A stretch of DNA of 64,000 nucleotides. Source: Cyanobacteria bacterium REEB459 (GTDB taxonomy: Bacteria > Cyanobacteriota > Cyanobacteriia > Phormidesmidales > Phormidesmidaceae). The notes under the pieces were generated by a model that was not told where the DNA came from, did not search any database, and was given only the letters and a program-made list of their open reading frames with translations. Both the position numbers and the translations under genes were made by a program. The DNA lies in assembly GCA_018970085.1 (NCBI GenBank), contig JAGWXD010000014.1, forward strand, positions 1 to 64,000, in the 5' to 3' direction. Positions 1 to 64,000 of this stretch are shown one piece after another; positions within the stretch are counted from its first letter, which is position 1, and each line of letters begins with the position of its first letter.

Positions 1-4
1 GCCT

Positions 5-556
5 ATGCCCCTTGGACAAGAGCCTCCTCAATTATTAAAGCAGCGCCTCTTTTATGAAGGGCGTAAATTTAATTTTGAAGTCAATCGGCTGCGCTTGCCT
101 AATCAGGCTGAGGGCACCTGGGAATGTGTTCGCCACCCCGGCGGAGCCCTGGCCGTACCCCTGACAGGGGACGGCCAGCTGGTGATGGTACGGCAGTATC
201 GCTTTGCCGTCATGGGCCGGTTACTGGAGTTTCCAGCTGGCACCCTGGAGTCTGGTGAAACTCCCTTAGAGACGATTGGGCGAGAGCTGCAGGAAGAGGC
301 CGGCTATCGGGCTGCCACCTGGTCGCCCCTGGGTAACTTTCCCTTGGCTCCTGGTTACTCCGATGAGATTATCTATGCCTTTCTAGCCACCAACCTGGAG
401 CCGGTTGAATCCCCCGGCATGGATCTAGATGAGGACCTGGAGGTGGTGTTGATTACCCCGTCTCAACTAGAAAAGGCGATTCTGGCTGGAGAGGGGGTGG
501 ATGGGAAATCTATCGCCAGCTTTTTTTTAGCCAAACCCTTTCTTGATAAGCTATAG
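5..556 (+). CDS. Nudix hydrolase, probable ADP-ribose pyrophosphatase
   Basis: This 183-residue protein belongs to the Nudix family, which hydrolyses nucleoside diphosphates linked to another group. A complete Nudix box (G-x5-E-x7-RE-x2-EE-x-G pattern) begins at the Gly of GTLESGE, near residue 79, and ends at EEAGY. The preceding segment VRQYRFAV and the overall length resemble the ADP-ribose pyrophosphatase subgroup, so breakdown of ADP-ribose to AMP and ribose phosphate is the likely role. The substrate cannot be fixed from sequence alone. The ATG lies only four bases from the window edge, so the upstream context is unseen. A CSP41-like gene follows on the same strand. Confidence 0.88.
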   Translation: MPLGQEPPQLLKQRLFYEGRKFNFEVNRLRLPNQAEGTWECVRHPGGALAVPLTGDGQLVMVRQYRFAVMGRLLEFPAGTLESGETPLETIGRELQEEAGYRAATWSPLGNFPLAPGYSDEIIYAFLATNLEPVESPGMDLDEDLEVVLITPSQLEKAILAGEGVDGKSIASFFLAKPFLDKL

Positions 557-629
557 ATGCCAGATTTTGAGCAGCTGCTTGAGCCCGGGCTGGGCAACTG
601 GCATTGCAGTTCATGGTGGAAATCAGGTT

Positions 630-1583
630 ATGCGCATACTGGTGATGGGGGGGACTCGCTTTATTGGGGTGTCCTTGACTAAGCATTTAGTTGCCCTGGG
701 GCATCAGGTGGTGTTATTCAACCGGGGTAATCGACCTGCGCCGGTGGCAGGGGTAGAGACTCTGGTGGGCGATCGCACCCAGGCCAACGACCTTAAGGCC
801 AGGCTTAAGGGCCAGCGCTTTGATGCGGTTTTTGATAACAATGGCCGGGAGTTAGGCGATACCCAACCCCTGGTAGAGGTGCTAGGCGATGGCCTACAGC
901 AGTTTATTTACGTTAGCTCTGCCGGAGTCTACCAGCAGGCTGACCAGATGCCCCACCATGAGGGGGATAGGATTGATCCCAACAGTCGTCATCGGGGTAA
1001 GTTTGAAACCGAAGCCTACCTGCAGGCTCAGGGGGTACCCTTTACCTCCGTACGGCCGGTCTACATCTACGGCCCCCACAACTACAACCCTCTGGAATCG
1101 TGGTTTTTTGATCGATTAGTGCGCGATCGTCCCTTACCGATTCCGGGCAATGGCATGCACCTCACCCAATTGGGGCACGTCGAGGACCTGGCCCGGGCGA
1201 TGGTAGCCATTCTGGGTAAGGCCCAGGCGATCGGGCAAATTTACAACATCTCTGGCACCAAGGCGGTCACCTTCGATGGGTTGGCCCGGGCCTGTGCCCA
1301 AGCTGCTGGTAAAGATCCTGAGCAAATCAACCTGGTTCATTACGACCCTAAGGCCTTTGATTTCGGCAAGGCTAAGGCCTTTCCCATGCGCTTGCAGCAT
1401 TTCTTTACCGCTATTCATCGGGCTGAAGCAGACCTGGACTGGACCCCCCGCTTCGATCTGGTGGAGGGCCTTAAAGATTCCTTTGAAAAAGGCTACCTGG
1501 CCTCAGGGCAGAATCAACAGGAGATAGAGTTTAGTCTAGACGAGCAAATTCTAAAGGCTGTTGCCCCTGCTACCATAGCCTAG
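630..1583 (+). CDS. NAD-dependent epimerase/dehydratase-fold protein, CSP41b-like
   Basis: This is an extended short-chain dehydrogenase/reductase fold protein of about 317 residues. The N-terminus MRILVMGGTRFIG carries the dinucleotide-binding glycine motif (GGTRFIG, residues 7-13). I chose the ATG at 630 because it places this beta strand at the true N-terminus; an earlier TTG at 543 would add an unrelated leader that overlaps the preceding gene. The usual catalytic YxxxK is not intact: in SRHRGK the Lys is present but the Tyr position is Arg. That is typical of the chloroplast CSP41 RNA-binding/endonuclease group, to which the sequence looks closest. A role in RNA binding is therefore inferred rather than classical sugar epimerisation. 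Confidence 0.82.
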   Translation: MRILVMGGTRFIGVSLTKHLVALGHQVVLFNRGNRPAPVAGVETLVGDRTQANDLKARLKGQRFDAVFDNNGRELGDTQPLVEVLGDGLQQFIYVSSAGVYQQADQMPHHEGDRIDPNSRHRGKFETEAYLQAQGVPFTSVRPVYIYGPHNYNPLESWFFDRLVRDRPLPIPGNGMHLTQLGHVEDLARAMVAILGKAQAIGQIYNISGTKAVTFDGLARACAQAAGKDPEQINLVHYDPKAFDFGKAKAFPMRLQHFFTAIHRAEADLDWTPRFDLVEGLKDSFEKGYLASGQNQQEIEFSLDEQILKAVAPATIA

Positions 1584-1601
1584 TGCCAAGTTTTTTTGTC
1601 T

Positions 1602-2867
1602 ATGGCTTCCCCCCTTGCCCCCGCCCGTAATACCCCCAGATCAGAGGCAGCCGCCTCTGGTCTGCGATCAAAACTGAAACTGCTGGTGCCCCTGGGGCTA
1701 CTGGTAATTGGCTTAGCAGTAGGGCTACGCTACTGGAACCACCGTTCCCGCCCTGCCGATATTGCCCTTAGTGGCCGCATTGAGGGCCATGAGACTAATC
1801 TGGCCGCCAAGGTGGGCGGGCGGGTGGTCAAGATTAGCGTAGAAGAAGGGGACCGGGTTCAGGCCGGGGCCGTAGTGGCCCGTCTAGAGGATACCCAACT
1901 GCAAGCTCAACTGGCGGCCGCTAGGGCACAGGTAGGGGCGGCCCAACAGCAGGTGAACCAGGCCCAGTTACAGGTGACTGTGCTAACCAATCAGATCGAA
2001 GAAGCCCGGTTGGCCCTGCGGCAGTCCCAGGGCGATAGTAACGGTCGCCTTAATCAAGTCACAGCTACCGTGGGGGCGGCCCAGGCCCAACTGGCCGCCG
2101 CCCAGGCCCAAGTGCAAGAAGCAGAGTCAGCCCTGGGCCTGGCCCGCAGCGATCGCGACCGGATTACCAACCTGGTGGACCGGGGGGCCGTACCTCGCCA
2201 GCAATTTGATCAGGTTGAAACCCAGGTACAGACGGTCACCAAGCTGCTGGCAGCCCGCCGGGCTGCCGTTACTGCCGCCCAGCAACAGGTGATAGCGGCC
2301 CGGGGTAGCCTGACCCAGGCCCAGAGCGGAGAATTGACCGCTGGCATGCGCTCCCTGCAGGTGAACCGCCTGACCACCCAGCGACAGCAGGCCCAGGCCC
2401 AACTGGCCGCTAGTCAGGCTAACCTGAAACAGGCCCAGGCCCTGGAGCAGGAGGTGGCGGCCCGACTAGCGGACCTGGCCATCACCAGCCCCATCAGTGG
2501 AGTGGTGCTCACCCGTACCGCCGAGCCGGGGGAGGTGGTGGCGGCAGGATCTCCCCTGCTAACGGTTATTGATCTGGCCTCGGTCTACCTGCGGGGCTAT
2601 ATTCCCGAGGGCCAGGTAGGGCTCCTACGGGTGGGCCAGCCGGCCCAGGTGTTTCTGGACTCGGCTCCCGACCAACCCTTGGCGGCGACAGTGGCTGCGA
2701 TCGACACGGAGGCATCTTTTACTCCAGAAAATATCTACTTCAAGGAAGACCGGGTCACCCAGGTATTTGGCTTAAAGCTGGCCCTGACCAATCCCCAGGG
2801 ACTGGCTAAGCCCGGTATGCCCGCTGACGGCAAAATTGTCCTCAGATCCCAACCGACCTCGCCATGA
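1602..2867 (+). CDS. HlyD-family periplasmic adaptor (membrane fusion) protein, YbhG-like
   Basis: This 421-residue adaptor links an inner-membrane ABC exporter to the outer envelope. It has a cytoplasmic N-tail, one membrane anchor (about residues 28-46, LLVPLGLLVIGLAVG), a lipoyl-like half motif (GRIEGHETNLAAKVGGRV), and a long Gln/Ala-rich alpha-helical hairpin (about residues 100-280). The second lipoyl half and the beta-barrel follow (SPISGVVLTRTAEPGE). The ATG at 1602 is preferred to a TTG two codons upstream. The stop overlaps the next start by four bases (ATGA), so it is translationally coupled to the ATPase gene. Family and gene order match the E. coli YbhG-F-S-R multidrug exporter; the substrate here is unknown. 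Confidence 0.9.
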   Translation: MASPLAPARNTPRSEAAASGLRSKLKLLVPLGLLVIGLAVGLRYWNHRSRPADIALSGRIEGHETNLAAKVGGRVVKISVEEGDRVQAGAVVARLEDTQLQAQLAAARAQVGAAQQQVNQAQLQVTVLTNQIEEARLALRQSQGDSNGRLNQVTATVGAAQAQLAAAQAQVQEAESALGLARSDRDRITNLVDRGAVPRQQFDQVETQVQTVTKLLAARRAAVTAAQQQVIAARGSLTQAQSGELTAGMRSLQVNRLTTQRQQAQAQLAASQANLKQAQALEQEVAARLADLAITSPISGVVLTRTAEPGEVVAAGSPLLTVIDLASVYLRGYIPEGQVGLLRVGQPAQVFLDSAPDQPLAATVAAIDTEASFTPENIYFKEDRVTQVFGLKLALTNPQGLAKPGMPADGKIVLRSQPTSP

Positions 2868-4798
2868 TCACGCCAGAACCAGGGGAGCCAGAGCCAGCGG
2901 CGATCGCCGTAACCGGGCTGCAAAAAACCTACAAGGACCTGGCCGCCCTCAAGGGCATCAGCTTTAGGGTTCAACCCGGGGAAATCTTTGGTTTGATTGG
3001 CCCCGATGGGGCTGGTAAAACCACCACCTTTCAAATTCTGGCCGGGGTGATGGCGGCTACCGCCGGCGAGGTCAGGGTGCTGGGTACGGAGCCGCGGCGG
3101 GCCCGCAGGCAACTGGGCTATGTTAGCCAACGGTTTTCCCTCTACCCCGACCTGAGTGTGGCAGAAAATCTGCACTATGTCGGGGGGCTGCGGCGGTTGC
3201 CGGCTGCTGTCCTGGCAGAGCGGGCCACCCAACTACTAGAACGGGTAGGCTTGGACCGTTTTAGCCAGCGCCTAGCCGCCAATCTCTCCGGCGGTATGCG
3301 CCAGAAGCTGGCCCTTTGTTGCGCCCTGGTCACCCAGCCCCAGGTGTTGCTGTTAGATGAGCCCACCACCGGCGTCGACCCAGTCTCACGGCGAGAGTTT
3401 TGGGACTTGCTGGCGGCGGTAGCGGCAACGGGGGTGACGGTGGTAACCGCTACTCCCTACCTGGACGAAGCTGAACGCTGCCATCGCCTGGCTTTGATCT
3501 ACGGTGGCGAAATTCAGCAGACCGGCACCCTGGAGGACCTGCGCCAGAGCCTGGGCCTGCAGCGCATTGAACTGTGGACAACTCCCCTGGAGAGGGCAGA
3601 GCAAGCCCTGAGTGCGACTATGACCAGCCGCCAGGCGGCAGCGATGGTGGAGATTCAACCCTTTGGAGATCGCCTGGATGTACTGGTAAAAACCGCAGAC
3701 CAGGGAGAACAGCAAATTCGCGCTAGCCTGGCGGCAGCGGGACTGCCCCTGGCGGCCCTGCGCCACAACCAACCCACCCTAGAAAACGTCTTTGTGCACC
3801 GCCTGCGGCAGCAGGGGCACGACCTGGCTTACCCAGTGTTTCCGGCCTATCGACCGGGTCAGGAAAAGCATAACACCGCCATTATCACCCAGGCCCTGAG
3901 TAAATCCTTTGGGGACTTTCAGGCGGTTAAGGGAGTGGACATCACCGTTCACTACGGAGAAATCTATGGGTTGTTGGGGGCCAACGGTGCCGGTAAAACC
4001 ACTACCATTAAGATGCTCTGTGGGCTTTTGCCGGCTACGGAGGGAGCAATCGAGCTGGCCGGAGCGCAGGACCGGCTGGACCGACCTGAGGTGCGATCGC
4101 GAATTGGCTATATGAGCCAGAAATTTACCCTCTACGACGACCTCACCATTCGCCAGAACCTGGAGTTCTACTGTGGAGTCTACGGGGTTCCCCGGTCATT
4201 GCGTCAGCAAAAAATTGACTGGGTGCTGGAAACTTGCGGCCTGGTGGGGCGAGAACATCTGGCCACCGGCAGTCTGCCGGGGGGATGGAAACAACGGGTG
4301 GCCTTTGGTGCCTCGGTTATGCACGAGCCGGATATTCTCTTTCTTGACGAACCTACCTCTGGGGTGGATCCCCTGGCCCGACGGCAGTTCTGGCATTTAA
4401 TTCGAGACTTTGCCCAGCGGGGGGCAGCGATTCTGGTCACCACCCACTACCTGGAGGAAGCGGAAAACTGCAACCAGATCGCCCTAATGGTGGGGGGGGC
4501 GATCTTCATCCAGGGCACCCCCAGCCAGATTAAGGCCAGCCAACCAGGGCAATTAATTGAGCTGCTATCTCCCCAGGTGCAGGCCGCCTCTGACCATCTG
4601 AAGTCTTATCTGGAGGCCTGGCGGGTGGCGATTTTTGGCGATCGCCTGCACCTGGTGCTAGACCACCCCGACCAGGACCTAGCCGTGGTGCACCAGCGCC
4701 TGGCGGAGGCTGCCATCCCGGTGACGGCGGTGCGCCCCATTCCCTTTTCCCTGGAGGATGCCTTTATTGGCATTGTGCAACGAGCGGAGCGCCCATGA
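2864..4798 (+). CDS. ABC exporter ATPase with two fused nucleotide-binding domains, YbhF-like
   Basis: The 644-residue protein holds two complete ATP-binding cassettes in one chain. Domain one has Walker A GPDGAGKTT (residues 46-54), signature LSGGMRQ and Walker B LLLDEPTTGVDP. Domain two has Walker A GANGAGKTT (near residue 373), signature LPGGWKQ and Walker B ILFLDEPTSGVDP. The LPGGWKQ form in the second cassette is usual in YbhF-type double ATPases and is not damage. The gene overlaps both neighbours by four bases (ATGA), so it sits inside a tightly coupled operon with an HlyD adaptor upstream and two ABC-2 permeases downstream. It would power export at the plasma membrane; the cargo is not deducible. 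Confidence 0.92.
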   Translation: MITPEPGEPEPAAIAVTGLQKTYKDLAALKGISFRVQPGEIFGLIGPDGAGKTTTFQILAGVMAATAGEVRVLGTEPRRARRQLGYVSQRFSLYPDLSVAENLHYVGGLRRLPAAVLAERATQLLERVGLDRFSQRLAANLSGGMRQKLALCCALVTQPQVLLLDEPTTGVDPVSRREFWDLLAAVAATGVTVVTATPYLDEAERCHRLALIYGGEIQQTGTLEDLRQSLGLQRIELWTTPLERAEQALSATMTSRQAAAMVEIQPFGDRLDVLVKTADQGEQQIRASLAAAGLPLAALRHNQPTLENVFVHRLRQQGHDLAYPVFPAYRPGQEKHNTAIITQALSKSFGDFQAVKGVDITVHYGEIYGLLGANGAGKTTTIKMLCGLLPATEGAIELAGAQDRLDRPEVRSRIGYMSQKFTLYDDLTIRQNLEFYCGVYGVPRSLRQQKIDWVLETCGLVGREHLATGSLPGGWKQRVAFGASVMHEPDILFLDEPTSGVDPLARRQFWHLIRDFAQRGAAILVTTHYLEEAENCNQIALMVGGAIFIQGTPSQIKASQPGQLIELLSPQVQAASDHLKSYLEAWRVAIFGDRLHLVLDHPDQDLAVVHQRLAEAAIPVTAVRPIPFSLEDAFIGIVQRAERP

Positions 4799-5904
4799 AA
4801 CGAGTCTGGACTCAATGCAGTAAAGAGCTCAATCAGTTTCGCCGCGATCGCCTGACCCTGGCCCTGGCCTTTCTGTTGCCCCTGGCGGTGCTACTCATCT
4901 ATGGCTACGCCATTCGGCTGGAGTCGAAAAACATTCCCCTGGCGATTCAGGACTTCGATCGCAGCGTGCTTAGCCGTAGCTACCAGGATCGGTTATTTGC
5001 CACGGGGCAGTTTGTCCCGGCGGCTGACTCCGGTGGCCCACCCGCCCACCCTCTAGACCAGGGTAAGGCTCGGGCCACCCTGGTGATTCCTCCCCACTTT
5101 GAGCAGCATATTCAGTTGCATCGGCCGGTTACTCTGCAAGCCCTGGTGGATGGTAGCGATGTTAACAATGCTCGGGTGATTCAGAACAGTCTACAAGCCA
5201 CCACCCAGTTTTTTCTTCGCAGTTCTGGACTGGTGCCAGAAGGGCGGAGATCGCCCTTTAACCTGCGGCTACGGCTCTGGTTTAACCCGGGGCGGCAGGA
5301 AGCGTTATATATTGTACCTGGCATCTTTGGGGTAATTCTTTGGGTCTTCCCCTCCATGCTGGCGGCTATTTGCCTGGTGCGAGAAAAGGAACAGGGCACC
5401 ATTTTGCAGGTTTATGCCTCTGACCTGAGCGCCACCGAGTGGTTACTTGGCAAACACCTGGCCTACTGGCTGATTGGCCTGGGAGAAGCCCTGGTGGTAA
5501 TGGTAGTGGCCATGGTGCTGTTTGGGCTGCGGGTGCGGGGTGATCCAACCCTGCTGGTGCTGGGGGTAGGGGTTTATCTGGCGGCCAGCGTGGCCTTTGG
5601 TCTGTTTGTTGGGGCCCGAGCTGGCAACCAGACCGGAGCCGTCCAGGGGACGGCGATCGTCGGTTTTCTGACCGCTCTGCTGTTATCAGGGTTTATCTAC
5701 CGCCTGGAGAATATTCCCTTTCCCCTCTCCCTGGTTTCCAAGCTAATTCCAGCCCGCTACTTGATTGCCATCACCCGAGATGGGTTTGTGCGAGGCACCG
5801 GCTGGTCTGGGGTTTGGTATGCTCCCCTGGTGATCGCCCTGATCGGGGTCCTATTTTTTCGGCTGGCTACCCGGGTGCTAGCCCGCATGCAATTCTCGGA
5901 TTAA
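4795..5904 (+). CDS. ABC-2 type permease, first of a pair (YbhS-like)
   Basis: This is a 369-residue membrane subunit of the exporter. It has an N-terminal membrane helix (LALAFLLPLAVLLIYGYAI), a large extracytoplasmic domain (roughly residues 45-175), then five or so membrane helices at the C-terminal half. This is the standard layout of ABC-2 permeases of the YhhJ/YbhS group. The Arg-Glu-Lys-Glu motif (VREKEQGTI) that precedes the membrane core is conserved in the family. It overlaps the ATPase gene by four bases and is followed after four bases by a second permease, so the two probably form a heterodimeric pore. Confidence 0.9.
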   Translation: MKRVWTQCSKELNQFRRDRLTLALAFLLPLAVLLIYGYAIRLESKNIPLAIQDFDRSVLSRSYQDRLFATGQFVPAADSGGPPAHPLDQGKARATLVIPPHFEQHIQLHRPVTLQALVDGSDVNNARVIQNSLQATTQFFLRSSGLVPEGRRSPFNLRLRLWFNPGRQEALYIVPGIFGVILWVFPSMLAAICLVREKEQGTILQVYASDLSATEWLLGKHLAYWLIGLGEALVVMVVAMVLFGLRVRGDPTLLVLGVGVYLAASVAFGLFVGARAGNQTGAVQGTAIVGFLTALLLSGFIYRLENIPFPLSLVSKLIPARYLIAITRDGFVRGTGWSGVWYAPLVIALIGVLFFRLATRVLARMQFSD

Positions 5905-5908
5905 CCCT

Positions 5909-7030
5909 ATGGCCTTACTCCCTGCTCTGCTTAACTCCCGACTGTGGTCTTTAATCGTTAAAGAAGTTCAGCAGATCTTGAAAAATCGCCAGATCATCTT
6001 TCTATTGCTGTTCCCCCCCACGGTGCAGTTGCTGGTGTTTGGCCTCACCCTGAGTCCAGAGGTCAGCCACCTCAGTCTGGGGGTAGTGGACTATAGTCGC
6101 AGTGCTGCCAGTCGAGAATTTGTGGCCAATCTCACCGCCAACCAGGTGTTTGATCTACACGCTGTCTATTCCCGAGCGGCTGACCTGGGTCAGCAGGTAC
6201 GCACCGGTCAGGTTTCCACCGGGGTGGTGATTCCCCCTGATTTTGCCGATCGCCTGGCCACTCACCAGCGGGTCGATGTACAGGTGTTACTGGATGGGGT
6301 AGATGCCAATACTGCCGGAATCGCCAGTGGTTACCTGGGGCAAATCGTCAATCACTACGGCCAGAGCCTGGTGGGGGGGGCAACCCGGCCGGTGACGATG
6401 GCGGTCCGTTTTCTTTATAATCCGGGTTTGATTAGTAGTTGGTTCTTTGTGCCGGGAGTGATGGGGGTGGTGTTAACCTTGACCGGATCCCTGGTTTCCT
6501 CCAGCACCCTGATTCGGGAAAAGGATGGGGGCACCCTGGAGCAGTTGTTAATGACCCCGGCCCTGGGCTGGGAGGTGCTGGTGGCCAAAATTGTGCCTCT
6601 ATTTGGGCTGCTGATGGGGGATGTCCTGCTGGCCTCAGCCCTGGGACGGCTGGTCTTTGGCCTGCCCTTTCGAGGCAACTACGGCCTGTTTCTGGCTTTG
6701 TCGGGTATTTACGTGTTTGTCTGTATCGGCATTGGTATGCTGCTGGCCACCCTGGCCCGGAACCAGCAGCAGGTGGTGTTAATTTCCTTCTTCTTTAACG
6801 TCCCCCTCATTCAGCTATCGGGAGCGATCGCCCCGATCGAAAGCATGCCTGCCTTCTTTCAGGTGCTCTCCTTTTTCGACCCCCTACGCCACTACGTCAC
6901 CATTGCCCGCAGCCTCATTCTTAAGGGAGTCGGGCTAGAAGTACTGGGGGGGGAAGGACTCATTTTGATTGGGTTTGCTGTTATTTTACTAGGGGTGAGT
7001 ATTCGCCAATTCCGAGCCCAGTTAAACTAA
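5909..7030 (+). CDS. ABC-2 type permease, second of a pair (YbhR-like)
   Basis: This 373-residue permease has the same layout as its upstream neighbour: an N-terminal helix (IIFLLLFPPTVQLLVFGLTL), an extracytoplasmic loop domain of about 130 residues, the IREKDGGTLEQLL motif, and a cluster of hydrophobic helices to the C-terminus. It closes the adaptor/ATPase/permease/permease operon. With one double-cassette ATPase and two permeases, the complex would be a complete YbhGFSR-type exporter. In E. coli the related system exports drugs and cations; no substrate clue is visible here. Confidence 0.9.
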   Translation: MALLPALLNSRLWSLIVKEVQQILKNRQIIFLLLFPPTVQLLVFGLTLSPEVSHLSLGVVDYSRSAASREFVANLTANQVFDLHAVYSRAADLGQQVRTGQVSTGVVIPPDFADRLATHQRVDVQVLLDGVDANTAGIASGYLGQIVNHYGQSLVGGATRPVTMAVRFLYNPGLISSWFFVPGVMGVVLTLTGSLVSSSTLIREKDGGTLEQLLMTPALGWEVLVAKIVPLFGLLMGDVLLASALGRLVFGLPFRGNYGLFLALSGIYVFVCIGIGMLLATLARNQQQVVLISFFFNVPLIQLSGAIAPIESMPAFFQVLSFFDPLRHYVTIARSLILKGVGLEVLGGEGLILIGFAVILLGVSIRQFRAQLN

Positions 7031-7091
7031 GTGGACTAGCCGGTGTCAGCCGGACGGCTCCTCGTGTCCTGTCCAAGTTAGTCTCATTGCC

Positions 7092-9188
7092 ATGCCCCTT
7101 ACCTATCGCGCCCTCGCTAGTTCCCTACTGACCTCTGCCCTGTTGATGGGGTCCTCGCCCTTGCCCGCGGGCCCAGTTCAGGCCCAAAACGCGGGGCAGC
7201 CCCGGGTGGCCAAACTACCCCATGCCCCGGATCAGGTGGTGGAATGCGAGATTTTAATTGTGGGGGGTGGGTTAGCCGGTACCGCCGCCGCTTACGAATC
7301 CCTACGCATGGGCCATACCGTTTGTATGACCGAGTTGACCGACTGGGTCGGGGGGCAACTTTCCTCCCAGGGAACCACCGCTCTGGATGAATCGAAAGAG
7401 CAGCGCAACCAGTTATTTTACTCCCGCGGTTACAAGGAACTGCGGGATCGGGTAGAGCAAAAGTACGGCGAACTCAACCCCGGCCAGTGTTGGGTTAGCG
7501 CCTCTTGCTTTATGCCCTACGATGCCAATGCTATTTTGATGGACATGCTCAAGCAGGCGGTGGCCAAGGGCAAGGGTCAGCTCAAGTGGTTTCCCCATAC
7601 CGTTGTTAAGGATTTGAGCCTGAGCCGAGATGGTAAGCAAATCCAGAACGTAGTGGCGATTCAACACCGCCCTGCCGCTGGTACTCCGCCCTTGAATACC
7701 GAGCCCCTATCGGCCATCATTGAAGACGCTTACACTTACCAGGATTCGCCCCGCCTGAGTAAGTCGGTGATTCAGTTTGTCCCATCCCAGGCCTCTGGGC
7801 CGGCGACCCCAGGTTCCCCCCATCCGGTTGATTGGTATGTGGTAGAAGCGACAGAAACGGGTGAAATCGTGGCGCTGGCAGATATTCCTTACCAGTTGGG
7901 GCTAGATCCGCGATCGCCTTTAAATCCTTCCTCACCAGTTACCCAGCGGGACCCCTACTGTACCCAGGGCTTCACCTACACCTTTGCCATGGAGCGTACC
8001 GCCACTCCCCAGACCTACCAGGTGCCTCCCTTCTATAGCCGGTACGCTCCCTACTACAGTTGGGAGAAAACCCGCGACAATCTTAAAACCCCTCAGGACT
8101 ACTTTGACTTTGTCTTTACCTACCGACGCTTGTTCAATGCCAATCCGCGATCGCAACAGGGCATTGTCGGCGTGCCCCGTCCCGGGGTGGGGGATATTTC
8201 CATGCAGAACTGGACCTGGGGTAACGACTACCGTCCCGGCACCGACAAGGACAACCTCATCCTCACCCATGACCAACTGGTCGCCTCCGGCCAGTTGCAG
8301 CCGGGCGGTTGGATGGGAGGACTACGCACCGATGCCCTGCGTCAGGGAGAAAACCATGCCCTGGGCTTTTTCTACTGGTTAACCACCAGCAGCACCGATT
8401 CCCAAATTGATAGCCGCTGGAAAACCCCCGATCCCTACAATACTTTGTTGCAGGGATTGGATTCCCCCATGGGTACTGTCCATGGGCTGTCTAAGTATCC
8501 CTACATCCGGGAGGGACGGCGGATCATAGGCCGGCCCTCCTTTGGGTATGAACAGGGCTTCACCATCAGTGAAATTGACTTTTCCTGGAATGATTTTGCC
8601 TCCGACTACTACCGGCAAAATCTGAGTAGCAGCGCCTACCTATCGATGCGGCGGTTTTTAGCGGGGCTGTTTACGGTGCAGACCTTTGCAGATCACCCCA
8701 ACCCTGAGCAGTTTCCTATCCGTGAGCGATCGCGCATCTACCCCGACGCCGTTGGTATCGCCCAGTATGCCATTGACTTTCACCCCTGCATGGCCCAGTA
8801 TCCGGTGGAAAAACCTGGCAACATTGAGCGCCCTGGGGTGCGTCAAGCCCACGGCCAAGCCTACCCGGCCCAAATTCCCCTGCGGGCCATGATTCCCCAA
8901 AAAATTGACAACCTGCTGGTCAGTAGTAAAAGTATTGCCACTAGTTACAGTGCCGCCGCTGCCTATCGGGTCCACTCCTTTGAGTGGTCGGTGGGGGCAG
9001 CCGCTGCCCATACCATCGACTTTTCTCTGCGCCGGGGGGTGCGGCCCTACGAGCTAGTCGATCAACTGCCCAGCCAGGAACCCCTGCTAGATGCCCTGCA
9101 GATGGAACTACAAAACAGTGGAAATCCAGTGCAGTTTCCCAATACCTCTATCTTGAACGAAAACTGGAGCCAGTGGAAACCCTGGTAG
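7092..9188 (+). CDS. Secreted FAD-dependent oxidoreductase
   Basis: The 698-residue protein starts with a probable signal peptide (hydrophobic stretch at residues 10-22, with a likely cleavage near PVQAQ). It continues with a Rossmann FAD-binding motif (IVGGGLAGTAAAYE, near residue 56) and WVGGQLSSQG, typical of a family of FAD-dependent oxidoreductases. Near the C-terminus, LLVSSKSIATSYSAAAAYRVH and SVGAAAAH match the second flavin-contact region of such enzymes. The substrate is not known to me. It follows the efflux operon by 61 bp on the same strand, but the gap contains short inverted GC-rich words, so co-transcription is uncertain. Confidence 0.82.
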   Translation: MPLTYRALASSLLTSALLMGSSPLPAGPVQAQNAGQPRVAKLPHAPDQVVECEILIVGGGLAGTAAAYESLRMGHTVCMTELTDWVGGQLSSQGTTALDESKEQRNQLFYSRGYKELRDRVEQKYGELNPGQCWVSASCFMPYDANAILMDMLKQAVAKGKGQLKWFPHTVVKDLSLSRDGKQIQNVVAIQHRPAAGTPPLNTEPLSAIIEDAYTYQDSPRLSKSVIQFVPSQASGPATPGSPHPVDWYVVEATETGEIVALADIPYQLGLDPRSPLNPSSPVTQRDPYCTQGFTYTFAMERTATPQTYQVPPFYSRYAPYYSWEKTRDNLKTPQDYFDFVFTYRRLFNANPRSQQGIVGVPRPGVGDISMQNWTWGNDYRPGTDKDNLILTHDQLVASGQLQPGGWMGGLRTDALRQGENHALGFFYWLTTSSTDSQIDSRWKTPDPYNTLLQGLDSPMGTVHGLSKYPYIREGRRIIGRPSFGYEQGFTISEIDFSWNDFASDYYRQNLSSSAYLSMRRFLAGLFTVQTFADHPNPEQFPIRERSRIYPDAVGIAQYAIDFHPCMAQYPVEKPGNIERPGVRQAHGQAYPAQIPLRAMIPQKIDNLLVSSKSIATSYSAAAAYRVHSFEWSVGAAAAHTIDFSLRRGVRPYELVDQLPSQEPLLDALQMELQNSGNPVQFPNTSILNENWSQWKPW

Positions 9189-9197
9189 GCAACCCCA

Positions 9198-10127
9198 TCA
9201 GGTAAGAGCAAATACTGAAGTAGTCAAGGCTGCCTCGGGCTGACGGGTGACTTCCAGGTAAACATGTTCCAGCCCGACCGGATGGCGCGCAATAGACTCT
9301 AGGCGCACCCCATAGAAGCGATCAATTAGGTCCTTTAGATCCAGATCTTCGGGCACCCAAAAGGCCAGGTCGCCGCCGTAATAGCGATGGGTGTAGCCCA
9401 GTTGTCGAGCCCGGGCAATGGCATGCTGGGGCTCTGGCGTCTCTACCGTAACAATTTCACGGGCCGGGATCAGCGATCGCAACTGCTCCAGGGTCCCTTC
9501 CGCCATGATTTTGCCCTGCTTAATAATGCCAATGCGCTGACAGAGCCGGTCCACCTCATCAAACAGATGACTGGTGAGTAGAACAGTGACCCCCATGGCT
9601 CTAAACTGGCGAATCAATTGCCAGACCTCATGGCGAGCTTCGATATCCAGACCGGTGGTGGGTTCATCTAAGATCACCAACCTGGGGCGATGCAGCATTG
9701 CCGCCGCCAAACTCAGTCGCCGCTGCATCCCACCGCTCAGTCCTTCTACCGGAGCATGGCGTTGATTCAGCAAGTCTACCGCCTCCAGACAGACCTCTAT
9801 GCGTTGCTGGCACTGCTGGCGGGAAAGGCCATAAAGACGGCCAAAAAACCTAAGATTTTGCTGACAGCTGAGACTGCCGTAGAGCAGGTTACTTTGAGGA
9901 ACCACACCAATCCAGCTTTTCATCTGGCGATTAATCGGTTGCCCCTGCATCAACACCCTGCCCTGATCGGCTCGCAGCAGTCCACAAATAATATTGATGG
10001 TGGTAGTCTTACCGGCTCCATTTGGTCCCAGTAACCCGTAGATCTCCCCCGGCTCCAGGGCTAGATTTAAATCGTGAAGGACAGCCCTGGCACCAAAGTC
10101 TTTGCAAATTCGATCAAGTGTCAACAT
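9198..10127 (-). CDS. ABC transporter ATP-binding protein, no adjacent permease
   Basis: This single ATP-binding cassette has 309 residues. It has Walker A GPNGAGKTT (near residue 34), a Q-loop region VVPQSN, signature LSGGMQRR, Walker B LVILDEPTTGLD and the switch His in TSHLFDE. The C-terminal 90 residues form the extension usual in CcmA/NatA-like export ATPases. The gene is convergent with the FAD oxidoreductase (9 bp between stops). No membrane partner is encoded next to it; the nearest upstream gene on the same strand is a small protein of unknown function. Its permease is presumably elsewhere in the genome. Confidence 0.88.
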   Translation of the reverse strand: MLTLDRICKDFGARAVLHDLNLALEPGEIYGLLGPNGAGKTTTINIICGLLRADQGRVLMQGQPINRQMKSWIGVVPQSNLLYGSLSCQQNLRFFGRLYGLSRQQCQQRIEVCLEAVDLLNQRHAPVEGLSGGMQRRLSLAAAMLHRPRLVILDEPTTGLDIEARHEVWQLIRQFRAMGVTVLLTSHLFDEVDRLCQRIGIIKQGKIMAEGTLEQLRSLIPAREIVTVETPEPQHAIARARQLGYTHRYYGGDLAFWVPEDLDLKDLIDRFYGVRLESIARHPVGLEHVYLEVTRQPEAALTTSVFALT

Positions 10128-10245
10128 ACAGTTTTGTGGGTACGGGCGAAAACACCAAGGGCAACCCCAGGGACCCTTAGCCAGGTATCTCTAGAGCACT
10201 GATTAGCCAGGCTCCCTGTATCTTACCTGTATCCCCCTACCCCCA

Positions 10246-10716
10246 CTACACTACTTCGTGGGTGTATCTGTGCTGTTTAACATTGTCAGCCCGAGATACT
10301 TTATTTTTGGCGTTAAGAATGCGCTTTCTCTCGGTGGAATAGTTGAGGTCACTACGGCTGGTACCTGCCGGAATCAGGGCTGTGGCTTCTGGGCGGCTTT
10401 GGTAGGTGCGGGCCGCCGCCATCAGCCGTTCTTCAAAGTCGGTGCAGCGTTGCAGGGGGCTATGGTCGGGCACGCTAAAGTCTGCCAGGGAAGCTGTTAG
10501 AGCCTGGTTCACAGTGGTTGCCCAAACCTGCCGGTACGAGGTGGGAATGCCCTGTAGCAAAGAGTGCAAATAGGCAGAGGGAATGGGCTCTAGTACGTAG
10601 ACAGCGTCCACCTCTGCCTCTTGCCTTAAATAGCAGGTCGCTAAACCAAGCAGAACGTAGCTGTCAGGAGATAGGGCCGGGGTAGAATTTTCAACCAAAG
10701 TTGACATGGTAGGCAT
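10246..10716 (-). CDS. Conserved cyanobacterial protein of unknown function
   Basis: This is a soluble protein of about 156 residues. I do not recognise a named domain, but segments such as YVLLGLATCYLR, VYVLEPIPSAYLH and LLQGIPTSY look familiar from small cyanobacterial proteins of unknown role. There is no signal peptide or membrane helix. The C-terminal third is rich in charged residues (TERKRILNAKNKVSRADNVK) and may be flexible. A second ATG three codons downstream (MSTLVENS) is an equally good start. It lies between another unknown protein and an orphan ABC ATPase, all on the minus strand, with about 70-120 bp gaps. Confidence 0.65.
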   Translation of the reverse strand: MPTMSTLVENSTPALSPDSYVLLGLATCYLRQEAEVDAVYVLEPIPSAYLHSLLQGIPTSYRQVWATTVNQALTASLADFSVPDHSPLQRCTDFEERLMAAARTYQSRPEATALIPAGTSRSDLNYSTERKRILNAKNKVSRADNVKQHRYTHEVV

Positions 10717-10787
10717 CGCAAAAACAATGGCGGCTGCTCTATTTTAGTTGCCTGGATGGGTTTTCCAGGGGAAGGACTGAAAAACCG

Positions 10788-11393
10788 TCACAAAATAGAA
10801 CCATCCTGGGGAGGCTGCAGTTCGTCTAAGAGGATGGCGGCGATCGCCAGTCCCAATTTCGCCTGATCCACCGCAGACCGCTCTTGCCAGCCTACCTCCG
10901 GAGCCGATGCTAAAACCTGGGATTGCTGGCCACTACGAAAGGCATAGGCCAGGGGCCGGGCCAGTACCCTTAGATCATCGGCATCCCACCCTGGCAGGAC
11001 AGCGCCCCCACAATTGACCAGTTGCTGCAACCGCGACTCTTGACTGGCGGCAAGACTGACCGCTGTGGTGATCAGTGTCTGAAGCAAATCAACGGGTAAC
11101 AGTTTCTCAAAACGATGGATTAACTGGTCACGCCAGGGAGAGGCCAGAGCTTCCGCGTCAAGGGCTTGCCACTGTGCGCTCAATTGGGCTGATAGTTGTT
11201 CCCAGCCGGTTCCATCTATCGTCAGATCCACAGCCGGCGTCAGATCCGCAGCCGGGTGAATCGCCTCTGGGAGCAGCTCGGCGGCATCCCCACCCCAGCC
11301 AGAGCTGGTAGAACAGAGGATGGTCAGGAGTTCGGCAGCGATTGCCTGAGTATCATCGGGGAGAGAGGGCATCGATGCGGGTGGCTGGTTCAT
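10788..11393 (-). CDS. Hypothetical protein, soluble, all-helical appearance
   Basis: This 201-residue protein has no family I can name. It is acidic and Ala/Leu/Gln-rich with no signal peptide or membrane span. Predicted helices alternate with short loops (for example WEQLSAQLSAQWQAL and LLQTLITTAVSLAASQE), and it contains a short repeated word (PAADLTPAVDLT). It is downstream of the CHAT-FHA gene on the same strand, separated by about 165 bp that include a short palindrome. A functional link with the phosphatase/CHAT pair is possible but there is no direct evidence. Confidence 0.55.
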   Translation of the reverse strand: MNQPPASMPSLPDDTQAIAAELLTILCSTSSGWGGDAAELLPEAIHPAADLTPAVDLTIDGTGWEQLSAQLSAQWQALDAEALASPWRDQLIHRFEKLLPVDLLQTLITTAVSLAASQESRLQQLVNCGGAVLPGWDADDLRVLARPLAYAFRSGQQSQVLASAPEVGWQERSAVDQAKLGLAIAAILLDELQPPQDGSIL

Positions 11394-11491
11394 AGGGGAT
11401 GACCGCAGAATAAAAATACGCTCTATTACACAATTAACTACAGGGGCAGGGAGAGCAATTCCGTTGATTTTTGATCTTTAGGGCAGATCTT

Positions 11492-11503
11492 ACTCTTAAG
11501 AGT
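11492..11503. promoter_or_regulatory. 12-bp perfect palindrome between two minus-strand genes
   Basis: The word ACTCTTAAGAGT reads the same on both strands. It lies in the 165-bp gap between the CHAT-FHA gene and the downstream hypothetical gene, about 100 bp upstream of the latter's start. It could be an operator for the hypothetical gene. A palindrome this short can also occur by chance. Confidence 0.25.
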
Positions 11504-11558
11504 TTGCAGCCATTATAGCCCTGGTTCCACTGCCTGGGCCTGAATGGGTGAACCAGAG

Positions 11559-13184
11559 TCAAGCCTGGGTCGACCTGGAGGCTATATCCCCCTCCAGAAT
11601 AAATTCCATTTCCATGCCCTGGTCACTGCCAAACCGGAGCCGAGCGCCCAGAGGTAGCACTACTTCCTGGTGGTGTAAATGGCGCCAGGTTTGACCGTCA
11701 AAATAATAGGTGCCATTGCGGGATCTATCCCGTAGGTAGTAGTCCCTGGCCAACCCCTGGCGGTCCCTATTATGGCGATAGAAAATTTCAGCGTGGTGTG
11801 AAGACACCCAGGCCTCTGGAATCACCAACTGGTTGGTGGTCAATCGGCCGATGGTAAGCCTACCTGCTTGCAACCGCCAGCGCTGGGAAGGATTGTTCAA
11901 GGCCCGCACGACTGGGGTGTGATCAGGGGTAATAGACTCCTCCGGTAGCCGGGTAATGCCCTCGTCCAGGGTAATTAGCTCCCCACTAAACTGGGGGTGC
12001 TGGTAAAGCACCGGTAGGGTCCAGGCTGGATGGTTAAACCCGTAAGCGCTCAAGAGGTGCTGCCGCGAGCTGGCCATGGCTCTGGCTACCGATTGGCCCT
12101 GGGCCAATGCCTGAGTTAGGGTTTGGATAAATGTCAAAGCTTCCTGATCGGCGATGGAGTCCCGCATGGCAATCACCGCTGGTACACCATGGTGAAGGAG
12201 GACCTCTGCCAGACTACTGCGGGGAATGACCTGGTCCTGACGATAATCAGGTTGGGCTCCCCAGCAGGTATTTAAGACCGCCAATTTCACCCCTGCCCCC
12301 ACCAGGCTGTGGGCTAACTCTGTACCACTCAAGCTGACTCCAGGAGCCAACAGGAGCAGGCCGCCGTCAGCCGCAGGAACACCGTGACCGGCATAGACTA
12401 AAACATTGAAGCCTCCCTGGTGGAGAGTCCGTAGCAACAACTCCCGGTCCGGTCGAACCAGGGTAAACACCTGGCCTGGGGTGACTCCGTAGTTGCCTGA
12501 ACCGGGCAGACTGGTTTCTAGCAGCTGCTTCAGCAGGCTGGCTTCCTCAGATAGTTGCAGTTCCCGGGCAGAGACCGCAGGGTGGCTGGCGCTATCATCT
12601 CCGACCACTAAAAGTACTTGCAGAGCATGGCTGCGATCGCCCTGCCGCAACCCCTCCACCTTACTGGTACTACGGCTGAACAAAATGTGGGGTTCCAGAG
12701 CCAGGGGCGGGCGGCCTGGCTGAGGTTGCATAATTTCCCAGGGCAACCCAATCAGCTCTGCAGGGCACACTTCCAATTGCAGGTGCAAGGGCTCTCCCCG
12801 CCCCTCAGCCAGCCCCAGGCTACGGTCCAAGGTTTGGCCCAGGGGTCCATCAAAAATCCAGTTCCACAGCCCCATCCCGAGGTTTTGCATGAGCCGCTCA
12901 CTGGTGCTACCGGCGGTCAGGGGCGATGGCATTGATAGCGACAGGTGATCCTCCAGACCAAGGGACAGGCAGGGGGCCACCGACAGAGGACTGACCTGGG
13001 GCAGGTGACGCTGGCAAAAAAACTCCTGCCATAGCTGCCACAGATCTGCCATGGTGACATCCCAGGTCCGGTCATAGTGGCTGTAGCCATCCGCCGGAAA
13101 GGGATGGTCCACCACCCAAAAGGCATAATGGGGAAGGGCTGTCTGGGTGAGTCGATCAACCAAAATCCGCAGAGTTATGGCCAT
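11559..13184 (-). CDS. CHAT-domain caspase-like protease with C-terminal FHA domain
   Basis: The 541-residue protein combines two modules. A CHAT domain (about residues 95-395) shows the caspase-like dyad: His267 in VYAGHG and Cys307 in LNTCWG, each at the end of a hydrophobic strand as expected for clan CD peptidases. An FHA domain follows (about residues 440-525) with the phosphothreonine-reading motifs LTIGR, SSHHAE and RSRNGTYY. Residues 1-95 are of unknown function. The gene starts 21 bp after the stop of the PP2C phosphatase gene, so the two are very likely co-transcribed. A protease whose partner choice depends on Thr phosphorylation is a reasonable inference; the substrate is unknown. 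No signal peptide is seen, so it should be cytoplasmic. Confidence 0.85.
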   Translation of the reverse strand: MAITLRILVDRLTQTALPHYAFWVVDHPFPADGYSHYDRTWDVTMADLWQLWQEFFCQRHLPQVSPLSVAPCLSLGLEDHLSLSMPSPLTAGSTSERLMQNLGMGLWNWIFDGPLGQTLDRSLGLAEGRGEPLHLQLEVCPAELIGLPWEIMQPQPGRPPLALEPHILFSRSTSKVEGLRQGDRSHALQVLLVVGDDSASHPAVSARELQLSEEASLLKQLLETSLPGSGNYGVTPGQVFTLVRPDRELLLRTLHQGGFNVLVYAGHGVPAADGGLLLLAPGVSLSGTELAHSLVGAGVKLAVLNTCWGAQPDYRQDQVIPRSSLAEVLLHHGVPAVIAMRDSIADQEALTFIQTLTQALAQGQSVARAMASSRQHLLSAYGFNHPAWTLPVLYQHPQFSGELITLDEGITRLPEESITPDHTPVVRALNNPSQRWRLQAGRLTIGRLTTNQLVIPEAWVSSHHAEIFYRHNRDRQGLARDYYLRDRSRNGTYYFDGQTWRHLHHQEVVLPLGARLRFGSDQGMEMEFILEGDIASRSTQA

Positions 13185-13205
13185 AGCAGCAACGCAATGT
13201 AGATA

Positions 13206-15467
13206 TTAGAGCCCTGATAAACACTGGCCTACCTGAGTGCGGGTGGCGCTATCTAGCAGATCGGCCAGCTGCTGAAGCAGATAGGCCCTCACCCAACCCT
13301 GGCTGCCCGGTGGGGTGAGGCTGCCCTCCAGAGACCCTGCGGAGTTCCTGCGGCTGAGGGGCTGGTTAGTTTCCTGAGGCATTTGAGCCAGAGAAAGCCC
13401 TGAGGGAATTGAGCAAACCTGTAATCGGGCCCAGCGGGTTTGATCGGCAAGGGTTTGGATGCGAGTTACCCGGACAATACTGCCGGCCCCGATCATCGGG
13501 CTACCTGGAATGGTGCCTGGCTGGGGAGAAGGGACCAGGCGTAACCCATCGGAGACATGACCAGGGGAGGAGGCCCTCAACTGCCACAGGGACCCCAGGG
13601 ATACGGGAGTTAACCTTTCTCGAGCCAGTTGCAGCAGGGGTTCTCCCGTTACCCCTGGGGCTAGCCGGTCGATCGCCGATTGCCAGGGAATGGGGGCCGC
13701 TGTGGACTGCCTTTGATGATGATAAAACCAGACCGCCTGCACCAGTAAAACAGCAGTTCCAAGCCCTGTCCAGAGGGGCCAGCGGTTGACCCCATGGGCC
13801 CCAGACTGGGCCCGGGCAGCAGAGGCTACCGGGGCCTGGGGCCTGGGCTGAGGAATTGAGGTCAACCCCTGATCTGGCAGATTGACCTGGGTCTCAACCC
13901 GGGGCCGCAGAACCATCAAACCAACCGTGACGTTATCGTGGCCATTGAGACGATTGGCCTGCTGAATTAGGGCTTGACTGAGGCTACTGAGATCGGCTTG
14001 GCCATTGATCAGGGCCTGAATGGTAGGGCGCCAGAGAGCATCGACTCGGTCATTGTCGCTCAAACCATCGGAGCAGAGGAGCAGCAAACTGGGGTCGTCC
14101 AACAGCAGGAATTGAACCGATGGCGACAGGAAACTGGTATCGTTAATCCCCAAGGCCTGAATCAAGGCACCGCCGCTGGGCATCTGGGCCGCCTCAGGAT
14201 AGAGGGCGTAGCCCTGCTGGGCTTCCCGGGAGGCTATATCATCATCCAGGGTAATCTGATAGCAGGTTTTAGGACTGATGCGGTAGGCCCGGCTATCGCC
14301 AACGTGGACGATATAGACATAGGGAAAATAGACCACAGCCATGACCACCGTAGTACCCATCCGGGCTCGCTCGGAGCGCTGTTCCTGGTTATTGCGACTG
14401 ACCAGGGCCTGATTGGCCAGGTTGACGGCCTGCTTGAGGTGCTGGCCGATCAACTCGGGAGTCAGGTCGGCGCAGGTACGCAGCCCGGTCAGCTGGTGTA
14501 GTAAGACTTCGACAGCGGTTTGGGAGGCCACATTCCCCTGTTCGTGGCCACCAATGCCATCACACACCAGCACTAAGGGCAAGACCTCAGGGGTGCCGTA
14601 GCTGACCCTGAGGGTGTTCATCAGCCCCTGGGGGTGACAGGCATCTTCATTGCGGTTGCGACTGGGCCCCTGATCGGTGTGGGCGACCCAGTCAATCTGT
14701 ACGGTGAGTCCCTGGGCAAGGGTTTGGAGGGCTTGCTCTAACTCGGCTATCAGTTCTCGGCTGGTGGTCAGCCTGGCTTCCACCAGGGCAGTGACTAGCC
14801 AGCCCAGGTAGGCCTGAATCGAAGGTTGGGCAGAGTCCACCAGGGATTGCCAGCTCTGACCTAGGGAAGTCAGGCTGATAGAGGCGGGATAATCATCATC
14901 GTGGCTTAGGGTGGTGATGCGAAGCAGAGCTCCATCAGTTCTCAGGCCGGTTACTTGCAGGAGGGTAGAAGCTACGTTTTGCTGATGCAGACGGGGCCAG
15001 AGTAGGGCAATTTGCCTTAGCCAGTTGAGTTGTTGCAGGGCAGAAGCCCCAGTCCAGCCTGCCAGCAGAGATGGCAAAAGCTGTACCTGTAGGTGGCCGT
15101 CCTCTCTCTCCCAGGTCTGAATTGGAGCCGCCTCCAGTAGGAGCAGGGGGGCACTTAAGCCCGACAGGTCGGGGGTCAGATAAATATAGGGCCGGGGAAT
15201 GTGCTGGGCTAGATCCGCAAGCCGCAGGTAGGGAAGGGCGATCGCCGGAACTTTATAGACCAGCTTAACGGGTAGCTCGGGTTGGGTATCCAGCCAGATC
15301 GGCGACTGCCAAACCCGGTAGCGATCGCCCACCCAGCTATCAGGGCTAGCTAAATTAGGACCATCCGCCAACAGAAAGCGATACAGCAGAGGGGTTTGAC
15401 AGGTAAGACAACGGCCTATCGGCGGTGTAGTCACGGCTCGACAGGTAGGATTGGAGCACTGGATCAC
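13206..15467 (-). CDS. PP2C-type protein phosphatase with zinc ribbon, kinase-like region and membrane anchor
   Basis: This 753-residue protein starts with a zinc ribbon (Cys4, Cys9, Cys20, Cys23). Residues 45-250 have the hydrophobic rhythm of a protein kinase but lack HRD and DFG, so they may be a pseudokinase. A full PP2C domain (about 258-522) carries every metal motif: HTDQG, RNRNED, CDGIGGH, GDSRAYR, CSDGLSDND and GHDN. A Pro-rich linker, one membrane helix (about 563-582) and a C-terminal domain of about 165 residues follow. It should dephosphorylate Ser/Thr proteins at the inner membrane. It precedes the CHAT-FHA gene by 21 bp, which suggests that the phosphatase acts on proteins bound by that FHA domain or on the CHAT protein itself. 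Confidence 0.88.
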   Translation of the reverse strand: MIQCSNPTCRAVTTPPIGRCLTCQTPLLYRFLLADGPNLASPDSWVGDRYRVWQSPIWLDTQPELPVKLVYKVPAIALPYLRLADLAQHIPRPYIYLTPDLSGLSAPLLLLEAAPIQTWEREDGHLQVQLLPSLLAGWTGASALQQLNWLRQIALLWPRLHQQNVASTLLQVTGLRTDGALLRITTLSHDDDYPASISLTSLGQSWQSLVDSAQPSIQAYLGWLVTALVEARLTTSRELIAELEQALQTLAQGLTVQIDWVAHTDQGPSRNRNEDACHPQGLMNTLRVSYGTPEVLPLVLVCDGIGGHEQGNVASQTAVEVLLHQLTGLRTCADLTPELIGQHLKQAVNLANQALVSRNNQEQRSERARMGTTVVMAVVYFPYVYIVHVGDSRAYRISPKTCYQITLDDDIASREAQQGYALYPEAAQMPSGGALIQALGINDTSFLSPSVQFLLLDDPSLLLLCSDGLSDNDRVDALWRPTIQALINGQADLSSLSQALIQQANRLNGHDNVTVGLMVLRPRVETQVNLPDQGLTSIPQPRPQAPVASAARAQSGAHGVNRWPLWTGLGTAVLLVQAVWFYHHQRQSTAAPIPWQSAIDRLAPGVTGEPLLQLARERLTPVSLGSLWQLRASSPGHVSDGLRLVPSPQPGTIPGSPMIGAGSIVRVTRIQTLADQTRWARLQVCSIPSGLSLAQMPQETNQPLSRRNSAGSLEGSLTPPGSQGWVRAYLLQQLADLLDSATRTQVGQCLSGL

Positions 15468-15528
15468 AATCTCCCAAATACCAATGTAGTTTTATCTATG
15501 CCCAAACCCATCTCTGGGTTTACGCCGA

Positions 15529-15861
15529 TCACTCCTTCACGACCTGGGGTAGACCCATGCTGTAATTGAGGGCTCGACTCTTGAGGTTATAACTAATTGA
15601 TCCTGTTTGCAGCAATTGCTTAATAAAGTGTTCTAGATCGGAGCCAATTCGACGCAGATTATAGTCGGTCAAATCCTGCCCGTTAGACCCATCGACTAAG
15701 CGATCAAACTCAGCATAAACGGCCTTAAGGGCGTCTTCAGACCAGTTAAACTCGTTATCAGGATCAACATCTAGAGTGAGGCGGTCATCGCTGGGCACCA
15801 ACTGGTTAGAGTCAACCACAGCGGTGTAAATGTGGACGTGACGAGTGGTGGATTTCAACAT
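15529..15861 (-). CDS. ndhM: NAD(P)H-quinone oxidoreductase subunit M
   Basis: NdhM is a peripheral subunit of the cyanobacterial and chloroplast NDH-1 complex, which takes electrons from ferredoxin for cyclic flow, respiration and CO2 uptake at the thylakoid. The 110-residue protein matches the family over its whole length; recognisable segments are KSTTRHVHIYTA, LTLDVDPDNEFNW, DLTDYNLRRIGSDLEH and ALNYSMGLPQV. I chose the ATG at 15861 because it gives the family's usual N-terminus; an in-frame ATG eight codons upstream would add an unconserved leader. It stands alone, as ndhM often does, with a 10-bp hairpin about 65 bp upstream. Confidence 0.95.
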   Translation of the reverse strand: MLKSTTRHVHIYTAVVDSNQLVPSDDRLTLDVDPDNEFNWSEDALKAVYAEFDRLVDGSNGQDLTDYNLRRIGSDLEHFIKQLLQTGSISYNLKSRALNYSMGLPQVVKE

Positions 15862-15924
15862 AATCAACAAGATGCCTTCACTCAAATAACTCCAGGTTCA
15901 GCTTGGCAAATAACAACAGTATAG

Positions 15925-15948
15925 CCATCACTGCCCAAGCAGTGATGG
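15925..15948. promoter_or_regulatory. Perfect 10-bp hairpin between rhodanese gene and ndhM
   Basis: The arms CCATCACTGC and GCAGTGATGG pair without mismatch around a CCAA tetraloop. On the minus strand it lies about 157 bp after the rhodanese-fold gene and 64 bp before ndhM. It could be a terminator for the former, or part of the 5' leader of ndhM. There is no strong T-run after it in that direction, so a terminator role is not certain. Confidence 0.45.
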
Positions 15949-16104
15949 GGCTGCCAACCTCTCACATAGCCGCTACTGAACTCTCTTTTACATATTAAAC
16001 CGAGCTCCTTGCAGAGGCAAAGAATTAAGCCAGTACTCCTGCTGAACTAGAACTCGGCAGCATAACATCCCACCGATAATGACGATGTTTGCCCTCAGCC
16101 ACCC

Positions 16105-16482
16105 CTAGACAGTGACCGGGGTCATGGTTTCTACAGGAAAACCCACCGCTCGCCAGGCAGCAACCCCGCCCCGCAGCACTGAAACCCGCTTGTAACCCAA
16201 CGCTCGCAGTTGCACTGCCGCCGCTTCAGCCTCTTTGTCACTATTGCCGTAAAGGTAAAGGTCCCGGTCTAGCTCAAAGCAGCGCTCGACGGTTGGCAAT
16301 AACACCTCATGGGGCACGGAAATGGCCCCCATCACATGACTGTGATTAAAGTCGTGGCGATCGCGAATATCTAGGATGGTGAGGGCTGGCTCGCCCCAGT
16401 CAAGGCGTTGTTTGAGGTCATAGACGCGAGAGAGGGGACGCAGGGGAGCAGCCTTATAAAACCAATCAAGCCAGCGATTCAT
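16105..16482 (-). CDS. Rhodanese-like domain protein lacking the catalytic cysteine
   Basis: The 125-residue protein is a single rhodanese fold. It has the conserved ILDIRDRHDFNHSHVMGAI strand/helix and the C-terminal VLRGGVAAWRAVGFPV. In active rhodaneses the loop after the fourth strand begins with Cys, which carries the persulfide. Here the loop reads LYGNSD, with Gly79 at that position. Sulfur transfer by the usual mechanism is therefore unlikely; such proteins may be binding or regulatory. The start at 16482 (MNRWLDWFYK) is preferred over an ATG 12 codons upstream, because the amphipathic N-terminal helix begins there. Confidence 0.8.
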   Translation of the reverse strand: MNRWLDWFYKAAPLRPLSRVYDLKQRLDWGEPALTILDIRDRHDFNHSHVMGAISVPHEVLLPTVERCFELDRDLYLYGNSDKEAEAAAVQLRALGYKRVSVLRGGVAAWRAVGFPVETMTPVTV

Positions 16483-16697
16483 ATCAGCAGCAATGGTACA
16501 CCATTGGCAATGTAACAAGTCTGGACTGTTTGTGCAAACTTTTGTTTAGAAATCTGAATATGTTGGTGCGGCAACGGGCTCAAGCCCAGAGCTGTAAGCC
16601 TGATCGTCTGGGCCTGGCTAGCAGACCGACGACGGGGCAAAACACCTGAGTGGTGCCTGACTCGCGCCGGTCTCCCTGGTTTTAGCGGTGGGCAGCC

Positions 16698-17210
16698 TTA
16701 ATGGGCGGCAGCAATGCACTGATCTACCAGTCCTTTGACCCGATCAACATTTTGCCAGCCCAGAATTTGAGTTACCTTCTTTTCTAAGGTTTTATAGGAG
16801 CGAAAGAACTCAGCTATTTCGTCTAGCCGGTGGGGGGCGACATCATCTAGGGACCTGACCCGGGCATAACGGGGGTCAGCGGTCGGCACACAGAGAATTT
16901 TTTCGTCGCGATCGCCACCATCGATCATTTCCAGCATGCCGATGGGCCGCGCAGCAATCACACAGCCAGGAAAGGTGGGCTCATCCATGATCACCATGCC
17001 GTCTAGGGGGTCGCCGTCATCGGCCAGGGTATTGGGAACAAAACCGTAATCACAGGGATAATGCACCGAGGAAAATAGCACCCGGTCCAGGATAAAAGCA
17101 TTCAGGTCTTTGTCAAATTCGTACTTATTCTTACTACCAGCGGGAATTTCAATCAAAACATTGATTAAGCCGGGTTCGGGTTGGGCTGGAATACGAGAGA
17201 GGTCTACCAT
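16698..17210 (-). CDS. ppa: Inorganic pyrophosphatase (family I, soluble)
   Basis: The enzyme splits pyrophosphate into two phosphates and so pulls biosynthetic reactions forward. The 170-residue length is typical of bacterial family I enzymes. The signature [20 protein letters not shown] carries the metal-binding aspartates, and the substrate-binding Lys/Tyr segments NKYEFDKD and FRSYKTLE are present. The gene is single, with about 215 bp on either side. No nearby partner suggests special regulation. Confidence 0.95.
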
Positions 17211-17433
17211 GCTAGTGCCAAGAATAAAGGACTAAAGGACTGTCAGGGACCTTAAGCGGGGCCCATCCCCAACCCCTGAGCCAGGGTTGATAGGGCTATG
17301 GCAGGCTTAATCCCTGGCAAGCCAGACTGGGGTTAGCAGCGCTCAGCCAGAAAAACCTGGATAGGTACTCTAACCCCGATTCTGTATTCTAGGGGGTGAG
17401 GGTAGCCTTCTACCAGAGCCAAGGAATTGCCCG

Positions 17434-18177
17434 TTAACCGAGTACACTGACTTTCCCAGTATCCAGGTTGTAGTACCCGGCCACCAACTGAAGCTGGCCT
17501 TGCTCAACAAGGCGGCCCAGCACCGGAGACATTGCCAGTTTCTTGACTTGCCGTTGCACATTCATTTTGATGGCGTTATCTAGCCGATCGCCGGTTTGGT
17601 TAGCAGAATCATCTACCGCTGGTTTAATCGCCTCCACCAAACTGTCAATTTGGCCCGGCAAGGCTACCCCACTGAGGGCCGCCTTAACTGCCCCGCAACG
17701 ACTGTGGCCCAAGACCATCAGCACTCTGGCCCCCAGAACCAGGGTGCCAAATTCCTGGCTAGCGATGCCCTGGCGGGTAGCCAGATTGCCTGCCCCTCTG
17801 ACCACAAACAGATCTCCAATTCCCTGATCAAAAATTATCTCCGGAATTACCCGGGAGTCAGCACAGCTCAAAATCGCCGCGAAGGGCGTTTGAGTCTGAG
17901 CTACTTGGCTTAAGCGGCTAAGGTCTTGATGGGGATTTTGGCGCTGGCGGTGGACAAATCTCTGATTGCCATCTAGCAGCTTTTCTAGAGCCTGGGAAGG
18001 AGTTAAATCTGCCCTGTCAGGGGTGAGGGCAGCGGCGATCGCCGCTGCCCCATCCATCGGAGCGGCCAGGCACCCCAGCCAGCTGGCTAGGGTGCCTACC
18101 CCAACCACCCTGGCGCTGGTTGCTAACAGCGATCGCCGGGACAGGGATAAGGGCGCGCCTTGAGCTACCATGGGCAA
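17434..18177 (-). CDS. Exported beta-class carbonic anhydrase with Tat-type signal
   Basis: This zinc enzyme interconverts CO2 and bicarbonate. The 247-residue protein has the beta-class zinc ligands Cys105, His158 and Cys161 (SCADSR and GHSRCG) with the Asp107-Arg109 dyad. A twin-arginine leader (SRRSLLATSA, residues 13-22) and hydrophobic segment precede the enzyme, so it should be moved to the periplasm or thylakoid lumen, as in the cyanobacterial EcaB group. An ATG two codons downstream is an alternative start. It lies about 6 kb from the NDH-1 CO2-uptake genes, though not in their operon. Its most likely role is in inorganic carbon handling at the cell surface. Confidence 0.9.
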   Translation of the reverse strand: MPMVAQGAPLSLSRRSLLATSARVVGVGTLASWLGCLAAPMDGAAAIAAALTPDRADLTPSQALEKLLDGNQRFVHRQRQNPHQDLSRLSQVAQTQTPFAAILSCADSRVIPEIIFDQGIGDLFVVRGAGNLATRQGIASQEFGTLVLGARVLMVLGHSRCGAVKAALSGVALPGQIDSLVEAIKPAVDDSANQTGDRLDNAIKMNVQRQVKKLAMSPVLGRLVEQGQLQLVAGYYNLDTGKVSVLG

Positions 18178-18224
18178 AAAAGGTAACGTCGGAAATCCAC
18201 TGAAACCCTTGGCTGCAGGCCGGT

Positions 18225-19094
18225 CTAAAATTTCTCAACGGTCATGGTAATCACGGTTTCCAGACTCCCCCCCGGCGCAACGGTCAACAGGTGAGTACCG
18301 CTATTGAGAGCATTGCGGGGTCCTGTCCAGGGTTCTAAACAATAGAAGTCCTTCCCCTTAACTGCCCAGAACACCAGGGTGGAGTAGTGATGGTCAAACT
18401 CCAGGCGGAGGCGGAGCTGGCGAGCCCCATCCCTAACCCTGGCCGACTGACCGCTGAGGTTAATAAAGGCGAAATCAATTTCTTCCTGGTGGAAGTCAAA
18501 ATGGCCATCAAAATCATAGACTTGCGGCTCTCCCTTTACCTGATATTGGGTGGAGGGCAGGTCAATTTCTAGCTGAGATTTGTCATCCACCCGAAAATAG
18601 GGATGGATGCCCGTGGAAAAAGGCATGGGCACCGAAGCATGATTGCTATGGCGCTGCCGTAGCTCCAGGCTAGCCCCCTTGAGGGTGTAGGTGTAGTCCA
18701 GGGTAAAGTCAAAGGGATAGACCGCCCGGGTGCTGTCATCGCTGGTCAGGGTAACGGTCAAGCTGGCGCCATTGGCGGTGGATTGGCGACTGACTGTCCA
18801 GGGTAAGGTGCGGGCGAAGCCGTGCTGGGGCAGCCGATAGGATTGCCCCGAGAGGCTGTAGGTATCGTTCACTAAATTACCGCAGACAGGAAATAACAGA
18901 GGAATCCCTCCCCGCACCGATAAGGTGGGGTCTTGAAACCGCTCCCCATCGAGATAAAACATTTCCTCTCCCCCTACCTGCCAATGGGTGACGATGCCAC
19001 CCCGTTCAGGGACGACCCTGGCCTGGGCCTGCTCTTCGTCATCTAGCAGACAGTAGGTTTTGTACTGACTCTCTTCAAGGACAATGGCTGCCAT
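18225..19094 (-). CDS. Aldose 1-epimerase family protein (mutarotase-like)
   Basis: This 289-residue protein belongs to the galactose mutarotase fold, which interconverts the anomers of hexoses or hexose-6-phosphates. Conserved pieces include GGIPLLFPVCGNL (residues about 61-73), LPQHGFART with the catalytic His, and STGIHPYFRV with the second His. A Glu in FYCLEPWTG occupies the general-base position. The form is closer to the YeaD/hexose-6-phosphate epimerase-like branch than to GalM. There is no operon partner of clear function; it is followed on the same strand by the carbonic anhydrase gene after 47 bp. Confidence 0.85.
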   Translation of the reverse strand: MAAIVLEESQYKTYCLLDDEEQAQARVVPERGGIVTHWQVGGEEMFYLDGERFQDPTLSVRGGIPLLFPVCGNLVNDTYSLSGQSYRLPQHGFARTLPWTVSRQSTANGASLTVTLTSDDSTRAVYPFDFTLDYTYTLKGASLELRQRHSNHASVPMPFSTGIHPYFRVDDKSQLEIDLPSTQYQVKGEPQVYDFDGHFDFHQEEIDFAFINLSGQSARVRDGARQLRLRLEFDHHYSTLVFWAVKGKDFYCLEPWTGPRNALNSGTHLLTVAPGGSLETVITMTVEKF

Positions 19095-19142
19095 GGCTGC
19101 TGGGGTTAAAACAACTTTCTTTAGCTTGCCATAGAACGGCCG

Positions 19143-19775
19143 TCATGAATGGTCAAAAACACCAGCGTATTGGAGCAAATCTAGGTTAACCAGGGTAGGT
19201 AAACAGTTAAAACAGTCCTGGGCCAGTTGACTGCGACCTTCTCGTTCTAGCATCGCTGCCAGAGTCGCCTGGATACCGGGCAGATAGCGCACATCGTTGG
19301 CGGCATACTGTAGTTGCTCTTCAGAAAGCTGCATAGCATTGCCCCAGTCAGAACTCTGGGCAGTTTTATCCAGCTCAATACCTTGCAGTTCCTTAACCAG
19401 GTCCTTGAGGCCATGCCTGGGGCTATAGGTACGTGCCAGTTTGCTGGCAATTTTGGTGCAAAACACCGGCTCTACCTGAATACCCAGGTGGTGGCGCAGG
19501 GTAGCCAGATCAAAGCGAGCGAAGTGAAATACCTTGAGGCTATGGGCAGACTCTAGTAACGCTTGCAGATGGGGGGCCCGGCTTTGACCGGCCTGAATGC
19601 GGACTACGGCCACATCGCCGGTGGGGTTAGCCAGCTGGACCAGGCACAGTCGATCTCGGTGGGGCAGCAGGCCCATGGTTTCGGTGTCGCAGGCGATCAC
19701 CCCGGCCTGTCGGTAATGCTCTAAAAGATCGGCAGAAAGGTCGCGATCGCAAATGTCAAACCTATCGGTCATCAT
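19143..19775 (-). CDS. rnd: Ribonuclease D-type 3'-5' exonuclease
   Basis: This is a DEDD-family exonuclease domain of 210 residues without the HRDC domains found in E. coli RNase D. Catalytic residues are visible as ACDTET (Asp30, Glu32), the FARFDLATL segment and YAANDVRYL, which carries the Tyr and Asp of the DEDDy subclass. Such short forms are usual in cyanobacteria and are expected to trim 3' ends of RNA such as tRNA precursors. The start lies 2 bp after the stop of the endonuclease III gene, so the two are co-transcribed. Confidence 0.88.
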   Translation of the reverse strand: MMTDRFDICDRDLSADLLEHYRQAGVIACDTETMGLLPHRDRLCLVQLANPTGDVAVVRIQAGQSRAPHLQALLESAHSLKVFHFARFDLATLRHHLGIQVEPVFCTKIASKLARTYSPRHGLKDLVKELQGIELDKTAQSSDWGNAMQLSEEQLQYAANDVRYLPGIQATLAAMLEREGRSQLAQDCFNCLPTLVNLDLLQYAGVFDHS

Positions 19776-19777
19776 GG

Positions 19778-20437
19778 TTATCTTCCCGTTAAGCTAGGGG
19801 CCGACGGACAAAGGTCGGCCAGTTCACAGCCAGCGCAATTAGGATTACGAGCCCTGCACACGGCCCGGCCATGGTAAATCAGGCGAATTGACCAATTTTC
19901 CCAATCAGGCTGGGGCAACAGTGCGATCAAATCCTGTTCAATTTTACCCGGATCCTGGTGTTGGGTTAGCCCTAAGCGCTGGCTCAGACGTTTTACATGG
20001 GTGTCTACGGTCACCCCAGCGTTAATTCCGTAGCCGTGGGCCAGGACCACATTAGCGGTTTTGCGAGCAACCCCCGGCAGGGTTAGCAGTGCCGCCATGG
20101 TCTGCGGCACCTCTGCTTGAAAATCCCTCACAATTTTTTCACAGGCCCCACGAATATTTTTAGCCTTGTTGCGGTAGAAACCAGTGGACTTGACTAATTT
20201 TTCCAGGTCCGCCAGGTCTGCAGCGGCCAGACAATAGACATCGGGATAGGCCTGAAATAGGGCCGGAGTCACCTGATTGACCCGCTCATCGGTGCATTGG
20301 GCTGAGAGCATGGTGGCCACCAGCAACTCCAGGGTATTGCTGTAGTTCAGAGAACAGGTGGCATCGGCGTAGAGGCGTTTTAAGCGGGCTAGAACCTCCA
20401 GCGCTCGTTTTGCCTTAGATAGCCGTTTCTGGGCCAT
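19778..20437 (-). CDS. nth: Endonuclease III (DNA glycosylase/AP lyase)
   Basis: The enzyme removes oxidised pyrimidines from DNA and nicks the abasic site in base-excision repair. In this 219-residue protein the helix-hairpin-helix (LLTLPGVARKTANVVL) carries catalytic Lys126, and VDTHV carries Asp145. The C-terminal iron-sulfur loop is complete: Cys194, Cys201, Cys204 and Cys210 in the expected C-x6-C-x2-C-x5-C spacing. The start codon overlaps the stop of the rseP gene by one base, giving an rseP-nth-rnd operon. Confidence 0.96.
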   Translation of the reverse strand: MAQKRLSKAKRALEVLARLKRLYADATCSLNYSNTLELLVATMLSAQCTDERVNQVTPALFQAYPDVYCLAAADLADLEKLVKSTGFYRNKAKNIRGACEKIVRDFQAEVPQTMAALLTLPGVARKTANVVLAHGYGINAGVTVDTHVKRLSQRLGLTQHQDPGKIEQDLIALLPQPDWENWSIRLIYHGRAVCRARNPNCAGCELADLCPSAPSLTGR

Positions 20438-21534
20438 CAGGGGCGCAGATGTTGAAAGATTTCCAGCTGACTGGTATCTCGCACAATTAAAAATACCCCC
20501 AGCCCCAGTAGTAGCACCAGGCCAGTTTGCATGACATTTTCCTGCAGGCGTTCTGGCAGAGGCCGACCCCGTAGGGCTTCCACCAGTAAAAAGGCGAGTT
20601 GGCCGCCGTCTAGGGCCGGTAGGGGCAAAATATTAATGATGGCCAGATTAATACTAATAATGGCCGTAAAAGGAAACAACATAGCCAGGCTAGACTGGGC
20701 TAAGCCTGCCCCTTGCTCAACAATTTTCACCGGACCAGCCACCTGACTGGCCATTTCTTTAAAGTTTGTGGCCAGCATCAGAAAACCCCGTAGGGTTCGC
20801 ATCACCATGTCTTGAAACTCTTGAGCTGCCAGAGCAAAAATTTCCAGTAGATGTCGGGGACGCCGGTAGCCAAAATTACCATTGGGCTGTAACTGCACCC
20901 CGATTACCGCCTTACCCTCAGCCCCCAACTCCGGGGTGACAGTGAGGGTCAGTTGGCGACTACCCCGTTGCAGGGTAATCTGCACAGGGCGGTTGGGGTT
21001 ATCTTTAATGACCTGAACAAACTCTGGTATAACAGTTGAACCGGTGCCCAGGGGTTTACCGTTAACCGCGGTGAGCAAATCGCCAGCCCGAATACCAGCC
21101 CGGGCAGCGGGAGAGGTCTCGGTAATGATTTGGGGAACAAGAATACCCGGTTGGGGATTGAAGGTCTCAGGAATACCCACGGTGGCAAACTGGACCACAA
21201 AAACCAGGTAGGCAAAAATCAGGTTGGCAATCACCCCGGCACTAATCACAATGGCCCGGTCAAGAATGGGGCGATTTTTCAGCAGATTTGGGTCGTCGGG
21301 GGCAATGGCGCTGTCGGGGTCGTCATCGGGAAACCCAACAAATCCGCCCAGGGGAATGGCCCGGAGTGAATACTCGGTTTCTGGCCCCTGATATTTCCAC
21401 AGCACAGGGCCAAAGCCTAGGGCAAAGCGATTAACCCGAATACCCTGCCAGCGGGCAGCAAGAAAATGGCCCGCTTCATGAACGGCTACCAGTAAAGCAA
21501 TGACTGCGATCGCAGCAATAACCGACATAACCAA
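20437..21534 (-). CDS. rseP: Site-2 membrane metalloprotease RseP family (M50)
   Basis: This intramembrane zinc protease releases membrane-tethered regulators such as anti-sigma factors. The 365-residue protein has HEAGH (residues 19-23) in the first membrane helix, and a third zinc ligand in the LPALDGGQL motif near residue 310. A single PDZ domain (about 110-200, ETSPAARAGIRAGD) lies between the membrane parts. An ATG two codons downstream is an alternative start. It heads a probable operon with nth and rnd. Its substrate is not evident from the neighbours. Confidence 0.93.
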   Translation of the reverse strand: MVMSVIAAIAVIALLVAVHEAGHFLAARWQGIRVNRFALGFGPVLWKYQGPETEYSLRAIPLGGFVGFPDDDPDSAIAPDDPNLLKNRPILDRAIVISAGVIANLIFAYLVFVVQFATVGIPETFNPQPGILVPQIITETSPAARAGIRAGDLLTAVNGKPLGTGSTVIPEFVQVIKDNPNRPVQITLQRGSRQLTLTVTPELGAEGKAVIGVQLQPNGNFGYRRPRHLLEIFALAAQEFQDMVMRTLRGFLMLATNFKEMASQVAGPVKIVEQGAGLAQSSLAMLFPFTAIISINLAIINILPLPALDGGQLAFLLVEALRGRPLPERLQENVMQTGLVLLLGLGVFLIVRDTSQLEIFQHLRP

Positions 21535-21642
21535 CCTGAGCGTAACAACAGTTTACCTATTCTAACGCCGTCTACCCTACCCGGGGCAGAGACGCCTAAA
21601 CCCCCAACCAGGCGGCCCTGTCTAAGCAGCAACAGCTCCACT

Positions 21643-23235
21643 TCAAACGGCCACTGGTAGGGCCGATGGAGAGGTGGTGAGGGGAGACCTGAGGGCCTCT
21701 TCCAAGGGCGCACACCCCAGCCGTTCCTCCAGAATATCCATAACTTCCCGCCCAAAATCGTTGGGATTACGCTGCCAGGCGGTGAGGCAAACTTCGCCAA
21801 AGAAAGAACCCAGAGGCTCGGGATTCCACAGTAGTTTTTTAGAAACCCAGGGCAAATGAATATCCAGGGGGTTATAGTCGGGTTGCAGTAGGTTGTGGTC
21901 AAAGGCATACTGCTCCAGGTGAGTGTGGGGCTGCAAGCCAATAAAGAAGATAGCTGGCTCCACCTTATCGCGGCCAAAAATAGCCTCCAGGGCGCGATGG
22001 TAGGCAATGGTTTGGCGAATTGTTTCGGGCCGCTCGTCAATGACGTTAAAAGAATAATTGACCGATACCAGGTCGTTGAATCCAGCCGCCTTGAGGTCTT
22101 TGCAATTTTGTAGTACGGTGCGCAAATTGTAGCCCATGCGCATTTTCCGTACCAGTTCCTGGGAACCGCTGGTGATGCCAATTTCAAAGTAGTTCATGCC
22201 GGTGGCCACCATCAGACGGCAGAGTTCGGGCGTCAGGTTATCGGCTCGAATGTAGGCAGCCCAGTGGATATCATCCATACCGGCGGCAAGAATCTTTTCC
22301 AGCAGTTGCTCGGCATCGGCCATAAAACGCCGGGCGGGAATAAACTGGGCGTCGGTGAACCAAAAGTTGCGAACACCGCGATCGTACAGTTGTTGCATTT
22401 CTGCCACCACCTCGGCGGCGGGGTTAATCCGCACCTGCTTACCTTCTACCACGGTGTAGACACAGTAACAGCAGTTATGGGGGCAGCCTCGCTTGGTTTG
22501 CACCCCAATATAAAAATCCCGGTCCTGCAAGTAGTAGGAAAACTCAGGCCAGATGGTTTCGATGTAACCGTAGTTGCAAGCGGTTTTTTCCAGCGGTATG
22601 GGGGCTTCGTGAATTAGGCGATCGCGGGGCTGGGTTTGCCCCACTACGTAACAGCGCTGATCGGAAAAATCTTCCCCCCGCAGGAGTCGTTCTAGCAAGA
22701 TTTCTCCCTCCCCCACCGAAATAATCGTGCCCTCAGGGAGGCGACGGTTGAGTTGTTCGTAAAAAACACTCACCGCGCCACCGCCCACCATCAGCCTGAC
22801 CCGGGGGAAGTGGCGGCGAGCCCGCTGCCAACCCCGTTTAATCAGTCCCTGGTTACGCCACAACTCCGCCAAGTAGGTGGTAGCCATACGCAGCCCCCCC
22901 AGCGCTCCCCGTAGCTTCAGCAGAGGATTACCCGCGTAGAAAAACTCAAAGGCATTTTGCAGCGGGTTACCGCCTCGCCCTCCCACTGGAGCAAAAATTT
23001 GAATATCTCGCCAGGAGAACACCAACAGCGTGGGCTTAAAGTCATCAATGCAGCGATCCAGGGCCGCCCCGTAGTCCAGGGGCGGTACGGCACCTAAATC
23101 AAAAATACGTTGTTCGATCTGGGGGAAGAGTTTATGAACATGGTCGGCCAGGTACACCACTCCAATCGGAAAAATTGGATTACAGGGCAGGCGAACGTAG
23201 AGCAGGCGATCGGTAGCTACTGTCTGAAATGTCAT
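21643..23235 (-). CDS. Radical SAM protein with cobalamin-binding-like N-terminal domain
   Basis: The 530-residue protein has an N-terminal domain (about 1-200) resembling B12-binding folds (FPIGVVYLADHVHKLFP, LMVGGGAV, ISVGEGEILLERL). It is followed by a radical SAM core with the iron-sulfur motif CPHNCCYC in the order C-x3-C-x2-C, and later core segments FWFTDAQFIP and YFEIGITSGS. The N-terminal domain lacks a clear DxHxxG cobalamin motif, so B12 binding is uncertain. The ATG at 23235 starts the conserved strand; an upstream in-frame ATG would add 22 unconserved residues. It is probably an enzyme that modifies a lipid, cofactor or pigment, but I cannot name the substrate. Confidence 0.8.
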   Translation of the reverse strand: MTFQTVATDRLLYVRLPCNPIFPIGVVYLADHVHKLFPQIEQRIFDLGAVPPLDYGAALDRCIDDFKPTLLVFSWRDIQIFAPVGGRGGNPLQNAFEFFYAGNPLLKLRGALGGLRMATTYLAELWRNQGLIKRGWQRARRHFPRVRLMVGGGAVSVFYEQLNRRLPEGTIISVGEGEILLERLLRGEDFSDQRCYVVGQTQPRDRLIHEAPIPLEKTACNYGYIETIWPEFSYYLQDRDFYIGVQTKRGCPHNCCYCVYTVVEGKQVRINPAAEVVAEMQQLYDRGVRNFWFTDAQFIPARRFMADAEQLLEKILAAGMDDIHWAAYIRADNLTPELCRLMVATGMNYFEIGITSGSQELVRKMRMGYNLRTVLQNCKDLKAAGFNDLVSVNYSFNVIDERPETIRQTIAYHRALEAIFGRDKVEPAIFFIGLQPHTHLEQYAFDHNLLQPDYNPLDIHLPWVSKKLLWNPEPLGSFFGEVCLTAWQRNPNDFGREVMDILEERLGCAPLEEALRSPLTTSPSALPVAV

Positions 23236-23443
23236 GTTAATGTCACTGTTTAAACCGGGCCCATGGGCCAGCCTTGGAGTTAGCTGTAAACCCAACCTCA
23301 AGCTACATCAATCATGAGATGGGGTTTGCATATCTTTACAATAACACTGTCACCCAAACCCCGGCACTATTTCATTAACCAGAGGAACCAGGCTCAGCCA
23401 GCCCAGGACTGGCAAAACCCACCGCTTGACCTGGGGCCAGGGG

Positions 23444-24424
23444 TTAGGGCTTAGCCGCCGGGGATAGCAGTCCCAACTCATCGATCGGCTCTCTGACAAA
23501 CCGTACGTAGAGATGCTTAAAGGTAGAACGCACCACCCTGGGCATGCCAAAGTCGATGGGCAGCAGTCGGTCAGGCAATTGCCAGTCGGCAATGGCCAGG
23601 TCCTCGGGCCTCAGCAGAGGAAACACCATATCTCCCAGGGCAGGGCAATAGCCCAGCTGAATTGACTGGGCCACCGTTGGTACCCGGTGAGGATCTACAC
23701 AGACAATAGCTACCATGGCCCGGTCCAGCGCAAATACATCGGCGGCCGCAGCCAGCACCCCCACAAGCCGGGGTTCTCCGTGGCTGGGGCCATTACCTTG
23801 ATGGCCCACAATGCCATCCATAATGGTTAGCCGGGGGGCGATCGTCCGGGCGGTTTCCACCAGCATCGCCCCGAATCGATCTACATCCTTACCCGCCTCC
23901 ATATGCCACCAAGCCTTCATTTTACCGGGCACACAGCCAAACAGGTTTTTCACTCCCAGGGTGATGGTGAGCTGAACATGGGACTTAAGCTTGGGTAGGT
24001 TAATGACTCCGTCTGCTGCCATGGCTTCTTTAGACAGCCGCAGGTGAGCGAAATCAGCATTGGCGGTAGGGTAACGGTGGCTATGGAGTTCTACAATCGG
24101 CAGATCAAGGGCCTGGGCCAGGGGTAGCAGACCGTTGGCCTTGGCTACACCATAGGCGGTGCCAAAGGCGGGGCTATCTCCTAAAAAAGGCTTGCCCCCG
24201 GCTGCCTGCACCAGGCGAGCGACGCAGTAAACCATTTCTGGGCGAGTGGTGCACTCTTTAGTGGGGCGAGCCCCGGTAAGCAGATTGGGTTTGAGCAAAA
24301 TCCGATCGCCGGGCTTAACAAAGGCGGCCATGCCCCCTAGAGGTTCCAACAATTCCACCAGCTTTTGTTCCAGGGTCTCAACTTGGTAAGAGTGGGCGCG
24401 GGTCAGACTAACAGCAGTAACCAT
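23444..24424 (-). CDS. DUF362 domain protein
   Basis: This 326-residue protein matches the DUF362 family. Recognisable segments are FVKPGDRILLKPNLL, FLGDSPAFGT, INLPKLKSHVQLTITLGVKNLFGCVPG and IMDGIVGHQGNGP. Many family members carry a C-terminal ferredoxin-like domain; here no CxxCxxC cluster motif is present, so this is the stand-alone form. The biochemical role is not established in the family. It is about 210 bp downstream of chp and about 210 bp upstream of the radical SAM gene, all on the minus strand. Confidence 0.82.
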   Translation of the reverse strand: MVTAVSLTRAHSYQVETLEQKLVELLEPLGGMAAFVKPGDRILLKPNLLTGARPTKECTTRPEMVYCVARLVQAAGGKPFLGDSPAFGTAYGVAKANGLLPLAQALDLPIVELHSHRYPTANADFAHLRLSKEAMAADGVINLPKLKSHVQLTITLGVKNLFGCVPGKMKAWWHMEAGKDVDRFGAMLVETARTIAPRLTIMDGIVGHQGNGPSHGEPRLVGVLAAAADVFALDRAMVAIVCVDPHRVPTVAQSIQLGYCPALGDMVFPLLRPEDLAIADWQLPDRLLPIDFGMPRVVRSTFKHLYVRFVREPIDELGLLSPAAKP

Positions 24425-24544
24425 GGGCTAAACTCTGAGGACGGAGTGAATCAATGGACTGTTGAGAGCGTAGCCTGAAATCAAGGTTAAGCGCTACAGT
24501 CGCAGTTGGGGGCAGATCGCCAGGCACCCTTCACCTTAGTGTTT

Positions 24545-24578
24545 TCGACCCCCTAGGCACTTGAACCTAAGGGGTCGA
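24545..24578. repeat. Long inverted repeat after the chp gene
   Basis: Arms of 13 bases (24545-24557 and 24566-24578) pair with one mismatch around an 8-base loop. It lies about 60 bp past the chp stop on the minus strand, in the 211-bp gap before the DUF362 gene. It would make a strong RNA hairpin, but no T-run follows in the direction of chp transcription. It could be a factor-dependent terminator or 3' stabiliser. Confidence 0.5.
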
Positions 24579-24635
24579 CCGGACCGGGCCAGGGCTTTAG
24601 GAGGGTAAGGAATTCAGCCTCGGCCCAGATACCGC

Positions 24636-25925
24636 CTAGCGATAGTCCTGATTTTGAACGTCTCGCAGCCTGGCTTCGGGGCGGGTGAACCGATCCATTT
24701 GGGCCTCAAAGAACTGGCGATTGGCCAGGCGATGGCGGGGGTTGGGGTCATCCAGGGGATAGAGGAGGGCGGTGCGCAGGGCCTGAATCACCGCCGAGGT
24801 GACGTTGTACATCGATCGCTGAAAGGTAATCCCCAGCTGAATCAAAATATCGTCCTCCCCCCGACAGTGCTGGTGGTAGTAGTCCAGCAGGTAGGGGGGT
24901 AAAAAGTGCAGCATATCCTGCATCAGCAGGGTGGGGGGAATGCCGGCGCTGCCGACGGGAAAGACATCGGCGTAGAGAATGCCGTAGTGAAAGTCCTTTT
25001 GATCGGCAGGCACTTGGCCGGCCTGGGCATTGTAGGATTTGGTGCCCCGGAAGGGGGCGGTGCGGTAGAACACCGCCTCCACGTAGGGTAGGGCAGCTTC
25101 GTAGAGCCAGGTAAAGCCCTCAGACTTGGGAATCAACTCAAAGCAGTCGTCGCCAATATAGACGTGGTGGTAAATGGGCCGGCCCGCCACGGCAAAGATG
25201 CCGTTGACCAAAAAGTCCATGGCATCGGGCACCCCCTTAAAGCCGCCCTCGTCGTAGATATCGGACATTTCAAAAAACACCGGTGCCATCACCTCCCAAA
25301 ACAGTCCCAGGTTGGCGTAGTAGGAAAGTTCCCGGCACTTTTCGTAGAACATCTCTGGAAACAGCTTGTGCAGCCCCAGCATCAGGGGGTTGTGCTTAAA
25401 GTAAGCGCGGATGGCGCGATCGCAATTCTGCCGGTAGGTGTCGGTGTAGAGATAATCATTAAACCGCCCCCCCATCTCCAGGTGCCAGAGCATGGCCTGC
25501 ATACAGGCCTCGGCAAACTCCATGTTCACCCGGTCGTGCCAGAGGTGATGAAAGAGCTTAGGCAGCTTCATCTTCAGCTCCCCCTTAGCCATAAACTCCA
25601 GCAGTTCGGGGTGAGCGCTGGCCTCCCCTCGCCAGATCCGCAGATCGGCCCCATCACCGGCGTAGTGGTTGGGTAAATCCAGGTATGCCTGGGGTAAAAA
25701 GTACTTAAAGGCGGGCAGGGGGTTGAGAAACACCCGCTCAGCGATGTAGAGCAGGTCGCGCCAGTAGAAATCCATGGGGACGGCGTAGGCCTTGTAGATG
25801 CCAATGATCTGCATCAGGTTTTCCGGCGTGTCCGGCAGCATCGATCCCCCCGCCTCCAGGCGGTGGATCACATCGGCGTGGGGGTGGGTGGAGGGGGGAA
25901 TGGGGGTGGAGGTGAGAGTAGGCAT
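24636..25925 (-). CDS. CO2 hydration protein (ChpX/ChpY, CupA/CupB family)
   Basis: This subunit is found only in cyanobacterial NDH-1 complexes specialised for CO2 uptake, where it converts CO2 to bicarbonate at the expense of redox energy. The 429-residue protein matches the family over its length: LPDTPENLMQIIGIYKAYAVPMD, YADVFPVGSAGIPPTLLMQDMLHFLPPYL and NVTSAVIQAL are recognisable parts. No cupS-like small gene follows, which fits better with the constitutive CupB (NdhF4/D4) system than with inducible CupA, but this is a weak inference. Between this gene and ndhD lies an oppositely oriented Nudix gene, so chp must have its own promoter within the 80-bp divergent gap. Confidence 0.88.
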   Translation of the reverse strand: MPTLTSTPIPPSTHPHADVIHRLEAGGSMLPDTPENLMQIIGIYKAYAVPMDFYWRDLLYIAERVFLNPLPAFKYFLPQAYLDLPNHYAGDGADLRIWRGEASAHPELLEFMAKGELKMKLPKLFHHLWHDRVNMEFAEACMQAMLWHLEMGGRFNDYLYTDTYRQNCDRAIRAYFKHNPLMLGLHKLFPEMFYEKCRELSYYANLGLFWEVMAPVFFEMSDIYDEGGFKGVPDAMDFLVNGIFAVAGRPIYHHVYIGDDCFELIPKSEGFTWLYEAALPYVEAVFYRTAPFRGTKSYNAQAGQVPADQKDFHYGILYADVFPVGSAGIPPTLLMQDMLHFLPPYLLDYYHQHCRGEDDILIQLGITFQRSMYNVTSAVIQALRTALLYPLDDPNPRHRLANRQFFEAQMDRFTRPEARLRDVQNQDYR

Positions 25926-26005
25926 GGCAGTGTTAGTTGAGTTTTAAAGATTGAGTGCAGATACTTAGGAATCGACATCTATTCCTTCAGGGGGACTCAG
26001 GCAGA

Positions 26006-26434
26006 ATGGCAAAGAAACAACGGATTCGGGCGATCGCCCTGTGTTTGCTCCACCAGGGTGACCAGATTCTGGTTCAGGAGGGCTATGACTCCATTACCCA
26101 TCAGAGGTTTGCCCGCCCCCTGGGAGGGGGCATTGACTTTGGTGAAACCAGCCAGCAGGCGGTTGTGCGGGAGATTCAAGAGGAGCTGGGGGCAGATATT
26201 ACCGCGGTCAAGCTGCTGGTCACGGTGGAGTCGATTTTTGACTACGAGGGTAAGCCGGGTCATGAGATTGTCTTTGTCTACGAGGCAGAGTTTGTGGACC
26301 GATCGCTGTATCAGCAGGAGGTATTAACGGCGGTGGAAGGGGCACGACGGTTTCAGGCCCACTGGCGATCGCTGGAGGAATTAGCCAGGTTGGGGGTGAC
26401 CCTGGTGCCGGGGGCGATCGCCAATCTGTTGTAG
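26006..26434 (+). CDS. Small Nudix hydrolase
   Basis: This 142-residue Nudix protein has a complete box (GGIDFGETS through REIQEELGA), starting near residue 42. The substrate is unknown; the short form with a KQRIRAIALCLL start resembles nucleotide-pool sanitising or MutT-like members. The ATG at 26006 is preferred over one at 25955, because it begins the family's first strand. It is transcribed against its neighbours: it is divergent from chp and convergent with ndhD, with 18 bp between stops. It therefore interrupts what is in many cyanobacteria a continuous ndhF-ndhD-chp unit. Confidence 0.85.
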   Translation: MAKKQRIRAIALCLLHQGDQILVQEGYDSITHQRFARPLGGGIDFGETSQQAVVREIQEELGADITAVKLLVTVESIFDYEGKPGHEIVFVYEAEFVDRSLYQQEVLTAVEGARRFQAHWRSLEELARLGVTLVPGAIANLL

Positions 26435-26452
26435 GAGGCTATAACCATCTGC

Positions 26453-28006
26453 CTAGAAAGGGGTAACGGCACTGGCCAGGGCATAGGCAGAGGCTGATTC
26501 AGGGTTAGCCGGCCCCATCGTGCCATCGATGATGTCCAGCGACGGCAAGGGCAGAGCGGCTATCATCGCCGTCGCTGTGGGCTCAGCCCATTTGATTAGC
26601 CAATTGGGCTGGACCCCGAGAAAGAAAATCAGCACTGCCAGCACAAAGGCCGGCAGTTTTTCGGCAAAGGTGACCTGGGGAAAATAGGCAATGGCGTTGT
26701 CCAACTTGCCAAAGCAGGTACGGTTCAGCAGAATCACAAAGTAGACCGCCGTCAAACCGGTACCCACTACCCCCAGCAGAGTCTGCACAGGGTAGGTGGC
26801 GTAGCTGCCCTGGAACACCAGAAACTCGGTGACGAACCCCACCAGCCCCGGAATGCCGGCGCTGGCCATGCCCCCCAACACCAGCAGGGCGCTCACCATG
26901 GGTAACCCCCGAATCGGATTCATTAGGCCGTTGAGCACATCTAGCTCCCGGGTCCCCGCCTTGGCTTCGATCACCCCCACCAAATGGAACAAAATCGCCA
27001 GAATCAAACCATGGGAGACCATCTGGGTGACTGAGCCAGTTAGGGCCAGATCAGTCATGGCCGCCCCCCCCAGCAGGACGTAGCCCATATGACCAATGGA
27101 GCTGTAGGCCACCATGCGCTTGATATCCTTTTGGGCGATCGCCGTTACCGCTCCGTAGATCAAGCTCACCGCCGCCCACACCGCCAAGTAGGGAGAAATT
27201 TGCGCCCACATGTCGGGAAACAACCCCAAACCAAAGCGAAATAACCCATAGGTTCCCAACTTGGCCAGCACCCCTCCCAGCATCATGGCCACCGGGGTCG
27301 AGGCCGACACGTAGGTATCGGGTAACCAGGTATGGAAAGGCACCAGGGGAATCTTGATACCAAAGGCTACCAACAGCAGCCCCAGTAAGATTAACTGCCA
27401 GCTAGCGGGCAAGTTATGGTTGAGTACAGCCTGGTAACTAAAGTCGGTAGCCCCGCTGATCCAGGTAATACCCAGGAAACTGGCCAGCATTAAAGCACCG
27501 GAGAGGGCCGTATAAATCAGAAATTTGGTAGCAGCATAGGTCTTTTTACCATCGCCCCAGATGGCGATTAACAGGTAAAGAGGAATCAGTTCAATTTCGT
27601 AAAGCAAAAAGAACAGCAGCAGATTTTGGGCCAGAAAGGCTCCGGCCACCCCAGCACTAACCAGCAGTAACAGACTATAAAATAGGCGGGGTCGAATGAT
27701 ATTCTGAGGGCTGCTTAGCACAGCAATCAGAGTAATCAGACTATTCAACGCCACCATCAATAAAGACAACCCATCTAAACTGAGTTCGTAACTCAGACCC
27801 AGCAACGGTAGCCAGGGCAGAAACTCATGGAACTGAAAACCTCCCAGCGATAGATCAAACTGGGTAAATAGCCAGAGAGTCCAGAGCAAAGCCAGGCCGG
27901 AGCTAAGGGTAGCCCCCTTACGAACCTGCTGGCCAGCCAGAGCACCTGGCCAGCAGCCAATCACCAGAGCAGCCAACAGGGGAATCAGAATCAGGGAAGT
28001 GAGCAT
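26453..28006 (-). CDS. ndhD: NAD(P)H-quinone oxidoreductase subunit 4, CO2-uptake type (NdhD3/D4)
   Basis: NdhD is a proton-pumping antiporter-like membrane subunit at the distal end of the NDH-1 arm. The 517-residue protein has about 14 hydrophobic helices and the strongly conserved segments LLYEIELIPLYLLIAIWG, VPFHTWLPDTYVSASTPVAMML and AQKDIKRMVAYSSIGHMGYV, which hold the pump's lysine and histidine residues. With ndhF upstream (93-bp gap) and chp nearby, this is the CO2-uptake variant and not the respiratory NdhD1/D2. D3 and D4 cannot be separated with confidence here. Confidence 0.93.
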   Translation of the reverse strand: MLTSLILIPLLAALVIGCWPGALAGQQVRKGATLSSGLALLWTLWLFTQFDLSLGGFQFHEFLPWLPLLGLSYELSLDGLSLLMVALNSLITLIAVLSSPQNIIRPRLFYSLLLLVSAGVAGAFLAQNLLLFFLLYEIELIPLYLLIAIWGDGKKTYAATKFLIYTALSGALMLASFLGITWISGATDFSYQAVLNHNLPASWQLILLGLLLVAFGIKIPLVPFHTWLPDTYVSASTPVAMMLGGVLAKLGTYGLFRFGLGLFPDMWAQISPYLAVWAAVSLIYGAVTAIAQKDIKRMVAYSSIGHMGYVLLGGAAMTDLALTGSVTQMVSHGLILAILFHLVGVIEAKAGTRELDVLNGLMNPIRGLPMVSALLVLGGMASAGIPGLVGFVTEFLVFQGSYATYPVQTLLGVVGTGLTAVYFVILLNRTCFGKLDNAIAYFPQVTFAEKLPAFVLAVLIFFLGVQPNWLIKWAEPTATAMIAALPLPSLDIIDGTMGPANPESASAYALASAVTPF

Positions 28007-28099
28007 GGTTAACAGACCTGTAAGTGACTCAAAAAAATGGGATAGTCAATCCCTTAACACCGTCAATAATCGGCAACCAGGCTGGGTGCCGGGGCTAAA

Positions 28100-29953
28100 C
28101 TACAGAAATAGTCCCAGATACTGCCAGGTCATCAGCATGGCCAGCAGGGCCACCCCCAGGGCAATAGTCAGCACATAAAATTGCAGTCGTCCCGTATTAC
28201 CGTATTTGAGAGTTTCTCCGCTAAATAGGGATGCGACCCCAACCAGGTTGACCAGGCCATCAACCACATAGCGGTCCAGCCAGTCAGTCGTTTTAGACAA
28301 TAGGTCAATGGCTAAAACAAAGGTGTTCCGATAGATCTTGGGGGTATAGAAGTCATAGGCCAGCAGGTTTTGCAACGACTTCTGAACTAACCTGGCAGGA
28401 TTTTGGACTAACCGATTGACATATAGCAGGGTGCCAATACCCGCCCCTAAAACACTGGACCAAGTCAGTAACAGCACCATATCTTGATTGACCTCAGCCC
28501 AGGCAGGCAGGAGATGAAACTGAGCCATCACCAGAGGTAAATGGAGGGCAAATCCCCCAGTAATGGCCATAGGCATCACAATTAACCAGATCGGCTCAGG
28601 AGCCCGGGTGGTCATAGACTGGGGCTTACCGGCAAAGATTAAACCGATTAATCGAGCAAGGCTAAAGGCTGCTAGCCAGTTCACCCCAATCACGATGGCA
28701 GCTAGACCAACCTGATGGCTTTGCCACAGACCTGAGACTAAAGCGAGCATTGCCCAAAATCCTCCTAGGGGAGGCAGAGCCACCAGGCCAAGGGCACCAA
28801 TGACCATAGCCAAACCGGTAATGGGCCGTCGACTAGCCAGACCCCCCATCTGGGTGATGTCCTGAGTGATTACAGTAAAGGCAATTGAGCCAGACCCCAT
28901 GACCAGGGCTGCCATGGCCAGACCATAACTGAGGGCGAGGGCGAGGGCGACCTGGGGCTGTTGGCTACCAATGGCAATAAACATCAGCCCCATGTAGGCG
29001 CTACCTAAATAGGAAAGCACCCGTTTAATATCTATCTGGGCAGCAGAAATCAAGGTCGCTCCCATGGCTGTTACCGCCCCTACAGCAATGGTAAAGGTGA
29101 GGGCAACGGGAGACAGGGAAATGACTGGTTCTAGCTTGAAGAGAACCCAGATGCCAGTGGTAATCACCACGCTGTTGCGCAGAATGGTACTGGGCAGCGG
29201 CCCCTCCATGGCTTCATCGAGCCACAGGTGTAGAGGAAACTGGGCACACTTACTCATCGGCCCGGCCACCAGGGCCATGCCAATCAACGCCATCAGAGCG
29301 GGGTCTACCTGGGCTTCTTGGGCCCAGGCGGCCAGCTCTCGAAAGTCCCAAGTATGGGCCAGGGGATAGATAGCCAGCACCCCCATGAGCAGCACCAGAT
29401 CGCCCACCCGCTTAGTCAGGAAGGCATCGCGAGCGCCGGTCACCACCAGAGACTGGTTGTACCAGAATCCCACCAGCAGGTAAGTACCCAGGGTCAGAAT
29501 TTCCAGCAGCATGTAGTCAAAGAGCAGGGAATTGCAAAGAGCCAAGGCACACATGCCGGCTTCAAAGAGGGCCATCATAGTAAAGAATCGACCCCAACCC
29601 CAATCCATTTCCATATAGCCCACAGCGTAAACCTGGGCCAGTAAATTCAGGCTGGTGATTAGCACGCAGGCTCCCAGGGTAACCGCAGAAGCCTCGAAGG
29701 GAATAGTTAACTGCAGCCCCGGTGCCTGCAACCAGGGAATAAAGAAGAACTGGGCAGAGGACTGGCCCCAAATCCCTAGAAAAGCCGCAAGGCTATGCAA
29801 CAGAGCCAGAGCCGTCATTAAGATATTGACGTAACCGGCAGGCCGGGGACCGGTGCGACGAATGATGGTGGGCAGCCAGGGAATGGTTAGCAGCGCACCA
29901 AGCAAGGGATAGAGGGGAATCAACCAGCTAGTTTGAGCCAGAATTGGGGTCAT
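28100..29953 (-). CDS. ndhF: NAD(P)H-quinone oxidoreductase subunit 5, CO2-uptake type (NdhF3/F4)
   Basis: NdhF is the terminal antiporter-like subunit, with the long lateral helix, of NDH-1. In CO2-uptake complexes it carries the Chp/Cup protein. The 617-residue protein shows YMEMDWGWGRFF, LEILTLGTYLLVGFWYNQSLVVTGARDAFLTKRVGD and KCAQFPLHLWLDEAMEGP, all typical of the F3/F4 branch. I use the ATG at 29953 (MTPILAQTSW); one seven codons upstream adds MFSRTCP, which is not family-like. It heads the ndhF-ndhD unit, with its promoter in the 429-bp gap shared with the divergent prenyl synthase gene. Confidence 0.94.
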   Translation of the reverse strand: MTPILAQTSWLIPLYPLLGALLTIPWLPTIIRRTGPRPAGYVNILMTALALLHSLAAFLGIWGQSSAQFFFIPWLQAPGLQLTIPFEASAVTLGACVLITSLNLLAQVYAVGYMEMDWGWGRFFTMMALFEAGMCALALCNSLLFDYMLLEILTLGTYLLVGFWYNQSLVVTGARDAFLTKRVGDLVLLMGVLAIYPLAHTWDFRELAAWAQEAQVDPALMALIGMALVAGPMSKCAQFPLHLWLDEAMEGPLPSTILRNSVVITTGIWVLFKLEPVISLSPVALTFTIAVGAVTAMGATLISAAQIDIKRVLSYLGSAYMGLMFIAIGSQQPQVALALALSYGLAMAALVMGSGSIAFTVITQDITQMGGLASRRPITGLAMVIGALGLVALPPLGGFWAMLALVSGLWQSHQVGLAAIVIGVNWLAAFSLARLIGLIFAGKPQSMTTRAPEPIWLIVMPMAITGGFALHLPLVMAQFHLLPAWAEVNQDMVLLLTWSSVLGAGIGTLLYVNRLVQNPARLVQKSLQNLLAYDFYTPKIYRNTFVLAIDLLSKTTDWLDRYVVDGLVNLVGVASLFSGETLKYGNTGRLQFYVLTIALGVALLAMLMTWQYLGLFL

Positions 29954-30382
29954 AGGGCAGGTCCTGGAGAACACCGATAAAGAGGGTTAATAAGGATGCA
30001 CAGCCAAGGCAAGTGAATTAAGAGTCTGTAAAACCCTGAATTGAATTGATCGCTTTCTAGTCTTTAGTTAGTTTTGATAGACTTAAACCTATCTCTTACC
30101 TTGAGTGTACCTGAGGCTGCACCCAAAGAAAAGAGCTCGATTGATTTAGGCCAATTTGATTTTTAAGGGTGATTGATAATTTTCAATAATATGGTTCTAT
30201 CAGACCCCCCAGAAGGGGGCGATCGCATTACCGGCGTTCTGCCCTCAGGGGTAAGGTTAGGAGCGGGCATCGCCAACCTGGCTAAAAAGCTGGGGCCGAG
30301 CCGGCACTTGTTCTGGGGTTGGCTTAGAATAACGGTAGACTATGTAAACAAACGTAACTTATAACGCCTTTGCCGGTTGTCC
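29954..30382. promoter_or_regulatory. Divergent intergenic region between ndhF and prenyl synthase
   Basis: This gap of about 430 bp holds no gene I can support. A 63-codon open frame at 30173-30364 has no ribosome site and no recognisable similarity. It is AT-rich near 30040-30190, with repeated TTGAT words and one 5-6-5 inverted repeat (ATTGA at 30172, TCAAT at 30183). One TTA-N8-TAA word occurs at 30018-30031. A small GC hairpin (CCCCC/GGGGG, 30205-30219) lies on the prenyl synthase side. These could include LysR-type operator sites for the CO2-uptake genes, but none is decisive. Confidence 0.4.
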
Positions 30383-31354
30383 ATGACTTCAGTGACTTCT
30401 CTCTTTGCGCCGGTTGAGACCGATCTTGACCTGCTAACTGACAATCTCAAGGGGTTGGTAGGAACGCGGCATCCCATTCTCTCGGCCGCTGCCGAACATT
30501 TGTTTGGGGCCGGGGGTAAGCGCGTTCGGCCGGCCATTGTGTTGTTGCTGGCGAAGGCAATCTTACCCGGCCAGGATATTTCTGCTAAGCACAGGCGACT
30601 GGCGGAAATTACCGAAATGATCCATACCGCCAGTCTGGTTCACGACGATGTGGTTGATGAGTCAGCTGTGCGTCGGGGAGTGCCGACGGTACATAGTAGT
30701 TTTGGTAATCGCATCGCTGTTCTGGCGGGGGATTTTCTGTTTGCCCAGTCTTCCTGGTATTTGGCTAATCTGGATAACCTTAGGGTGGTTAAACTGCTGT
30801 CTCAGGTAATTATGGATCTGGCTGAAGGGGAAATTCAGCAGGGGCTTAATCGCTTTGACAGCAGTCTATCTATGCAGGCCTACTTGGATAAGAGTTACTT
30901 TAAGACCGCCTCCCTAATTGCCAATAGTGCCATGGCCGCCGGGGTATTAAGTAATCTTCCCGAGGCTACGATTAACCAACTCTATGCCTACGGTCGCCAT
31001 CTGGGTCTGGCGTTTCAAGTGGTAGACGATATTCTAGACTTCACTGGTTCTGATGAGAGTTTAGGGAAGCCAGCCTGTTCCGATCTTAAGAACGGTCATT
31101 TGACTGCTCCTGTGCTCTACGCCATGGGTCAGCATCCTGGGCTGGCTACCTTGATTGATCGAGAGTTTTCCCAGGCTGGAGACTTTGACCAGGCCCTTGA
31201 GTTGATCCATCGTAGTGACGGTATTGCCAAAGCCCGGGAACTGGCCGCACAGCAGGCCCAGTCAGCGATCGCGTGCCTGGAATGTTTACCCGCTTCTGAG
31301 GCTCAAACAGCCCTGGTAAATATGGTCGATTATGTACTGCGGCGGATATCCTAG
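30383..31354 (+). CDS. sds: Long-chain polyprenyl diphosphate synthase (probable solanesyl diphosphate synthase)
   Basis: The enzyme lengthens isoprenoid chains by trans condensation, giving the side chain for plastoquinone. The 323-residue protein has the first Asp-rich motif HDDVVDES (Asp88, Asp89, Asp92) and second motif VVDDILDF, plus GGKRVRPAIVLL at the substrate site. Small residues just before the first motif (HTASLVHDD) are typical of long-chain synthases such as SDS. The ATG at 30383 is preferred over a TTG two codons earlier. It is followed after about 50 bp by a sugar kinase gene on the same strand. Confidence 0.9.
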   Translation: MTSVTSLFAPVETDLDLLTDNLKGLVGTRHPILSAAAEHLFGAGGKRVRPAIVLLLAKAILPGQDISAKHRRLAEITEMIHTASLVHDDVVDESAVRRGVPTVHSSFGNRIAVLAGDFLFAQSSWYLANLDNLRVVKLLSQVIMDLAEGEIQQGLNRFDSSLSMQAYLDKSYFKTASLIANSAMAAGVLSNLPEATINQLYAYGRHLGLAFQVVDDILDFTGSDESLGKPACSDLKNGHLTAPVLYAMGQHPGLATLIDREFSQAGDFDQALELIHRSDGIAKARELAAQQAQSAIACLECLPASEAQTALVNMVDYVLRRIS

Positions 31355-31404
31355 AGCCGTAGCTCTGAGGCTACAAATAGGGGCTTGGAGGATTGCTTAA
31401 ACCC

Positions 31405-32388
31405 ATGGTCACAGCGGTTATTTGCCTGGGAGAATGCCTGATCGACCGGATTTTCCATCGTTACAACCATAACCATCCCAGTTCCCCCTTTTGGGTGGAT
31501 TATCCCGGCGGTGCCCCCGCCAATGTGGCGGTGGGGCTGGCCCGGCTAGGGACTCCGGTGCGGTTTATTGGCTGTTTGGGGCGAGATCGGGCTGGAGACG
31601 GCTTACTGTCTGCTCTACAGGCCGCTGGGGTGAATTGTGTGGGCGTGCAGCGATCTACTCGATGGCCTACCCGGGTGGTATTGGTGCGCCGTGATCAGAG
31701 CGGCGAAAGGTGCTTTGTGGGATTTAGCCAGCCTGATCTAGAGGCTGTGGCCGACGCCCATCTACAGGTGCAAGCACTGCAGGCAGACTGGTTTAAAGCC
31801 GCCAATTATCTGGTAATGGGTACGCTAGGATTGGCCTATGGGCCAGTCCGGGAGACTATGGAACAGGCTCTGGCCTGGGCTCAGCAGTACGCCCTGACTA
31901 CGGTGATAGACGTCAATTGGCGACCGGCTTTCTGGCCTCAACCCAGCCTGGCAGATCCTCTCATTCGGGCCTGGCTGCAGCGAGTGGATATCTTGAAATT
32001 AAATCACACCGAAGCCAGATGGCTCTTTCAAAGCGGCGATCCAAAGGTGATTCTGAACCAGTTAGAGCAGGCCAGGGCGGTACTGGTAACAGCGGGGGCC
32101 GAGGGCTGCAACTACGCCACCGCCACCCTGCAGGGGCATATTCCTGCTTTTTCCGTAGAATGCGAAGATAGCACTGGCGCTGGGGATAGTTTTCTGGCGG
32201 GCTTTATACATCAACTTTGTCTTCAGGGGCCGGACCTGATTAACCAGGGCGATGCCCTCAGGACCGCCCTGCGCTACGCCTGCGCCGCTGGAGCGCTGAC
32301 CACCACCTTACCCGGGGCCATGGCCGCCCAACCGGATGCCTCCACCCTGCAGGCCTTTCTCTATCTGCACCCCGCCCCTAGTCCCTGA
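31405..32388 (+). CDS. PfkB-family carbohydrate kinase (probable fructokinase)
   Basis: This 327-residue ribokinase-fold enzyme transfers phosphate from ATP to a sugar. The N-terminal motif YPGGAPANVAVGLARLG and the C-terminal motif DSTGAGDSFLAGF, with the catalytic Asp, are both complete. The closest-looking members are fructokinases, although the sugar cannot be proven from sequence. I start at the ATG at 31405 (MVTAVICLGE), which begins the first beta strand. It sits between the prenyl synthase and a CYTH gene (11-bp gap), probably in one transcription unit. Confidence 0.88.
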   Translation: MVTAVICLGECLIDRIFHRYNHNHPSSPFWVDYPGGAPANVAVGLARLGTPVRFIGCLGRDRAGDGLLSALQAAGVNCVGVQRSTRWPTRVVLVRRDQSGERCFVGFSQPDLEAVADAHLQVQALQADWFKAANYLVMGTLGLAYGPVRETMEQALAWAQQYALTTVIDVNWRPAFWPQPSLADPLIRAWLQRVDILKLNHTEARWLFQSGDPKVILNQLEQARAVLVTAGAEGCNYATATLQGHIPAFSVECEDSTGAGDSFLAGFIHQLCLQGPDLINQGDALRTALRYACAAGALTTTLPGAMAAQPDASTLQAFLYLHPAPSP

Positions 32389-32399
32389 CTATCCTGGTT

Positions 32400-32864
32400 A
32401 TGGCCATAGAAATTGAACGGAAGTTTCTGGTTAAAGACGATTCCTGGCGTTCTGGTACCCCTGGCTTACTGCTGCGCCAGGGCTATCTGCCAACTCGTAA
32501 TCAGGTAACGGTACGGGTCAGGGTGGTGGGGCATCAGGCCTACTTGACCTTAAAGGGGCCCGCCCAGGGGCTGGCCAGACCAGAGTTTGAGTATCCGATT
32601 CCCCTGGAAGATGGGGTGATCTTGCTAGAGACTCTGTGCCAGTTGCCTTTGATTGAGAAGTACCGCTATCGCCTACCCCTGGGACCCGTGGTTTGGGAGG
32701 TAGACGAGTTTCTAGGGGCAAACCAAGGCTTGGTACTGGCGGAAGTAGAGCTCACCACCGCCGATCAACGGATCGAGTTGCCCGGGTGGGTAGGGGATGA
32801 AGTCACCGCTGACCCCCGTTACCTGAATGCCAATTTGGTCCACCATCCCTTTAGCCTATGGTGA
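32400..32864 (+). CDS. CYTH-domain protein (triphosphate tunnel metalloenzyme)
   Basis: The 154-residue protein begins with the hallmark ExExK (EIERK, Glu4, Glu6, Lys8) of the CYTH family. Alternating basic and acidic strands follow, lining a tunnel (TVRVRVVGHQAYLTLKGP and WEVDEFLGANQGLVLAEVEL). Short bacterial members of this size usually hydrolyse tripolyphosphate or other triphosphates and are not adenylate cyclases. The stop codon abuts the stop of the convergent cruG gene with no base between them. Confidence 0.9.
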   Translation: MAIEIERKFLVKDDSWRSGTPGLLLRQGYLPTRNQVTVRVRVVGHQAYLTLKGPAQGLARPEFEYPIPLEDGVILLETLCQLPLIEKYRYRLPLGPVVWEVDEFLGANQGLVLAEVELTTADQRIELPGWVGDEVTADPRYLNANLVHHPFSLW

Positions 32865-34073
32865 TTAAACACCGTAATCTCTACCGCGCCACTGCTTGGG
32901 ACGCTGACGGGCAGAAAGTCCAATTCGTATGACTGCTGCCGGATCCGCTAGGGGCGATAACCAGAAAGCCCACCGCCCGATCGCCGCCGGACAATTGAAG
33001 TCATAGGCAGAGGCGATCGCCCCCTGCAACCCCAGCCGTATCCCCACCAGCAAAATATTCGTAGCCAGCAGTAAATCCAGGGTCAGGCAGCCCTCTAACA
33101 GCCCCAGCTTCAACCCAATCAACAGCGGTAACAACAGCCAGGGTAAACCCTGCACCAGGGCCAGAAAGGCCACATCAGCCCATAGCTCAACCCTGGAGGT
33201 GGCATCTTTGAGGTCGAGGGACCGCCCCCATTCTCGCCAGGTCTCCGCCATTCCCTCATACATCCTCACCTTTACTAGCTGGCAACCATCCCAAAACCCC
33301 ACCTTGGCCCCCTGGGCAGCGGCGTAGCGAGCCAGGGTGACATCATCACAAAAGGAAGACTGAGCCACCTGATATCCTCCCAATTGCTCTAACAGAGCCC
33401 GCCGCACCATAAAACATTGACCATTGGCCATCACCCGACTAGGGCTAGCTGCTGTCGGTCCGGCAGCCCCAAAGCGATAGACCAGGGTAATTAATAGGGC
33501 TGGTTGCAACCAAAACTCTCCAGGGGTTTGGAGAATAAACTGGGGAGCCAGGGATACCAGATCGTAACCCTCAGCCCCCATCGCCCGGGCCAGGGTGCCG
33601 GCTAAAGCGGGGTGGGGCTGGGTATCGGCGTCTATGCCTAAAATCCACTCACTGGCCTCAGAGCTATGGTGAAAGCCATAGTTGAGAGCCCAGGGACGAC
33701 CTACCCAGCCCTGGGGCAGAGGGTCATCGGTGAGTAGACGAATCCGGCGATCGCAGTGCTGATAGGTGTTCACCAAATCCTGGGTACCATCGGTGGAATG
33801 GCTATCAACCACTAAAACCTCCCGTAATTCATAACTCTGGCGGGTCAAGCCCTGCAAACAGGGTTCCAGCCGGTTGACCTCATTTAAAGTGGGCACCACG
33901 ACCGAAACCGTACCCAACTGTTCTGGCAGGGTAACGACCGGACTCAAGGGTGGCCGACGTCGAGCCCCCGGCATCAGGCGGGCCAATAACACCATAGCCA
34001 TGGGTAATTGCAAGCTGAGGCATAGCAGACCCAAACAGCTCAGCCAGGGAAATTGTGAAAATGATGCCACCAA
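32865..34073 (-). CDS. cruG: 2'-O-glycosyltransferase for myxol glycoside (CruG)
   Basis: This is a family 2 glycosyltransferase that attaches a sugar to the 2'-hydroxyl of myxol, giving myxoxanthophyll. In the 402-residue protein an N-terminal membrane helix precedes the GT-A domain (VVVPTLNEVNRLEPCLQGL, LVVDSHSTDGTQD, and ILGIDADTQPHP as the DxD-type metal site). Two or three membrane helices end the protein. The assignment rests on its position 18 bp downstream of cruF, an arrangement known from other cyanobacteria. The sugar donor cannot be told from sequence. Confidence 0.88.
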   Translation of the reverse strand: MVASFSQFPWLSCLGLLCLSLQLPMAMVLLARLMPGARRRPPLSPVVTLPEQLGTVSVVVPTLNEVNRLEPCLQGLTRQSYELREVLVVDSHSTDGTQDLVNTYQHCDRRIRLLTDDPLPQGWVGRPWALNYGFHHSSEASEWILGIDADTQPHPALAGTLARAMGAEGYDLVSLAPQFILQTPGEFWLQPALLITLVYRFGAAGPTAASPSRVMANGQCFMVRRALLEQLGGYQVAQSSFCDDVTLARYAAAQGAKVGFWDGCQLVKVRMYEGMAETWREWGRSLDLKDATSRVELWADVAFLALVQGLPWLLLPLLIGLKLGLLEGCLTLDLLLATNILLVGIRLGLQGAIASAYDFNCPAAIGRWAFWLSPLADPAAVIRIGLSARQRPKQWRGRDYGV

Positions 34074-34091
34074 TACCTTCTCTCCAGCCGG

Positions 34092-35024
34092 TTATTTAAG
34101 GACCACCCCAGCTTCTGGCAAAGAATTATCCAAACCTGGCAAGACCGGTTCAGAGGCCAGCAGGGAGGGACTGGTAGCCAATCTAGAAGTACTGGATAAC
34201 CGCCAACAAATTAAAGCAGGTAGAGCTCCGGTAACAATTCCCATAGCAATGGGAATGTAAAAACCCGCCGCCAAGCTCATCACCAGAGCAAAGGTAAAAT
34301 TACCCAGATACACGATTAAAGGCAATTGCAAAGATTCCCCAGAAGCCTCCGGCTCAACCTTAAGCAGATGCCAGAGACCAGTCCCTACCGCCATGAACAA
34401 AAAGCCCGTACCCAACCAGCCGGCAAAATTTTGATAGGGCATACCAAAAAATTGACCCGGTTGATGCCAATACCAGAAAGGCAGGCTAGTCTGACTCATG
34501 GCCGGATCAAGCACAAAATCCCAAGAGGTCAACAGCACCGAGCCCAGACCCAGGGCCAATAGCACCCGCAGTATCGACTGAGCTCCCCCCGTTGCCAGCC
34601 CACTACGGGCCAACAATAGGGAACACAGACCAAGATAAAACCAGGAGAGGGGAATGGTGAAGGGAACCAGACCAGCAATTTTATAGCCTAAACCGTTGAG
34701 ATAGCTGTAGTGGCCAAAGGGAAAACCCGTACTGGTACCCAACAATTCACTGGCCAGGGAAATAGCGATGGCAGCCAGGGCAAAACTGGCAACGCCCCTG
34801 GCCCCCAGGCTACGATAACCGTAAAGACCCACGGCAATGGCTCCCAAAATGATATAGCCAACGCCACCACCTGCCATGCTCAACTCAAATAACCGCGGGC
34901 CAGCGGGCAACAGACTCAACACTTGGGGGTGAGGAACAACCCACAGCAATCCTGCCAGGCCGAAGGCCATCGCTATTAGGTGGCCGTACAGACAAATGCG
35001 TTCAATGATCAAAAGGTGTCTCAT
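34092..35024 (-). CDS. cruF: Carotenoid 1',2'-hydratase CruF
   Basis: CruF adds water across the 1',2' double bond of acyclic carotenoid ends, on the route from gamma-carotene to myxol. The 310-residue membrane protein has about eight hydrophobic helices and the family segments FELSMAGGGVGYIILG, SELLGTSTGFPFGHYSYL and PFTIPLSWFYLG. The His and Tyr of FGHYSY are conserved in the bacterial hydratase/CruF group. It is the first gene of the cruF-cruG pair. The 523-bp upstream region should contain its promoter. Confidence 0.92.
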   Translation of the reverse strand: MRHLLIIERICLYGHLIAMAFGLAGLLWVVPHPQVLSLLPAGPRLFELSMAGGGVGYIILGAIAVGLYGYRSLGARGVASFALAAIAISLASELLGTSTGFPFGHYSYLNGLGYKIAGLVPFTIPLSWFYLGLCSLLLARSGLATGGAQSILRVLLALGLGSVLLTSWDFVLDPAMSQTSLPFWYWHQPGQFFGMPYQNFAGWLGTGFLFMAVGTGLWHLLKVEPEASGESLQLPLIVYLGNFTFALVMSLAAGFYIPIAMGIVTGALPALICWRLSSTSRLATSPSLLASEPVLPGLDNSLPEAGVVLK

Positions 35025-35547
35025 GGTAAATCCTAAATACTACTTTGAGGGAGAAAAGATTAATCCAGAGCTCCACCCCAGTCAGTAGCTTGAGTAACTT
35101 AATATGCTACGGAAAAATATGCCATTGGGAAGCGGCGATTCAGCACTTTAGCTGCGTCTGGCTGGGCCAGTCCTATCCCTAGAGCAGTACTCAACCCCAT
35201 ACCGTGTTACATCCATCCTCCCTTAAATCATAAGTTTTGTAAACAGATCGGGCCGGTTTGGGCTATGGTTCTGCCGACCATTGGGATGGTCAGGGCTTTT
35301 GATTGCAATCTTAGGTTGCCAAAGACTACAAAATGCTGATCTGAGGGGGGCAGCGGTGTGGATAGGGGATATTCTGGATCCACTTCAAGCCAAACTCCGG
35401 CGAGAAGATCCAACCTTTGCCTAGAGCAGGGCCCCAGGATGCCTGTAAAGCCAGGCTGGAGCTCAGTCTCAACTGCGCAGAACCAACAAAACCAATTAGA
35501 ATTAGAATAAGTTTGGGATATTTAATTAACCAGCTATTGACCAGCCT
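35025..35547. other. Long intergenic region upstream of cruF and the acetyltransferase gene
   Basis: This 523-bp gap lies between two divergent genes. The part near 35480-35540 is AT-rich (TTAGAATTAGAATAAG, then ATTTAATTAACC) and is the likely promoter for the downstream acetyltransferase. The central part has a coding-like open stretch on the plus strand (35281-35424), listed separately. I see no tRNA or strong terminator hairpin in it. Confidence 0.45.
35281..35424 (+). CDS. Possible very small lipoprotein
   Basis: This 47-codon frame could start at a TTG (35281). The N-terminus LGWSGLLIAILGC resembles a short lipoprotein leader ending in a lipobox-like AILGC. It continues QRLQNADLRGAAVWIGDILDPL to a TAG at 35422. 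There is no clear ribosome site and no ATG, so it could also be the remains of a gene. The frame stays open upstream to 35227 without a normal start. Confidence 0.25.
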   Translation: MGWSGLLIAILGCQRLQNADLRGAAVWIGDILDPLQAKLRREDPTFA

Positions 35548-36723
35548 ATGGCGCTCGCGAATACAACTAGTTCAACGTTAACGGTACGTCCCCTGCAGTA
35601 CCGGGATTTAGATGAACTCAAGCAGTGGCGAGCTGAGGATTTAACTACGAGCTCCCATCAGGTAGCAGCGTCTGAGATTGTTGCCTGGTTGGCTTATCAG
35701 TATCGCTGGTATGCCCTTTTAAAGGTGTGGAAGTGGTTTCCTCGACCCCTTCCTCAGGGACCCCTGGTTTTTGTCGCAGAGCGCCAAAATCTTGTGGTGG
35801 GTTTTATTCAGGTGGCCCCCTTTAATCGCACCCGTAGTACCTGGCAGGTAGAACAGGTTGTGGTCAATCAGGCCATGGCCTCCCGAACCTTAACTAATAG
35901 CTTTAGTGAAGTTGGCTCAAAATTACTCCGCCATTGCTTTGAGGCTGTGTGGGAGGCCAGAAACTGGGTGCTGGAGGTTAATGTTCAAGATAAATCAGCT
36001 TTGGGTCTTTATCGCTTCAACGGGTTTCAACCCCTGGCCCAGGCTACCTACTGGTCGTTAAGTGCCGATCTCATTGCTGTTCTGGCTCAGCGGGATCCAG
36101 ACTTGCCTAATTTACTACCTATCAGCAATGCCGATGCCCAGCTGCTGTACCAGCTGAACACCGCTGCTATGCCCCCCCAGGTGCGGCAGGTCTTTGATCA
36201 ACAAATTCAAGATTTCCAGGTAAACCTGGTGGGGACCTTTTCAGCTACCCTGGACCGCCTGGTTAATCAACTGGAAACCGTCAGCACCTATGTTTTTGAG
36301 CAACAGCGCAAGGCCGCTATTGGTCAATTCAAGTTGACTATCGCGCGCGATGGCCGCCAACCCCACCGGGTTGATTTAACTGTCCATCCGGCCTATACCT
36401 GGCTCTATCCTGAACTGATTGTGCAGATGGCTAAAATTTTGCAGCCTTTTCCACCCCAGGCCCTACATTTGGTTTCCTTTGACTATCAACCCGAGCGAGA
36501 GGAATGCCTGGCCCAAATGCAGGCCACCCCTGATTACCACACTCTGCTGATGTCGCGCTCGGTATGGCATAAGGTACGGGAAAGAAAGTCCCTTACCCTC
36601 GAAGGTTTGCAGCTTTCTGATGTGCTGCCAGGGCTACAACCCGTAGGCAAGCCTGTACCTGGTCGAATGGGCTGGTTACCCAGACAAGGCAGAACCCTGC
36701 CAGAGATCAGGGGCCACAGGTAG
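35548..36723 (+). CDS. GNAT-fold acetyltransferase with C-terminal extension
   Basis: This 391-residue protein has an N-terminal GNAT domain (about 12-180): TVRPLQYRDLDEL opens it, VVGFIQVAPF is the central strand, and ALGLYRFNGFQPL is the usual end of the fold. The acetyl-CoA pyrophosphate loop is weak (VVVNQAMASRTL), so catalysis is uncertain. The C-terminal 200 residues form a second alpha/beta domain (PHRVDLTVHPAY, ALHLVSFDYQPER) that may be another GNAT-like half. The substrate is unknown. Confidence 0.78.
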   Translation: MALANTTSSTLTVRPLQYRDLDELKQWRAEDLTTSSHQVAASEIVAWLAYQYRWYALLKVWKWFPRPLPQGPLVFVAERQNLVVGFIQVAPFNRTRSTWQVEQVVVNQAMASRTLTNSFSEVGSKLLRHCFEAVWEARNWVLEVNVQDKSALGLYRFNGFQPLAQATYWSLSADLIAVLAQRDPDLPNLLPISNADAQLLYQLNTAAMPPQVRQVFDQQIQDFQVNLVGTFSATLDRLVNQLETVSTYVFEQQRKAAIGQFKLTIARDGRQPHRVDLTVHPAYTWLYPELIVQMAKILQPFPPQALHLVSFDYQPEREECLAQMQATPDYHTLLMSRSVWHKVRERKSLTLEGLQLSDVLPGLQPVGKPVPGRMGWLPRQGRTLPEIRGHR

Positions 36724-36744
36724 GGGTGACAACCTGGACGGTGA

Positions 36745-36761
36745 CTTTGCCTAAGGCAAAG
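36745..36761. terminator. Short hairpin just after the acetyltransferase gene
   Basis: CTTTGCC and GGCAAAG pair perfectly over 7 bp with a three-base TAA loop, 21 bp past the stop codon of the upstream gene. No clean T-run follows (CCTGTTTGCC), so it is a weak or factor-dependent terminator candidate. Confidence 0.4.
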
Positions 36762-36844
36762 CCTGTTTGCCCAATACTGCATTCTGAGTGGCCATGGCTG
36801 GAACCGCCTTGGCAATTATTGCTGTCTGACAGCTGGGGTTAAAG

Positions 36845-37267
36845 ATGGTGCGGCGGGAGATTTCAGCCCTGGGTCTTGATATTGGTCGCCAGCGTATCGG
36901 CGTGGCGGGCTGCGATCGCACCGGCTTAATTGCCACCGGTCTTACCACCCTGCGGCGCCAGCCCTTCATCCACCTGCTAACTGCCCTGGAGGCATTAATC
37001 CTGAGTCGCCGGGTAGAGATTTTAGTGGTAGGTCTGCCCCTCACCATGGCTGGCACTGAAGGTTCCCAGGCGCGGGATAGCCGGCGCCTGGGCGATCACC
37101 TGGGGCGTCGCCTGGGTTTACCAGTTACCTATGTAGACGAACGACTGTCCTCCTTAGAGGCTGAAGAGTTGATCCGGCAGCAGGGGGGGAGACCCAGTCA
37201 AGATAAGAACTTAATCGATCGTAAAGCCGCTGCCATCATCTTGCAGCGCTGGTTAGATCAGCAGTAA
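36845..37267 (+). CDS. ruvX: Holliday junction resolvase-like RuvX (YqgF)
   Basis: The 140-residue protein matches the YqgF family, which acts as an RNase H-fold nuclease in processing of pre-16S rRNA and possibly recombination intermediates. The catalytic acidic residues lie in ALGLDIGRQRIGVA, YVDERLSSLEA and LIDRKAAAIIL, and VVGLPLTMAG is the usual central motif. It is followed by a DUF3727 gene with an intervening palindrome and hairpin, an order seen in other cyanobacteria. Confidence 0.93.
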   Translation: MVRREISALGLDIGRQRIGVAGCDRTGLIATGLTTLRRQPFIHLLTALEALILSRRVEILVVGLPLTMAGTEGSQARDSRRLGDHLGRRLGLPVTYVDERLSSLEAEELIRQQGGRPSQDKNLIDRKAAAIILQRWLDQQ

Positions 37268-37276
37268 ACAAGGGAA

Positions 37277-37293
37277 CACAATAGGCTATTGTG
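37277..37293. promoter_or_regulatory. 17-bp palindrome upstream of the DUF3727 gene
   Basis: CACAATAG and CTATTGTG are perfect inverted repeats about a single central G. It begins 9 bp after the ruvX stop and lies about 60 bp before the next start. The tight symmetry without a loop suggests a protein operator more than an RNA hairpin. Confidence 0.4.
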
Positions 37294-37297
37294 GTAA

Positions 37298-37321
37298 GGC
37301 TGCTATTTTGCAACAGCAGCC
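37298..37321. terminator. GC-rich hairpin between ruvX and DUF3727 gene
   Basis: GGCTGCT and AGCAGCC pair perfectly over 7 bp around a 10-base loop. The sequence after it is TATTCTATATAACG, with a few T residues. It could end ruvX transcription or form part of the leader of the following gene. Confidence 0.45.
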
Positions 37322-37355
37322 TATTCTATATAACGTACAGCTTGACATTCTATCT

Positions 37356-37919
37356 ATGACAGATGACATCCAATCTTTTGAAGAGTCAACGGTTGTTCTT
37401 ACCGACGACGCCGGACGTTTTCTCCCCTGTCAGGTCGAGCAACGTTTTGATGTCAACGATCAAGAATATCTATTACTATTGCCTATTGATGCTCCCATTG
37501 AGATCTTTGTGTGGCAAACAGAAGCCGACGAAGATGAGGTTTTAGTAGACATTGAAGAGGATCAAATCGATCTAGTCTTTCCTACGGCCAAGGCGGTTCT
37601 AGCAGAACAAAATCTAGTTTTACAGCGCTCCGCCATTACCTTAACCGCTGCCGGGGAAGTGCCTGAGGCTGAAGAAGAGAATTGCCTCACCCTAGAACTA
37701 GAGGAACTGGACGAAGCTGGCAACCCGATTACCGAGGAGTTTCAAATTCTCGCCACCTGCTTCTTTAAAGATCAGGAGTATACCCTGTGCACTCCCATTG
37801 AACCGCTATTAATTTTTGCCTATAGAAATGCTGATGGTAATCTAGAAATCGTCACTCCCGAGTTGTTTCAACTGATTCGAGACGGCATTGAGGAAAAGCT
37901 GTTTGATTTATTTGAGTAG
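37356..37919 (+). CDS. DUF3727 domain protein
   Basis: The 187-residue protein is strongly acidic, with the DUF1292/DUF3727 two-part layout. The first half (VVLTDDAGRFLPCQVEQRF, EYLLLLPIDAPIEIF) and second half (CLTLELEELDEAGNPITEEFQILATCFF, YTLCTPIEPLLIFAYRN) are related repeats of the same fold. The function is unknown to me; homologues occur in cyanobacteria and plastids. The ATG at 37356 is used; an earlier in-frame start would add an AT-rich, non-family leader. Confidence 0.85.
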   Translation: MTDDIQSFEESTVVLTDDAGRFLPCQVEQRFDVNDQEYLLLLPIDAPIEIFVWQTEADEDEVLVDIEEDQIDLVFPTAKAVLAEQNLVLQRSAITLTAAGEVPEAEEENCLTLELEELDEAGNPITEEFQILATCFFKDQEYTLCTPIEPLLIFAYRNADGNLEIVTPELFQLIRDGIEEKLFDLFE

Positions 37920-37974
37920 GTCAGATCTGGCCAGGATTCCAGGCCCGGGGGCCACAAAAACCCTTCCCCGATTT

Positions 37975-38286
37975 TCAGGTGTAATCCTCCTGTTGAGAGC
38001 CAATCCAAATATCAGCCTCTAGATCCGCCAGATCAATCAGCGCTTGACGAAGGAGGGCAGCTTCTCCAGCCATCGCCAGATCAAACCAGCCATCTTCTTC
38101 GCCGGCAGATCCCAACAGGGCCGCCATAATATTAATTTGTAGGCCATAACGACTAATCAGATTAGAAATCACCGGTTCACCGTGGCAGGTCTTGGGAATT
38201 CTCAGGCGTACCTGAAGTTGGGTTCTGCCCTGGAGCGATCGCAGGCGCAGTGCCTCTAAACTAACCTGGGGCGATAGGGTTCCCAT
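37975..38286 (-). CDS. NIL-domain protein linked to sulfate transport
   Basis: The 103-residue protein consists almost entirely of an NIL domain, a ligand-binding ferredoxin-like fold otherwise attached to methionine-transport ATPases. The conserved pattern is seen in VRLRIPKTCHGEPVISNLISRYGLQINI and DGWFDLAMAGE. It lies 13 bp downstream of cysW on the same strand, so it is the last gene of the sulfate uptake operon. A role in sensing a sulfur compound or modulating the transporter is inferred from the domain and location. Confidence 0.85.
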   Translation of the reverse strand: MGTLSPQVSLEALRLRSLQGRTQLQVRLRIPKTCHGEPVISNLISRYGLQINIMAALLGSAGEEDGWFDLAMAGEAALLRQALIDLADLEADIWIGSQQEDYT

Positions 38287-38299
38287 AATAAGTCTCTCC

Positions 38300-39154
38300 T
38301 TAGTGGTAGGTACGACGGACAGCGGTATTACGTTCCAGAAGATATTTCAGCACCAGGGTGACAATGGCTAGACAGGCCAAGAGTAGAGCGGCGGTATAGG
38401 CAGCCTGATTGTCGTACTGGGTATGGGATTCTTCAATAAATAGGGGGAGGGTTTGGGTTTTACCGGTAATATTGCCGGATACTACTGCTACGGCGCCAAA
38501 CTCTCCCATCGCCCGGGCATTACAGAGAATTAGTCCGTAGAGTAAACTCCATTTTATCGAGGGTAGGGTCACCCGCCAGAAGGTTTGCCAAGGGGAGGCA
38601 CCCAGGGTAAAGGCCGCTTCCTCCTGTTCTGTGCCGCTTTCTTCTAGGGCGGGTAACACCTCTCGGGCAATAAAGGGCATGGTGACAAAAATCGTCGCCA
38701 TCACAATGCCAGGTAGGGCAAAGATAATCTTGATCCCCCCAGCCTGCAGCAGCGGCCCAAACCATCCCCGGTTGCCGTAGAGCAAAATCAGCATTAACCC
38801 GGCGACCACCGGCGAAATGGAAAAAGGGAGATCGATAATACTGAGGAGCAGAGTACGGCCGCGAAAGGTTTTATTGGCGATCGCCAGTGCCGCACAAATA
38901 CCAAAGATAGTATTCAGAGGAACGCTAATAACCGTAGCAATTAGAGTTAGCTTGAGGGCATTTAAGAACAAACGACTGGTTAAGACCTTAACCATCCCCG
39001 GCCAACCGCCCTGGATCGCCTGGTAAAAAACATTGGCAGCGGGTACAAACAATAACAACGCCAGGTAGATCACTACAAAGGCAATTAATCCCCCCTTCAC
39101 CCAATCTATGCCAGCCGTAGCTTGGGATTTTGATTCTGGTAATTCAGCGGTCAT
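38300..39154 (-). CDS. cysW: Sulfate ABC transporter permease CysW
   Basis: This is one of the two pore-forming subunits of the sulfate/thiosulfate importer. The 284-residue protein has six membrane helices and the ATPase-contact EAA loop (EEAAFTLGASPWQTFWRVTLPSIKWSLLYGL region). The C-terminal LLERNTAVRRTYH is unremarkable. It overlaps cysT by four bases (ATGA), which indicates coupled translation, and is followed by the NIL-domain gene. Confidence 0.94.
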   Translation of the reverse strand: MTAELPESKSQATAGIDWVKGGLIAFVVIYLALLLFVPAANVFYQAIQGGWPGMVKVLTSRLFLNALKLTLIATVISVPLNTIFGICAALAIANKTFRGRTLLLSIIDLPFSISPVVAGLMLILLYGNRGWFGPLLQAGGIKIIFALPGIVMATIFVTMPFIAREVLPALEESGTEQEEAAFTLGASPWQTFWRVTLPSIKWSLLYGLILCNARAMGEFGAVAVVSGNITGKTQTLPLFIEESHTQYDNQAAYTAALLLACLAIVTLVLKYLLERNTAVRRTYH

Positions 39155-39972
39155 TGGTAGCGCCGTCCCTGGGCTTGAATCAGGTTAATAATCAACAAAA
39201 CCAGCAGTGAAATCAGTAGTAAAACCGAACCCACCACCGTGGCTCCAGCGTAGTCAAATTGCTCCAGGCGTTGAATAATCAATACCGGCGCAATTAGGTC
39301 TTTAAAGGGAATATTGCCCGCAATAATTACCACTGACCCGTATTCCCCCACGGCCCGAGAGAACCCCAGGGCCACACCGGTCAAAACCGCAGGCATGAGG
39401 GGAGGTAGAATTACTCGCCAGAACGTTTGCCAGCGGGAGGCTCCCATCGACCAGGCCGCCTCCTCTCCTTCCACACTCATTTCCTGCAAAACTGGCTGCA
39501 CCGTTCGCACCACAAAGGGTAGGGAGATAAAAATCATCGCCACTAACACCCCCAGACGGGTAAAGGAAACCTTAATGCCGTAGGGAGCTAACAGCCCACC
39601 GATCCAGCCGTTGGTGCTGTAGATGGTGGATAGGGTGAGACCAGCCACCGCTGTGGGCAGGGCAAAGGGTAAGTCAATGGCTGCATCCAATAAACGCTTC
39701 CCAGGAAACTCGTAACGGACTAGCACCCAGGCCGTTATCAGCCCTGCGAAGCCATTCAGAACCCCTGCCACTAGAGCGGTCAAGAAAGTAACGTTGTAGG
39801 TAGATAGGGCCACAGGATCGGTGGCAATGTGCCAGATTTTGGCAGGGCTAAGGGTAACGGCCTTAAGTACCAGGGCAGTCGATGGGACAAACAGAAACAG
39901 AATCAAATAGAACCAGGTAATTTGCCAGGCCCAGGAAATTTTACTGAGGGGTTGGCGGGGAGAAACTGCCAT
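39151..39972 (-). CDS. cysT: Sulfate ABC transporter permease CysT
   Basis: This second pore subunit has 273 residues and six membrane helices. The EAA loop is EEAAWSMGASRWQTFWRVILPPLMPA. LPTAVAGLTL and GEYGSVVIIAGNIPFKD are typical of CysT/CysU. It starts 2 bp after the sbp stop and overlaps cysW by four bases. Together with Sbp and the divergent CysA it forms the complete importer. Confidence 0.95.
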   Translation of the reverse strand: MAVSPRQPLSKISWAWQITWFYLILFLFVPSTALVLKAVTLSPAKIWHIATDPVALSTYNVTFLTALVAGVLNGFAGLITAWVLVRYEFPGKRLLDAAIDLPFALPTAVAGLTLSTIYSTNGWIGGLLAPYGIKVSFTRLGVLVAMIFISLPFVVRTVQPVLQEMSVEGEEAAWSMGASRWQTFWRVILPPLMPAVLTGVALGFSRAVGEYGSVVIIAGNIPFKDLIAPVLIIQRLEQFDYAGATVVGSVLLLISLLVLLIINLIQAQGRRYQ

Positions 39973-39974
39973 AG

Positions 39975-41093
39975 TTACTTACCTACTTTGGCCTGGATCT
40001 GGTCAAAGATGGCACCATCGGCAAAGAACTTTTTATTGACCTCACTCCAACCGCCCAGATCGGTGACGGTAAAGAGGGTTTTAATTTTGGGGAACTGTTG
40101 GGTAAACTCCTGGGCAACGGTGGTGTCAACTGGGCGGAAACCTACCTTGGCAAACTCCCGTTGAGCCTCAGGGGTAAAGAGGAACTTGACAAAGGCCTCG
40201 GCCACTTCCCTGGTGCCATGCTTATCAACATTGGTGTCAACCACTGCAACCGGATTGTCGATAGAGATATTCACAGCAGGAATAATGAAAGGCTGCCCCT
40301 CACCTTTTTGGCTGGCCAGCAGCACTTCATTTTCATAGTTAATCAACACGTCCCCCTGGCCGCGGGTGTAGAAAACATCGGTGGCTTCCCGGGCATCCTT
40401 GGGGAGTACGGGAACATTTTTATAAATCTTGGTCACAAAATCCAACGCTTCAGCCTCACTTTTGCCAGTCTGGGTTTTATAGCCCCAGGCGGCTAGAAAG
40501 TTCCACTTGGCGCCACCGGAGGTTTTGGGGTTGGCGGTGACGACCGAGACATCAGTGCGAGCCAGGTCATCCCAGCCTTTGATATTTTTAGGGTTATCTT
40601 TACGCACCACCAGGACTGCCACCGATTTGTGGACGATCGCGTCATTAGGAGCTTGCTTTTCCCATCCGGGCTGAATTAGGCCGCCCTCCTGGAGTTTTTT
40701 GGTATCCCCCGCCAGGGCCAAAGCCGCCACATCTGCCTCTAGGCCATCTAAAATGGCTCGGGTTTGACTACCGGATCCCCCGTAGCTTTGGTTAAACACC
40801 ACCTCCTGTCCGGTTTTCTCCTTCCAGGCGGCGGCGAACTTAGGAATAATCTGTTCATAGGCCGCCTGGGTGACGGCGTAGCTAACCAGGGTGAGCTCTA
40901 CCTTTTTGCTAGACGCCTGGTTATCGCCAGGGCCCTGGCCACCACAGGCGGCGATCGCTGCAGTGGTAGCCAGGGCCAGTAATCCCAACAGGGCAGAGCG
41001 CCGGGAAACCCTACTGCCCCCCCATCTCCGAGAAGGACCCAAGGTCTTGATGATGGTCAGTACCCGATTTCGAGAAGGACGGACTAATGACAT
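39975..41093 (-). CDS. sbp: Periplasmic sulfate-binding protein
   Basis: Sbp captures sulfate in the periplasm and delivers it to CysT/CysW. The protein has a basic, arginine-rich N-tail (with an RR pair in SRRSALL), a hydrophobic helix and a lipobox-like AIAAC at the end of it, so it may be lipid-anchored. The mature part shows NQSYGGSGSQTRAILDG, PKTSGGAKWNFLAAWGY and DVLINYENEVLLA, all classical sulfate-binding protein segments. I chose the ATG at 41093; one 15 codons upstream is in frame but adds no secretory feature. It heads the sbp-cysT-cysW-NIL operon. Confidence 0.92.
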   Translation of the reverse strand: MSLVRPSRNRVLTIIKTLGPSRRWGGSRVSRRSALLGLLALATTAAIAACGGQGPGDNQASSKKVELTLVSYAVTQAAYEQIIPKFAAAWKEKTGQEVVFNQSYGGSGSQTRAILDGLEADVAALALAGDTKKLQEGGLIQPGWEKQAPNDAIVHKSVAVLVVRKDNPKNIKGWDDLARTDVSVVTANPKTSGGAKWNFLAAWGYKTQTGKSEAEALDFVTKIYKNVPVLPKDAREATDVFYTRGQGDVLINYENEVLLASQKGEGQPFIIPAVNISIDNPVAVVDTNVDKHGTREVAEAFVKFLFTPEAQREFAKVGFRPVDTTVAQEFTQQFPKIKTLFTVTDLGGWSEVNKKFFADGAIFDQIQAKVGK

Positions 41094-41308
41094 AGAAAAG
41101 TTCCAAAGGCTATGACAACTTGTCAGGATTCGAGGCAATTACAGTTAAAAACTGTATCATGAAAATTCCCACACGAATTCCAGTTGAAACGAAATCTACA
41201 TATAGGCTATTCTCTGTTTTTAGTTTATAGTTATCCAATACCGATTCAGCCTGGATTGCGAGTTGTTTTTTCTTCGGTTGGATCTATTACTGAGTTAGGA
41301 GATAACCG
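41094..41308. promoter_or_regulatory. Divergent promoter region of the sulfate uptake genes
   Basis: About 215 bp separate the divergent sbp and cysA starts. The section 41145-41250 is AT-rich with several TATA-like words (for example TATAGGCTATTCTC and TTTATAGTTATCC), and is presumably where sulfur-responsive control acts. On the cysA side, AGGAG at 41297-41301 sits 7 bases before the GTG start, a clear ribosome site. I could not identify a specific operator. Confidence 0.5.
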
Positions 41309-42355
41309 GTGGGAATTAAGGTAGAAAACGTCTCGAAGCGGTTTGGCGATTTCCAGGCCTTAGAGCCCATCGATTTGGAGATTAAAAGTGGCTCTCTGGT
41401 AGCCTTGCTGGGTCCCTCAGGTTCAGGCAAATCAACTCTGTTGCGTTTGATTGCGGGACTAGAGCAACCCGACACAGGGCGCATTTATATTTCTGCCCAG
41501 GATGCCACCTACAAATCGGTTCAAGACCGCCACGTTGGGTTTGTGTTTCAGCACTATGCCCTGTTCAAACATCTAACCGTCCGCAAAAACATTGCCTTTG
41601 CCCTGGAACTGCAAAAGTGGCCTAAGGATCGGATTAAACATCGCGTTGATACCCTGTTAAATCTGGTGCAATTAACCGGTCTGGGCGATCGCTACCCGGC
41701 CCAGCTCTCCGGTGGTCAGCGCCAGCGGGTAGCCCTAGCTCGCGCCCTGGCGATCGAACCCCAGGTTCTGCTGTTGGATGAACCCTTTGGCGCCCTTGAT
41801 GCCAAGGTTCGTAAAGATTTACGGGATTGGCTACGTCGGCTTCACGACGAAGTGCAGGTGACCACCGTCTTTGTCACCCACGACCAGGAAGAAGCCATGG
41901 AAATTGCCAATGATATAGTGGTCATGAGCAATGGCAAGGTGGAACAGGTAGGCTCCCCGGCGGAGATCTACGAAAAACCCGCTAGTTCCTTCGTAATGAG
42001 CTTTATTGGGGCAGTCAACGTCCTCTCCCCCGATCAGACCTGGAAATCTCTCCACCAGGAAGCTTCCCCCACCGCAGAGGTGTTTCTCAGGCCCCATGAT
42101 ATTGAAATCTTTTTGACCCCCCAAGACGCCAGCCTCCCGGCTACCATCAACCATATTATCCATCTAGGTTGGACAATTCGAATTGAGTTAACCCTCGATA
42201 ATGGGCACTCTATCACTGCCCATATTAATCGAGATCAGTATCGCGATCTGGGCATCACCGTTGGCCAAAGAGTACACCTGCGGGCTCGTTTAGTCCATAG
42301 TTTTGAAGGCTCGCCCAGCTATTCTCAGACCGTTTCCCAGGGGCTAGGCATTTAG
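41309..42355 (+). CDS. cysA: Sulfate ABC transporter ATPase CysA
   Basis: CysA powers sulfate import. The 348-residue protein has Walker [10 protein letters not shown] (near residue 36), signature LSGGQRQR, Walker [12 protein letters not shown] and switch His in VTHDQEEA, then a C-terminal regulatory domain of about 110 residues. The start is GTG at 41309, supported by AGGAG at a 7-base distance and by the normal family N-terminus [12 protein letters not shown]. It is transcribed away from sbp-cysT-cysW rather than as the last gene of that operon. Confidence 0.95.
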
Positions 42356-42587
42356 CCTTCACGTAGCACTGATACTGCCATCGACAGAGTAGTTGCCAGC
42401 CTAACCCCTCACTGCAGGAGACGGTGATAGGCGCAAGGGACTACCCTGGAGAACAGCTTTACGGAAAAAATACAGGATTTCGCGCATCCCTTACGAATTT
42501 CCACAGGCTTATTCTGTAACATTTCTTACAGGATTACCCGCAATAGAGATCATCATCGGGTTCTGCTTCCTGAAATCGTTGACTATC
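42356..42587. other. Intergenic region upstream of the pentapeptide-repeat gene
   Basis: This 232-bp gap has no supported gene. It contains a short pairable ACCCG...CGGGT (near 42535-42562) and an AT-rich stretch (GTAACATTTCTTACAGG) that could contain the promoter of the following gene. I see no tRNA or terminator with a T-run. Confidence 0.35.
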
Positions 42588-43601
42588 ATGACTCCTATTA
42601 CGACCCCAGAGGCTCTATGGGCAGCTCTTGCCTGTGGAGAGCGAAATTTTCGTAACAGTAATCTAAGTACGGCGGATTTGAGTCACTGCAAATTTTTTGC
42701 CATTGACTTTAGTCAGGCCCAGCTCACCTCCGCCAACTTAATGGATGCTAGTTTAGTCAGTGCTAAGCTGCAGGCCGCTGACCTCACCCATGCCAACCTG
42801 ACTCGAGCCGATTTAAGGCGGGCTGATTTGCGTCACGCCTGCTTACAATGGGCAACTATAGAAAACGCCCTTTGGCAAGGAGCCCTCTATAGCCCTGAAA
42901 CAGTTTTCCCTCCAAACTTTTGCCCATCCCAGGCGGGGCTCTATTTAATTGCTCCAGAAACAGTACTGGCATCCCAGGATCTGCGGGGTTACGATTTAAC
43001 CGGCGTGAACCTATCCAATTCTGATTTAAGTGGTATTTTAGCTCCCCACTGTCAGTTCTCAAGGGCCAGGCTGGAACGGGCTAATATACTGAGTGGCTTT
43101 ATGGTCGATAGTGACTTGAGCTACGCTCACCTCAGACAAGCCACTTTGATGCTGGCAGACCTGCGGGGGGCTAATTTAGCCCATGCCGATTTAGGTCAGG
43201 CTAATTTAATTGGGGCTAATCTCAAGGGATGTAACCTCACCGCCGCTAACCTAAAGGGGGCACTCTATGGCGATACCACCCTTTTCCCTAAGGGATTTGA
43301 AGCCGGCGAACACCTCTACTGCCTGACACCAGGGGCGATTTTGCCCGGCATTGATCTCAGGGGAGCGCGGCTAAATGGTATGAATTTACGGGGAATTAAC
43401 CTGGCGGGGGCCAATCTGAGTTGGGCCAACCTTTGGGGTACCTGTCTGGCAGAGGCCAATCTTAAGGGAGCTAACCTGGAAGGCGCTAATCTACTGGGAG
43501 CCGATCTGGTTGGTGCCAATCTAAACCAAACCAACTTGCTACAGGCAATTATTGACTTCAAAGCTGCCCTCCCCGGTCTACGCCAATCTATGGCTGGTTA
43601 A
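42588..43601 (+). CDS. Pentapeptide-repeat protein
   Basis: The 337-residue protein is built of A(D/N)LxX repeats that stack into a right-handed beta helix. Three repeat blocks (about residues 15-95, 125-225 and 260-330) are separated by two similar inserts (SPETVFPPNF and DTTLFPKGF contexts) that are common in cyanobacterial members. No enzyme domain or signal peptide is seen. The ATG at 42588 is chosen over a TTG three codons before. The function in this family is mostly unknown; some members bind proteins such as DNA gyrase. Confidence 0.9.
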   Translation: MTPITTPEALWAALACGERNFRNSNLSTADLSHCKFFAIDFSQAQLTSANLMDASLVSAKLQAADLTHANLTRADLRRADLRHACLQWATIENALWQGALYSPETVFPPNFCPSQAGLYLIAPETVLASQDLRGYDLTGVNLSNSDLSGILAPHCQFSRARLERANILSGFMVDSDLSYAHLRQATLMLADLRGANLAHADLGQANLIGANLKGCNLTAANLKGALYGDTTLFPKGFEAGEHLYCLTPGAILPGIDLRGARLNGMNLRGINLAGANLSWANLWGTCLAEANLKGANLEGANLLGADLVGANLNQTNLLQAIIDFKAALPGLRQSMAG

Positions 43602-43632
43602 TCAAACTGTCACCATCGCCCGGGCCACAGCG

Positions 43633-43830
43633 CTAAAAACCGCTACGCCCAGCACTGCTCATGACCTGATAGGTAAGCAGTCGCTTGAGGGCCTCCAATT
43701 GAGCTGTCTGTATTGCCCTTGAACGGTAGACCTGATCTATTAACACCACCGTTGCCGCGACCATGGCCAGGCTCAGACATAGATTTCTGAGGATTAAATG
43801 ATAGGGCAACCAGCGGGGACGAGCTTTCAT
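43633..43830 (-). CDS. Small single-span membrane protein
   Basis: This is a 65-residue frame with a basic N-terminus (MKARPRWLPYH), one clear membrane helix (LILRNLCLSLAMVAATVVLI) and a short charged tail. It lies 61 bp downstream of purB on the same strand. A longer reading that starts inside purB is possible but less plausible. I know no family; the hydrophobic pattern and arginine placement favour a real small membrane protein. Confidence 0.45.
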   Translation of the reverse strand: MKARPRWLPYHLILRNLCLSLAMVAATVVLIDQVYRSRAIQTAQLEALKRLLTYQVMSSAGRSGF

Positions 43831-43891
43831 AGCTATGGAAACCCGATAGGGTAGATAGAGATCTGGGGTGGGAACCTTGGTACGGCTAGGG

Positions 43892-45187
43892 CTAGATTCC
43901 CAATCGCTGGTAAATTTGATCAAGGTGGCGCAGATGGAGATCGGAGTCAAAACAAGCAGCTATCTCCGCTGCGGATAGGTGGGCTGTGATCTGGGGGTGA
44001 TCGCTAATTAGTTGACGAAAGTTCCCTCCTGGCCGGTTCCAGGCTTGATGGGCGCAGTCTTGTACAACGCTGTAGGCTGCTTCACGGGAAAGACCCTTTT
44101 CCACCAGGGCCAGTAATACGGTCTGGCTGAAGACTACCCCGCCGTAGATATTCATATTGCGGGCCATATTCTCGGGATAGACCAGTAAATATTTGACCAG
44201 TTCAGTGGTCTCCACCAGCATAAAGTGAGTCAGGATGCAGCTGTCTGGTAAGGCGACCCGCTCGACGGCACTGTGGGAAATATCCCGTTCGTGCCATAGA
44301 GCTACGTTTTCGAGGGCGGCCTGGGCGTTTCCCCGAAGGATGCGGGCCATACCCGTAAGGCGTTCAGACCGAATTGGATTACGCTTATGGGGCATAGCCG
44401 AGGATCCTTTTTGCTTTTTGGCGAAGAATTCCTCTACCTCTAGCACATCACTGCGTTGGAGGTTGCGAATTTCTACTGCAAAACGCTCAATAGAGGCCCC
44501 CAGTAGGGCCAGAGCATTCATATATTCGGCGTGGATATCGCGGGAAATCACCTGGGTAGAGGCGGTATCGGGCTTTAAGCCCAGGTATTGGCAGGCCAGT
44601 ACCTCTACCTGAGGATCAATATTGGCGTAGGTGCCCACCGCCCCTGAGATTTTGCCCACCGCTACCGTATCCTGCAATCGGGTGAGGCGATCGCGGTGTC
44701 GCAGCATTTCCGCCAACCACCCTGCCAGCTTAAAGCCAAAGGTAATGGGTTCGGCGTGAATCCCATGGGAGCGACCAATCATGACGGTGGCTCGATGTTC
44801 CTGAGCTCGATAGCGGATCGCCTCAATGAGATTTTGTAAATGAATCAAAATCACCTGCAAACTATCGATTAATTGCAGGGAAAGGGCGGTGTCCAGCATA
44901 TCGGAACTGGTCATGCCCAGATGAATATAGCGTCCCGCATCCCCCACATACTCGTTGAGGTTAGTCAGAAAGGCAATCACATCGTGGCGCACCTCGGCTT
45001 CGATTTCGAGAATACGCTTGGGATCAACCTTTGCCTTTGCCTTGATTTCCTCTAGGGCTGGTCTGGGCATATAACCTAGCTCAGCCTGGGCTTCACAAAC
45101 CGCCAGTTCCACCCGCAGCCAGGTTTTAAATTTATAATCCTCAGTCCAGAGGTTGCCCATTTCAGGCAGAGTATAGCGTTCAATCAA
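43892..45187 (-). CDS. purB: Adenylosuccinate lyase
   Basis: PurB catalyses two fumarate-releasing steps of purine synthesis: SAICAR to AICAR and adenylosuccinate to AMP. The 431-residue protein has the fumarase-superfamily signature GSSAMPHKRNP with the catalytic Ser loop. The catalytic His is in GRSHGIHAEPITFG, and TSSDMLDTALSLQL is a further substrate-binding segment. The length is normal and the start MIERYTLPEM is the family N-terminus. Confidence 0.97.
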   Translation of the reverse strand: MIERYTLPEMGNLWTEDYKFKTWLRVELAVCEAQAELGYMPRPALEEIKAKAKVDPKRILEIEAEVRHDVIAFLTNLNEYVGDAGRYIHLGMTSSDMLDTALSLQLIDSLQVILIHLQNLIEAIRYRAQEHRATVMIGRSHGIHAEPITFGFKLAGWLAEMLRHRDRLTRLQDTVAVGKISGAVGTYANIDPQVEVLACQYLGLKPDTASTQVISRDIHAEYMNALALLGASIERFAVEIRNLQRSDVLEVEEFFAKKQKGSSAMPHKRNPIRSERLTGMARILRGNAQAALENVALWHERDISHSAVERVALPDSCILTHFMLVETTELVKYLLVYPENMARNMNIYGGVVFSQTVLLALVEKGLSREAAYSVVQDCAHQAWNRPGGNFRQLISDHPQITAHLSAAEIAACFDSDLHLRHLDQIYQRLGI

Positions 45188-45260
45188 GGCTTTGTAGCTG
45201 AATCCAACGGTTTTATTTTACCTGGCTGAACCCTAACACCACCGATTGTTTTTGCCTCAT

Positions 45261-47204
45261 CTACTGGGGTTGGGATAGACGATTGAGATTTTTCACAGCA
45301 TAGCCCAGGTTAGATTGATACTCTCCTACTTTAGTCTGGGCCAGGCTGTGGCGGGGATGGTTAGGGGGCACCTGTTGCATCAGGGCGATCGCCTGTTTCC
45401 AGGAATTCACAATGACCTGCCATTCAGCCGCAGTCTTGGCCGTTTGGGAGAGAGTGGCGGCCCTAGTCGCGGTATTCACAGCCTGACGGAAAGTATCGGT
45501 TTGAGTCAGGTCAGGGCTTGGGGCGGGTTTAATTGGCATGGGCGTTGGGGCAGGTGCCAGGGTTACCCCGGGGGACTGTTGCAACGCCGTGCGAAGGGTA
45601 TTAAATCCCATCCAGGAGAGCACCAGGGCCAGAGCCCCAAACCCAACCCCGGCCAGAATTTTAGGTAAGGACTTGAGATTGCCTGGGGACCTGGATCTGG
45701 CATTCAGTTGGGCTACCTCTTGATCGGACACCGGTGCAAACTTGTGAATAAAATCATCGGCAGCCTCCAGGTCAGCCGCGCCAGAGGTGGGGTTAAACAC
45801 CTCAGATTCGGGCCAAAACCCATTACTCTGGCCTTTAGCGGAAGTCAGATTGGCCCCATAGAAGTCCTGGTTGAAATCCCCAGGGGTTCCAAATTCAGGG
45901 GGAGGCGGTGCCCCTAAATCCAGACTGGGACTGTCTAGATCGGCCAGGGACCGATCCCCCAGGTCGGCTGCCATTGCGGGTTGAGAGGTGGGGCTCGGAT
46001 CGAAGCCCAGTTCTTCGCTGAAATCCATCCCAGGTATGGAAATATCAGTTTCTGAAGGCAGGCTTGGGCCGGCAGAGGCCGACTGATGCCCTGTGCCAAA
46101 GGTTTCAGGATCTAGGTTAAGGGTTTCGGGTTGAAATTGATTGCCGACCACCCGCTCGCTACTATCAAGGGACCAGTCAAGATCGGCCATGGGTGGCTGG
46201 GGTAGGGTCCCAGAAAATTGATCAGCGCTATCCCAGGCATCCTCAGGCCAGATCAGGCCTGGAGTGTCTTCCCCATCTGTCTTCAGGTCAAAGGGGTGGG
46301 GCTCAGCCATGGGCGGCTCTGGGGCAGAATTAAACACCAGATTGGGATCAAACTCCTCTGCAGCCGGTGCCGAAGCCTTTTCAAAATCTGCTGGGGTCGA
46401 GACCTCCGAAACCGGATTCCAGGCCCCAGGGTGGGCATCAGAATTCAGATCCCAATGGTCTTCTTGTTTTTGATCCCCCTGGGGGAAGCTGCCAGAGAGG
46501 TCAGCCGCCGCCGGTGTAATCCCATCAAAATCGGCCCCCAGGTCGCTATCAAAGCCCAGGTTGTCTTGATCAATCAGAAAATCCAGGTTTAGATCAGGGC
46601 GATCGGATGCCTCCAGGTCAATCGGGGCTTCCAGACCCAGGCTATCGGTTTGACTGGTGGCCTTGGCCAGCTCTAGATCGAGGTCAAGGGCCTGATCTAA
46701 ATCTAAGGAGGGGAGATCGGCTAGGTCCAGATCGCCTTCATCCTGGAAGGCTAACCCCAGTTCCCGTTCTAAATCCAGGGTGCTATCTGTCAAAGCAGCC
46801 CCGGCAGAAGTATCCTGGGAGGCTAGCAGAGCCTCCAGTTCGGTCAAAGTCGTCGAGTCTGGGCCGGTCGCTGCCTCCCCGCCAGCAGTGGAGATCGCCA
46901 AACCAGTGCCCAGGGTAACCTCTTCGGTCCAATCGCTACCATAGTGCCCTTGTTGTTTACCGCTAATGATCAGGCGGTGGATATGGGCCAGGTCTAATCC
47001 CTTAATTCCCCGGCTGACATAGGGCACCAGTTCGGCTTGGTGGGGAACCACAGCCGCCTCTAAGATAACCTGGAGCAGATCCTCCTGTTGAGCCACATAG
47101 GCAGTGATGCCTTTGGCCTGGAGATGGCGGTTAATTAGGGTGGCAATGGCGTCGGGATGGCCCTGTCTTGCCATGTGGAGAACTTCGGGTGGCGGATTAG
47201 ACAT
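45261..47204 (-). CDS. Large acidic protein with one C-terminal membrane helix
   Basis: The 647-residue protein has three parts. Residues 1-95 form a folded domain (ARQGHPDAIATLINRHLQAKGI, and YVSRGIKGLDLAHIHRLIISG) that I associate with a common but unnamed cyanobacterial N-terminal domain. Residues about 105-520 are a very acidic, Asp/Leu/Pro-rich, low-complexity linker with repeated DLD-type words. A membrane helix (about 537-555, VGFGALALVLSWMGF) and a C-terminal helical domain of about 70 residues (TAAEWQVIVNSWKQAIALMQ) follow. The function is not known. It is likely an inner-membrane protein with a long, flexible, negatively charged cytoplasmic part. Confidence 0.8.
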   Translation of the reverse strand: MSNPPPEVLHMARQGHPDAIATLINRHLQAKGITAYVAQQEDLLQVILEAAVVPHQAELVPYVSRGIKGLDLAHIHRLIISGKQQGHYGSDWTEEVTLGTGLAISTAGGEAATGPDSTTLTELEALLASQDTSAGAALTDSTLDLERELGLAFQDEGDLDLADLPSLDLDQALDLDLELAKATSQTDSLGLEAPIDLEASDRPDLNLDFLIDQDNLGFDSDLGADFDGITPAAADLSGSFPQGDQKQEDHWDLNSDAHPGAWNPVSEVSTPADFEKASAPAAEEFDPNLVFNSAPEPPMAEPHPFDLKTDGEDTPGLIWPEDAWDSADQFSGTLPQPPMADLDWSLDSSERVVGNQFQPETLNLDPETFGTGHQSASAGPSLPSETDISIPGMDFSEELGFDPSPTSQPAMAADLGDRSLADLDSPSLDLGAPPPPEFGTPGDFNQDFYGANLTSAKGQSNGFWPESEVFNPTSGAADLEAADDFIHKFAPVSDQEVAQLNARSRSPGNLKSLPKILAGVGFGALALVLSWMGFNTLRTALQQSPGVTLAPAPTPMPIKPAPSPDLTQTDTFRQAVNTATRAATLSQTAKTAAEWQVIVNSWKQAIALMQQVPPNHPRHSLAQTKVGEYQSNLGYAVKNLNRLSQPQ

Positions 47205-47340
47205 AGTGGATCTGTGGAGTTGAGTGAATCCAGGCTAGAGGCCAGAAAATTGTCTATAAGTATGCCCTGATTGGCTAATATTGGCACACCTAACTGCAAA
47301 TTCAGGTCACCCGACCTCAACCAGACTGCTCAAGGGCAGA

Positions 47341-50100
47341 TCAAGGCTGGCTGTCTATCTGTTGCAGAATTTTTTCCAGTTGTTGCTGAGCTTCGCCGTA
47401 GCCCTGCCAATTTTTCTCCTGCAGGGCGGATTGACCAGTCTGGTAAGCCCGTAGAGCCGCCTTTACCAGGCCCCCCAAATTGCTGGGTGGAGCCGTCGGG
47501 GCAGATTGGGCCGTCGCCGCAGGTAGGCCAAACACAGCCTGGAGAGCCTGGTTGAGGGTTGGCTCCATAACTACCCGATCGCCATAGGCCACAATCACCC
47601 GTCGCAGTTCGGGTAATTCGCCCTGTTCGGCCCGCAAATAAATGGGCTGCACGTACAGCAGGGATTGTTCAATGGGAACCACTAACAGGTTACCCCAGAT
47701 CACCCGCGAACCCTGTTGACTCCAGAGGGTGAATTGCCCCGATATCTCGGGGGTTTGGTTAATACGGGCTTCGATCTGACTGGGTCCAAAGACCAACTCC
47801 TGCTTAGGGAATTCATACAGTAGGAGCTGACCATAGTTGTCGCCATCGGAGACTCCGGCCATCCAGGCAATCATATTGTCACGATTGGCTGGGGTAAAGG
47901 GGAGTATCTGTAAAAATTCCTCCTGACCCAGTTTAGGCAACTTCATGATGATGTAGTAGGGTTCCATGGCCTCCAGATTGCCTTCATGGCTGAGTTGGGG
48001 AAATCGCCACAGATCTTCGCGGTTGTAAAACACCTCCGGATTATCCATATGGTAGGCCCGATACATTTGAGCCTGGATGGTAAAAAAGTCCTGAGGATAG
48101 CGCAGATGTTCTCTGTAGGCCTTGGGCATGGCAGCCAGGGGCTTGAACAACTGGGGAAAGATGCGCTGGTAGGTGGCCAGCACCGGATCTTGCTGATCTC
48201 GGGCGAAAAACTCCAAGCTGCCGTCGTAGGCGTCAATAAAAACCTTGACCGCATCTCGAATGTAGTTGGCCTGCTGGGGTAACAGGGCAGTGGGCTGACC
48301 CATGGGTGCAACTAGCTGGCTGTAGCGAGACAGGGGTTCAGCATAGGGGTAGCGATCGCTAATGGTATAGCCATCCATAATCCACTTCAGTCGCCCCCCA
48401 ATCACCGCCAGGTAGGGATCATGGTCAAAGCTGAGAAAGGGAGCAATACGGCTGACCCGTTCTTGAATTAGCCGGTGGTAGTGAATGCGTGATTCATTGT
48501 TGAAATAGTTGGAAATCAACAACCGCAAATTTCCCAGATCGTAGGCGTAGATCACCCGCCGCAGCCAGGAATTTAAAGCCACCCCGCCACTACCCTGGTA
48601 GCGATAGGCGGCGTTGGTATCTCCCTGGGGATAGTCAAATTCATCGGTATTTGTGCCCGTAAAAATATAATTAGCAGTATTTTCGCCGTAGTAAATGCGG
48701 GGTTGATCCAGAGCTAGATCCACCGTGGATACCGGCGGCACATTGCGCAGAAAGAATTCTGGCAAACCATTGGCAGATACCTGGTTAACCGGGCTCATTA
48801 CCAGGCCAAAGCCATGGGTAAACTTAAGCTGGCGGTTAATCCAATTTTGAGCCTCAGCCGGTAGTTGATCTACTGCCAGTTCCCGCGCCGCCAGGTTGAC
48901 CTGGCGGTAATCTCCCTTGAGGGTGTAGCGATCGATGTCGACGTCGCCAAAATTATAGTAAAGACGAATTTCCTGGAGTTGCTTGTAGGTACTCAGCAGG
49001 GGGGCATAATCCCACAGGCGAATATTATGGATAGTCGCTTGGTTGGCCTGCAGGGTAGCCTGGTCTAGATGGTTTTTAGCCGGAAAGGGCTGGGAACTGA
49101 CCTGGGTAAGATCGTAGGCTTGCCGGGTAAAGGCGATGTTGTGCTCGATATAGGGTCGTTCGATCGCCAGTTCGTTGGGCTCTACCATTAAAGTCTGTTG
49201 CAACCAGGGGTAGAGGCCGCGGGCAGCCACTAAAACCACCAGATAGATAAAAATGCCCAAAATTGGCAGGGCAAAGCCATTCCGCCAGAGGGCCAGTAAA
49301 AATAACCCAGCCACCGCCAGGGTGACAAATACCATCAGCCAGTCAGCCTGGAGTCGGGCATGGGCATCGGTATAACCGGCACCAAATACCACGCCGCCCT
49401 CGGCGTAGAGCAGAGAAAACCGATGCAACCAGAAGCCCAGGCCCATGAGGCCAGCCAGCCAGGCCAGCAGCAGACAGAGATGGGTTTTAGGCTCCCCGGT
49501 AAGAAAATACTTCCAGCCCCGTTCGGGGCGAATTTCTCCTTTTAAGCCGTAGACAATCAGGCTGACCAAGAGGGCCCAGACCACCAGCTCGATTAGCCTG
49601 CTATGGAGGCGCTCCCAGAGGGGCAGGCGAAATAGATAAAACCCCAGGTCACGCTGAAAAATAGGATCAACCTGGTTAAAGGCGCTGGCATTCAAGAACT
49701 TCAGCATCGTTTGCCAGTCTCTAGCGCTATCTAGGGCTAGCCCCAGACAAAGGATGGTAATTCCTACCACCAGGCCCCAGTTCAGCCAGGCCCTGAACTG
49801 CCGCTGCTGTTGCCCGGCCAGGGGGTAAGAGCTGGACAACTGGTAGGGGCGATCGCGGGTAATGGTCAGGGCTAGCCAGCAATTCAGGCCGAGCCAGAGA
49901 GCGGTCAGCAAAAACACCGCCAGGGCCAACCCCAGTTGCCACCGCAACCGAGTCCAGAACACCGATGCCAGGTTGACAGACTGAAACCACCAGGATTCTG
50001 TTAGCAGGTGTACCAGCTGGTTACTCAGCAACAGCAGAAAAATACCGGCCAGCAACCAGACCAGAAGATGACGACCTTGGGAAGCAGGGGAGTAGGTCAA
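47341..50100 (-). CDS. UPF0182 family large membrane protein
   Basis: This 919-residue protein belongs to UPF0182 (COG1615). About seven membrane helices occupy residues 10-320 and a large extracytoplasmic domain follows (about 330-880), with recognisable pieces such as YIEHNIAFTRQAYDL, YGENTANYIFTGTNTDEFDYP and FFTIQAQMYRAYHM. A Gln/Ala-rich coiled tail ends it. Homologues occur in cyanobacteria and actinobacteria; the role is unknown. It is about 135 bp upstream of the acidic membrane protein gene on the same strand. Confidence 0.9.
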   Translation of the reverse strand: MTYSPASQGRHLLVWLLAGIFLLLLSNQLVHLLTESWWFQSVNLASVFWTRLRWQLGLALAVFLLTALWLGLNCWLALTITRDRPYQLSSSYPLAGQQQRQFRAWLNWGLVVGITILCLGLALDSARDWQTMLKFLNASAFNQVDPIFQRDLGFYLFRLPLWERLHSRLIELVVWALLVSLIVYGLKGEIRPERGWKYFLTGEPKTHLCLLLAWLAGLMGLGFWLHRFSLLYAEGGVVFGAGYTDAHARLQADWLMVFVTLAVAGLFLLALWRNGFALPILGIFIYLVVLVAARGLYPWLQQTLMVEPNELAIERPYIEHNIAFTRQAYDLTQVSSQPFPAKNHLDQATLQANQATIHNIRLWDYAPLLSTYKQLQEIRLYYNFGDVDIDRYTLKGDYRQVNLAARELAVDQLPAEAQNWINRQLKFTHGFGLVMSPVNQVSANGLPEFFLRNVPPVSTVDLALDQPRIYYGENTANYIFTGTNTDEFDYPQGDTNAAYRYQGSGGVALNSWLRRVIYAYDLGNLRLLISNYFNNESRIHYHRLIQERVSRIAPFLSFDHDPYLAVIGGRLKWIMDGYTISDRYPYAEPLSRYSQLVAPMGQPTALLPQQANYIRDAVKVFIDAYDGSLEFFARDQQDPVLATYQRIFPQLFKPLAAMPKAYREHLRYPQDFFTIQAQMYRAYHMDNPEVFYNREDLWRFPQLSHEGNLEAMEPYYIIMKLPKLGQEEFLQILPFTPANRDNMIAWMAGVSDGDNYGQLLLYEFPKQELVFGPSQIEARINQTPEISGQFTLWSQQGSRVIWGNLLVVPIEQSLLYVQPIYLRAEQGELPELRRVIVAYGDRVVMEPTLNQALQAVFGLPAATAQSAPTAPPSNLGGLVKAALRAYQTGQSALQEKNWQGYGEAQQQLEKILQQIDSQP

Positions 50101-50268
50101 GGCAAAGGGAACCTGACTAAGAGGGAATGCTTACGATCTTAAGGGATGATCAACCCTCCCTTGCTGTTCGGTCATGTATCTACACCCTAACCCAGCTAGG
50201 GGCACCCCGACTTAACTCTACCTAGACCGGGCTCGGGGGTACCAGCCCCTCACCCCCCAAGGGCCTCT

Positions 50269-50721
50269 CTAGAGAGATTGCAGCACCTTTTTAGCCTCGG
50301 CGGCATGGGCCTTGGGATTAAATTGGGAATTAAAAATATGGCGGACCACCCCCTCTTGATCGATCACGTAGGTGACCCGGCCGGGCAATAATCCCAGGGT
50401 TGAGGGTACGCCATAGGCACGGCGGACGCTGCCATCGCCGTCACTGACCAGGGTAAAGGGAAGCTGGTATTTATTGGCAAACTGATGATGGGAGCTAGGG
50501 GAGTCACTGCTGATGCCAATCACCTCTGCTCCAATCTGTTGAAACTCGGAATGACTATCTCGAAAGGAACAGGACTCAAGGGTGCAACCGGGGGTATCAT
50601 CCTTGGGATAAAAATACAGCACTACCGCCTTTTGCCCCCTGAAGCTGCTAAGGGTAACGGTTTCCCCGGCTTGGTTGGTTAAGCTAAAGTCAGGGGCCAA
50701 CTGGCCAACTTGAACAGACAT
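50269..50721 (-). CDS. Peroxiredoxin Q (BCP type)
   Basis: This thiol peroxidase reduces hydrogen peroxide and organic peroxides. The 150-residue protein carries the peroxidatic Cys46 and resolving Cys51 in PGCTLESCSFRD, the five-residue spacing typical of the atypical two-Cys BCP/PrxQ class. It also has YFYPKDDTPG before the site and ISSDSPSSHHQF after it. No targeting signal is seen. It is divergent from the cryptochrome gene. Confidence 0.95.
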   Translation of the reverse strand: MSVQVGQLAPDFSLTNQAGETVTLSSFRGQKAVVLYFYPKDDTPGCTLESCSFRDSHSEFQQIGAEVIGISSDSPSSHHQFANKYQLPFTLVSDGDGSVRRAYGVPSTLGLLPGRVTYVIDQEGVVRHIFNSQFNPKAHAAEAKKVLQSL

Positions 50722-50879
50722 AGAACGTTCTCCCTGAACGGTGAATAATCAATGGTTAGCAGCACTGGCCCAGGCATGCCGGAGTCACTACCCCTTAGCA
50801 GTACCAATCCCGGCTTAAGATGCTTAACATAACGTAATATAACCCATTTCAGTCCCTGGTCTCTGGCACCTTTCTCATT

Positions 50880-52373
50880 ATGACTACTCTGATCTGGTTC
50901 CGTTTAGACCTACGGCTGCATGACCATGAGCTAGTAGAGCAGGCCCTGGCCCTGGGACAGGGCTTAATTCCTGTGTATTGTTTTGACCCCCGTCAGTTTG
51001 GCCACACAGGTTTTGGATTTGCCTCTACTGGGAGCCACCGAGCCCGTTTTCTCTGGCAAAGTGTAGCCGATTTACGGCGATCGCTGCGATCGCTGGGTAG
51101 CGATTTGGTAGTGCGCCAGGGCCATCCCGAAACTATTATTCCCGACCTGGTGAGCCACCTGGGGGTCACCCGAGTTATGTGGCATTGTCAGCCAAGCCCG
51201 GCCGACCAGGCCATTGAGGTCGCCCTGAGCCAGGGGCTGGCCGCCCTGGGGGTGCCAACCCTGACGGCCTGGGCCGATACGCTCTACCACCGCGATCAAC
51301 TGCCCTTTAGGCTCACCGAGTTACCCGAGTTGTTTACCCCCTTTCGCCAGGCGGTGGAGCGCCACAGCTCAATTCTGCCGCCCCGGCCCAGCCCTGGCCG
51401 ACTGCCGCCCCTACCACCGGTAACCCCAGGCGATCTACCCAGCCTGGCTGATTTGGGCCTCAGCCCGCCGGCAGCCGATCGCCGGGCCGTTTTGACCTTT
51501 GAGGGGGGTGAACAGGCGGCTCTGGCCCGCTTGCAAGACTATATCTGGCGAACCGATTCGTTACGGACTTATAAACTAACCCGTAATCGGATGGTGGGGG
51601 CTAACTATTCTTCTAAGTTCTCGCCCTGGCTGGCCCTGGGCTGCCTATCGCCCCGCCAGGTCTATGCCAGCATTAGCCAGTATGAGACCGAACGGGTCAG
51701 CAACGAGTCCACCTACTGGCTTGTATTTGAGCTGCTGTGGCGGGATTATTTCCATTTTATGCTGGCAAAACACGGCGATCGCCTATTTTCGGTCTCTGGC
51801 CTGCGTTGTTTAGATATTGCCTGGAGCCAGCATTGGCCCGACTTTGAAGCCTGGCGTTCGGGCTTGACCGGGTTTCCCCTGATTGATGCCAATATGCGAG
51901 AACTGGCGGCTACGGGCTTTATGTCGAATCGGGGTCGACAAAACGTAGCCAGTTTTCTCACCAAAAACCTGGGTCTGGACTGGCGCCTGGGGGCGCAATG
52001 GTTTGAATCCTTACTGATTGACTACGATGCCAGTAGTAACTACGGCAACTGGAACTACGCCGCCGGCATTGGCAACGATGGTCGAGGTTTTCGTTACTTC
52101 AACCTGCTCAAGCAGGCCCAGGACTACGATGCCACAGGCAACTACGTTAAGCTCTGGCTGCCAGAACTGCGATCTCTACCCGCCAGCCAGGTGCACCAGC
52201 CCTGGCGATTGTCAGCCGCACAACAGCGAGATTTTGGCGTCAACCTGGGAGTTGACTATCCCTTACCGATGGTGGATCTAGAGGCGTCTGCCAGCAAAAA
52301 CAAAGCCATCTACACCCTGGCCGAGGGCTCTAGCAAGAATTCCGAGCCCCGACCCCTGAGGTCACAACCCTAA
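50880..52373 (+). CDS. DASH-type cryptochrome / photolyase
   Basis: This 497-residue flavoprotein belongs to the photolyase family. The N-terminal alpha/beta domain (WFRLDLRLHDHELVEQAL) is followed by the helical FAD domain: TYKLTRNRMVGANYSSKFSPWLALGCLSPRQ and GNWNYAAGIGNDGRGFRYF carry the typical DASH signatures. Members repair UV lesions in single-stranded or looped DNA or act in light signalling. The last 40 residues are not conserved in appearance. The gene is divergent from the peroxiredoxin gene; the intergenic TAATAT near 50835 is a possible -10 element. Confidence 0.9.
   Translation: MTTLIWFRLDLRLHDHELVEQALALGQGLIPVYCFDPRQFGHTGFGFASTGSHRARFLWQSVADLRRSLRSLGSDLVVRQGHPETIIPDLVSHLGVTRVMWHCQPSPADQAIEVALSQGLAALGVPTLTAWADTLYHRDQLPFRLTELPELFTPFRQAVERHSSILPPRPSPGRLPPLPPVTPGDLPSLADLGLSPPAADRRAVLTFEGGEQAALARLQDYIWRTDSLRTYKLTRNRMVGANYSSKFSPWLALGCLSPRQVYASISQYETERVSNESTYWLVFELLWRDYFHFMLAKHGDRLFSVSGLRCLDIAWSQHWPDFEAWRSGLTGFPLIDANMRELAATGFMSNRGRQNVASFLTKNLGLDWRLGAQWFESLLIDYDASSNYGNWNYAAGIGNDGRGFRYFNLLKQAQDYDATGNYVKLWLPELRSLPASQVHQPWRLSAAQQRDFGVNLGVDYPLPMVDLEASASKNKAIYTLAEGSSKNSEPRPLRSQP
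51077..51093. repeat. Two HIP1 octamers one base apart
   Basis: GCGATCGC occurs at 51077-51084 and again at 51086-51093 within the cryptochrome gene. This octamer (HIP1) is strongly over-represented in many cyanobacterial genomes. Other clear copies in this window are at 769-776 and 12633-12640. The tandem pair is noted as a lineage marker, not as an operator. Confidence 0.85.
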
Positions 52374-52435
52374 GGCTTCAAGGGGGTGAGCAGATGCTTT
52401 AACTAGGGATTTTTGCTGATAGCCTGGGCCCGGCC

Positions 52436-53152
52436 CTAAGGCTGAGACAGGTCAACGGCCGCCTGAAAGGCGTCCCAATTCGTGACATCCTGCAGTAGGG
52501 CCTGATAGCCCAAGCTGTTGGGATGGAGCCCGTCACTAGCCAGTCGATCGCAATACCACTGGTGCCCCCGCCCCAGCCATTGATCTAGCAGATCTAAATA
52601 GGGAATGTTTAAGCGATGGCAGGCCAGGCGGGTGGCCTCTTTATAGCGCCATTGCTCAGCATGGCCATAGTAAAGCACCTTAGAAAAGGGCATCGCGGCT
52701 TCGTTCACCGGGGTCATGCCCACAAACAACACCGGACAAAGCTGACGGGCCTGGGTTAGCAGAGCCCAAATAGTGTGCTCGAACTCTGCAAATTCCGTGT
52801 AGTTACGCCCCAGGGGACGGCCAATGCGGGCGGAGTCGTTAATGCCCACCGAAAGAATCATCAGATCGGGCAGCCGGTTGCGAATTTCACCCCGATAGCG
52901 AAACTCCTGATCTAGGCGCGCTCTTACCTGCTGTACCCGGTCACCCCGGACTCCCAGATTATAAAATACTGCTCCAGAGGAGCCGGGACTCATGGAAAGT
53001 CGCCGCAATCGCTCTACCCAGCCACCGGCCTCTGGATCGCCAAAGCCGTAAACGCAACTGTCACCGATGACCACAACTTTTTGGGGGTGAGTTGCCCTCA
53101 AGCCCGAAGAACGGGAAAAAACACTGGTGGAAGTGGCTAACATGCAGGCCAA
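52436..53152 (-). CDS. GDSL/SGNH-family hydrolase
   Basis: The 238-residue protein has the SGNH blocks: VVVIGDSCVYGFG with the nucleophile Ser, the oxyanion Gly and Asn regions (NLGVRGDRVQQV and ILSVGINDSARIG), and the catalytic Asp-His in SDGLHPNSLGYQ. It is probably an esterase or lipase acting on small esters. An ATG three codons later (MLATSTSVF) is an equally good start. The N-terminal 20 residues are not clearly a signal peptide, so the location is uncertain. Confidence 0.85.
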   Translation of the reverse strand: MACMLATSTSVFSRSSGLRATHPQKVVVIGDSCVYGFGDPEAGGWVERLRRLSMSPGSSGAVFYNLGVRGDRVQQVRARLDQEFRYRGEIRNRLPDLMILSVGINDSARIGRPLGRNYTEFAEFEHTIWALLTQARQLCPVLFVGMTPVNEAAMPFSKVLYYGHAEQWRYKEATRLACHRLNIPYLDLLDQWLGRGHQWYCDRLASDGLHPNSLGYQALLQDVTNWDAFQAAVDLSQP

Positions 53153-53254
53153 CCGAGCGATAAAAGACTAAAAACCAGGGCATCCCCGGGTTTGTTTTAA
53201 ATTGTTTACATAGTACCCCTTAATGGTTAATTTCTGTTAATCTAATCAAACTTT

Positions 53255-53866
53255 TTATGCCCTCTTCAAGCATTCTTTAACGATTTTCCATACCTGGGGA
53301 TGGTTCATCATAAAGGTATGCCAGGCCGGCACTTGCAGCACCTCCTCGGGGCTGATGATGGCGGTTTCAGAGAGGGCGACAATGCCATCATTGACCTCAT
53401 GGCCAAAGGGGCTAAGGCTGCCCCGGGGGCCACCGGTGCCGGCCACTATGGTGTAAGGGTTGGCCAGAGGGGGTAATTGGGCGTAAAAGGCTGGACTGGT
53501 GAGATTCAGGCCACACTGCCCCGTAAACCACCGAAAAGGAGGTAACTGCCAGGCTAACCTGGCCAGGCGGGGGGGCTGATTGGGGGTGCCTAGCATAATA
53601 ACATGGTGGGGAAGGCCGATTTCACCCTGGCCCAGGGCGGCCCGGGTGAGCAGCCCTCCTAGGGAATGGGCAACAACGGCATAGGGGCCCTGCTGGCCCA
53701 GTCGTTGCAGCCGTTGGGCCAGGCGATTGGCAATGGTGTCAAAGGTTTCGGCAAAGGCAAAGTAGCTAAACTGTTCAGTGCTGTGGCCCAGTTGTTTCAG
53801 GGACTGCTCCAGATTCAACAGAGATAGGGAGGTTCTGGCCAGGCCATGGATGAGCAATATCTGCAT
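53255..53866 (-). CDS. Alpha/beta-fold lipase-like hydrolase
   Basis: This 203-residue protein has the alpha/beta-hydrolase start ILLIHGLARTSLSL and nucleophile elbow VVAHSLGGLLTRAAL (A-H-S-L-G). A strand and His segment follow (HVIMLGTPNQP and a C-terminal VPAWHTFMMNHP with the likely catalytic His). The size matches short PGAP1/lipase-like proteins of cyanobacteria. The true substrate is unknown. It is about 75 bp upstream of the LpxB-like gene's stop on the same strand, but in a different transcription order. Confidence 0.84.
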   Translation of the reverse strand: MQILLIHGLARTSLSLLNLEQSLKQLGHSTEQFSYFAFAETFDTIANRLAQRLQRLGQQGPYAVVAHSLGGLLTRAALGQGEIGLPHHVIMLGTPNQPPRLARLAWQLPPFRWFTGQCGLNLTSPAFYAQLPPLANPYTIVAGTGGPRGSLSPFGHEVNDGIVALSETAIISPEEVLQVPAWHTFMMNHPQVWKIVKECLKRA

Positions 53867-53940
53867 AGAGAAATTAGCCCCGAGGATGGGAATGGATAGC
53901 GGTGGCTGATGGCTGCGATCTTAGCGAAACATCGGCGAGA

Positions 53941-55245
53941 TCAGCCATACTCCTTTGGGCTCAGGCGATCGCCCTGCAGGGCAGTGACCACCAGCGTCGC
54001 CAGACGGGCGGCGGCCCCCCCTGGCCCCCGTAGCGATTGTAGGTCTGTCGTCATAGCCGCCAACTGTTCGGGATGGTTCAGATAGTCGATCACCTGGGTA
54101 GCCACCTGGTGGGGCTGGAGGGGGCCAATCAACTCGGGTACGATCGCCCGGCCAGCCCAGAGATTGGGCCAGGCAAATAGTCGACCCTGCCGATAAATCT
54201 GAGCCAGGATCAGGCGATTCATACCCCGGGCTAGCCCGTCGCCCACCAGGGGGAGATTGGCCAGCAACCCCGGCAGGCCATCCCAGGCCTTCATTACCTC
54301 CAATTTTTGGGTCGGCAACAAAACCAGCATGGGAACGGCCAGCGCCCCCAATTCTGCCGTATTGGCCCCCACTGTGGTGAGGCAAAGCCGAACCTGGCTG
54401 AGCAGATCGTAGGCCGGTTGGCTTGGCCACAGCCAGACCTCCAGCCCGGTGGCGGTTCGTAGGCGGGGTAGGCGATCGGCAGTGGCAACCAACTCCGCAG
54501 TGGTACAGCCCTCAAATAACAGGGTATCGGGGTTGGCATCGGGATTGGCAAATTGAGCCAGGGTCTCTAGGGTCAGCATAGGGGCAACGGGAATGACAAA
54601 AACGGTTTGGGGACGCTGGCGGTGAATAGCAGCGGCAGTAGCCAGGCAGAAGGGTAGGCCAAGGCTTAATTTAGCTGGCTTTGAACCTGGCATCAAGCCA
54701 ATTAATTCCTGGTCGGGGCTCAGCCCCAGGCGATCTCGAACGGGCTGAACCAGGGTCGGGTCGACGACAATATCGGCCATCAGGTCTCCAATCACCTCAT
54801 ATTTAGAGCGCCAGCGAGGTGATGCTGCCGCCACCACCTGGTGGTTCATACAGGCAATGCCATCTACCCACCTGGGCCAGCGCCCTTTCCATTCGGCGTA
54901 AACCACGATACGGTAACCCAGGCGTTTGCCGATCAAGACCGAATAGAGTTGATCACCCCCTAAAAACAGCACCACTCCCTGGGTATGCCAGTCCCAGTTA
55001 TCAGCGGTTTTACCCCTGAGCAGAAAGGGGAAAAAGTCCGCCGCCGCCTGTACCCGATCGACCCCTGGCAAGGCGGCGGCCATCGCGGCCTCTCGACCAC
55101 AGGCATTGGCGCAGGGAGACAGCACCACAGAAATGCGCACTGCCCCGGCATCGGGTAAGAGTACCCGCAGCGCCGCCACCACTGGCCGCACCCAGGTAGA
55201 GATCTCGCCGGGACCATTAGAGAGAATCAGAATATCGCAGGCCAT
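53941..55245 (-). CDS. LpxB-related glycosyltransferase-like protein
   Basis: The 434-residue protein resembles lipid-A-disaccharide synthase in overall layout (ILSNGPGEISTWVRPVVAALR, and in the second half LIGLMPGSKPAKLSLGLPF with the donor-binding region, then TTVGANTAELGALAVPMLVLLP). It belongs to a cyanobacterial and plastid-related branch and is not the true LpxB. The acceptor and donor are unknown. I use the ATG at 55245 (MACDILILSNG), since the upstream 24 codons overlap the divergent promoter region and look unrelated. Confidence 0.8.
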   Translation of the reverse strand: MACDILILSNGPGEISTWVRPVVAALRVLLPDAGAVRISVVLSPCANACGREAAMAAALPGVDRVQAAADFFPFLLRGKTADNWDWHTQGVVLFLGGDQLYSVLIGKRLGYRIVVYAEWKGRWPRWVDGIACMNHQVVAAASPRWRSKYEVIGDLMADIVVDPTLVQPVRDRLGLSPDQELIGLMPGSKPAKLSLGLPFCLATAAAIHRQRPQTVFVIPVAPMLTLETLAQFANPDANPDTLLFEGCTTAELVATADRLPRLRTATGLEVWLWPSQPAYDLLSQVRLCLTTVGANTAELGALAVPMLVLLPTQKLEVMKAWDGLPGLLANLPLVGDGLARGMNRLILAQIYRQGRLFAWPNLWAGRAIVPELIGPLQPHQVATQVIDYLNHPEQLAAMTTDLQSLRGPGGAAARLATLVVTALQGDRLSPKEYG

Positions 55246-55320
55246 GGCGGATTGTATTGGAGAATATAGAGGAACAGCGGTAGATTTGGATATCTTAGCG
55301 TTGTCGAGTCTTGCCAAACC

Positions 55321-56583
55321 ATGAGCCCCACCAGCCCTACTGATCCCGGTTCGGCCCCAGCCCCTGGGGGTCTGGGGGAAATTACCCGGCTATTTCTGCG
55401 CCTCGGGGCAATCGGATTTGGCGGCCCCCAGGCCCACATTGCCATGATTCACGATGAGGCGGTAGTGCGCCGGGGCTGGCTGGACGAGGCCCAATTTTTA
55501 GAAGGGGTGGCGGTCTGCGAAATGTTACCGGGCCCGGCCTCGACCCAAATGGGCATTTACACCGGTTACCTGCGGGCCGGTCCTCTGGGAGCCTTGGTGG
55601 CCGGCACCTGCTTTATTTTGCCAGCCTTTATCATTGTCCTCGCCCTTTCCTGGGCCTACTTCCGCTTTCAAGGAGTGCCCCAAATTACGGCTTTATTTTT
55701 TGGCATCTCCCCCGTAGTCATTGCGATTATCCTGGCCTTTTGCTGGAAGCAGGGCCAAAAGGTAATTCGGGACGCACCAGCGGTGGCGATCGCCCTCACC
55801 GTTGGCCTGATCCACGCATACCTGCAAACCAGCGTATTGGTTTTACTGTTATTAGCGGGACTGGCAGGGCTGGTGTTCTACCCGCCCCCCCGGTCTGGTC
55901 CTGGTACAACCACTAACCAGCAGCTCTGGTGGATACCCTGGCCGGGCCTGCTGCCGGTGACCACAGCGGTTACTCAGGTACCGCCAGAAACCTTGTCGGT
56001 GGCTAGCTTTTGGGGATTGGATCGAATTCAAGCCTATGGTTTACCCCTAATGGGATTCTTCCTAGAGGTAGGGATATCTATTTTTGGCGGTGGCCTGGTG
56101 ATCATTCCCCTATTAGAGTCCACTGTGGTTAGCCAGTTTCACTGGTTGACCCACAGTGAGTTTATTGATGGAGTTGCCCTGGGTAGCATTACCCCTGGCC
56201 CTGTGGTGATTACCGCCGCCTTTGTGGGGTATAAGGTGGCTGGGGCCCTGGGGGCCCTGGCGGCCACTGTCGGTATTTTTGCCCCATCCTTTGCCATAAT
56301 TATGGTGGCCTCACCCTTTTTACGGCGGCTACGCCAGCGACGCTGGGTAAAAAGTTTTCTTCAAGGGGTGATGCCAGCGGTCCTGGCAGTTTTGGGGGTA
56401 GCCCTTCTAACCCTGGCCCGCCCTGCTTTGATCCAGGCTACCGGGCTGCGCACTGGGGTAGCTGTGATCATCGCCCTACTAGCCTGGATAGCCCTGGTGC
56501 GCTGGCGTCAACCAACCTGGCTACTAATTCCAGCCGGAGCGGTGGTGGGGTTAATCGCCGGTAGTTTACTCCTCCCTGGCTAA
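55321..56583 (+). CDS. chrA: Chromate transporter (long-chain ChrA type)
   Basis: This 420-residue membrane protein is composed of two homologous halves (about residues 20-190 and 230-415) as in the long ChrA family, which exports chromate. The first half shows IGFGGPQAHIAMIHDE and LPGPASTQMGIYTGYL; the second shows GISIFGGGLVIIPLLE and ITPGPVVITAAFVGYK. About ten membrane helices are visible. No chrB or other resistance gene lies next to it, so its role may be in general anion export. It is divergent from the LpxB-like gene with a gap of about 75 bp. Confidence 0.93.
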   Translation: MSPTSPTDPGSAPAPGGLGEITRLFLRLGAIGFGGPQAHIAMIHDEAVVRRGWLDEAQFLEGVAVCEMLPGPASTQMGIYTGYLRAGPLGALVAGTCFILPAFIIVLALSWAYFRFQGVPQITALFFGISPVVIAIILAFCWKQGQKVIRDAPAVAIALTVGLIHAYLQTSVLVLLLLAGLAGLVFYPPPRSGPGTTTNQQLWWIPWPGLLPVTTAVTQVPPETLSVASFWGLDRIQAYGLPLMGFFLEVGISIFGGGLVIIPLLESTVVSQFHWLTHSEFIDGVALGSITPGPVVITAAFVGYKVAGALGALAATVGIFAPSFAIIMVASPFLRRLRQRRWVKSFLQGVMPAVLAVLGVALLTLARPALIQATGLRTGVAVIIALLAWIALVRWRQPTWLLIPAGAVVGLIAGSLLLPG

Positions 56584-56614
56584 CGGCCTCCCCCGAAGAA
56601 CCGGATCCGTAGGA

Positions 56615-57619
56615 TCAGGAGTTTTCACTACCCAGGTTGGTAAGCCACTGGTTTAAGGTGGCGAAGGTACTGCCATGCACCATCATGGGCGTCTCGTAGC
56701 CCTTCAGTAGAACACTGTGGGGTTGAAATATGGACTCACTCACCCCCAGGGCTTGCATCCGTGCGTAGGTGCTTTCCCCAATGGCAACATCTAACCCTGA
56801 GGTTTTGGTAGAGGACTCTAAGCGAAAGGCAGCATTAACCGCATCACCGATGGGGGTATAGTCGGGATGATCGCCGGAGCCAGTATTACCCACCATGGCA
56901 TAGCCCGTATTTAGACCTGCCCCAATTCGCAGCGGAAAAGGCAGGGGAAACTGGTGATGGAGGGTGTTACTCATCTGAGCTAGCGCACTGACTGCCTCTA
57001 AAATCCGATGAATCTCTACAGCGGTGGCCGTTGAGTCTTCTGAACTGTGGACCCAAACCGCCATAACCGCATCACCAATGTATTTGTCAATACCGCTGCC
57101 GTGCTGGCCAATGATTTCACCAGCCCGCCGGAACCAGGTACCGATCGCCTCCGCCAGAACTTTTTCATCGATCTGCCGGGCCATCACGGTAAAGTCACGA
57201 ATATCTACGACCATTACCGAAATCAACCGACGCACGTGAAGCATGGCGGTGGGCAAAGAAAGCTTTTCCCGATTGGGCCTCAATTTTGAAGTAGCAGGAT
57301 CAACCAGTTTGGGACTAAAAAAGTGCAGCTCGGTTTGACCAAAAACAATCAGGTCACCGTCTTTTAATATCACAGGGACCGTTACCCGCCGTCCATTTAC
57401 AAAGCTACCGTTGCGGCTGCCCAGATCGATCAGGTAAAATTGGCCGCTGTCGATAGCCTGGAACATAGCATGGTTACGAGAAATCCAGCGATCGGGTAAC
57501 ACCAGGTTGTTATCATCACTGCGGCCAACGGTCCAGTAATGAACATCCTGTAGAGGTAAATACCGATGACCAGAGGCAGTACTCAGGGCTAAATACGGAC
57601 TTAATTGGGAAATCACCAC
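56615..57619 (-). CDS. Adenylate cyclase with N-terminal FHA domain
   Basis: The 334-residue protein joins an FHA domain (about residues 28-100: VGRSDDNNLV, WISRNHAMF, LGSRNGSFVNG), which reads phosphothreonine, to a class III nucleotide cyclase domain (about 128-320). Metal-binding Asp139 (VVDIRDFT) and Asp183 (YIGDAVMAVW) are present. Lys179 and the GDAVNAAFRLE segment, with Asn and Arg, are consistent with adenylate rather than guanylate cyclase. No membrane helix is seen. The enzyme would couple Ser/Thr kinase signals to cAMP. It is the second FHA protein in this window. Confidence 0.9.
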   Translation of the reverse strand: MVISQLSPYLALSTASGHRYLPLQDVHYWTVGRSDDNNLVLPDRWISRNHAMFQAIDSGQFYLIDLGSRNGSFVNGRRVTVPVILKDGDLIVFGQTELHFFSPKLVDPATSKLRPNREKLSLPTAMLHVRRLISVMVVDIRDFTVMARQIDEKVLAEAIGTWFRRAGEIIGQHGSGIDKYIGDAVMAVWVHSSEDSTATAVEIHRILEAVSALAQMSNTLHHQFPLPFPLRIGAGLNTGYAMVGNTGSGDHPDYTPIGDAVNAAFRLESSTKTSGLDVAIGESTYARMQALGVSESIFQPHSVLLKGYETPMMVHGSTFATLNQWLTNLGSENS

Positions 57620-57899
57620 GATAGCTCAACAATAACGCCAGGGAAAACGCTAAGCAAATGGTTAGATGCCCACCCTCAATAAGCTTAGCCTTTTACTCGT
57701 TAAGTAGGCATAAAAACTGATTGTGTAGCTTAATTATGTATCTTACTAAGGATGTATCTTAATAAAGACAACCTCAGTTCTAGGGTACCGGATCACCCAA
57801 CCGTGACCACCTTGGGCGTTGACAGGGTAACGTACTAGCGCCATCCCCGGTTGGGGTCTGGCTTTAGGGAATAGCCCAGATTGCCAGGGTCGCACTGCC
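57620..57899. other. Region with direct repeats and a coding-like extension
   Basis: This 280-bp stretch contains a 10-bp direct repeat ATGTATCTTA (57736-57745 and 57752-57761, 16-bp period) and an inverted pair GCTAAGC/GCTTAGC (57649-57655 and 57683-57689). The part 57746-57899 is an open minus-strand frame of coding-like composition which could be the tail of the neighbouring gene; see the next entry. I see nothing else. Confidence 0.4.
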
Positions 57900-57943
57900 C
57901 TAATCCGATCCCCCCCAACTCCAAGTGGGACCCCGGCGATCAA
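57746..57943 (-). pseudogene. Coding-like frame possibly separated from its gene by a frameshift
   Basis: A 65-codon minus-strand frame (ending QGGHGWVIRYPRTEVVFIKIHP) begins inside the previous coding sequence and extends 154 bp past its stop. The two frames meet at a run of seven C (plus strand, 57910-57916). Removal of one base there would join the frames into a protein of about 220 residues. Either this is a sequencing or biological frameshift, or a separate short frame with no function. Its amino-acid content looks protein-like, but I know no homologue. Confidence 0.35.
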
Positions 57944-58409
57944 CTCCGGCCTGGGTAATGACGGTCGTATAGTTATTCGGATCCCGTAAACCCGTCATAT
58001 CCAGAATCAGGTAAGCCTTGCCGTCCATGAAGCGCATACGGATATAGGAATGCCCCTGATAGGCTCCACCCTCCACTCTTACCATTCCCGCCGCCGCCTG
58101 GCATTGGCGGTAAGGGGGGGTCAGGGTGCCGACCCAGGTAACACTGAAGGGAGTCCTTTCGGCCAGGGTAATGGCGCTGGCGATCGCCCTGAGATCGGCA
58201 TTGCCATCGATACCGTAACTGCCTTCCCGGTAGGGCTGGTAGGTTTCTGTCACCGTGATCGTGTCGGGACAGCGACTGGTGGGGCTAGTGGAGCGGGAAA
58301 GCAGTTGGAAAACCTGGAGCTCGATGGTACCGGCGATCGCCCTACCGGCGAAAAGACTGGATAGGACTACAACCCCCATGCCTAGGATTGTCCATGGCTT
58401 TAGTAACAT
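57900..58409 (-). CDS. Secreted protein of unknown function
   Basis: This 169-residue protein has a signal peptide (hydrophobic segment at residues 6-21, cleavage likely after GRAIA). The mature part has two Cys residues that may form a disulfide (CPDT and RQCQ), and strands such as DTITVTETYQPYREG and HSYIRMRFMDGKAYLILDM. No named domain is recognised. I use the ATG at 58409 as start because the signal peptide begins there. The end at WGGSD may be native, since such short ends occur in small secreted proteins, or premature because of the nearby base run. Confidence 0.7.
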   Translation of the reverse strand: MLLKPWTILGMGVVVLSSLFAGRAIAGTIELQVFQLLSRSTSPTSRCPDTITVTETYQPYREGSYGIDGNADLRAIASAITLAERTPFSVTWVGTLTPPYRQCQAAAGMVRVEGGAYQGHSYIRMRFMDGKAYLILDMTGLRDPNNYTTVITQAGVDRRGPTWSWGGSD

Positions 58410-58443
58410 TGTTCCAACCTTTTCAAATGTAGTCTCAACACCC

Positions 58444-58932
58444 ATGATACCGATTCGTGCCTACAGATCACAGGACTGGCCCCAGCTCTGGTCAATTCTG
58501 GAGCCTATTTTCAGGGCTGGCGAGACCTACGTGTTTGATCCAGACATTTCGGCAGCGGAGGCCCAGGGAATTTGGGTGGATACCCCTCCCCTCACCTTTG
58601 TGGCGGAAGATAGCCACGCTCAAATTGTGGGCAGCTATTACCTCAAACCCAATCAGCCCGGTTTAGGGTCCCATGTGTGCAACTGTGGCTATGTAGTGGC
58701 CGAGGCGGCTCGGGGGCAGGGCATCGGTGCGGCCCTTTGCCACCATTCCCAGGTCATAGCCAGGGCAGAGGGGTTTCGGGCCATGCAGTTTAATCTGGTG
58801 GTGGCCACCAACCATAGGGCGGTTCACCTATGGCAAAAACTCGGTTTCGAGGTGGTGGGTAGGCTACCCGCCGCCTTTAATCATCGCCGCTACGGCTACG
58901 TCGATGCCCTGGTGATGTACAAGTCACTCTGA
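58444..58932 (+). CDS. GNAT-family N-acetyltransferase
   Basis: This 162-residue protein is a single GNAT domain. IRAYRSQDWPQLWSIL opens it, VVAEAARGQGIGAALCHHS is the acetyl-CoA loop (R-G-Q-G-I-G), and NHRAVHLWQKLGFEVVGRLP is the characteristic end. Substrates of such small GNATs vary and cannot be told. The ATG at 58444 gives the normal family start. It is divergent from the secreted protein and overlaps trmD by nine bases at the 3' ends. Confidence 0.92.
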   Translation: MIPIRAYRSQDWPQLWSILEPIFRAGETYVFDPDISAAEAQGIWVDTPPLTFVAEDSHAQIVGSYYLKPNQPGLGSHVCNCGYVVAEAARGQGIGAALCHHSQVIARAEGFRAMQFNLVVATNHRAVHLWQKLGFEVVGRLPAAFNHRRYGYVDALVMYKSL

Positions 58933-59652
58933 GTTTTGCTGTTGCTGCCAGCGCTGGTACAGGTCGGGACGGCGAACCCGGGTGCGATCGATCTGTTGTT
59001 GCCGCCGCCAAGCCTGGATTGCCTGGTGATTCCCCGATCGCAGCACGGCAGGCACCTCCCAGCCCCGAAACTGAGCCGGTCGAGTGTAGTGGGGATAGTC
59101 TAGCAACAGGTTTTGAAAACTATCCTGGGCCACGGAGTCGGCTTTGCCTACGGTGCCTGGTAGTAAACGAATCACCCCATTCAGCAGGGCTAGGGCGGGC
59201 ACTTCCCCGCAGGTCAAAACAAAATCCCCCAGGGAGACCTCCCGGGTCAGCAGGTGGGTGACGCGCTCGTCTACCCCTTCGTAGTGACCACAAATCAGCA
59301 CCACCTGATCACAGCGACTGGCCAGGTGGTGAAATAAATTTTGGTCCATCAGTTCTCCCTGGGGACTGAATAAAATTATCTCCCGTTCAGACCCTGGGGG
59401 CAGGGACTCAACGGCAGCAAAGATGGGATCGGGCTTCATTACCATACCGACGCCACCACCGTAGGGTTCGTCGTCAACTCGGTGGTGTTTATCCGTAGTA
59501 AAGTCTCGCGGGTTGGTAAGATAAACTTCGGCGATTTGGCGATCCAGGGCCTTGCTAATCAGGCCTGAAGCCAGGGGAGAGGTGAAGAAATCTGGAAACA
59601 GGGTGATCACATCAAACCTGAGGGCCGATAGCCCGTCGACGCTGGGGTTCAT
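58924..59652 (-). CDS. trmD: tRNA (guanine-37-N1)-methyltransferase
   Basis: TrmD methylates G37 next to the anticodon of several tRNAs and prevents frameshifting in translation. The 242-residue protein has the family blocks FDVITLFPDFF, VDDEPYGGGVGMVMKPDP, ICGHYEGVDERV and the knot region SLGDFVLTCGEVPAL. The last 15 residues are Gln-rich. Its 3' end overlaps the convergent acetyltransferase gene by nine bases. Confidence 0.97.
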   Translation of the reverse strand: MNPSVDGLSALRFDVITLFPDFFTSPLASGLISKALDRQIAEVYLTNPRDFTTDKHHRVDDEPYGGGVGMVMKPDPIFAAVESLPPGSEREIILFSPQGELMDQNLFHHLASRCDQVVLICGHYEGVDERVTHLLTREVSLGDFVLTCGEVPALALLNGVIRLLPGTVGKADSVAQDSFQNLLLDYPHYTRPAQFRGWEVPAVLRSGNHQAIQAWRRQQQIDRTRVRRPDLYQRWQQQQNSE

Positions 59653-59754
59653 GGCTGGATTCCTGACGGTAGGATGATCTTAAAGCTTAAATCTTGTCTA
59701 TCATGCAGCAAGACAGTCCAGGCCCTATTCCTGAGTCCTTTGGTTAAGTAATCC

Positions 59755-60570
59755 ATGTCCCCTGTTATGCAACATGCCATATTAGCCGTTGGTGGTGCAG
59801 AAGATAAAGTTCACGGCAAGGAAATTCTGCACACCTTCTTTGAGCGAGCCGGCGGAACCGCCGCTTGCATTGGCATTATTCCCTGTGCTTCCAGGGATCC
59901 GGTGGCGATCGCTGGACGCTATGAGCAGATCTTCACCGCCATGGGGGCAAGCCAGATCGCCATTATGGATATTCGCGATCGCACCCAGGGGGAGGACCCA
60001 GCCTGGAAAACCGTCCTGGAGCCCTGCACCGGGGTGTTTATTACCGGCGGCGACCAGGTGCGCCTGTGTGGACTGTTGGCCGACACGCCCCTGATTGATT
60101 CCATCCGGCAGCTAGCCCAACTGGGCCAGCTGACTCTGGCGGGCACTAGTGCGGGAGCGGCGGTCATGGGTCACCATATGATTGCCGGCGGTGGCAGCGG
60201 CGAGACCCCCCACCGCTCCCTGGTGGATATGGCTCTGGGACTGGGGTTTGTACCGGAGGTGATTGTGGATCAGCATTTCCATAACCGCAATCGCATGGCT
60301 CGACTGATGAGTGCCATTGCCATGCAGCCCGATCGCCTGGGCCTGGGGATTGACGAAGATACCTGTGCCCTGTTTGAAGGTCATGGTCGCTTTCAGGTGA
60401 TTGGTAAGGGGGTGGTGGCGGTGGTAGATGCCGCCGCCATTACCCATACCAATGCCACCGATGTAGGGCCGGAGGAGCCGATCGGGCTCCATGGTCTACG
60501 GGTTCACCTGCTGGCCCATGGCGATCGCTTTGATCTCACCCATCGTCGGGTTCTAGCAGCCCTCTGCTGA
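59755..60570 (+). CDS. cphB: Cyanophycinase
   Basis: The enzyme is a serine-type exopeptidase that cleaves cyanophycin, the Asp-Arg storage polymer, to beta-Asp-Arg dipeptides. The 271-residue length equals that of the well-known cyanobacterial enzyme. The nucleophile elbow is GTSAGAA with Ser132, and FITGGDQVRLCGLL and VDQHFHNRNRMARL are conserved active-site surroundings. The cyanophycin synthetase gene, often next to cphB, is not present downstream in this window; a convergent kinase gene follows instead. Confidence 0.95.
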   Translation: MSPVMQHAILAVGGAEDKVHGKEILHTFFERAGGTAACIGIIPCASRDPVAIAGRYEQIFTAMGASQIAIMDIRDRTQGEDPAWKTVLEPCTGVFITGGDQVRLCGLLADTPLIDSIRQLAQLGQLTLAGTSAGAAVMGHHMIAGGGSGETPHRSLVDMALGLGFVPEVIVDQHFHNRNRMARLMSAIAMQPDRLGLGIDEDTCALFEGHGRFQVIGKGVVAVVDAAAITHTNATDVGPEEPIGLHGLRVHLLAHGDRFDLTHRRVLAALC

Positions 60571-60583
60571 GCCCGGGGGCTGC

Positions 60584-62683
60584 CTAGGGATCGGACCCAG
60601 GCATCTGCCATAGGCGAATTTGAGAAGGACTGCCACCAATGGTCACCAGCTGTCGACTATTGGGCAATAGGGCAAAGCGCCAGACATCGGTGGTAAATCC
60701 ACTGATCTGGTCAGCCCCTGGGCAGATCTGGGACTGCCGGTCCCCTAGGTGCCAGCGCACCATGGTTGGCACATTCTGTGCAATCCAGACCTGGTCTTCA
60801 CCGCGGGGCCCTAATTCCAGGCTGTTTACTATGGTTTTCTGGTTTGTCTTTAAAGTGGCCCTCAAAGTTGCCCCTTGGGGCCCAGCTACCCGGTCCCAAA
60901 GGGTCACAGTACCGTCTACCGACCCTGCTACCAGGGTGCGATCATCGTGGCTGATGGCCAGATAGTTGATCAGAGCACCCGAACCCTCCAGGGTGACTGG
61001 GGCCAGGGTAGCCGGCGGGGCGGGCTGGTCGGCGGTGCTTAGATCCCAAAGCTGCAGTGCCTTGCCAGCGCTGACTAAAAGCCTATCATCGCGGCTAAAC
61101 AATAGATCATTTACAGTGCCGTCAGCTTTGAGGGTGAGACGGGGGCTCTGCCCCGAGGACAGCGGCAAAGACCAGAGTTTAATAGTGCCATCACCATCGG
61201 CGCTAGCCAGAAATTTATTGTCACCCCTAACCTCCAGAGCGTTGATCGGCACCTCATGGGCATTGCTAATCACCCCTATGGCTTCGCCCTCGGGCAGAGA
61301 CCAGAGGCGCAGGGTGCGATCGTCACCGGCGCTGATCAGACTGTTCTGGTCTGTGGTCAGGGCCAGGGCTTTGACCACGTTGGTGTGTTGAGTCAGAGAA
61401 CGAATCTGTTTCTTCCTGGTCGGGTCCCAAAACCGAATGGTCTGGTCGTCACTGGCGGTAATCAACAGCTGACCCTGATGCCATAGTTTCAGGTCTTTGA
61501 TTTCTCCCCTATGACCGAGCAGCACCCCAGCGGGGGTCACCGCCAGGGACCTGGCGGTGCTGGGGAGGGAGCAGACAGGTGCAGTACCCCGACGGCTGAG
61601 ACCATACCAGCCTAAGGGCAGGGCCAGGCCAGCCAGACCCACCACCACCCAGATCGAAATCCCAAGCCGGCAACGCTTGGGGGCCGTAGGGTTGGGGCTG
61701 GTAACCGGCCAGTCGGGCAGGGCTGGGGGCGGGATGGGGGCAGCAGATTGGGTTGGCATCACCGGGTCTGGGGCCAATCGCACCTGGGCCAGGGCTTCTA
61801 GAATGGCCTGGGTGGTCTGGGGACGATGGGCAGCAGCGGTGGCGGTGAGCTGGTCAATCAAGTCCGCCAGGGCCGCAGAAATTTGGGGAGCGTAGGGACG
61901 CCAGTTAAACTGATTCGTACGGGAATCATAGATGGCAGGGTCATTGGGAGCTCTGGCGGTGACTAGATAAATCAGGGTGCGACCCATGGCATAGAAATCA
62001 GACTGGGGCACCGCCTGGCCCTGCTCCTGTTCGGGGGGAGTATAGCCCGCTGAGCTAACGGTGGTAATGCCACTGTCTCCCAGCTGGGCCAGGTAGGTTT
62101 GGGTCATTTCCCGGGCTGCTCCGAAGTCCACCAACACCAGTTGCCCGGAGGGTCGCAGCATAATATTGTCGGGCTTGATATCGCGATGAAAGTAATTCTG
62201 CCGGTGGATCAGGTGCAGTACATCGGTCAGTTGGGTAAGCCAGAGGATGGCTTGTTTTTCGCTAATCGGGTGATTACCCTGCTGCACCATCCACTGTTTC
62301 AGGTCAGGGCCATCGATTTTCTCCATGATTAAACAGTGACAGGGTTCGCTACTATCCTGGGGAAAATAGTGGAAATAGCCCCGGGGTTCGATCCGGGGTA
62401 CCCCGGGATGGTTGAGACGGCTCAGAACCTCGCCCTCTCGTCGAAACAAATCGACTACCTTTTGATTGTGGTTATAGCTTGGCTTCAAGACCTTCAAGAT
62501 CTTCGGTATATTTTGGTCGTAGGCCTCATAGATCTGACCAAAGCCGGTCTGCTGACTGATCAGGCGCATAACCCGATAGCGCCCCTGCAACAGTAAACTA
62601 GAGCCACAGGCCGCGCAATGGGCCTGGGTGCCATTATCGGCATGGTTTGGTTGGGGACAGCGCGGGTTAATACAGAGACTCAT
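60584..62683 (-). CDS. Ser/Thr protein kinase with zinc ribbon and C-terminal WD40 repeats
   Basis: The 699-residue protein has an N-terminal zinc ribbon (Cys4, Cys9, Cys23, Cys26), and then a Hanks-type kinase domain (about residues 36-300) with FHRDIKPDN (Asp168) and VDFGAA (Asp186), so it should be active. A Pro-rich linker and one membrane helix (about 341-358) follow. The C-terminus is a WD40 propeller of about six or seven blades (HRGEIKDLKLW, SDDQTIRFWD, ADGDGTIKLWSL). This is a common cyanobacterial layout, with the propeller probably outside the membrane as a sensor or binding platform. Its zinc-ribbon head has the same Cys4-x4-Cys9 start as the PP2C phosphatase at 13.2-15.5 kb. Confidence 0.92.
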   Translation of the reverse strand: MSLCINPRCPQPNHADNGTQAHCAACGSSLLLQGRYRVMRLISQQTGFGQIYEAYDQNIPKILKVLKPSYNHNQKVVDLFRREGEVLSRLNHPGVPRIEPRGYFHYFPQDSSEPCHCLIMEKIDGPDLKQWMVQQGNHPISEKQAILWLTQLTDVLHLIHRQNYFHRDIKPDNIMLRPSGQLVLVDFGAAREMTQTYLAQLGDSGITTVSSAGYTPPEQEQGQAVPQSDFYAMGRTLIYLVTARAPNDPAIYDSRTNQFNWRPYAPQISAALADLIDQLTATAAAHRPQTTQAILEALAQVRLAPDPVMPTQSAAPIPPPALPDWPVTSPNPTAPKRCRLGISIWVVVGLAGLALPLGWYGLSRRGTAPVCSLPSTARSLAVTPAGVLLGHRGEIKDLKLWHQGQLLITASDDQTIRFWDPTRKKQIRSLTQHTNVVKALALTTDQNSLISAGDDRTLRLWSLPEGEAIGVISNAHEVPINALEVRGDNKFLASADGDGTIKLWSLPLSSGQSPRLTLKADGTVNDLLFSRDDRLLVSAGKALQLWDLSTADQPAPPATLAPVTLEGSGALINYLAISHDDRTLVAGSVDGTVTLWDRVAGPQGATLRATLKTNQKTIVNSLELGPRGEDQVWIAQNVPTMVRWHLGDRQSQICPGADQISGFTTDVWRFALLPNSRQLVTIGGSPSQIRLWQMPGSDP

Positions 62684-62814
62684 AAGGTCCGATTAGAATA
62701 CATGCCGCCATGGTAAGCCAGTTTGACTAAATTCTGAGATCCCTGAGACTTTGCCCCTAGCTGCAGTAATTCCCTTAAAATTCAGGAGGTGGTTATCCTC
62801 CCTCTGCCTTCCCC

Positions 62815-63597
62815 ATGACCTCTCCCCAAATCCTGGCCCTCGACTTTGACGGTGTTCTCTGCGATGGCCTGCTGGAATACTTTGAAACCGCCTGGCGAGC
62901 CTACTGTCAGGTGTTTGAGGAAACCCTCCCCAACCCGCCAGCGGGGCTGGCCGATCGCTTCTATCCCCTCCGCCCTGTGGTTGAATCGGGGTGGGAAATG
63001 CCCCTGGTCCTGCGGGCCTTGCTGGGGGGCATCGCCGATGAAGCCATTCTGACCCACTGGTCAGGGATGGTGCCCGCCCTGCTGGCGGAGACCGGACTCC
63101 AACCAGGGCAACTGGGAGAGGCGGTGGATAGGGTTCGGGATAGGTGGATTCAAGCAGACCTGACCGGCTGGCTGGGGTTACACCGATTCTATCCAGGGGT
63201 CATCGATCGCCTCCACCAGGCCACAGCGGCAGGGGTGACCCCGGTGATTATTTCCACCAAAGAAGGTCGGTTTATTCAACAACTGCTGCATCGCCAGGGA
63301 ATCACCCTAGGGCCTGAACAGATTCTCGGCAAGGAGGTGCAGCGCCCTAAGTACGAAACCCTGCGTCAGCTTAGCCAAGCTGGGTCCGCCCCCATCTGGT
63401 TTGTGGAAGACCGCCTCCAGGCCTTGCAGGGGGTACGGCGACAAGCGGATTTAGGGGATATTCAGTTATTTTTGGCGGAGTGGGGCTACAACACCCCGGG
63501 CGATCGCAGCCTGGCCCGCCAAACCCCCACCTTCCATAGCCTATCGCTGGATCAATTTGCCGGTCCCTTTAGGGGCTGGCTGACCACCGTTCCCTAA
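62815..63597 (+). CDS. HAD-superfamily hydrolase
   Basis: The 260-residue protein is a HAD phosphatase-like enzyme. Motif one is LDFDGVLCDG with the nucleophile Asp (near residue 11) and general acid Asp. Motif two is VIISTKEG (Thr/Ser), and motif three with the Lys is in LGKEVQRPKYETL. Motif four is WFVEDRLQALQGV. The cap region between motifs one and two is about 120 residues long. The substrate is unknown. It is followed by the CpcT/CpeT gene after 8 bp, so co-transcription is likely. Confidence 0.9.
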   Translation: MTSPQILALDFDGVLCDGLLEYFETAWRAYCQVFEETLPNPPAGLADRFYPLRPVVESGWEMPLVLRALLGGIADEAILTHWSGMVPALLAETGLQPGQLGEAVDRVRDRWIQADLTGWLGLHRFYPGVIDRLHQATAAGVTPVIISTKEGRFIQQLLHRQGITLGPEQILGKEVQRPKYETLRQLSQAGSAPIWFVEDRLQALQGVRRQADLGDIQLFLAEWGYNTPGDRSLARQTPTFHSLSLDQFAGPFRGWLTTVP

Positions 63598-63605
63598 CCG
63601 ACACC

Positions 63606-64000
63606 ATGGTTTTCCCTGCCGATGCGCTCCCCCAGCTAGCCCATTACCTGGCCGGAGAATTTGACAATCGTCAACAGTCCCTCACCGATCCAATCTGGTA
63701 CCTGCACCTGCGGTTGTGGCTACGGCCCCTACCCCGATCGCTGTTTGACCAGGGCTACAGCTTCTTTATGGAACAAATCAGTGTGGCGGCGGCTACCCCC
63801 CCCTACCGTCAGCGAGTCCTGCACCTGGGTCTGAAGGATGGCGGTCTGTGGGGCCAGTACTACGGTTTGCAGGACCCGCTGGCCTGGCGTGGTGAAGCTA
63901 GCCAACCCCAACGCCTGGCCGCACTCACCCCCCAGGATCTGGTGCCCTTACCGACCTGCGCCCTGGCGATTCAGGCCGATCTAGACACCGGCTGGTATAG
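63606..64000 (+). CDS. cpcT: CpcT/CpeT-type phycobilin lyase, partial (cut by window end)
   Basis: This gene begins at the ATG at 63606, 8 bp after the HAD gene stop, and runs off the window after 131 codons without a stop. The family is recognised from LAHYLAGEFDNRQQSL near the N-terminus, then YSFFMEQISVAAATPPYRQRVLHL, and GLWGQYYGLQDP. CpcT attaches phycocyanobilin to the second cysteine of the phycocyanin beta subunit; CpeT does a related job for phycoerythrin. The substrate cannot be settled from the N-terminal part. Confidence 0.88.
   Translation, partial: MVFPADALPQLAHYLAGEFDNRQQSLTDPIWYLHLRLWLRPLPRSLFDQGYSFFMEQISVAAATPPYRQRVLHLGLKDGGLWGQYYGLQDPLAWRGEASQPQRLAALTPQDLVPLPTCALAIQADLDTGWY

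Follow-up and report, generated by a model that had tools for sequence, protein, structure and literature searches.

A PP2C phosphatase gene, a gene for a CHAT protease carrying an FHA domain (CHAT-FHA) and a gene for a family-less helical protein, D201, stand in a row in Cyanobacteria bacterium REEB459 and are here tentatively read as a chromosomal three-gene signalling module, usually situated downstream of ndhM. The reading starts from what was observed directly: domains, active sites, gene order, co-occurrence, a linker motif specific to the phosphatases of this gene set, and decay of the D201 signature after deletion of the protease gene. In the proposed mechanism, the FHA domain of CHAT-FHA would dock on a phosphothreonine, which in many lineages probably lies within the short cytosolic linker of the neighbouring PP2C. 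A Hanks-type kinase encoded away from the module would phosphorylate the linker site and thereby recruit the protease to the membrane, from which it would be set free once the PP2C had dephosphorylated either itself or the kinase. D201 would be the regulated target, most likely a dedicated substrate and otherwise an obligate regulator, held or cut close to its invariant DL.VLARPLAYAMR helix. We infer proteolysis, phosphorylation, docking and D201 cleavage, together with any downstream role of D201.

Gene block and its conservation

The window is the whole 64,000-nt stretch analysed, positions 1-64,000 of the forward strand of contig JAGWXD010000014.1 (GCA_018970085.1). Its relevant features are the following:

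15529..15885, minus strand: ndhM, upstream neighbour, kept as a control outside the module (Pfam NdhM, E=1.9e-51; 52/80 named loci)
13206..15467, minus strand: predicted membrane-anchored PP2C phosphatase, 753 aa, GTG start (ORF, Pfam, AlphaFold2 mean pLDDT 83.9)
15387..15467, minus strand: N-terminal zinc ribbon of the PP2C, Cys4, 9, 20 and 23 (DZR match in 21/35 members; cysteines at least 90% conserved)
14709..15386, minus strand: well-folded, family-less PP2C domain, residues 28-253, possibly a degenerate kinase-like fold (pLDDT mostly >90)
13893..14702, minus strand: PP2C catalytic domain, residues 256-525 (Pfam and fold superposition)
13782..13892, minus strand: cytosolic low-complexity linker, bearing a T[QR]xx site in relatives that is absent in the window protein
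13719..13781, minus strand: predicted membrane helix, residues about 563-583 (AlphaFold2 helix 563-589, hydropathy)
13209..13610, minus strand: beta-rich C-terminal region, resembling SH3 in some relatives (SH3_3 in 3/35, best E 0.0027; model)
11559..13184, minus strand: CHAT-FHA protein, 541 aa, ATG start (ORF, Pfam, 109 orthologues)
12036..12878, minus strand: CHAT (caspase/separase-like) domain, residues 103-383 (Pfam PF12770)
12384..12386, minus strand: codon of catalytic His267 (invariant in 109/109)
12264..12266, minus strand: codon of catalytic Cys307 (invariant in 109/109)
11628..11855, minus strand: FHA domain, residues 444-519, with phosphate-binding Arg447 and Ser461 (Pfam PF00498)
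10788..11393, minus strand: D201, a 201-aa all-helical, family-less protein and the faithful partner of CHAT-FHA (co-occurrence, adjacency, AlphaFold2)
10935..10976, minus strand: D201 signature DL.VLARPLAYAMR, residues 140-153, with D140, R146 and R153 invariant (37/37 aligned sequences)

The original prediction described a tight pair of phosphatase and protease genes. Both genes are indeed there, on the same strand and 21 bp apart, with coordinates that an ORF check reproduced exactly, but the list was incomplete, as the block continues downstream into D201 (10788-11393). It had named the PP2C as the partner of the protease and overlooked the protein that nearly always co-occurs with it. A search of the gene block for promoters, terminators and RNA families returned nothing above chance.

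A lack of conserved adjacency, named beforehand as what would refute the pairing, was looked for and not found: the PP2C is the same-strand neighbour of CHAT-FHA in 39 of the 68 cyanobacterial genomes that carry the protease, and adjoins it in 53/63 named loci with enough upstream sequence. Because both genes and their adjacency are conserved over many families, a chance origin is excluded. D201 is the more constant companion. Across the 292 genomes surveyed, CHAT-FHA occurs in 68 and D201 in 70, and the two occur together in 67; D201 adjoins CHAT-FHA in 50 of the 68, and 17 more hold both genes apart, so that linkage alone does not explain the co-occurrence. Their states agree in 21/24 genomes of four mixed-state families, and in a single genome (G237, 300 contigs) CHAT-FHA is present and D201 was not detected. 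Where enough flanking sequence was available, PP2C and D201 both flank CHAT-FHA on one strand (42/57 named loci). The residual divergences of PP2C, CHAT-FHA and D201 correlate with one another (partial r 0.41-0.43), against a partial r of -0.01 for the control pair D201-NdhM.

This stable setting also bears on a role in defence or cell death, which the original prediction had mentioned for CHAT proteases of several bacteria. CHAT and caspase-like proteases do serve such roles in other systems, Csx29 among them, and an abortive-infection protease that kills the cell on phosphorylation signals would fit that pattern. However, none of the three module proteins has a PADLOC-DB match at E 0.001, plasmids hold no close match to CHAT-FHA or D201, viral contigs hold no D201 relative, and the genes are present once, at a chromosomal site whose stable surroundings are inherited alongside ndhM. 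A defence function is highly improbable and finds no support.

The CHAT-FHA protease and D201

CHAT-FHA appears to be a soluble, caspase-like cysteine protease. Its CHAT domain scores well above the Pfam threshold (PF12770, E=4.4e-23, 82.6 bits vs a cut-off of 24), and the predicted His267/Cys307 dyad lies exactly where it had been placed, invariant in 109/109 orthologues. The FHA domain likewise holds up (PF00498, E=5.1e-12, 46.5 bits vs a cut-off of 20.7), with its phosphate-binding residues conserved: among the 109 relatives R447 is found in 99, S461 in 109 and H464 in 108. Asn490 is retained in 16/109, the canonical backbone-reading asparagine being replaced by Tyr or Phe in 89/109; the window protein has all four residues, Arg, Ser, His and Asn. 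Pfam searches up to E=1 give CHAT and FHA alone in this protein, and no TPRs. Conceivably, CHAT-FHA could be a catalytically silent scaffold that uses its caspase fold for binding, the activity of the family being a prediction from sequence. A pure scaffold would need neither His267 nor Cys307, yet both persist in every one of the 109 orthologues, whose identity to the query is roughly 38-58%, and a scaffold is very unlikely.

D201 itself matches no Pfam or NCBIfam family. Its AlphaFold2 model is all-helical (pLDDT 79.7), and comparison with the PDB gave no fold match (Foldseek E values no lower than 1.8, VIA Z no higher than 4.2), a result that is uninformative for a helical bundle; its profile finds weak helical matches among PDB chains (best E 0.034). 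The signature arginines fall within a predicted helix or at its end. An identification of D201 with the RNase E regulator RebA was considered and set aside on distribution rather than sequence, as RebA also acts in Synechococcus PCC 7942, whereas D201 turned up solely in genomes with a trace of CHAT-FHA.

Three genomes carry D201 without an intact CHAT-FHA. One (G005) retains a pseudogene remnant with seven stops between PP2C and D201, and in another (G123) the FHA end of CHAT-FHA is truncated at a contig end. In the third (G207), CHAT-FHA has been cleanly deleted from otherwise conserved synteny, and D140, R146 and R153 of D201 have become G, G and E. This signature decay is a single lineage. 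Overall relaxed evolution of its D201 was rejected as a description, since dN rises as it does in the neighbouring genes and the invariant positions alone stand out.

What CHAT-FHA does to D201 admits two readings. D201 may remain uncut and serve the protease as adaptor, inhibitor or activator, in the manner of securin, with the true substrate elsewhere in the genome. The near one-to-one co-occurrence, even of unlinked genes, is as expected for such a regulator; the signature is conserved as a modelled helix and not as an exposed loop, and its loss along with the protease suits an interface equally well as a cut site. On the other hand, the well-studied CHAT proteases cleave their constant partners (Csx29/Csx30, HetF/PatU3). 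A purely regulatory D201 is accordingly a serious possibility, if a doubtful one.

The phosphatase and its candidate docking site

The PP2C_2 match of the phosphatase spans residues 294-485 (E=1.1e-10, 41.9 bits vs a Pfam cut-off of 24), the metal motifs RNED, DGIGGH, SDG and GHDN, reported complete in the original prediction, are invariant in 35 aligned relatives, and the modelled domain superposes on tPphA/Stp1 with Z about 26. The putative membrane helix (residues 563-589) is weakly hydrophobic in the window protein (19-residue Kyte-Doolittle mean 1.27) and clear in most homologues (1.6-2.8). The middle domain, residues 28-253, was examined as a possible pseudokinase: the order of its elements is suggestive, but its hhalign comparison with kinases is colinear and weak (probability 4%), fold searches were swamped by the PP2C domain, and 0/35 family members have a Pkinase match. 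A paralogue of about 650 aa is present in the same genomes.

In the linker ahead of the membrane helix, 27 of 57 linked PP2Cs bear a T[QR][ILVQ][ILV] motif, which is found in 0/20 paralogues and in 0/15 PP2Cs of genomes without CHAT-FHA; counted over PP2Cs of CHAT-FHA genomes, the contrast is 29/62 vs 0/15. In shuffles the count averages 1.6 and peaks at 5. A longer form, [KPS]T[QR][ILV][ILV]xP, mostly falls 12-31 residues ahead of the helix. The motif was spotted by eye and tested afterwards on sequences that are related and not independent, and the p values (6e-5 to 6e-4) are for both reasons optimistic. In FHA ligands, pT+3 residues, valine included, are known determinants (PMC5549992). In form the linker motif resembles an FHA docking site, and in many lineages it probably contains the docking threonine.

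Alternatively, the PP2C may be a passive neighbour, the working pair being CHAT-FHA and D201, with the FHA domain reading a kinase or some other phosphoprotein. PP2C adjacency may in part be passive synteny, ndhM being likewise kept in 52/80 loci. Thirteen genomes and eight named loci pair D201 with CHAT-FHA and have no PP2C alongside, the PP2C family also occurs in 31 genomes without CHAT-FHA, and the window PP2C, like about half of the linked ones, is devoid of the motif. Set against these observations are the restriction of the motif to PP2Cs of CHAT-FHA genomes and the residual co-divergence of PP2C with both CHAT-FHA and D201, and a passive PP2C is somewhat unlikely. The earlier notion of a dedicated phosphatase survives in part: the PP2C is a conserved neighbour, with a docking-type motif in many genomes, but not an obligate partner.

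Relation to known proteolytic and phosphorylation switches

Returning to the three-gene module, its most specific form has a phosphothreonine-switched CHAT protease, FHA-docked on the membrane-proximal linker of the phosphatase, cutting D201 as the dedicated substrate of a new family; in this full detail the proposal is unlikely. To our knowledge, the outputs of Hanks-type Ser/Thr signalling in cyanobacteria are largely undescribed, and the module, if real, would link that signalling to regulated proteolysis, forming a kinase- and phosphatase-gated bacterial counterpart to control of the separase or caspase type. Widespread and vertically inherited, it supplies a protease-partner pair together with a specific docking-peptide prediction. 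Literature searches, with subscription journals mostly outside their reach, found no paper on a phosphothreonine-read CHAT protease or on CHAT joined with FHA. The bacterial CHAT proteases described so far involve RNA-guided switching (Csx29) or developmental ties (HetF), and our comparisons point to a phospho-reading caspase-like protease with PP2C and D201 as an undescribed phosphorylation-controlled proteolytic switch.

HetF, likewise a cyanobacterial CHAT protease, gives the closest NCBIfam model, although CHAT-FHA reaches 144.7 bits over residues 101-404 against an equivalog cut-off of 1200 (NF045509). In Anabaena, HetF acts in heterocyst differentiation and cell division and is able to cleave the regulator PatU3 (PMC12288457). 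It combines a membrane segment with TPRs (PMC8406250), where CHAT-FHA has an FHA domain instead, and HetF-like genes separate from CHAT-FHA exist in many of the same genomes. In Craspase, too, a CHAT protease has a dedicated partner as its neighbour: Csx30, the substrate of Csx29 in type III-E CRISPR, is cleaved in a flexible loop (PMC10028731). The TPR-CHAT protein Csx29 is, however, RNA-activated via Cas7-11, CHAT-FHA is without TPRs, and solved structures offer D201 no clear counterpart in sequence or fold. Cyanobacterial orthocaspases (p20 domain) have the His-Cys caspase fold in common and make up another caspase subfamily. In a survey covering 473 of them, FHA and phosphatase go unmentioned and a single CHAT association is noted (PMC8283722).

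Regarding phosphorylation, the PpkA-PppA-Fha switch of type VI secretion also comprises a PP2C phosphatase and an FHA protein, with Fha binding a phosphothreonine on the membrane component TssL (PMC3953482). Here, by contrast, FHA domain and CHAT protease form one polypeptide, and it is the PP2C itself that contains the candidate phosphosite. The PP2C scores 148 bits against the Stp1/IreP equivalog NF033484 (cut-off 230). The model of the cyanobacterial Ser/Thr phosphatase family PRK14559 (NF011149) matches the PP2C part of the window protein with 233.3 bits, under its cut-off of 374, and the window PP2C stands apart in a subfamily of its own, with a different linker and an extended C-terminal region.

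A gene neighbourhood around CHAT-FHA

The gene for a caspase-like CHAT protease bearing an FHA domain (CHAT-FHA) and that for a membrane-anchored PP2C phosphatase were originally noted as a tight pair. ORF calls return exactly the stated coordinates for both, 21 bp apart, and show that they share their strand with ndhM and with the gene for D201, a helical protein:

15529-15885 (-), ndhM, upstream of PP2C across a 61 bp gap
13206-15467 (-), PP2C gene, an ORF of 753 aa
11559-13184 (-), CHAT-FHA gene, an ORF of 541 aa
10788-11393 (-), D201 gene (201 aa), downstream of CHAT-FHA across a 165 bp gap
10246-10716 (-), ORF of 156 aa downstream of D201

The 156-aa ORF has no significant Pfam or NCBIfam match, and relatives in at most three of the named loci. 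Across 292 surveyed genomes of the phylum, 68 carry CHAT-FHA (told from HetF-like proteins by score), 98 a member of the PP2C family, and 70 D201. PP2C adjoins CHAT-FHA on the same strand in 39 of these genomes, so that the noted adjacency is real and conserved; the pair, however, is better described as a trio, in which D201 is the more constant member, adjoining CHAT-FHA on the same strand in 50. The order ndhM, PP2C, CHAT-FHA, D201 holds in most of the 80 named loci, and the 57 with enough flank on both sides comprise 42 with both partners, 8 with D201 only, 5 with PP2C only, and 2 with neither. In three Laspinema loci (L085, L089, and L100), D201 lies upstream of CHAT-FHA, an altered gene order that retains the neighbourhood. 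In about 19 named loci, a convergent gene on the downstream side of D201 encodes a fusion of an FHA domain with a PrsW-type intramembrane metalloprotease (L074:12900-14330, -; L111:7180-8532, -), a second phospho-reading protease near the module; none was seen beside the module in the window.

Both domains of the CHAT-FHA protein, CHAT (residues 103-383) and FHA (residues 444-519), score above the Pfam curated cut-offs, and the proposed dyad, His267 and Cys307, is invariant across 109 orthologues. Among the same orthologues, the FHA domain keeps its phosphate-binding Arg447 (99/109) and Ser461 (109/109), as well as His464 (108/109); the asparagine with which canonical FHA domains read the peptide backbone is present in the window protein and replaced by Tyr or Phe in 89 relatives. 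Judged by its sequence, the protein would be an active protease. It is not HetF: its score falls short of the equivalog cut-off for HetF, and it has no TPRs. The PP2C protein begins with a zinc ribbon at its N terminus, after which ~225 residues form a well-folded domain; the elements of this domain come in the order of a degenerate kinase, which it may be. The PP2C domain itself (Pfam) follows, and its metal motifs, noted as complete, are invariant in 35 relatives. A linker of low complexity then leads to the membrane helix and to a beta-rich C-terminal part, which resembles SH3 in a few relatives.

D201 as the constant partner

Sixty-seven genomes carry both CHAT-FHA and D201 (hypergeometric 3e-61, a value inflated by phylogeny), and because 17 of these hold the two genes non-adjacent, shared linkage is not the cause of their co-occurrence. 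In four families of mixed state, the two agree in 21 of 24 listed genomes, family f6 alone giving a table of 6/1/0/8. Three genomes hold D201 without an intact CHAT-FHA, and each is explained by its own locus. In G005, what lies between PP2C and D201 is a remnant of CHAT-FHA interrupted by seven in-frame stops (L111:6145-6351, +); in G123, the FHA end of the gene lies at the contig end; and in G207, CHAT-FHA is cleanly gone (L113:5764-6750) from a locus otherwise syntenic with those of its congeners G002 and G066.

D201 has no Pfam or NCBIfam match and no useful match among solved folds. AlphaFold2 models it as helical throughout, with confidence from about residue 61 onwards (mean pLDDT 79.7); in the model, the signature DL.VLARPLAYAMR forms helix 138-153, with a variable loop after it. 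In G207, three positions that are invariant across the 37 sequences in the reference alignment, D140, R146, and R153, read G, G, and E; since the overall rate of this D201 is not unusual, the loss is local. Such decay, seen in one lineage, is what a protease contact or cut site would do. Over the 46 loci that have the complete set of four genes, the three module proteins show correlated residual pairwise divergence once the third module protein and NdhM are allowed for (partial r 0.41-0.43, permutation p 0.001). The value for D201 and NdhM is -0.01, a control made noisy by the shortness of NdhM.

By analogy, a dedicated substrate is modestly preferred over a regulator as the role of D201, because where a known CHAT protease has a constant partner, it cleaves that partner: Csx29 acts on Csx30 in this way (PMC10028731), and PatU3 can be cleaved by HetF (PMC12288457). 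On this reading CHAT-FHA would cleave D201, a step that, like the cellular role, is inferred. A role in defence is not supported: PP2C, CHAT-FHA, and D201 match no recognised defence system, and the searches returned no close match to CHAT-FHA or D201 on plasmids, nor to D201 in viral contigs.

A linker motif and predicted FHA docking

Many linked PP2Cs, that is, those adjoining CHAT-FHA, share a short motif in the linker, mostly 12-31 residues N-terminal of the membrane helix (for example LKTQLVAPRA, AKTQVIPENP, and PSTRLVAPAS). Written as T[QR][ILVQ][ILV], it occurs in 27/57 linked PP2Cs, as against a mean of 1.6 and a maximum of 5 in shuffled linkers, a comparison among non-independent relatives for a motif seen first and tested afterwards. 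At the level of sequence the motif is specific, being found in 2/5 unlinked PP2Cs from CHAT-FHA genomes, 0/15 PP2Cs of genomes without CHAT-FHA, and 0/20 paralogous membrane PP2Cs in CHAT-FHA genomes. The window's PP2C, counted among the 57, lacks it. At residues 33-35 (11289-11297, -), the window's D201 reads WGG in place of the YPW of its relatives (Y 36/37, P 36/37, W 35/37), and the window lineage is therefore atypical at two sites.

One determinant of FHA ligands is the residue three after the threonine, with valine among the known ones (PMC5549992). A precedent is the type VI secretion switch PpkA/PppA/Fha, in which a membrane component carries a phosphothreonine that recruits an FHA protein, and a PP2C opposes this (PMC3953482). 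The original proposal that phosphorylation gates the CHAT protease still stands, now with a specific docking prediction: a putative kinase would phosphorylate the PP2C linker, the FHA domain of CHAT-FHA would dock on the phosphorylated linker, and PP2C would release the docked protein. Separately, a Hanks-type kinase gene (window 60584-62683, -) lies on the same contig, ~45 kb from the PP2C/CHAT-FHA pair, and Pkinase matches above cut-off occur at eight places in the genome.
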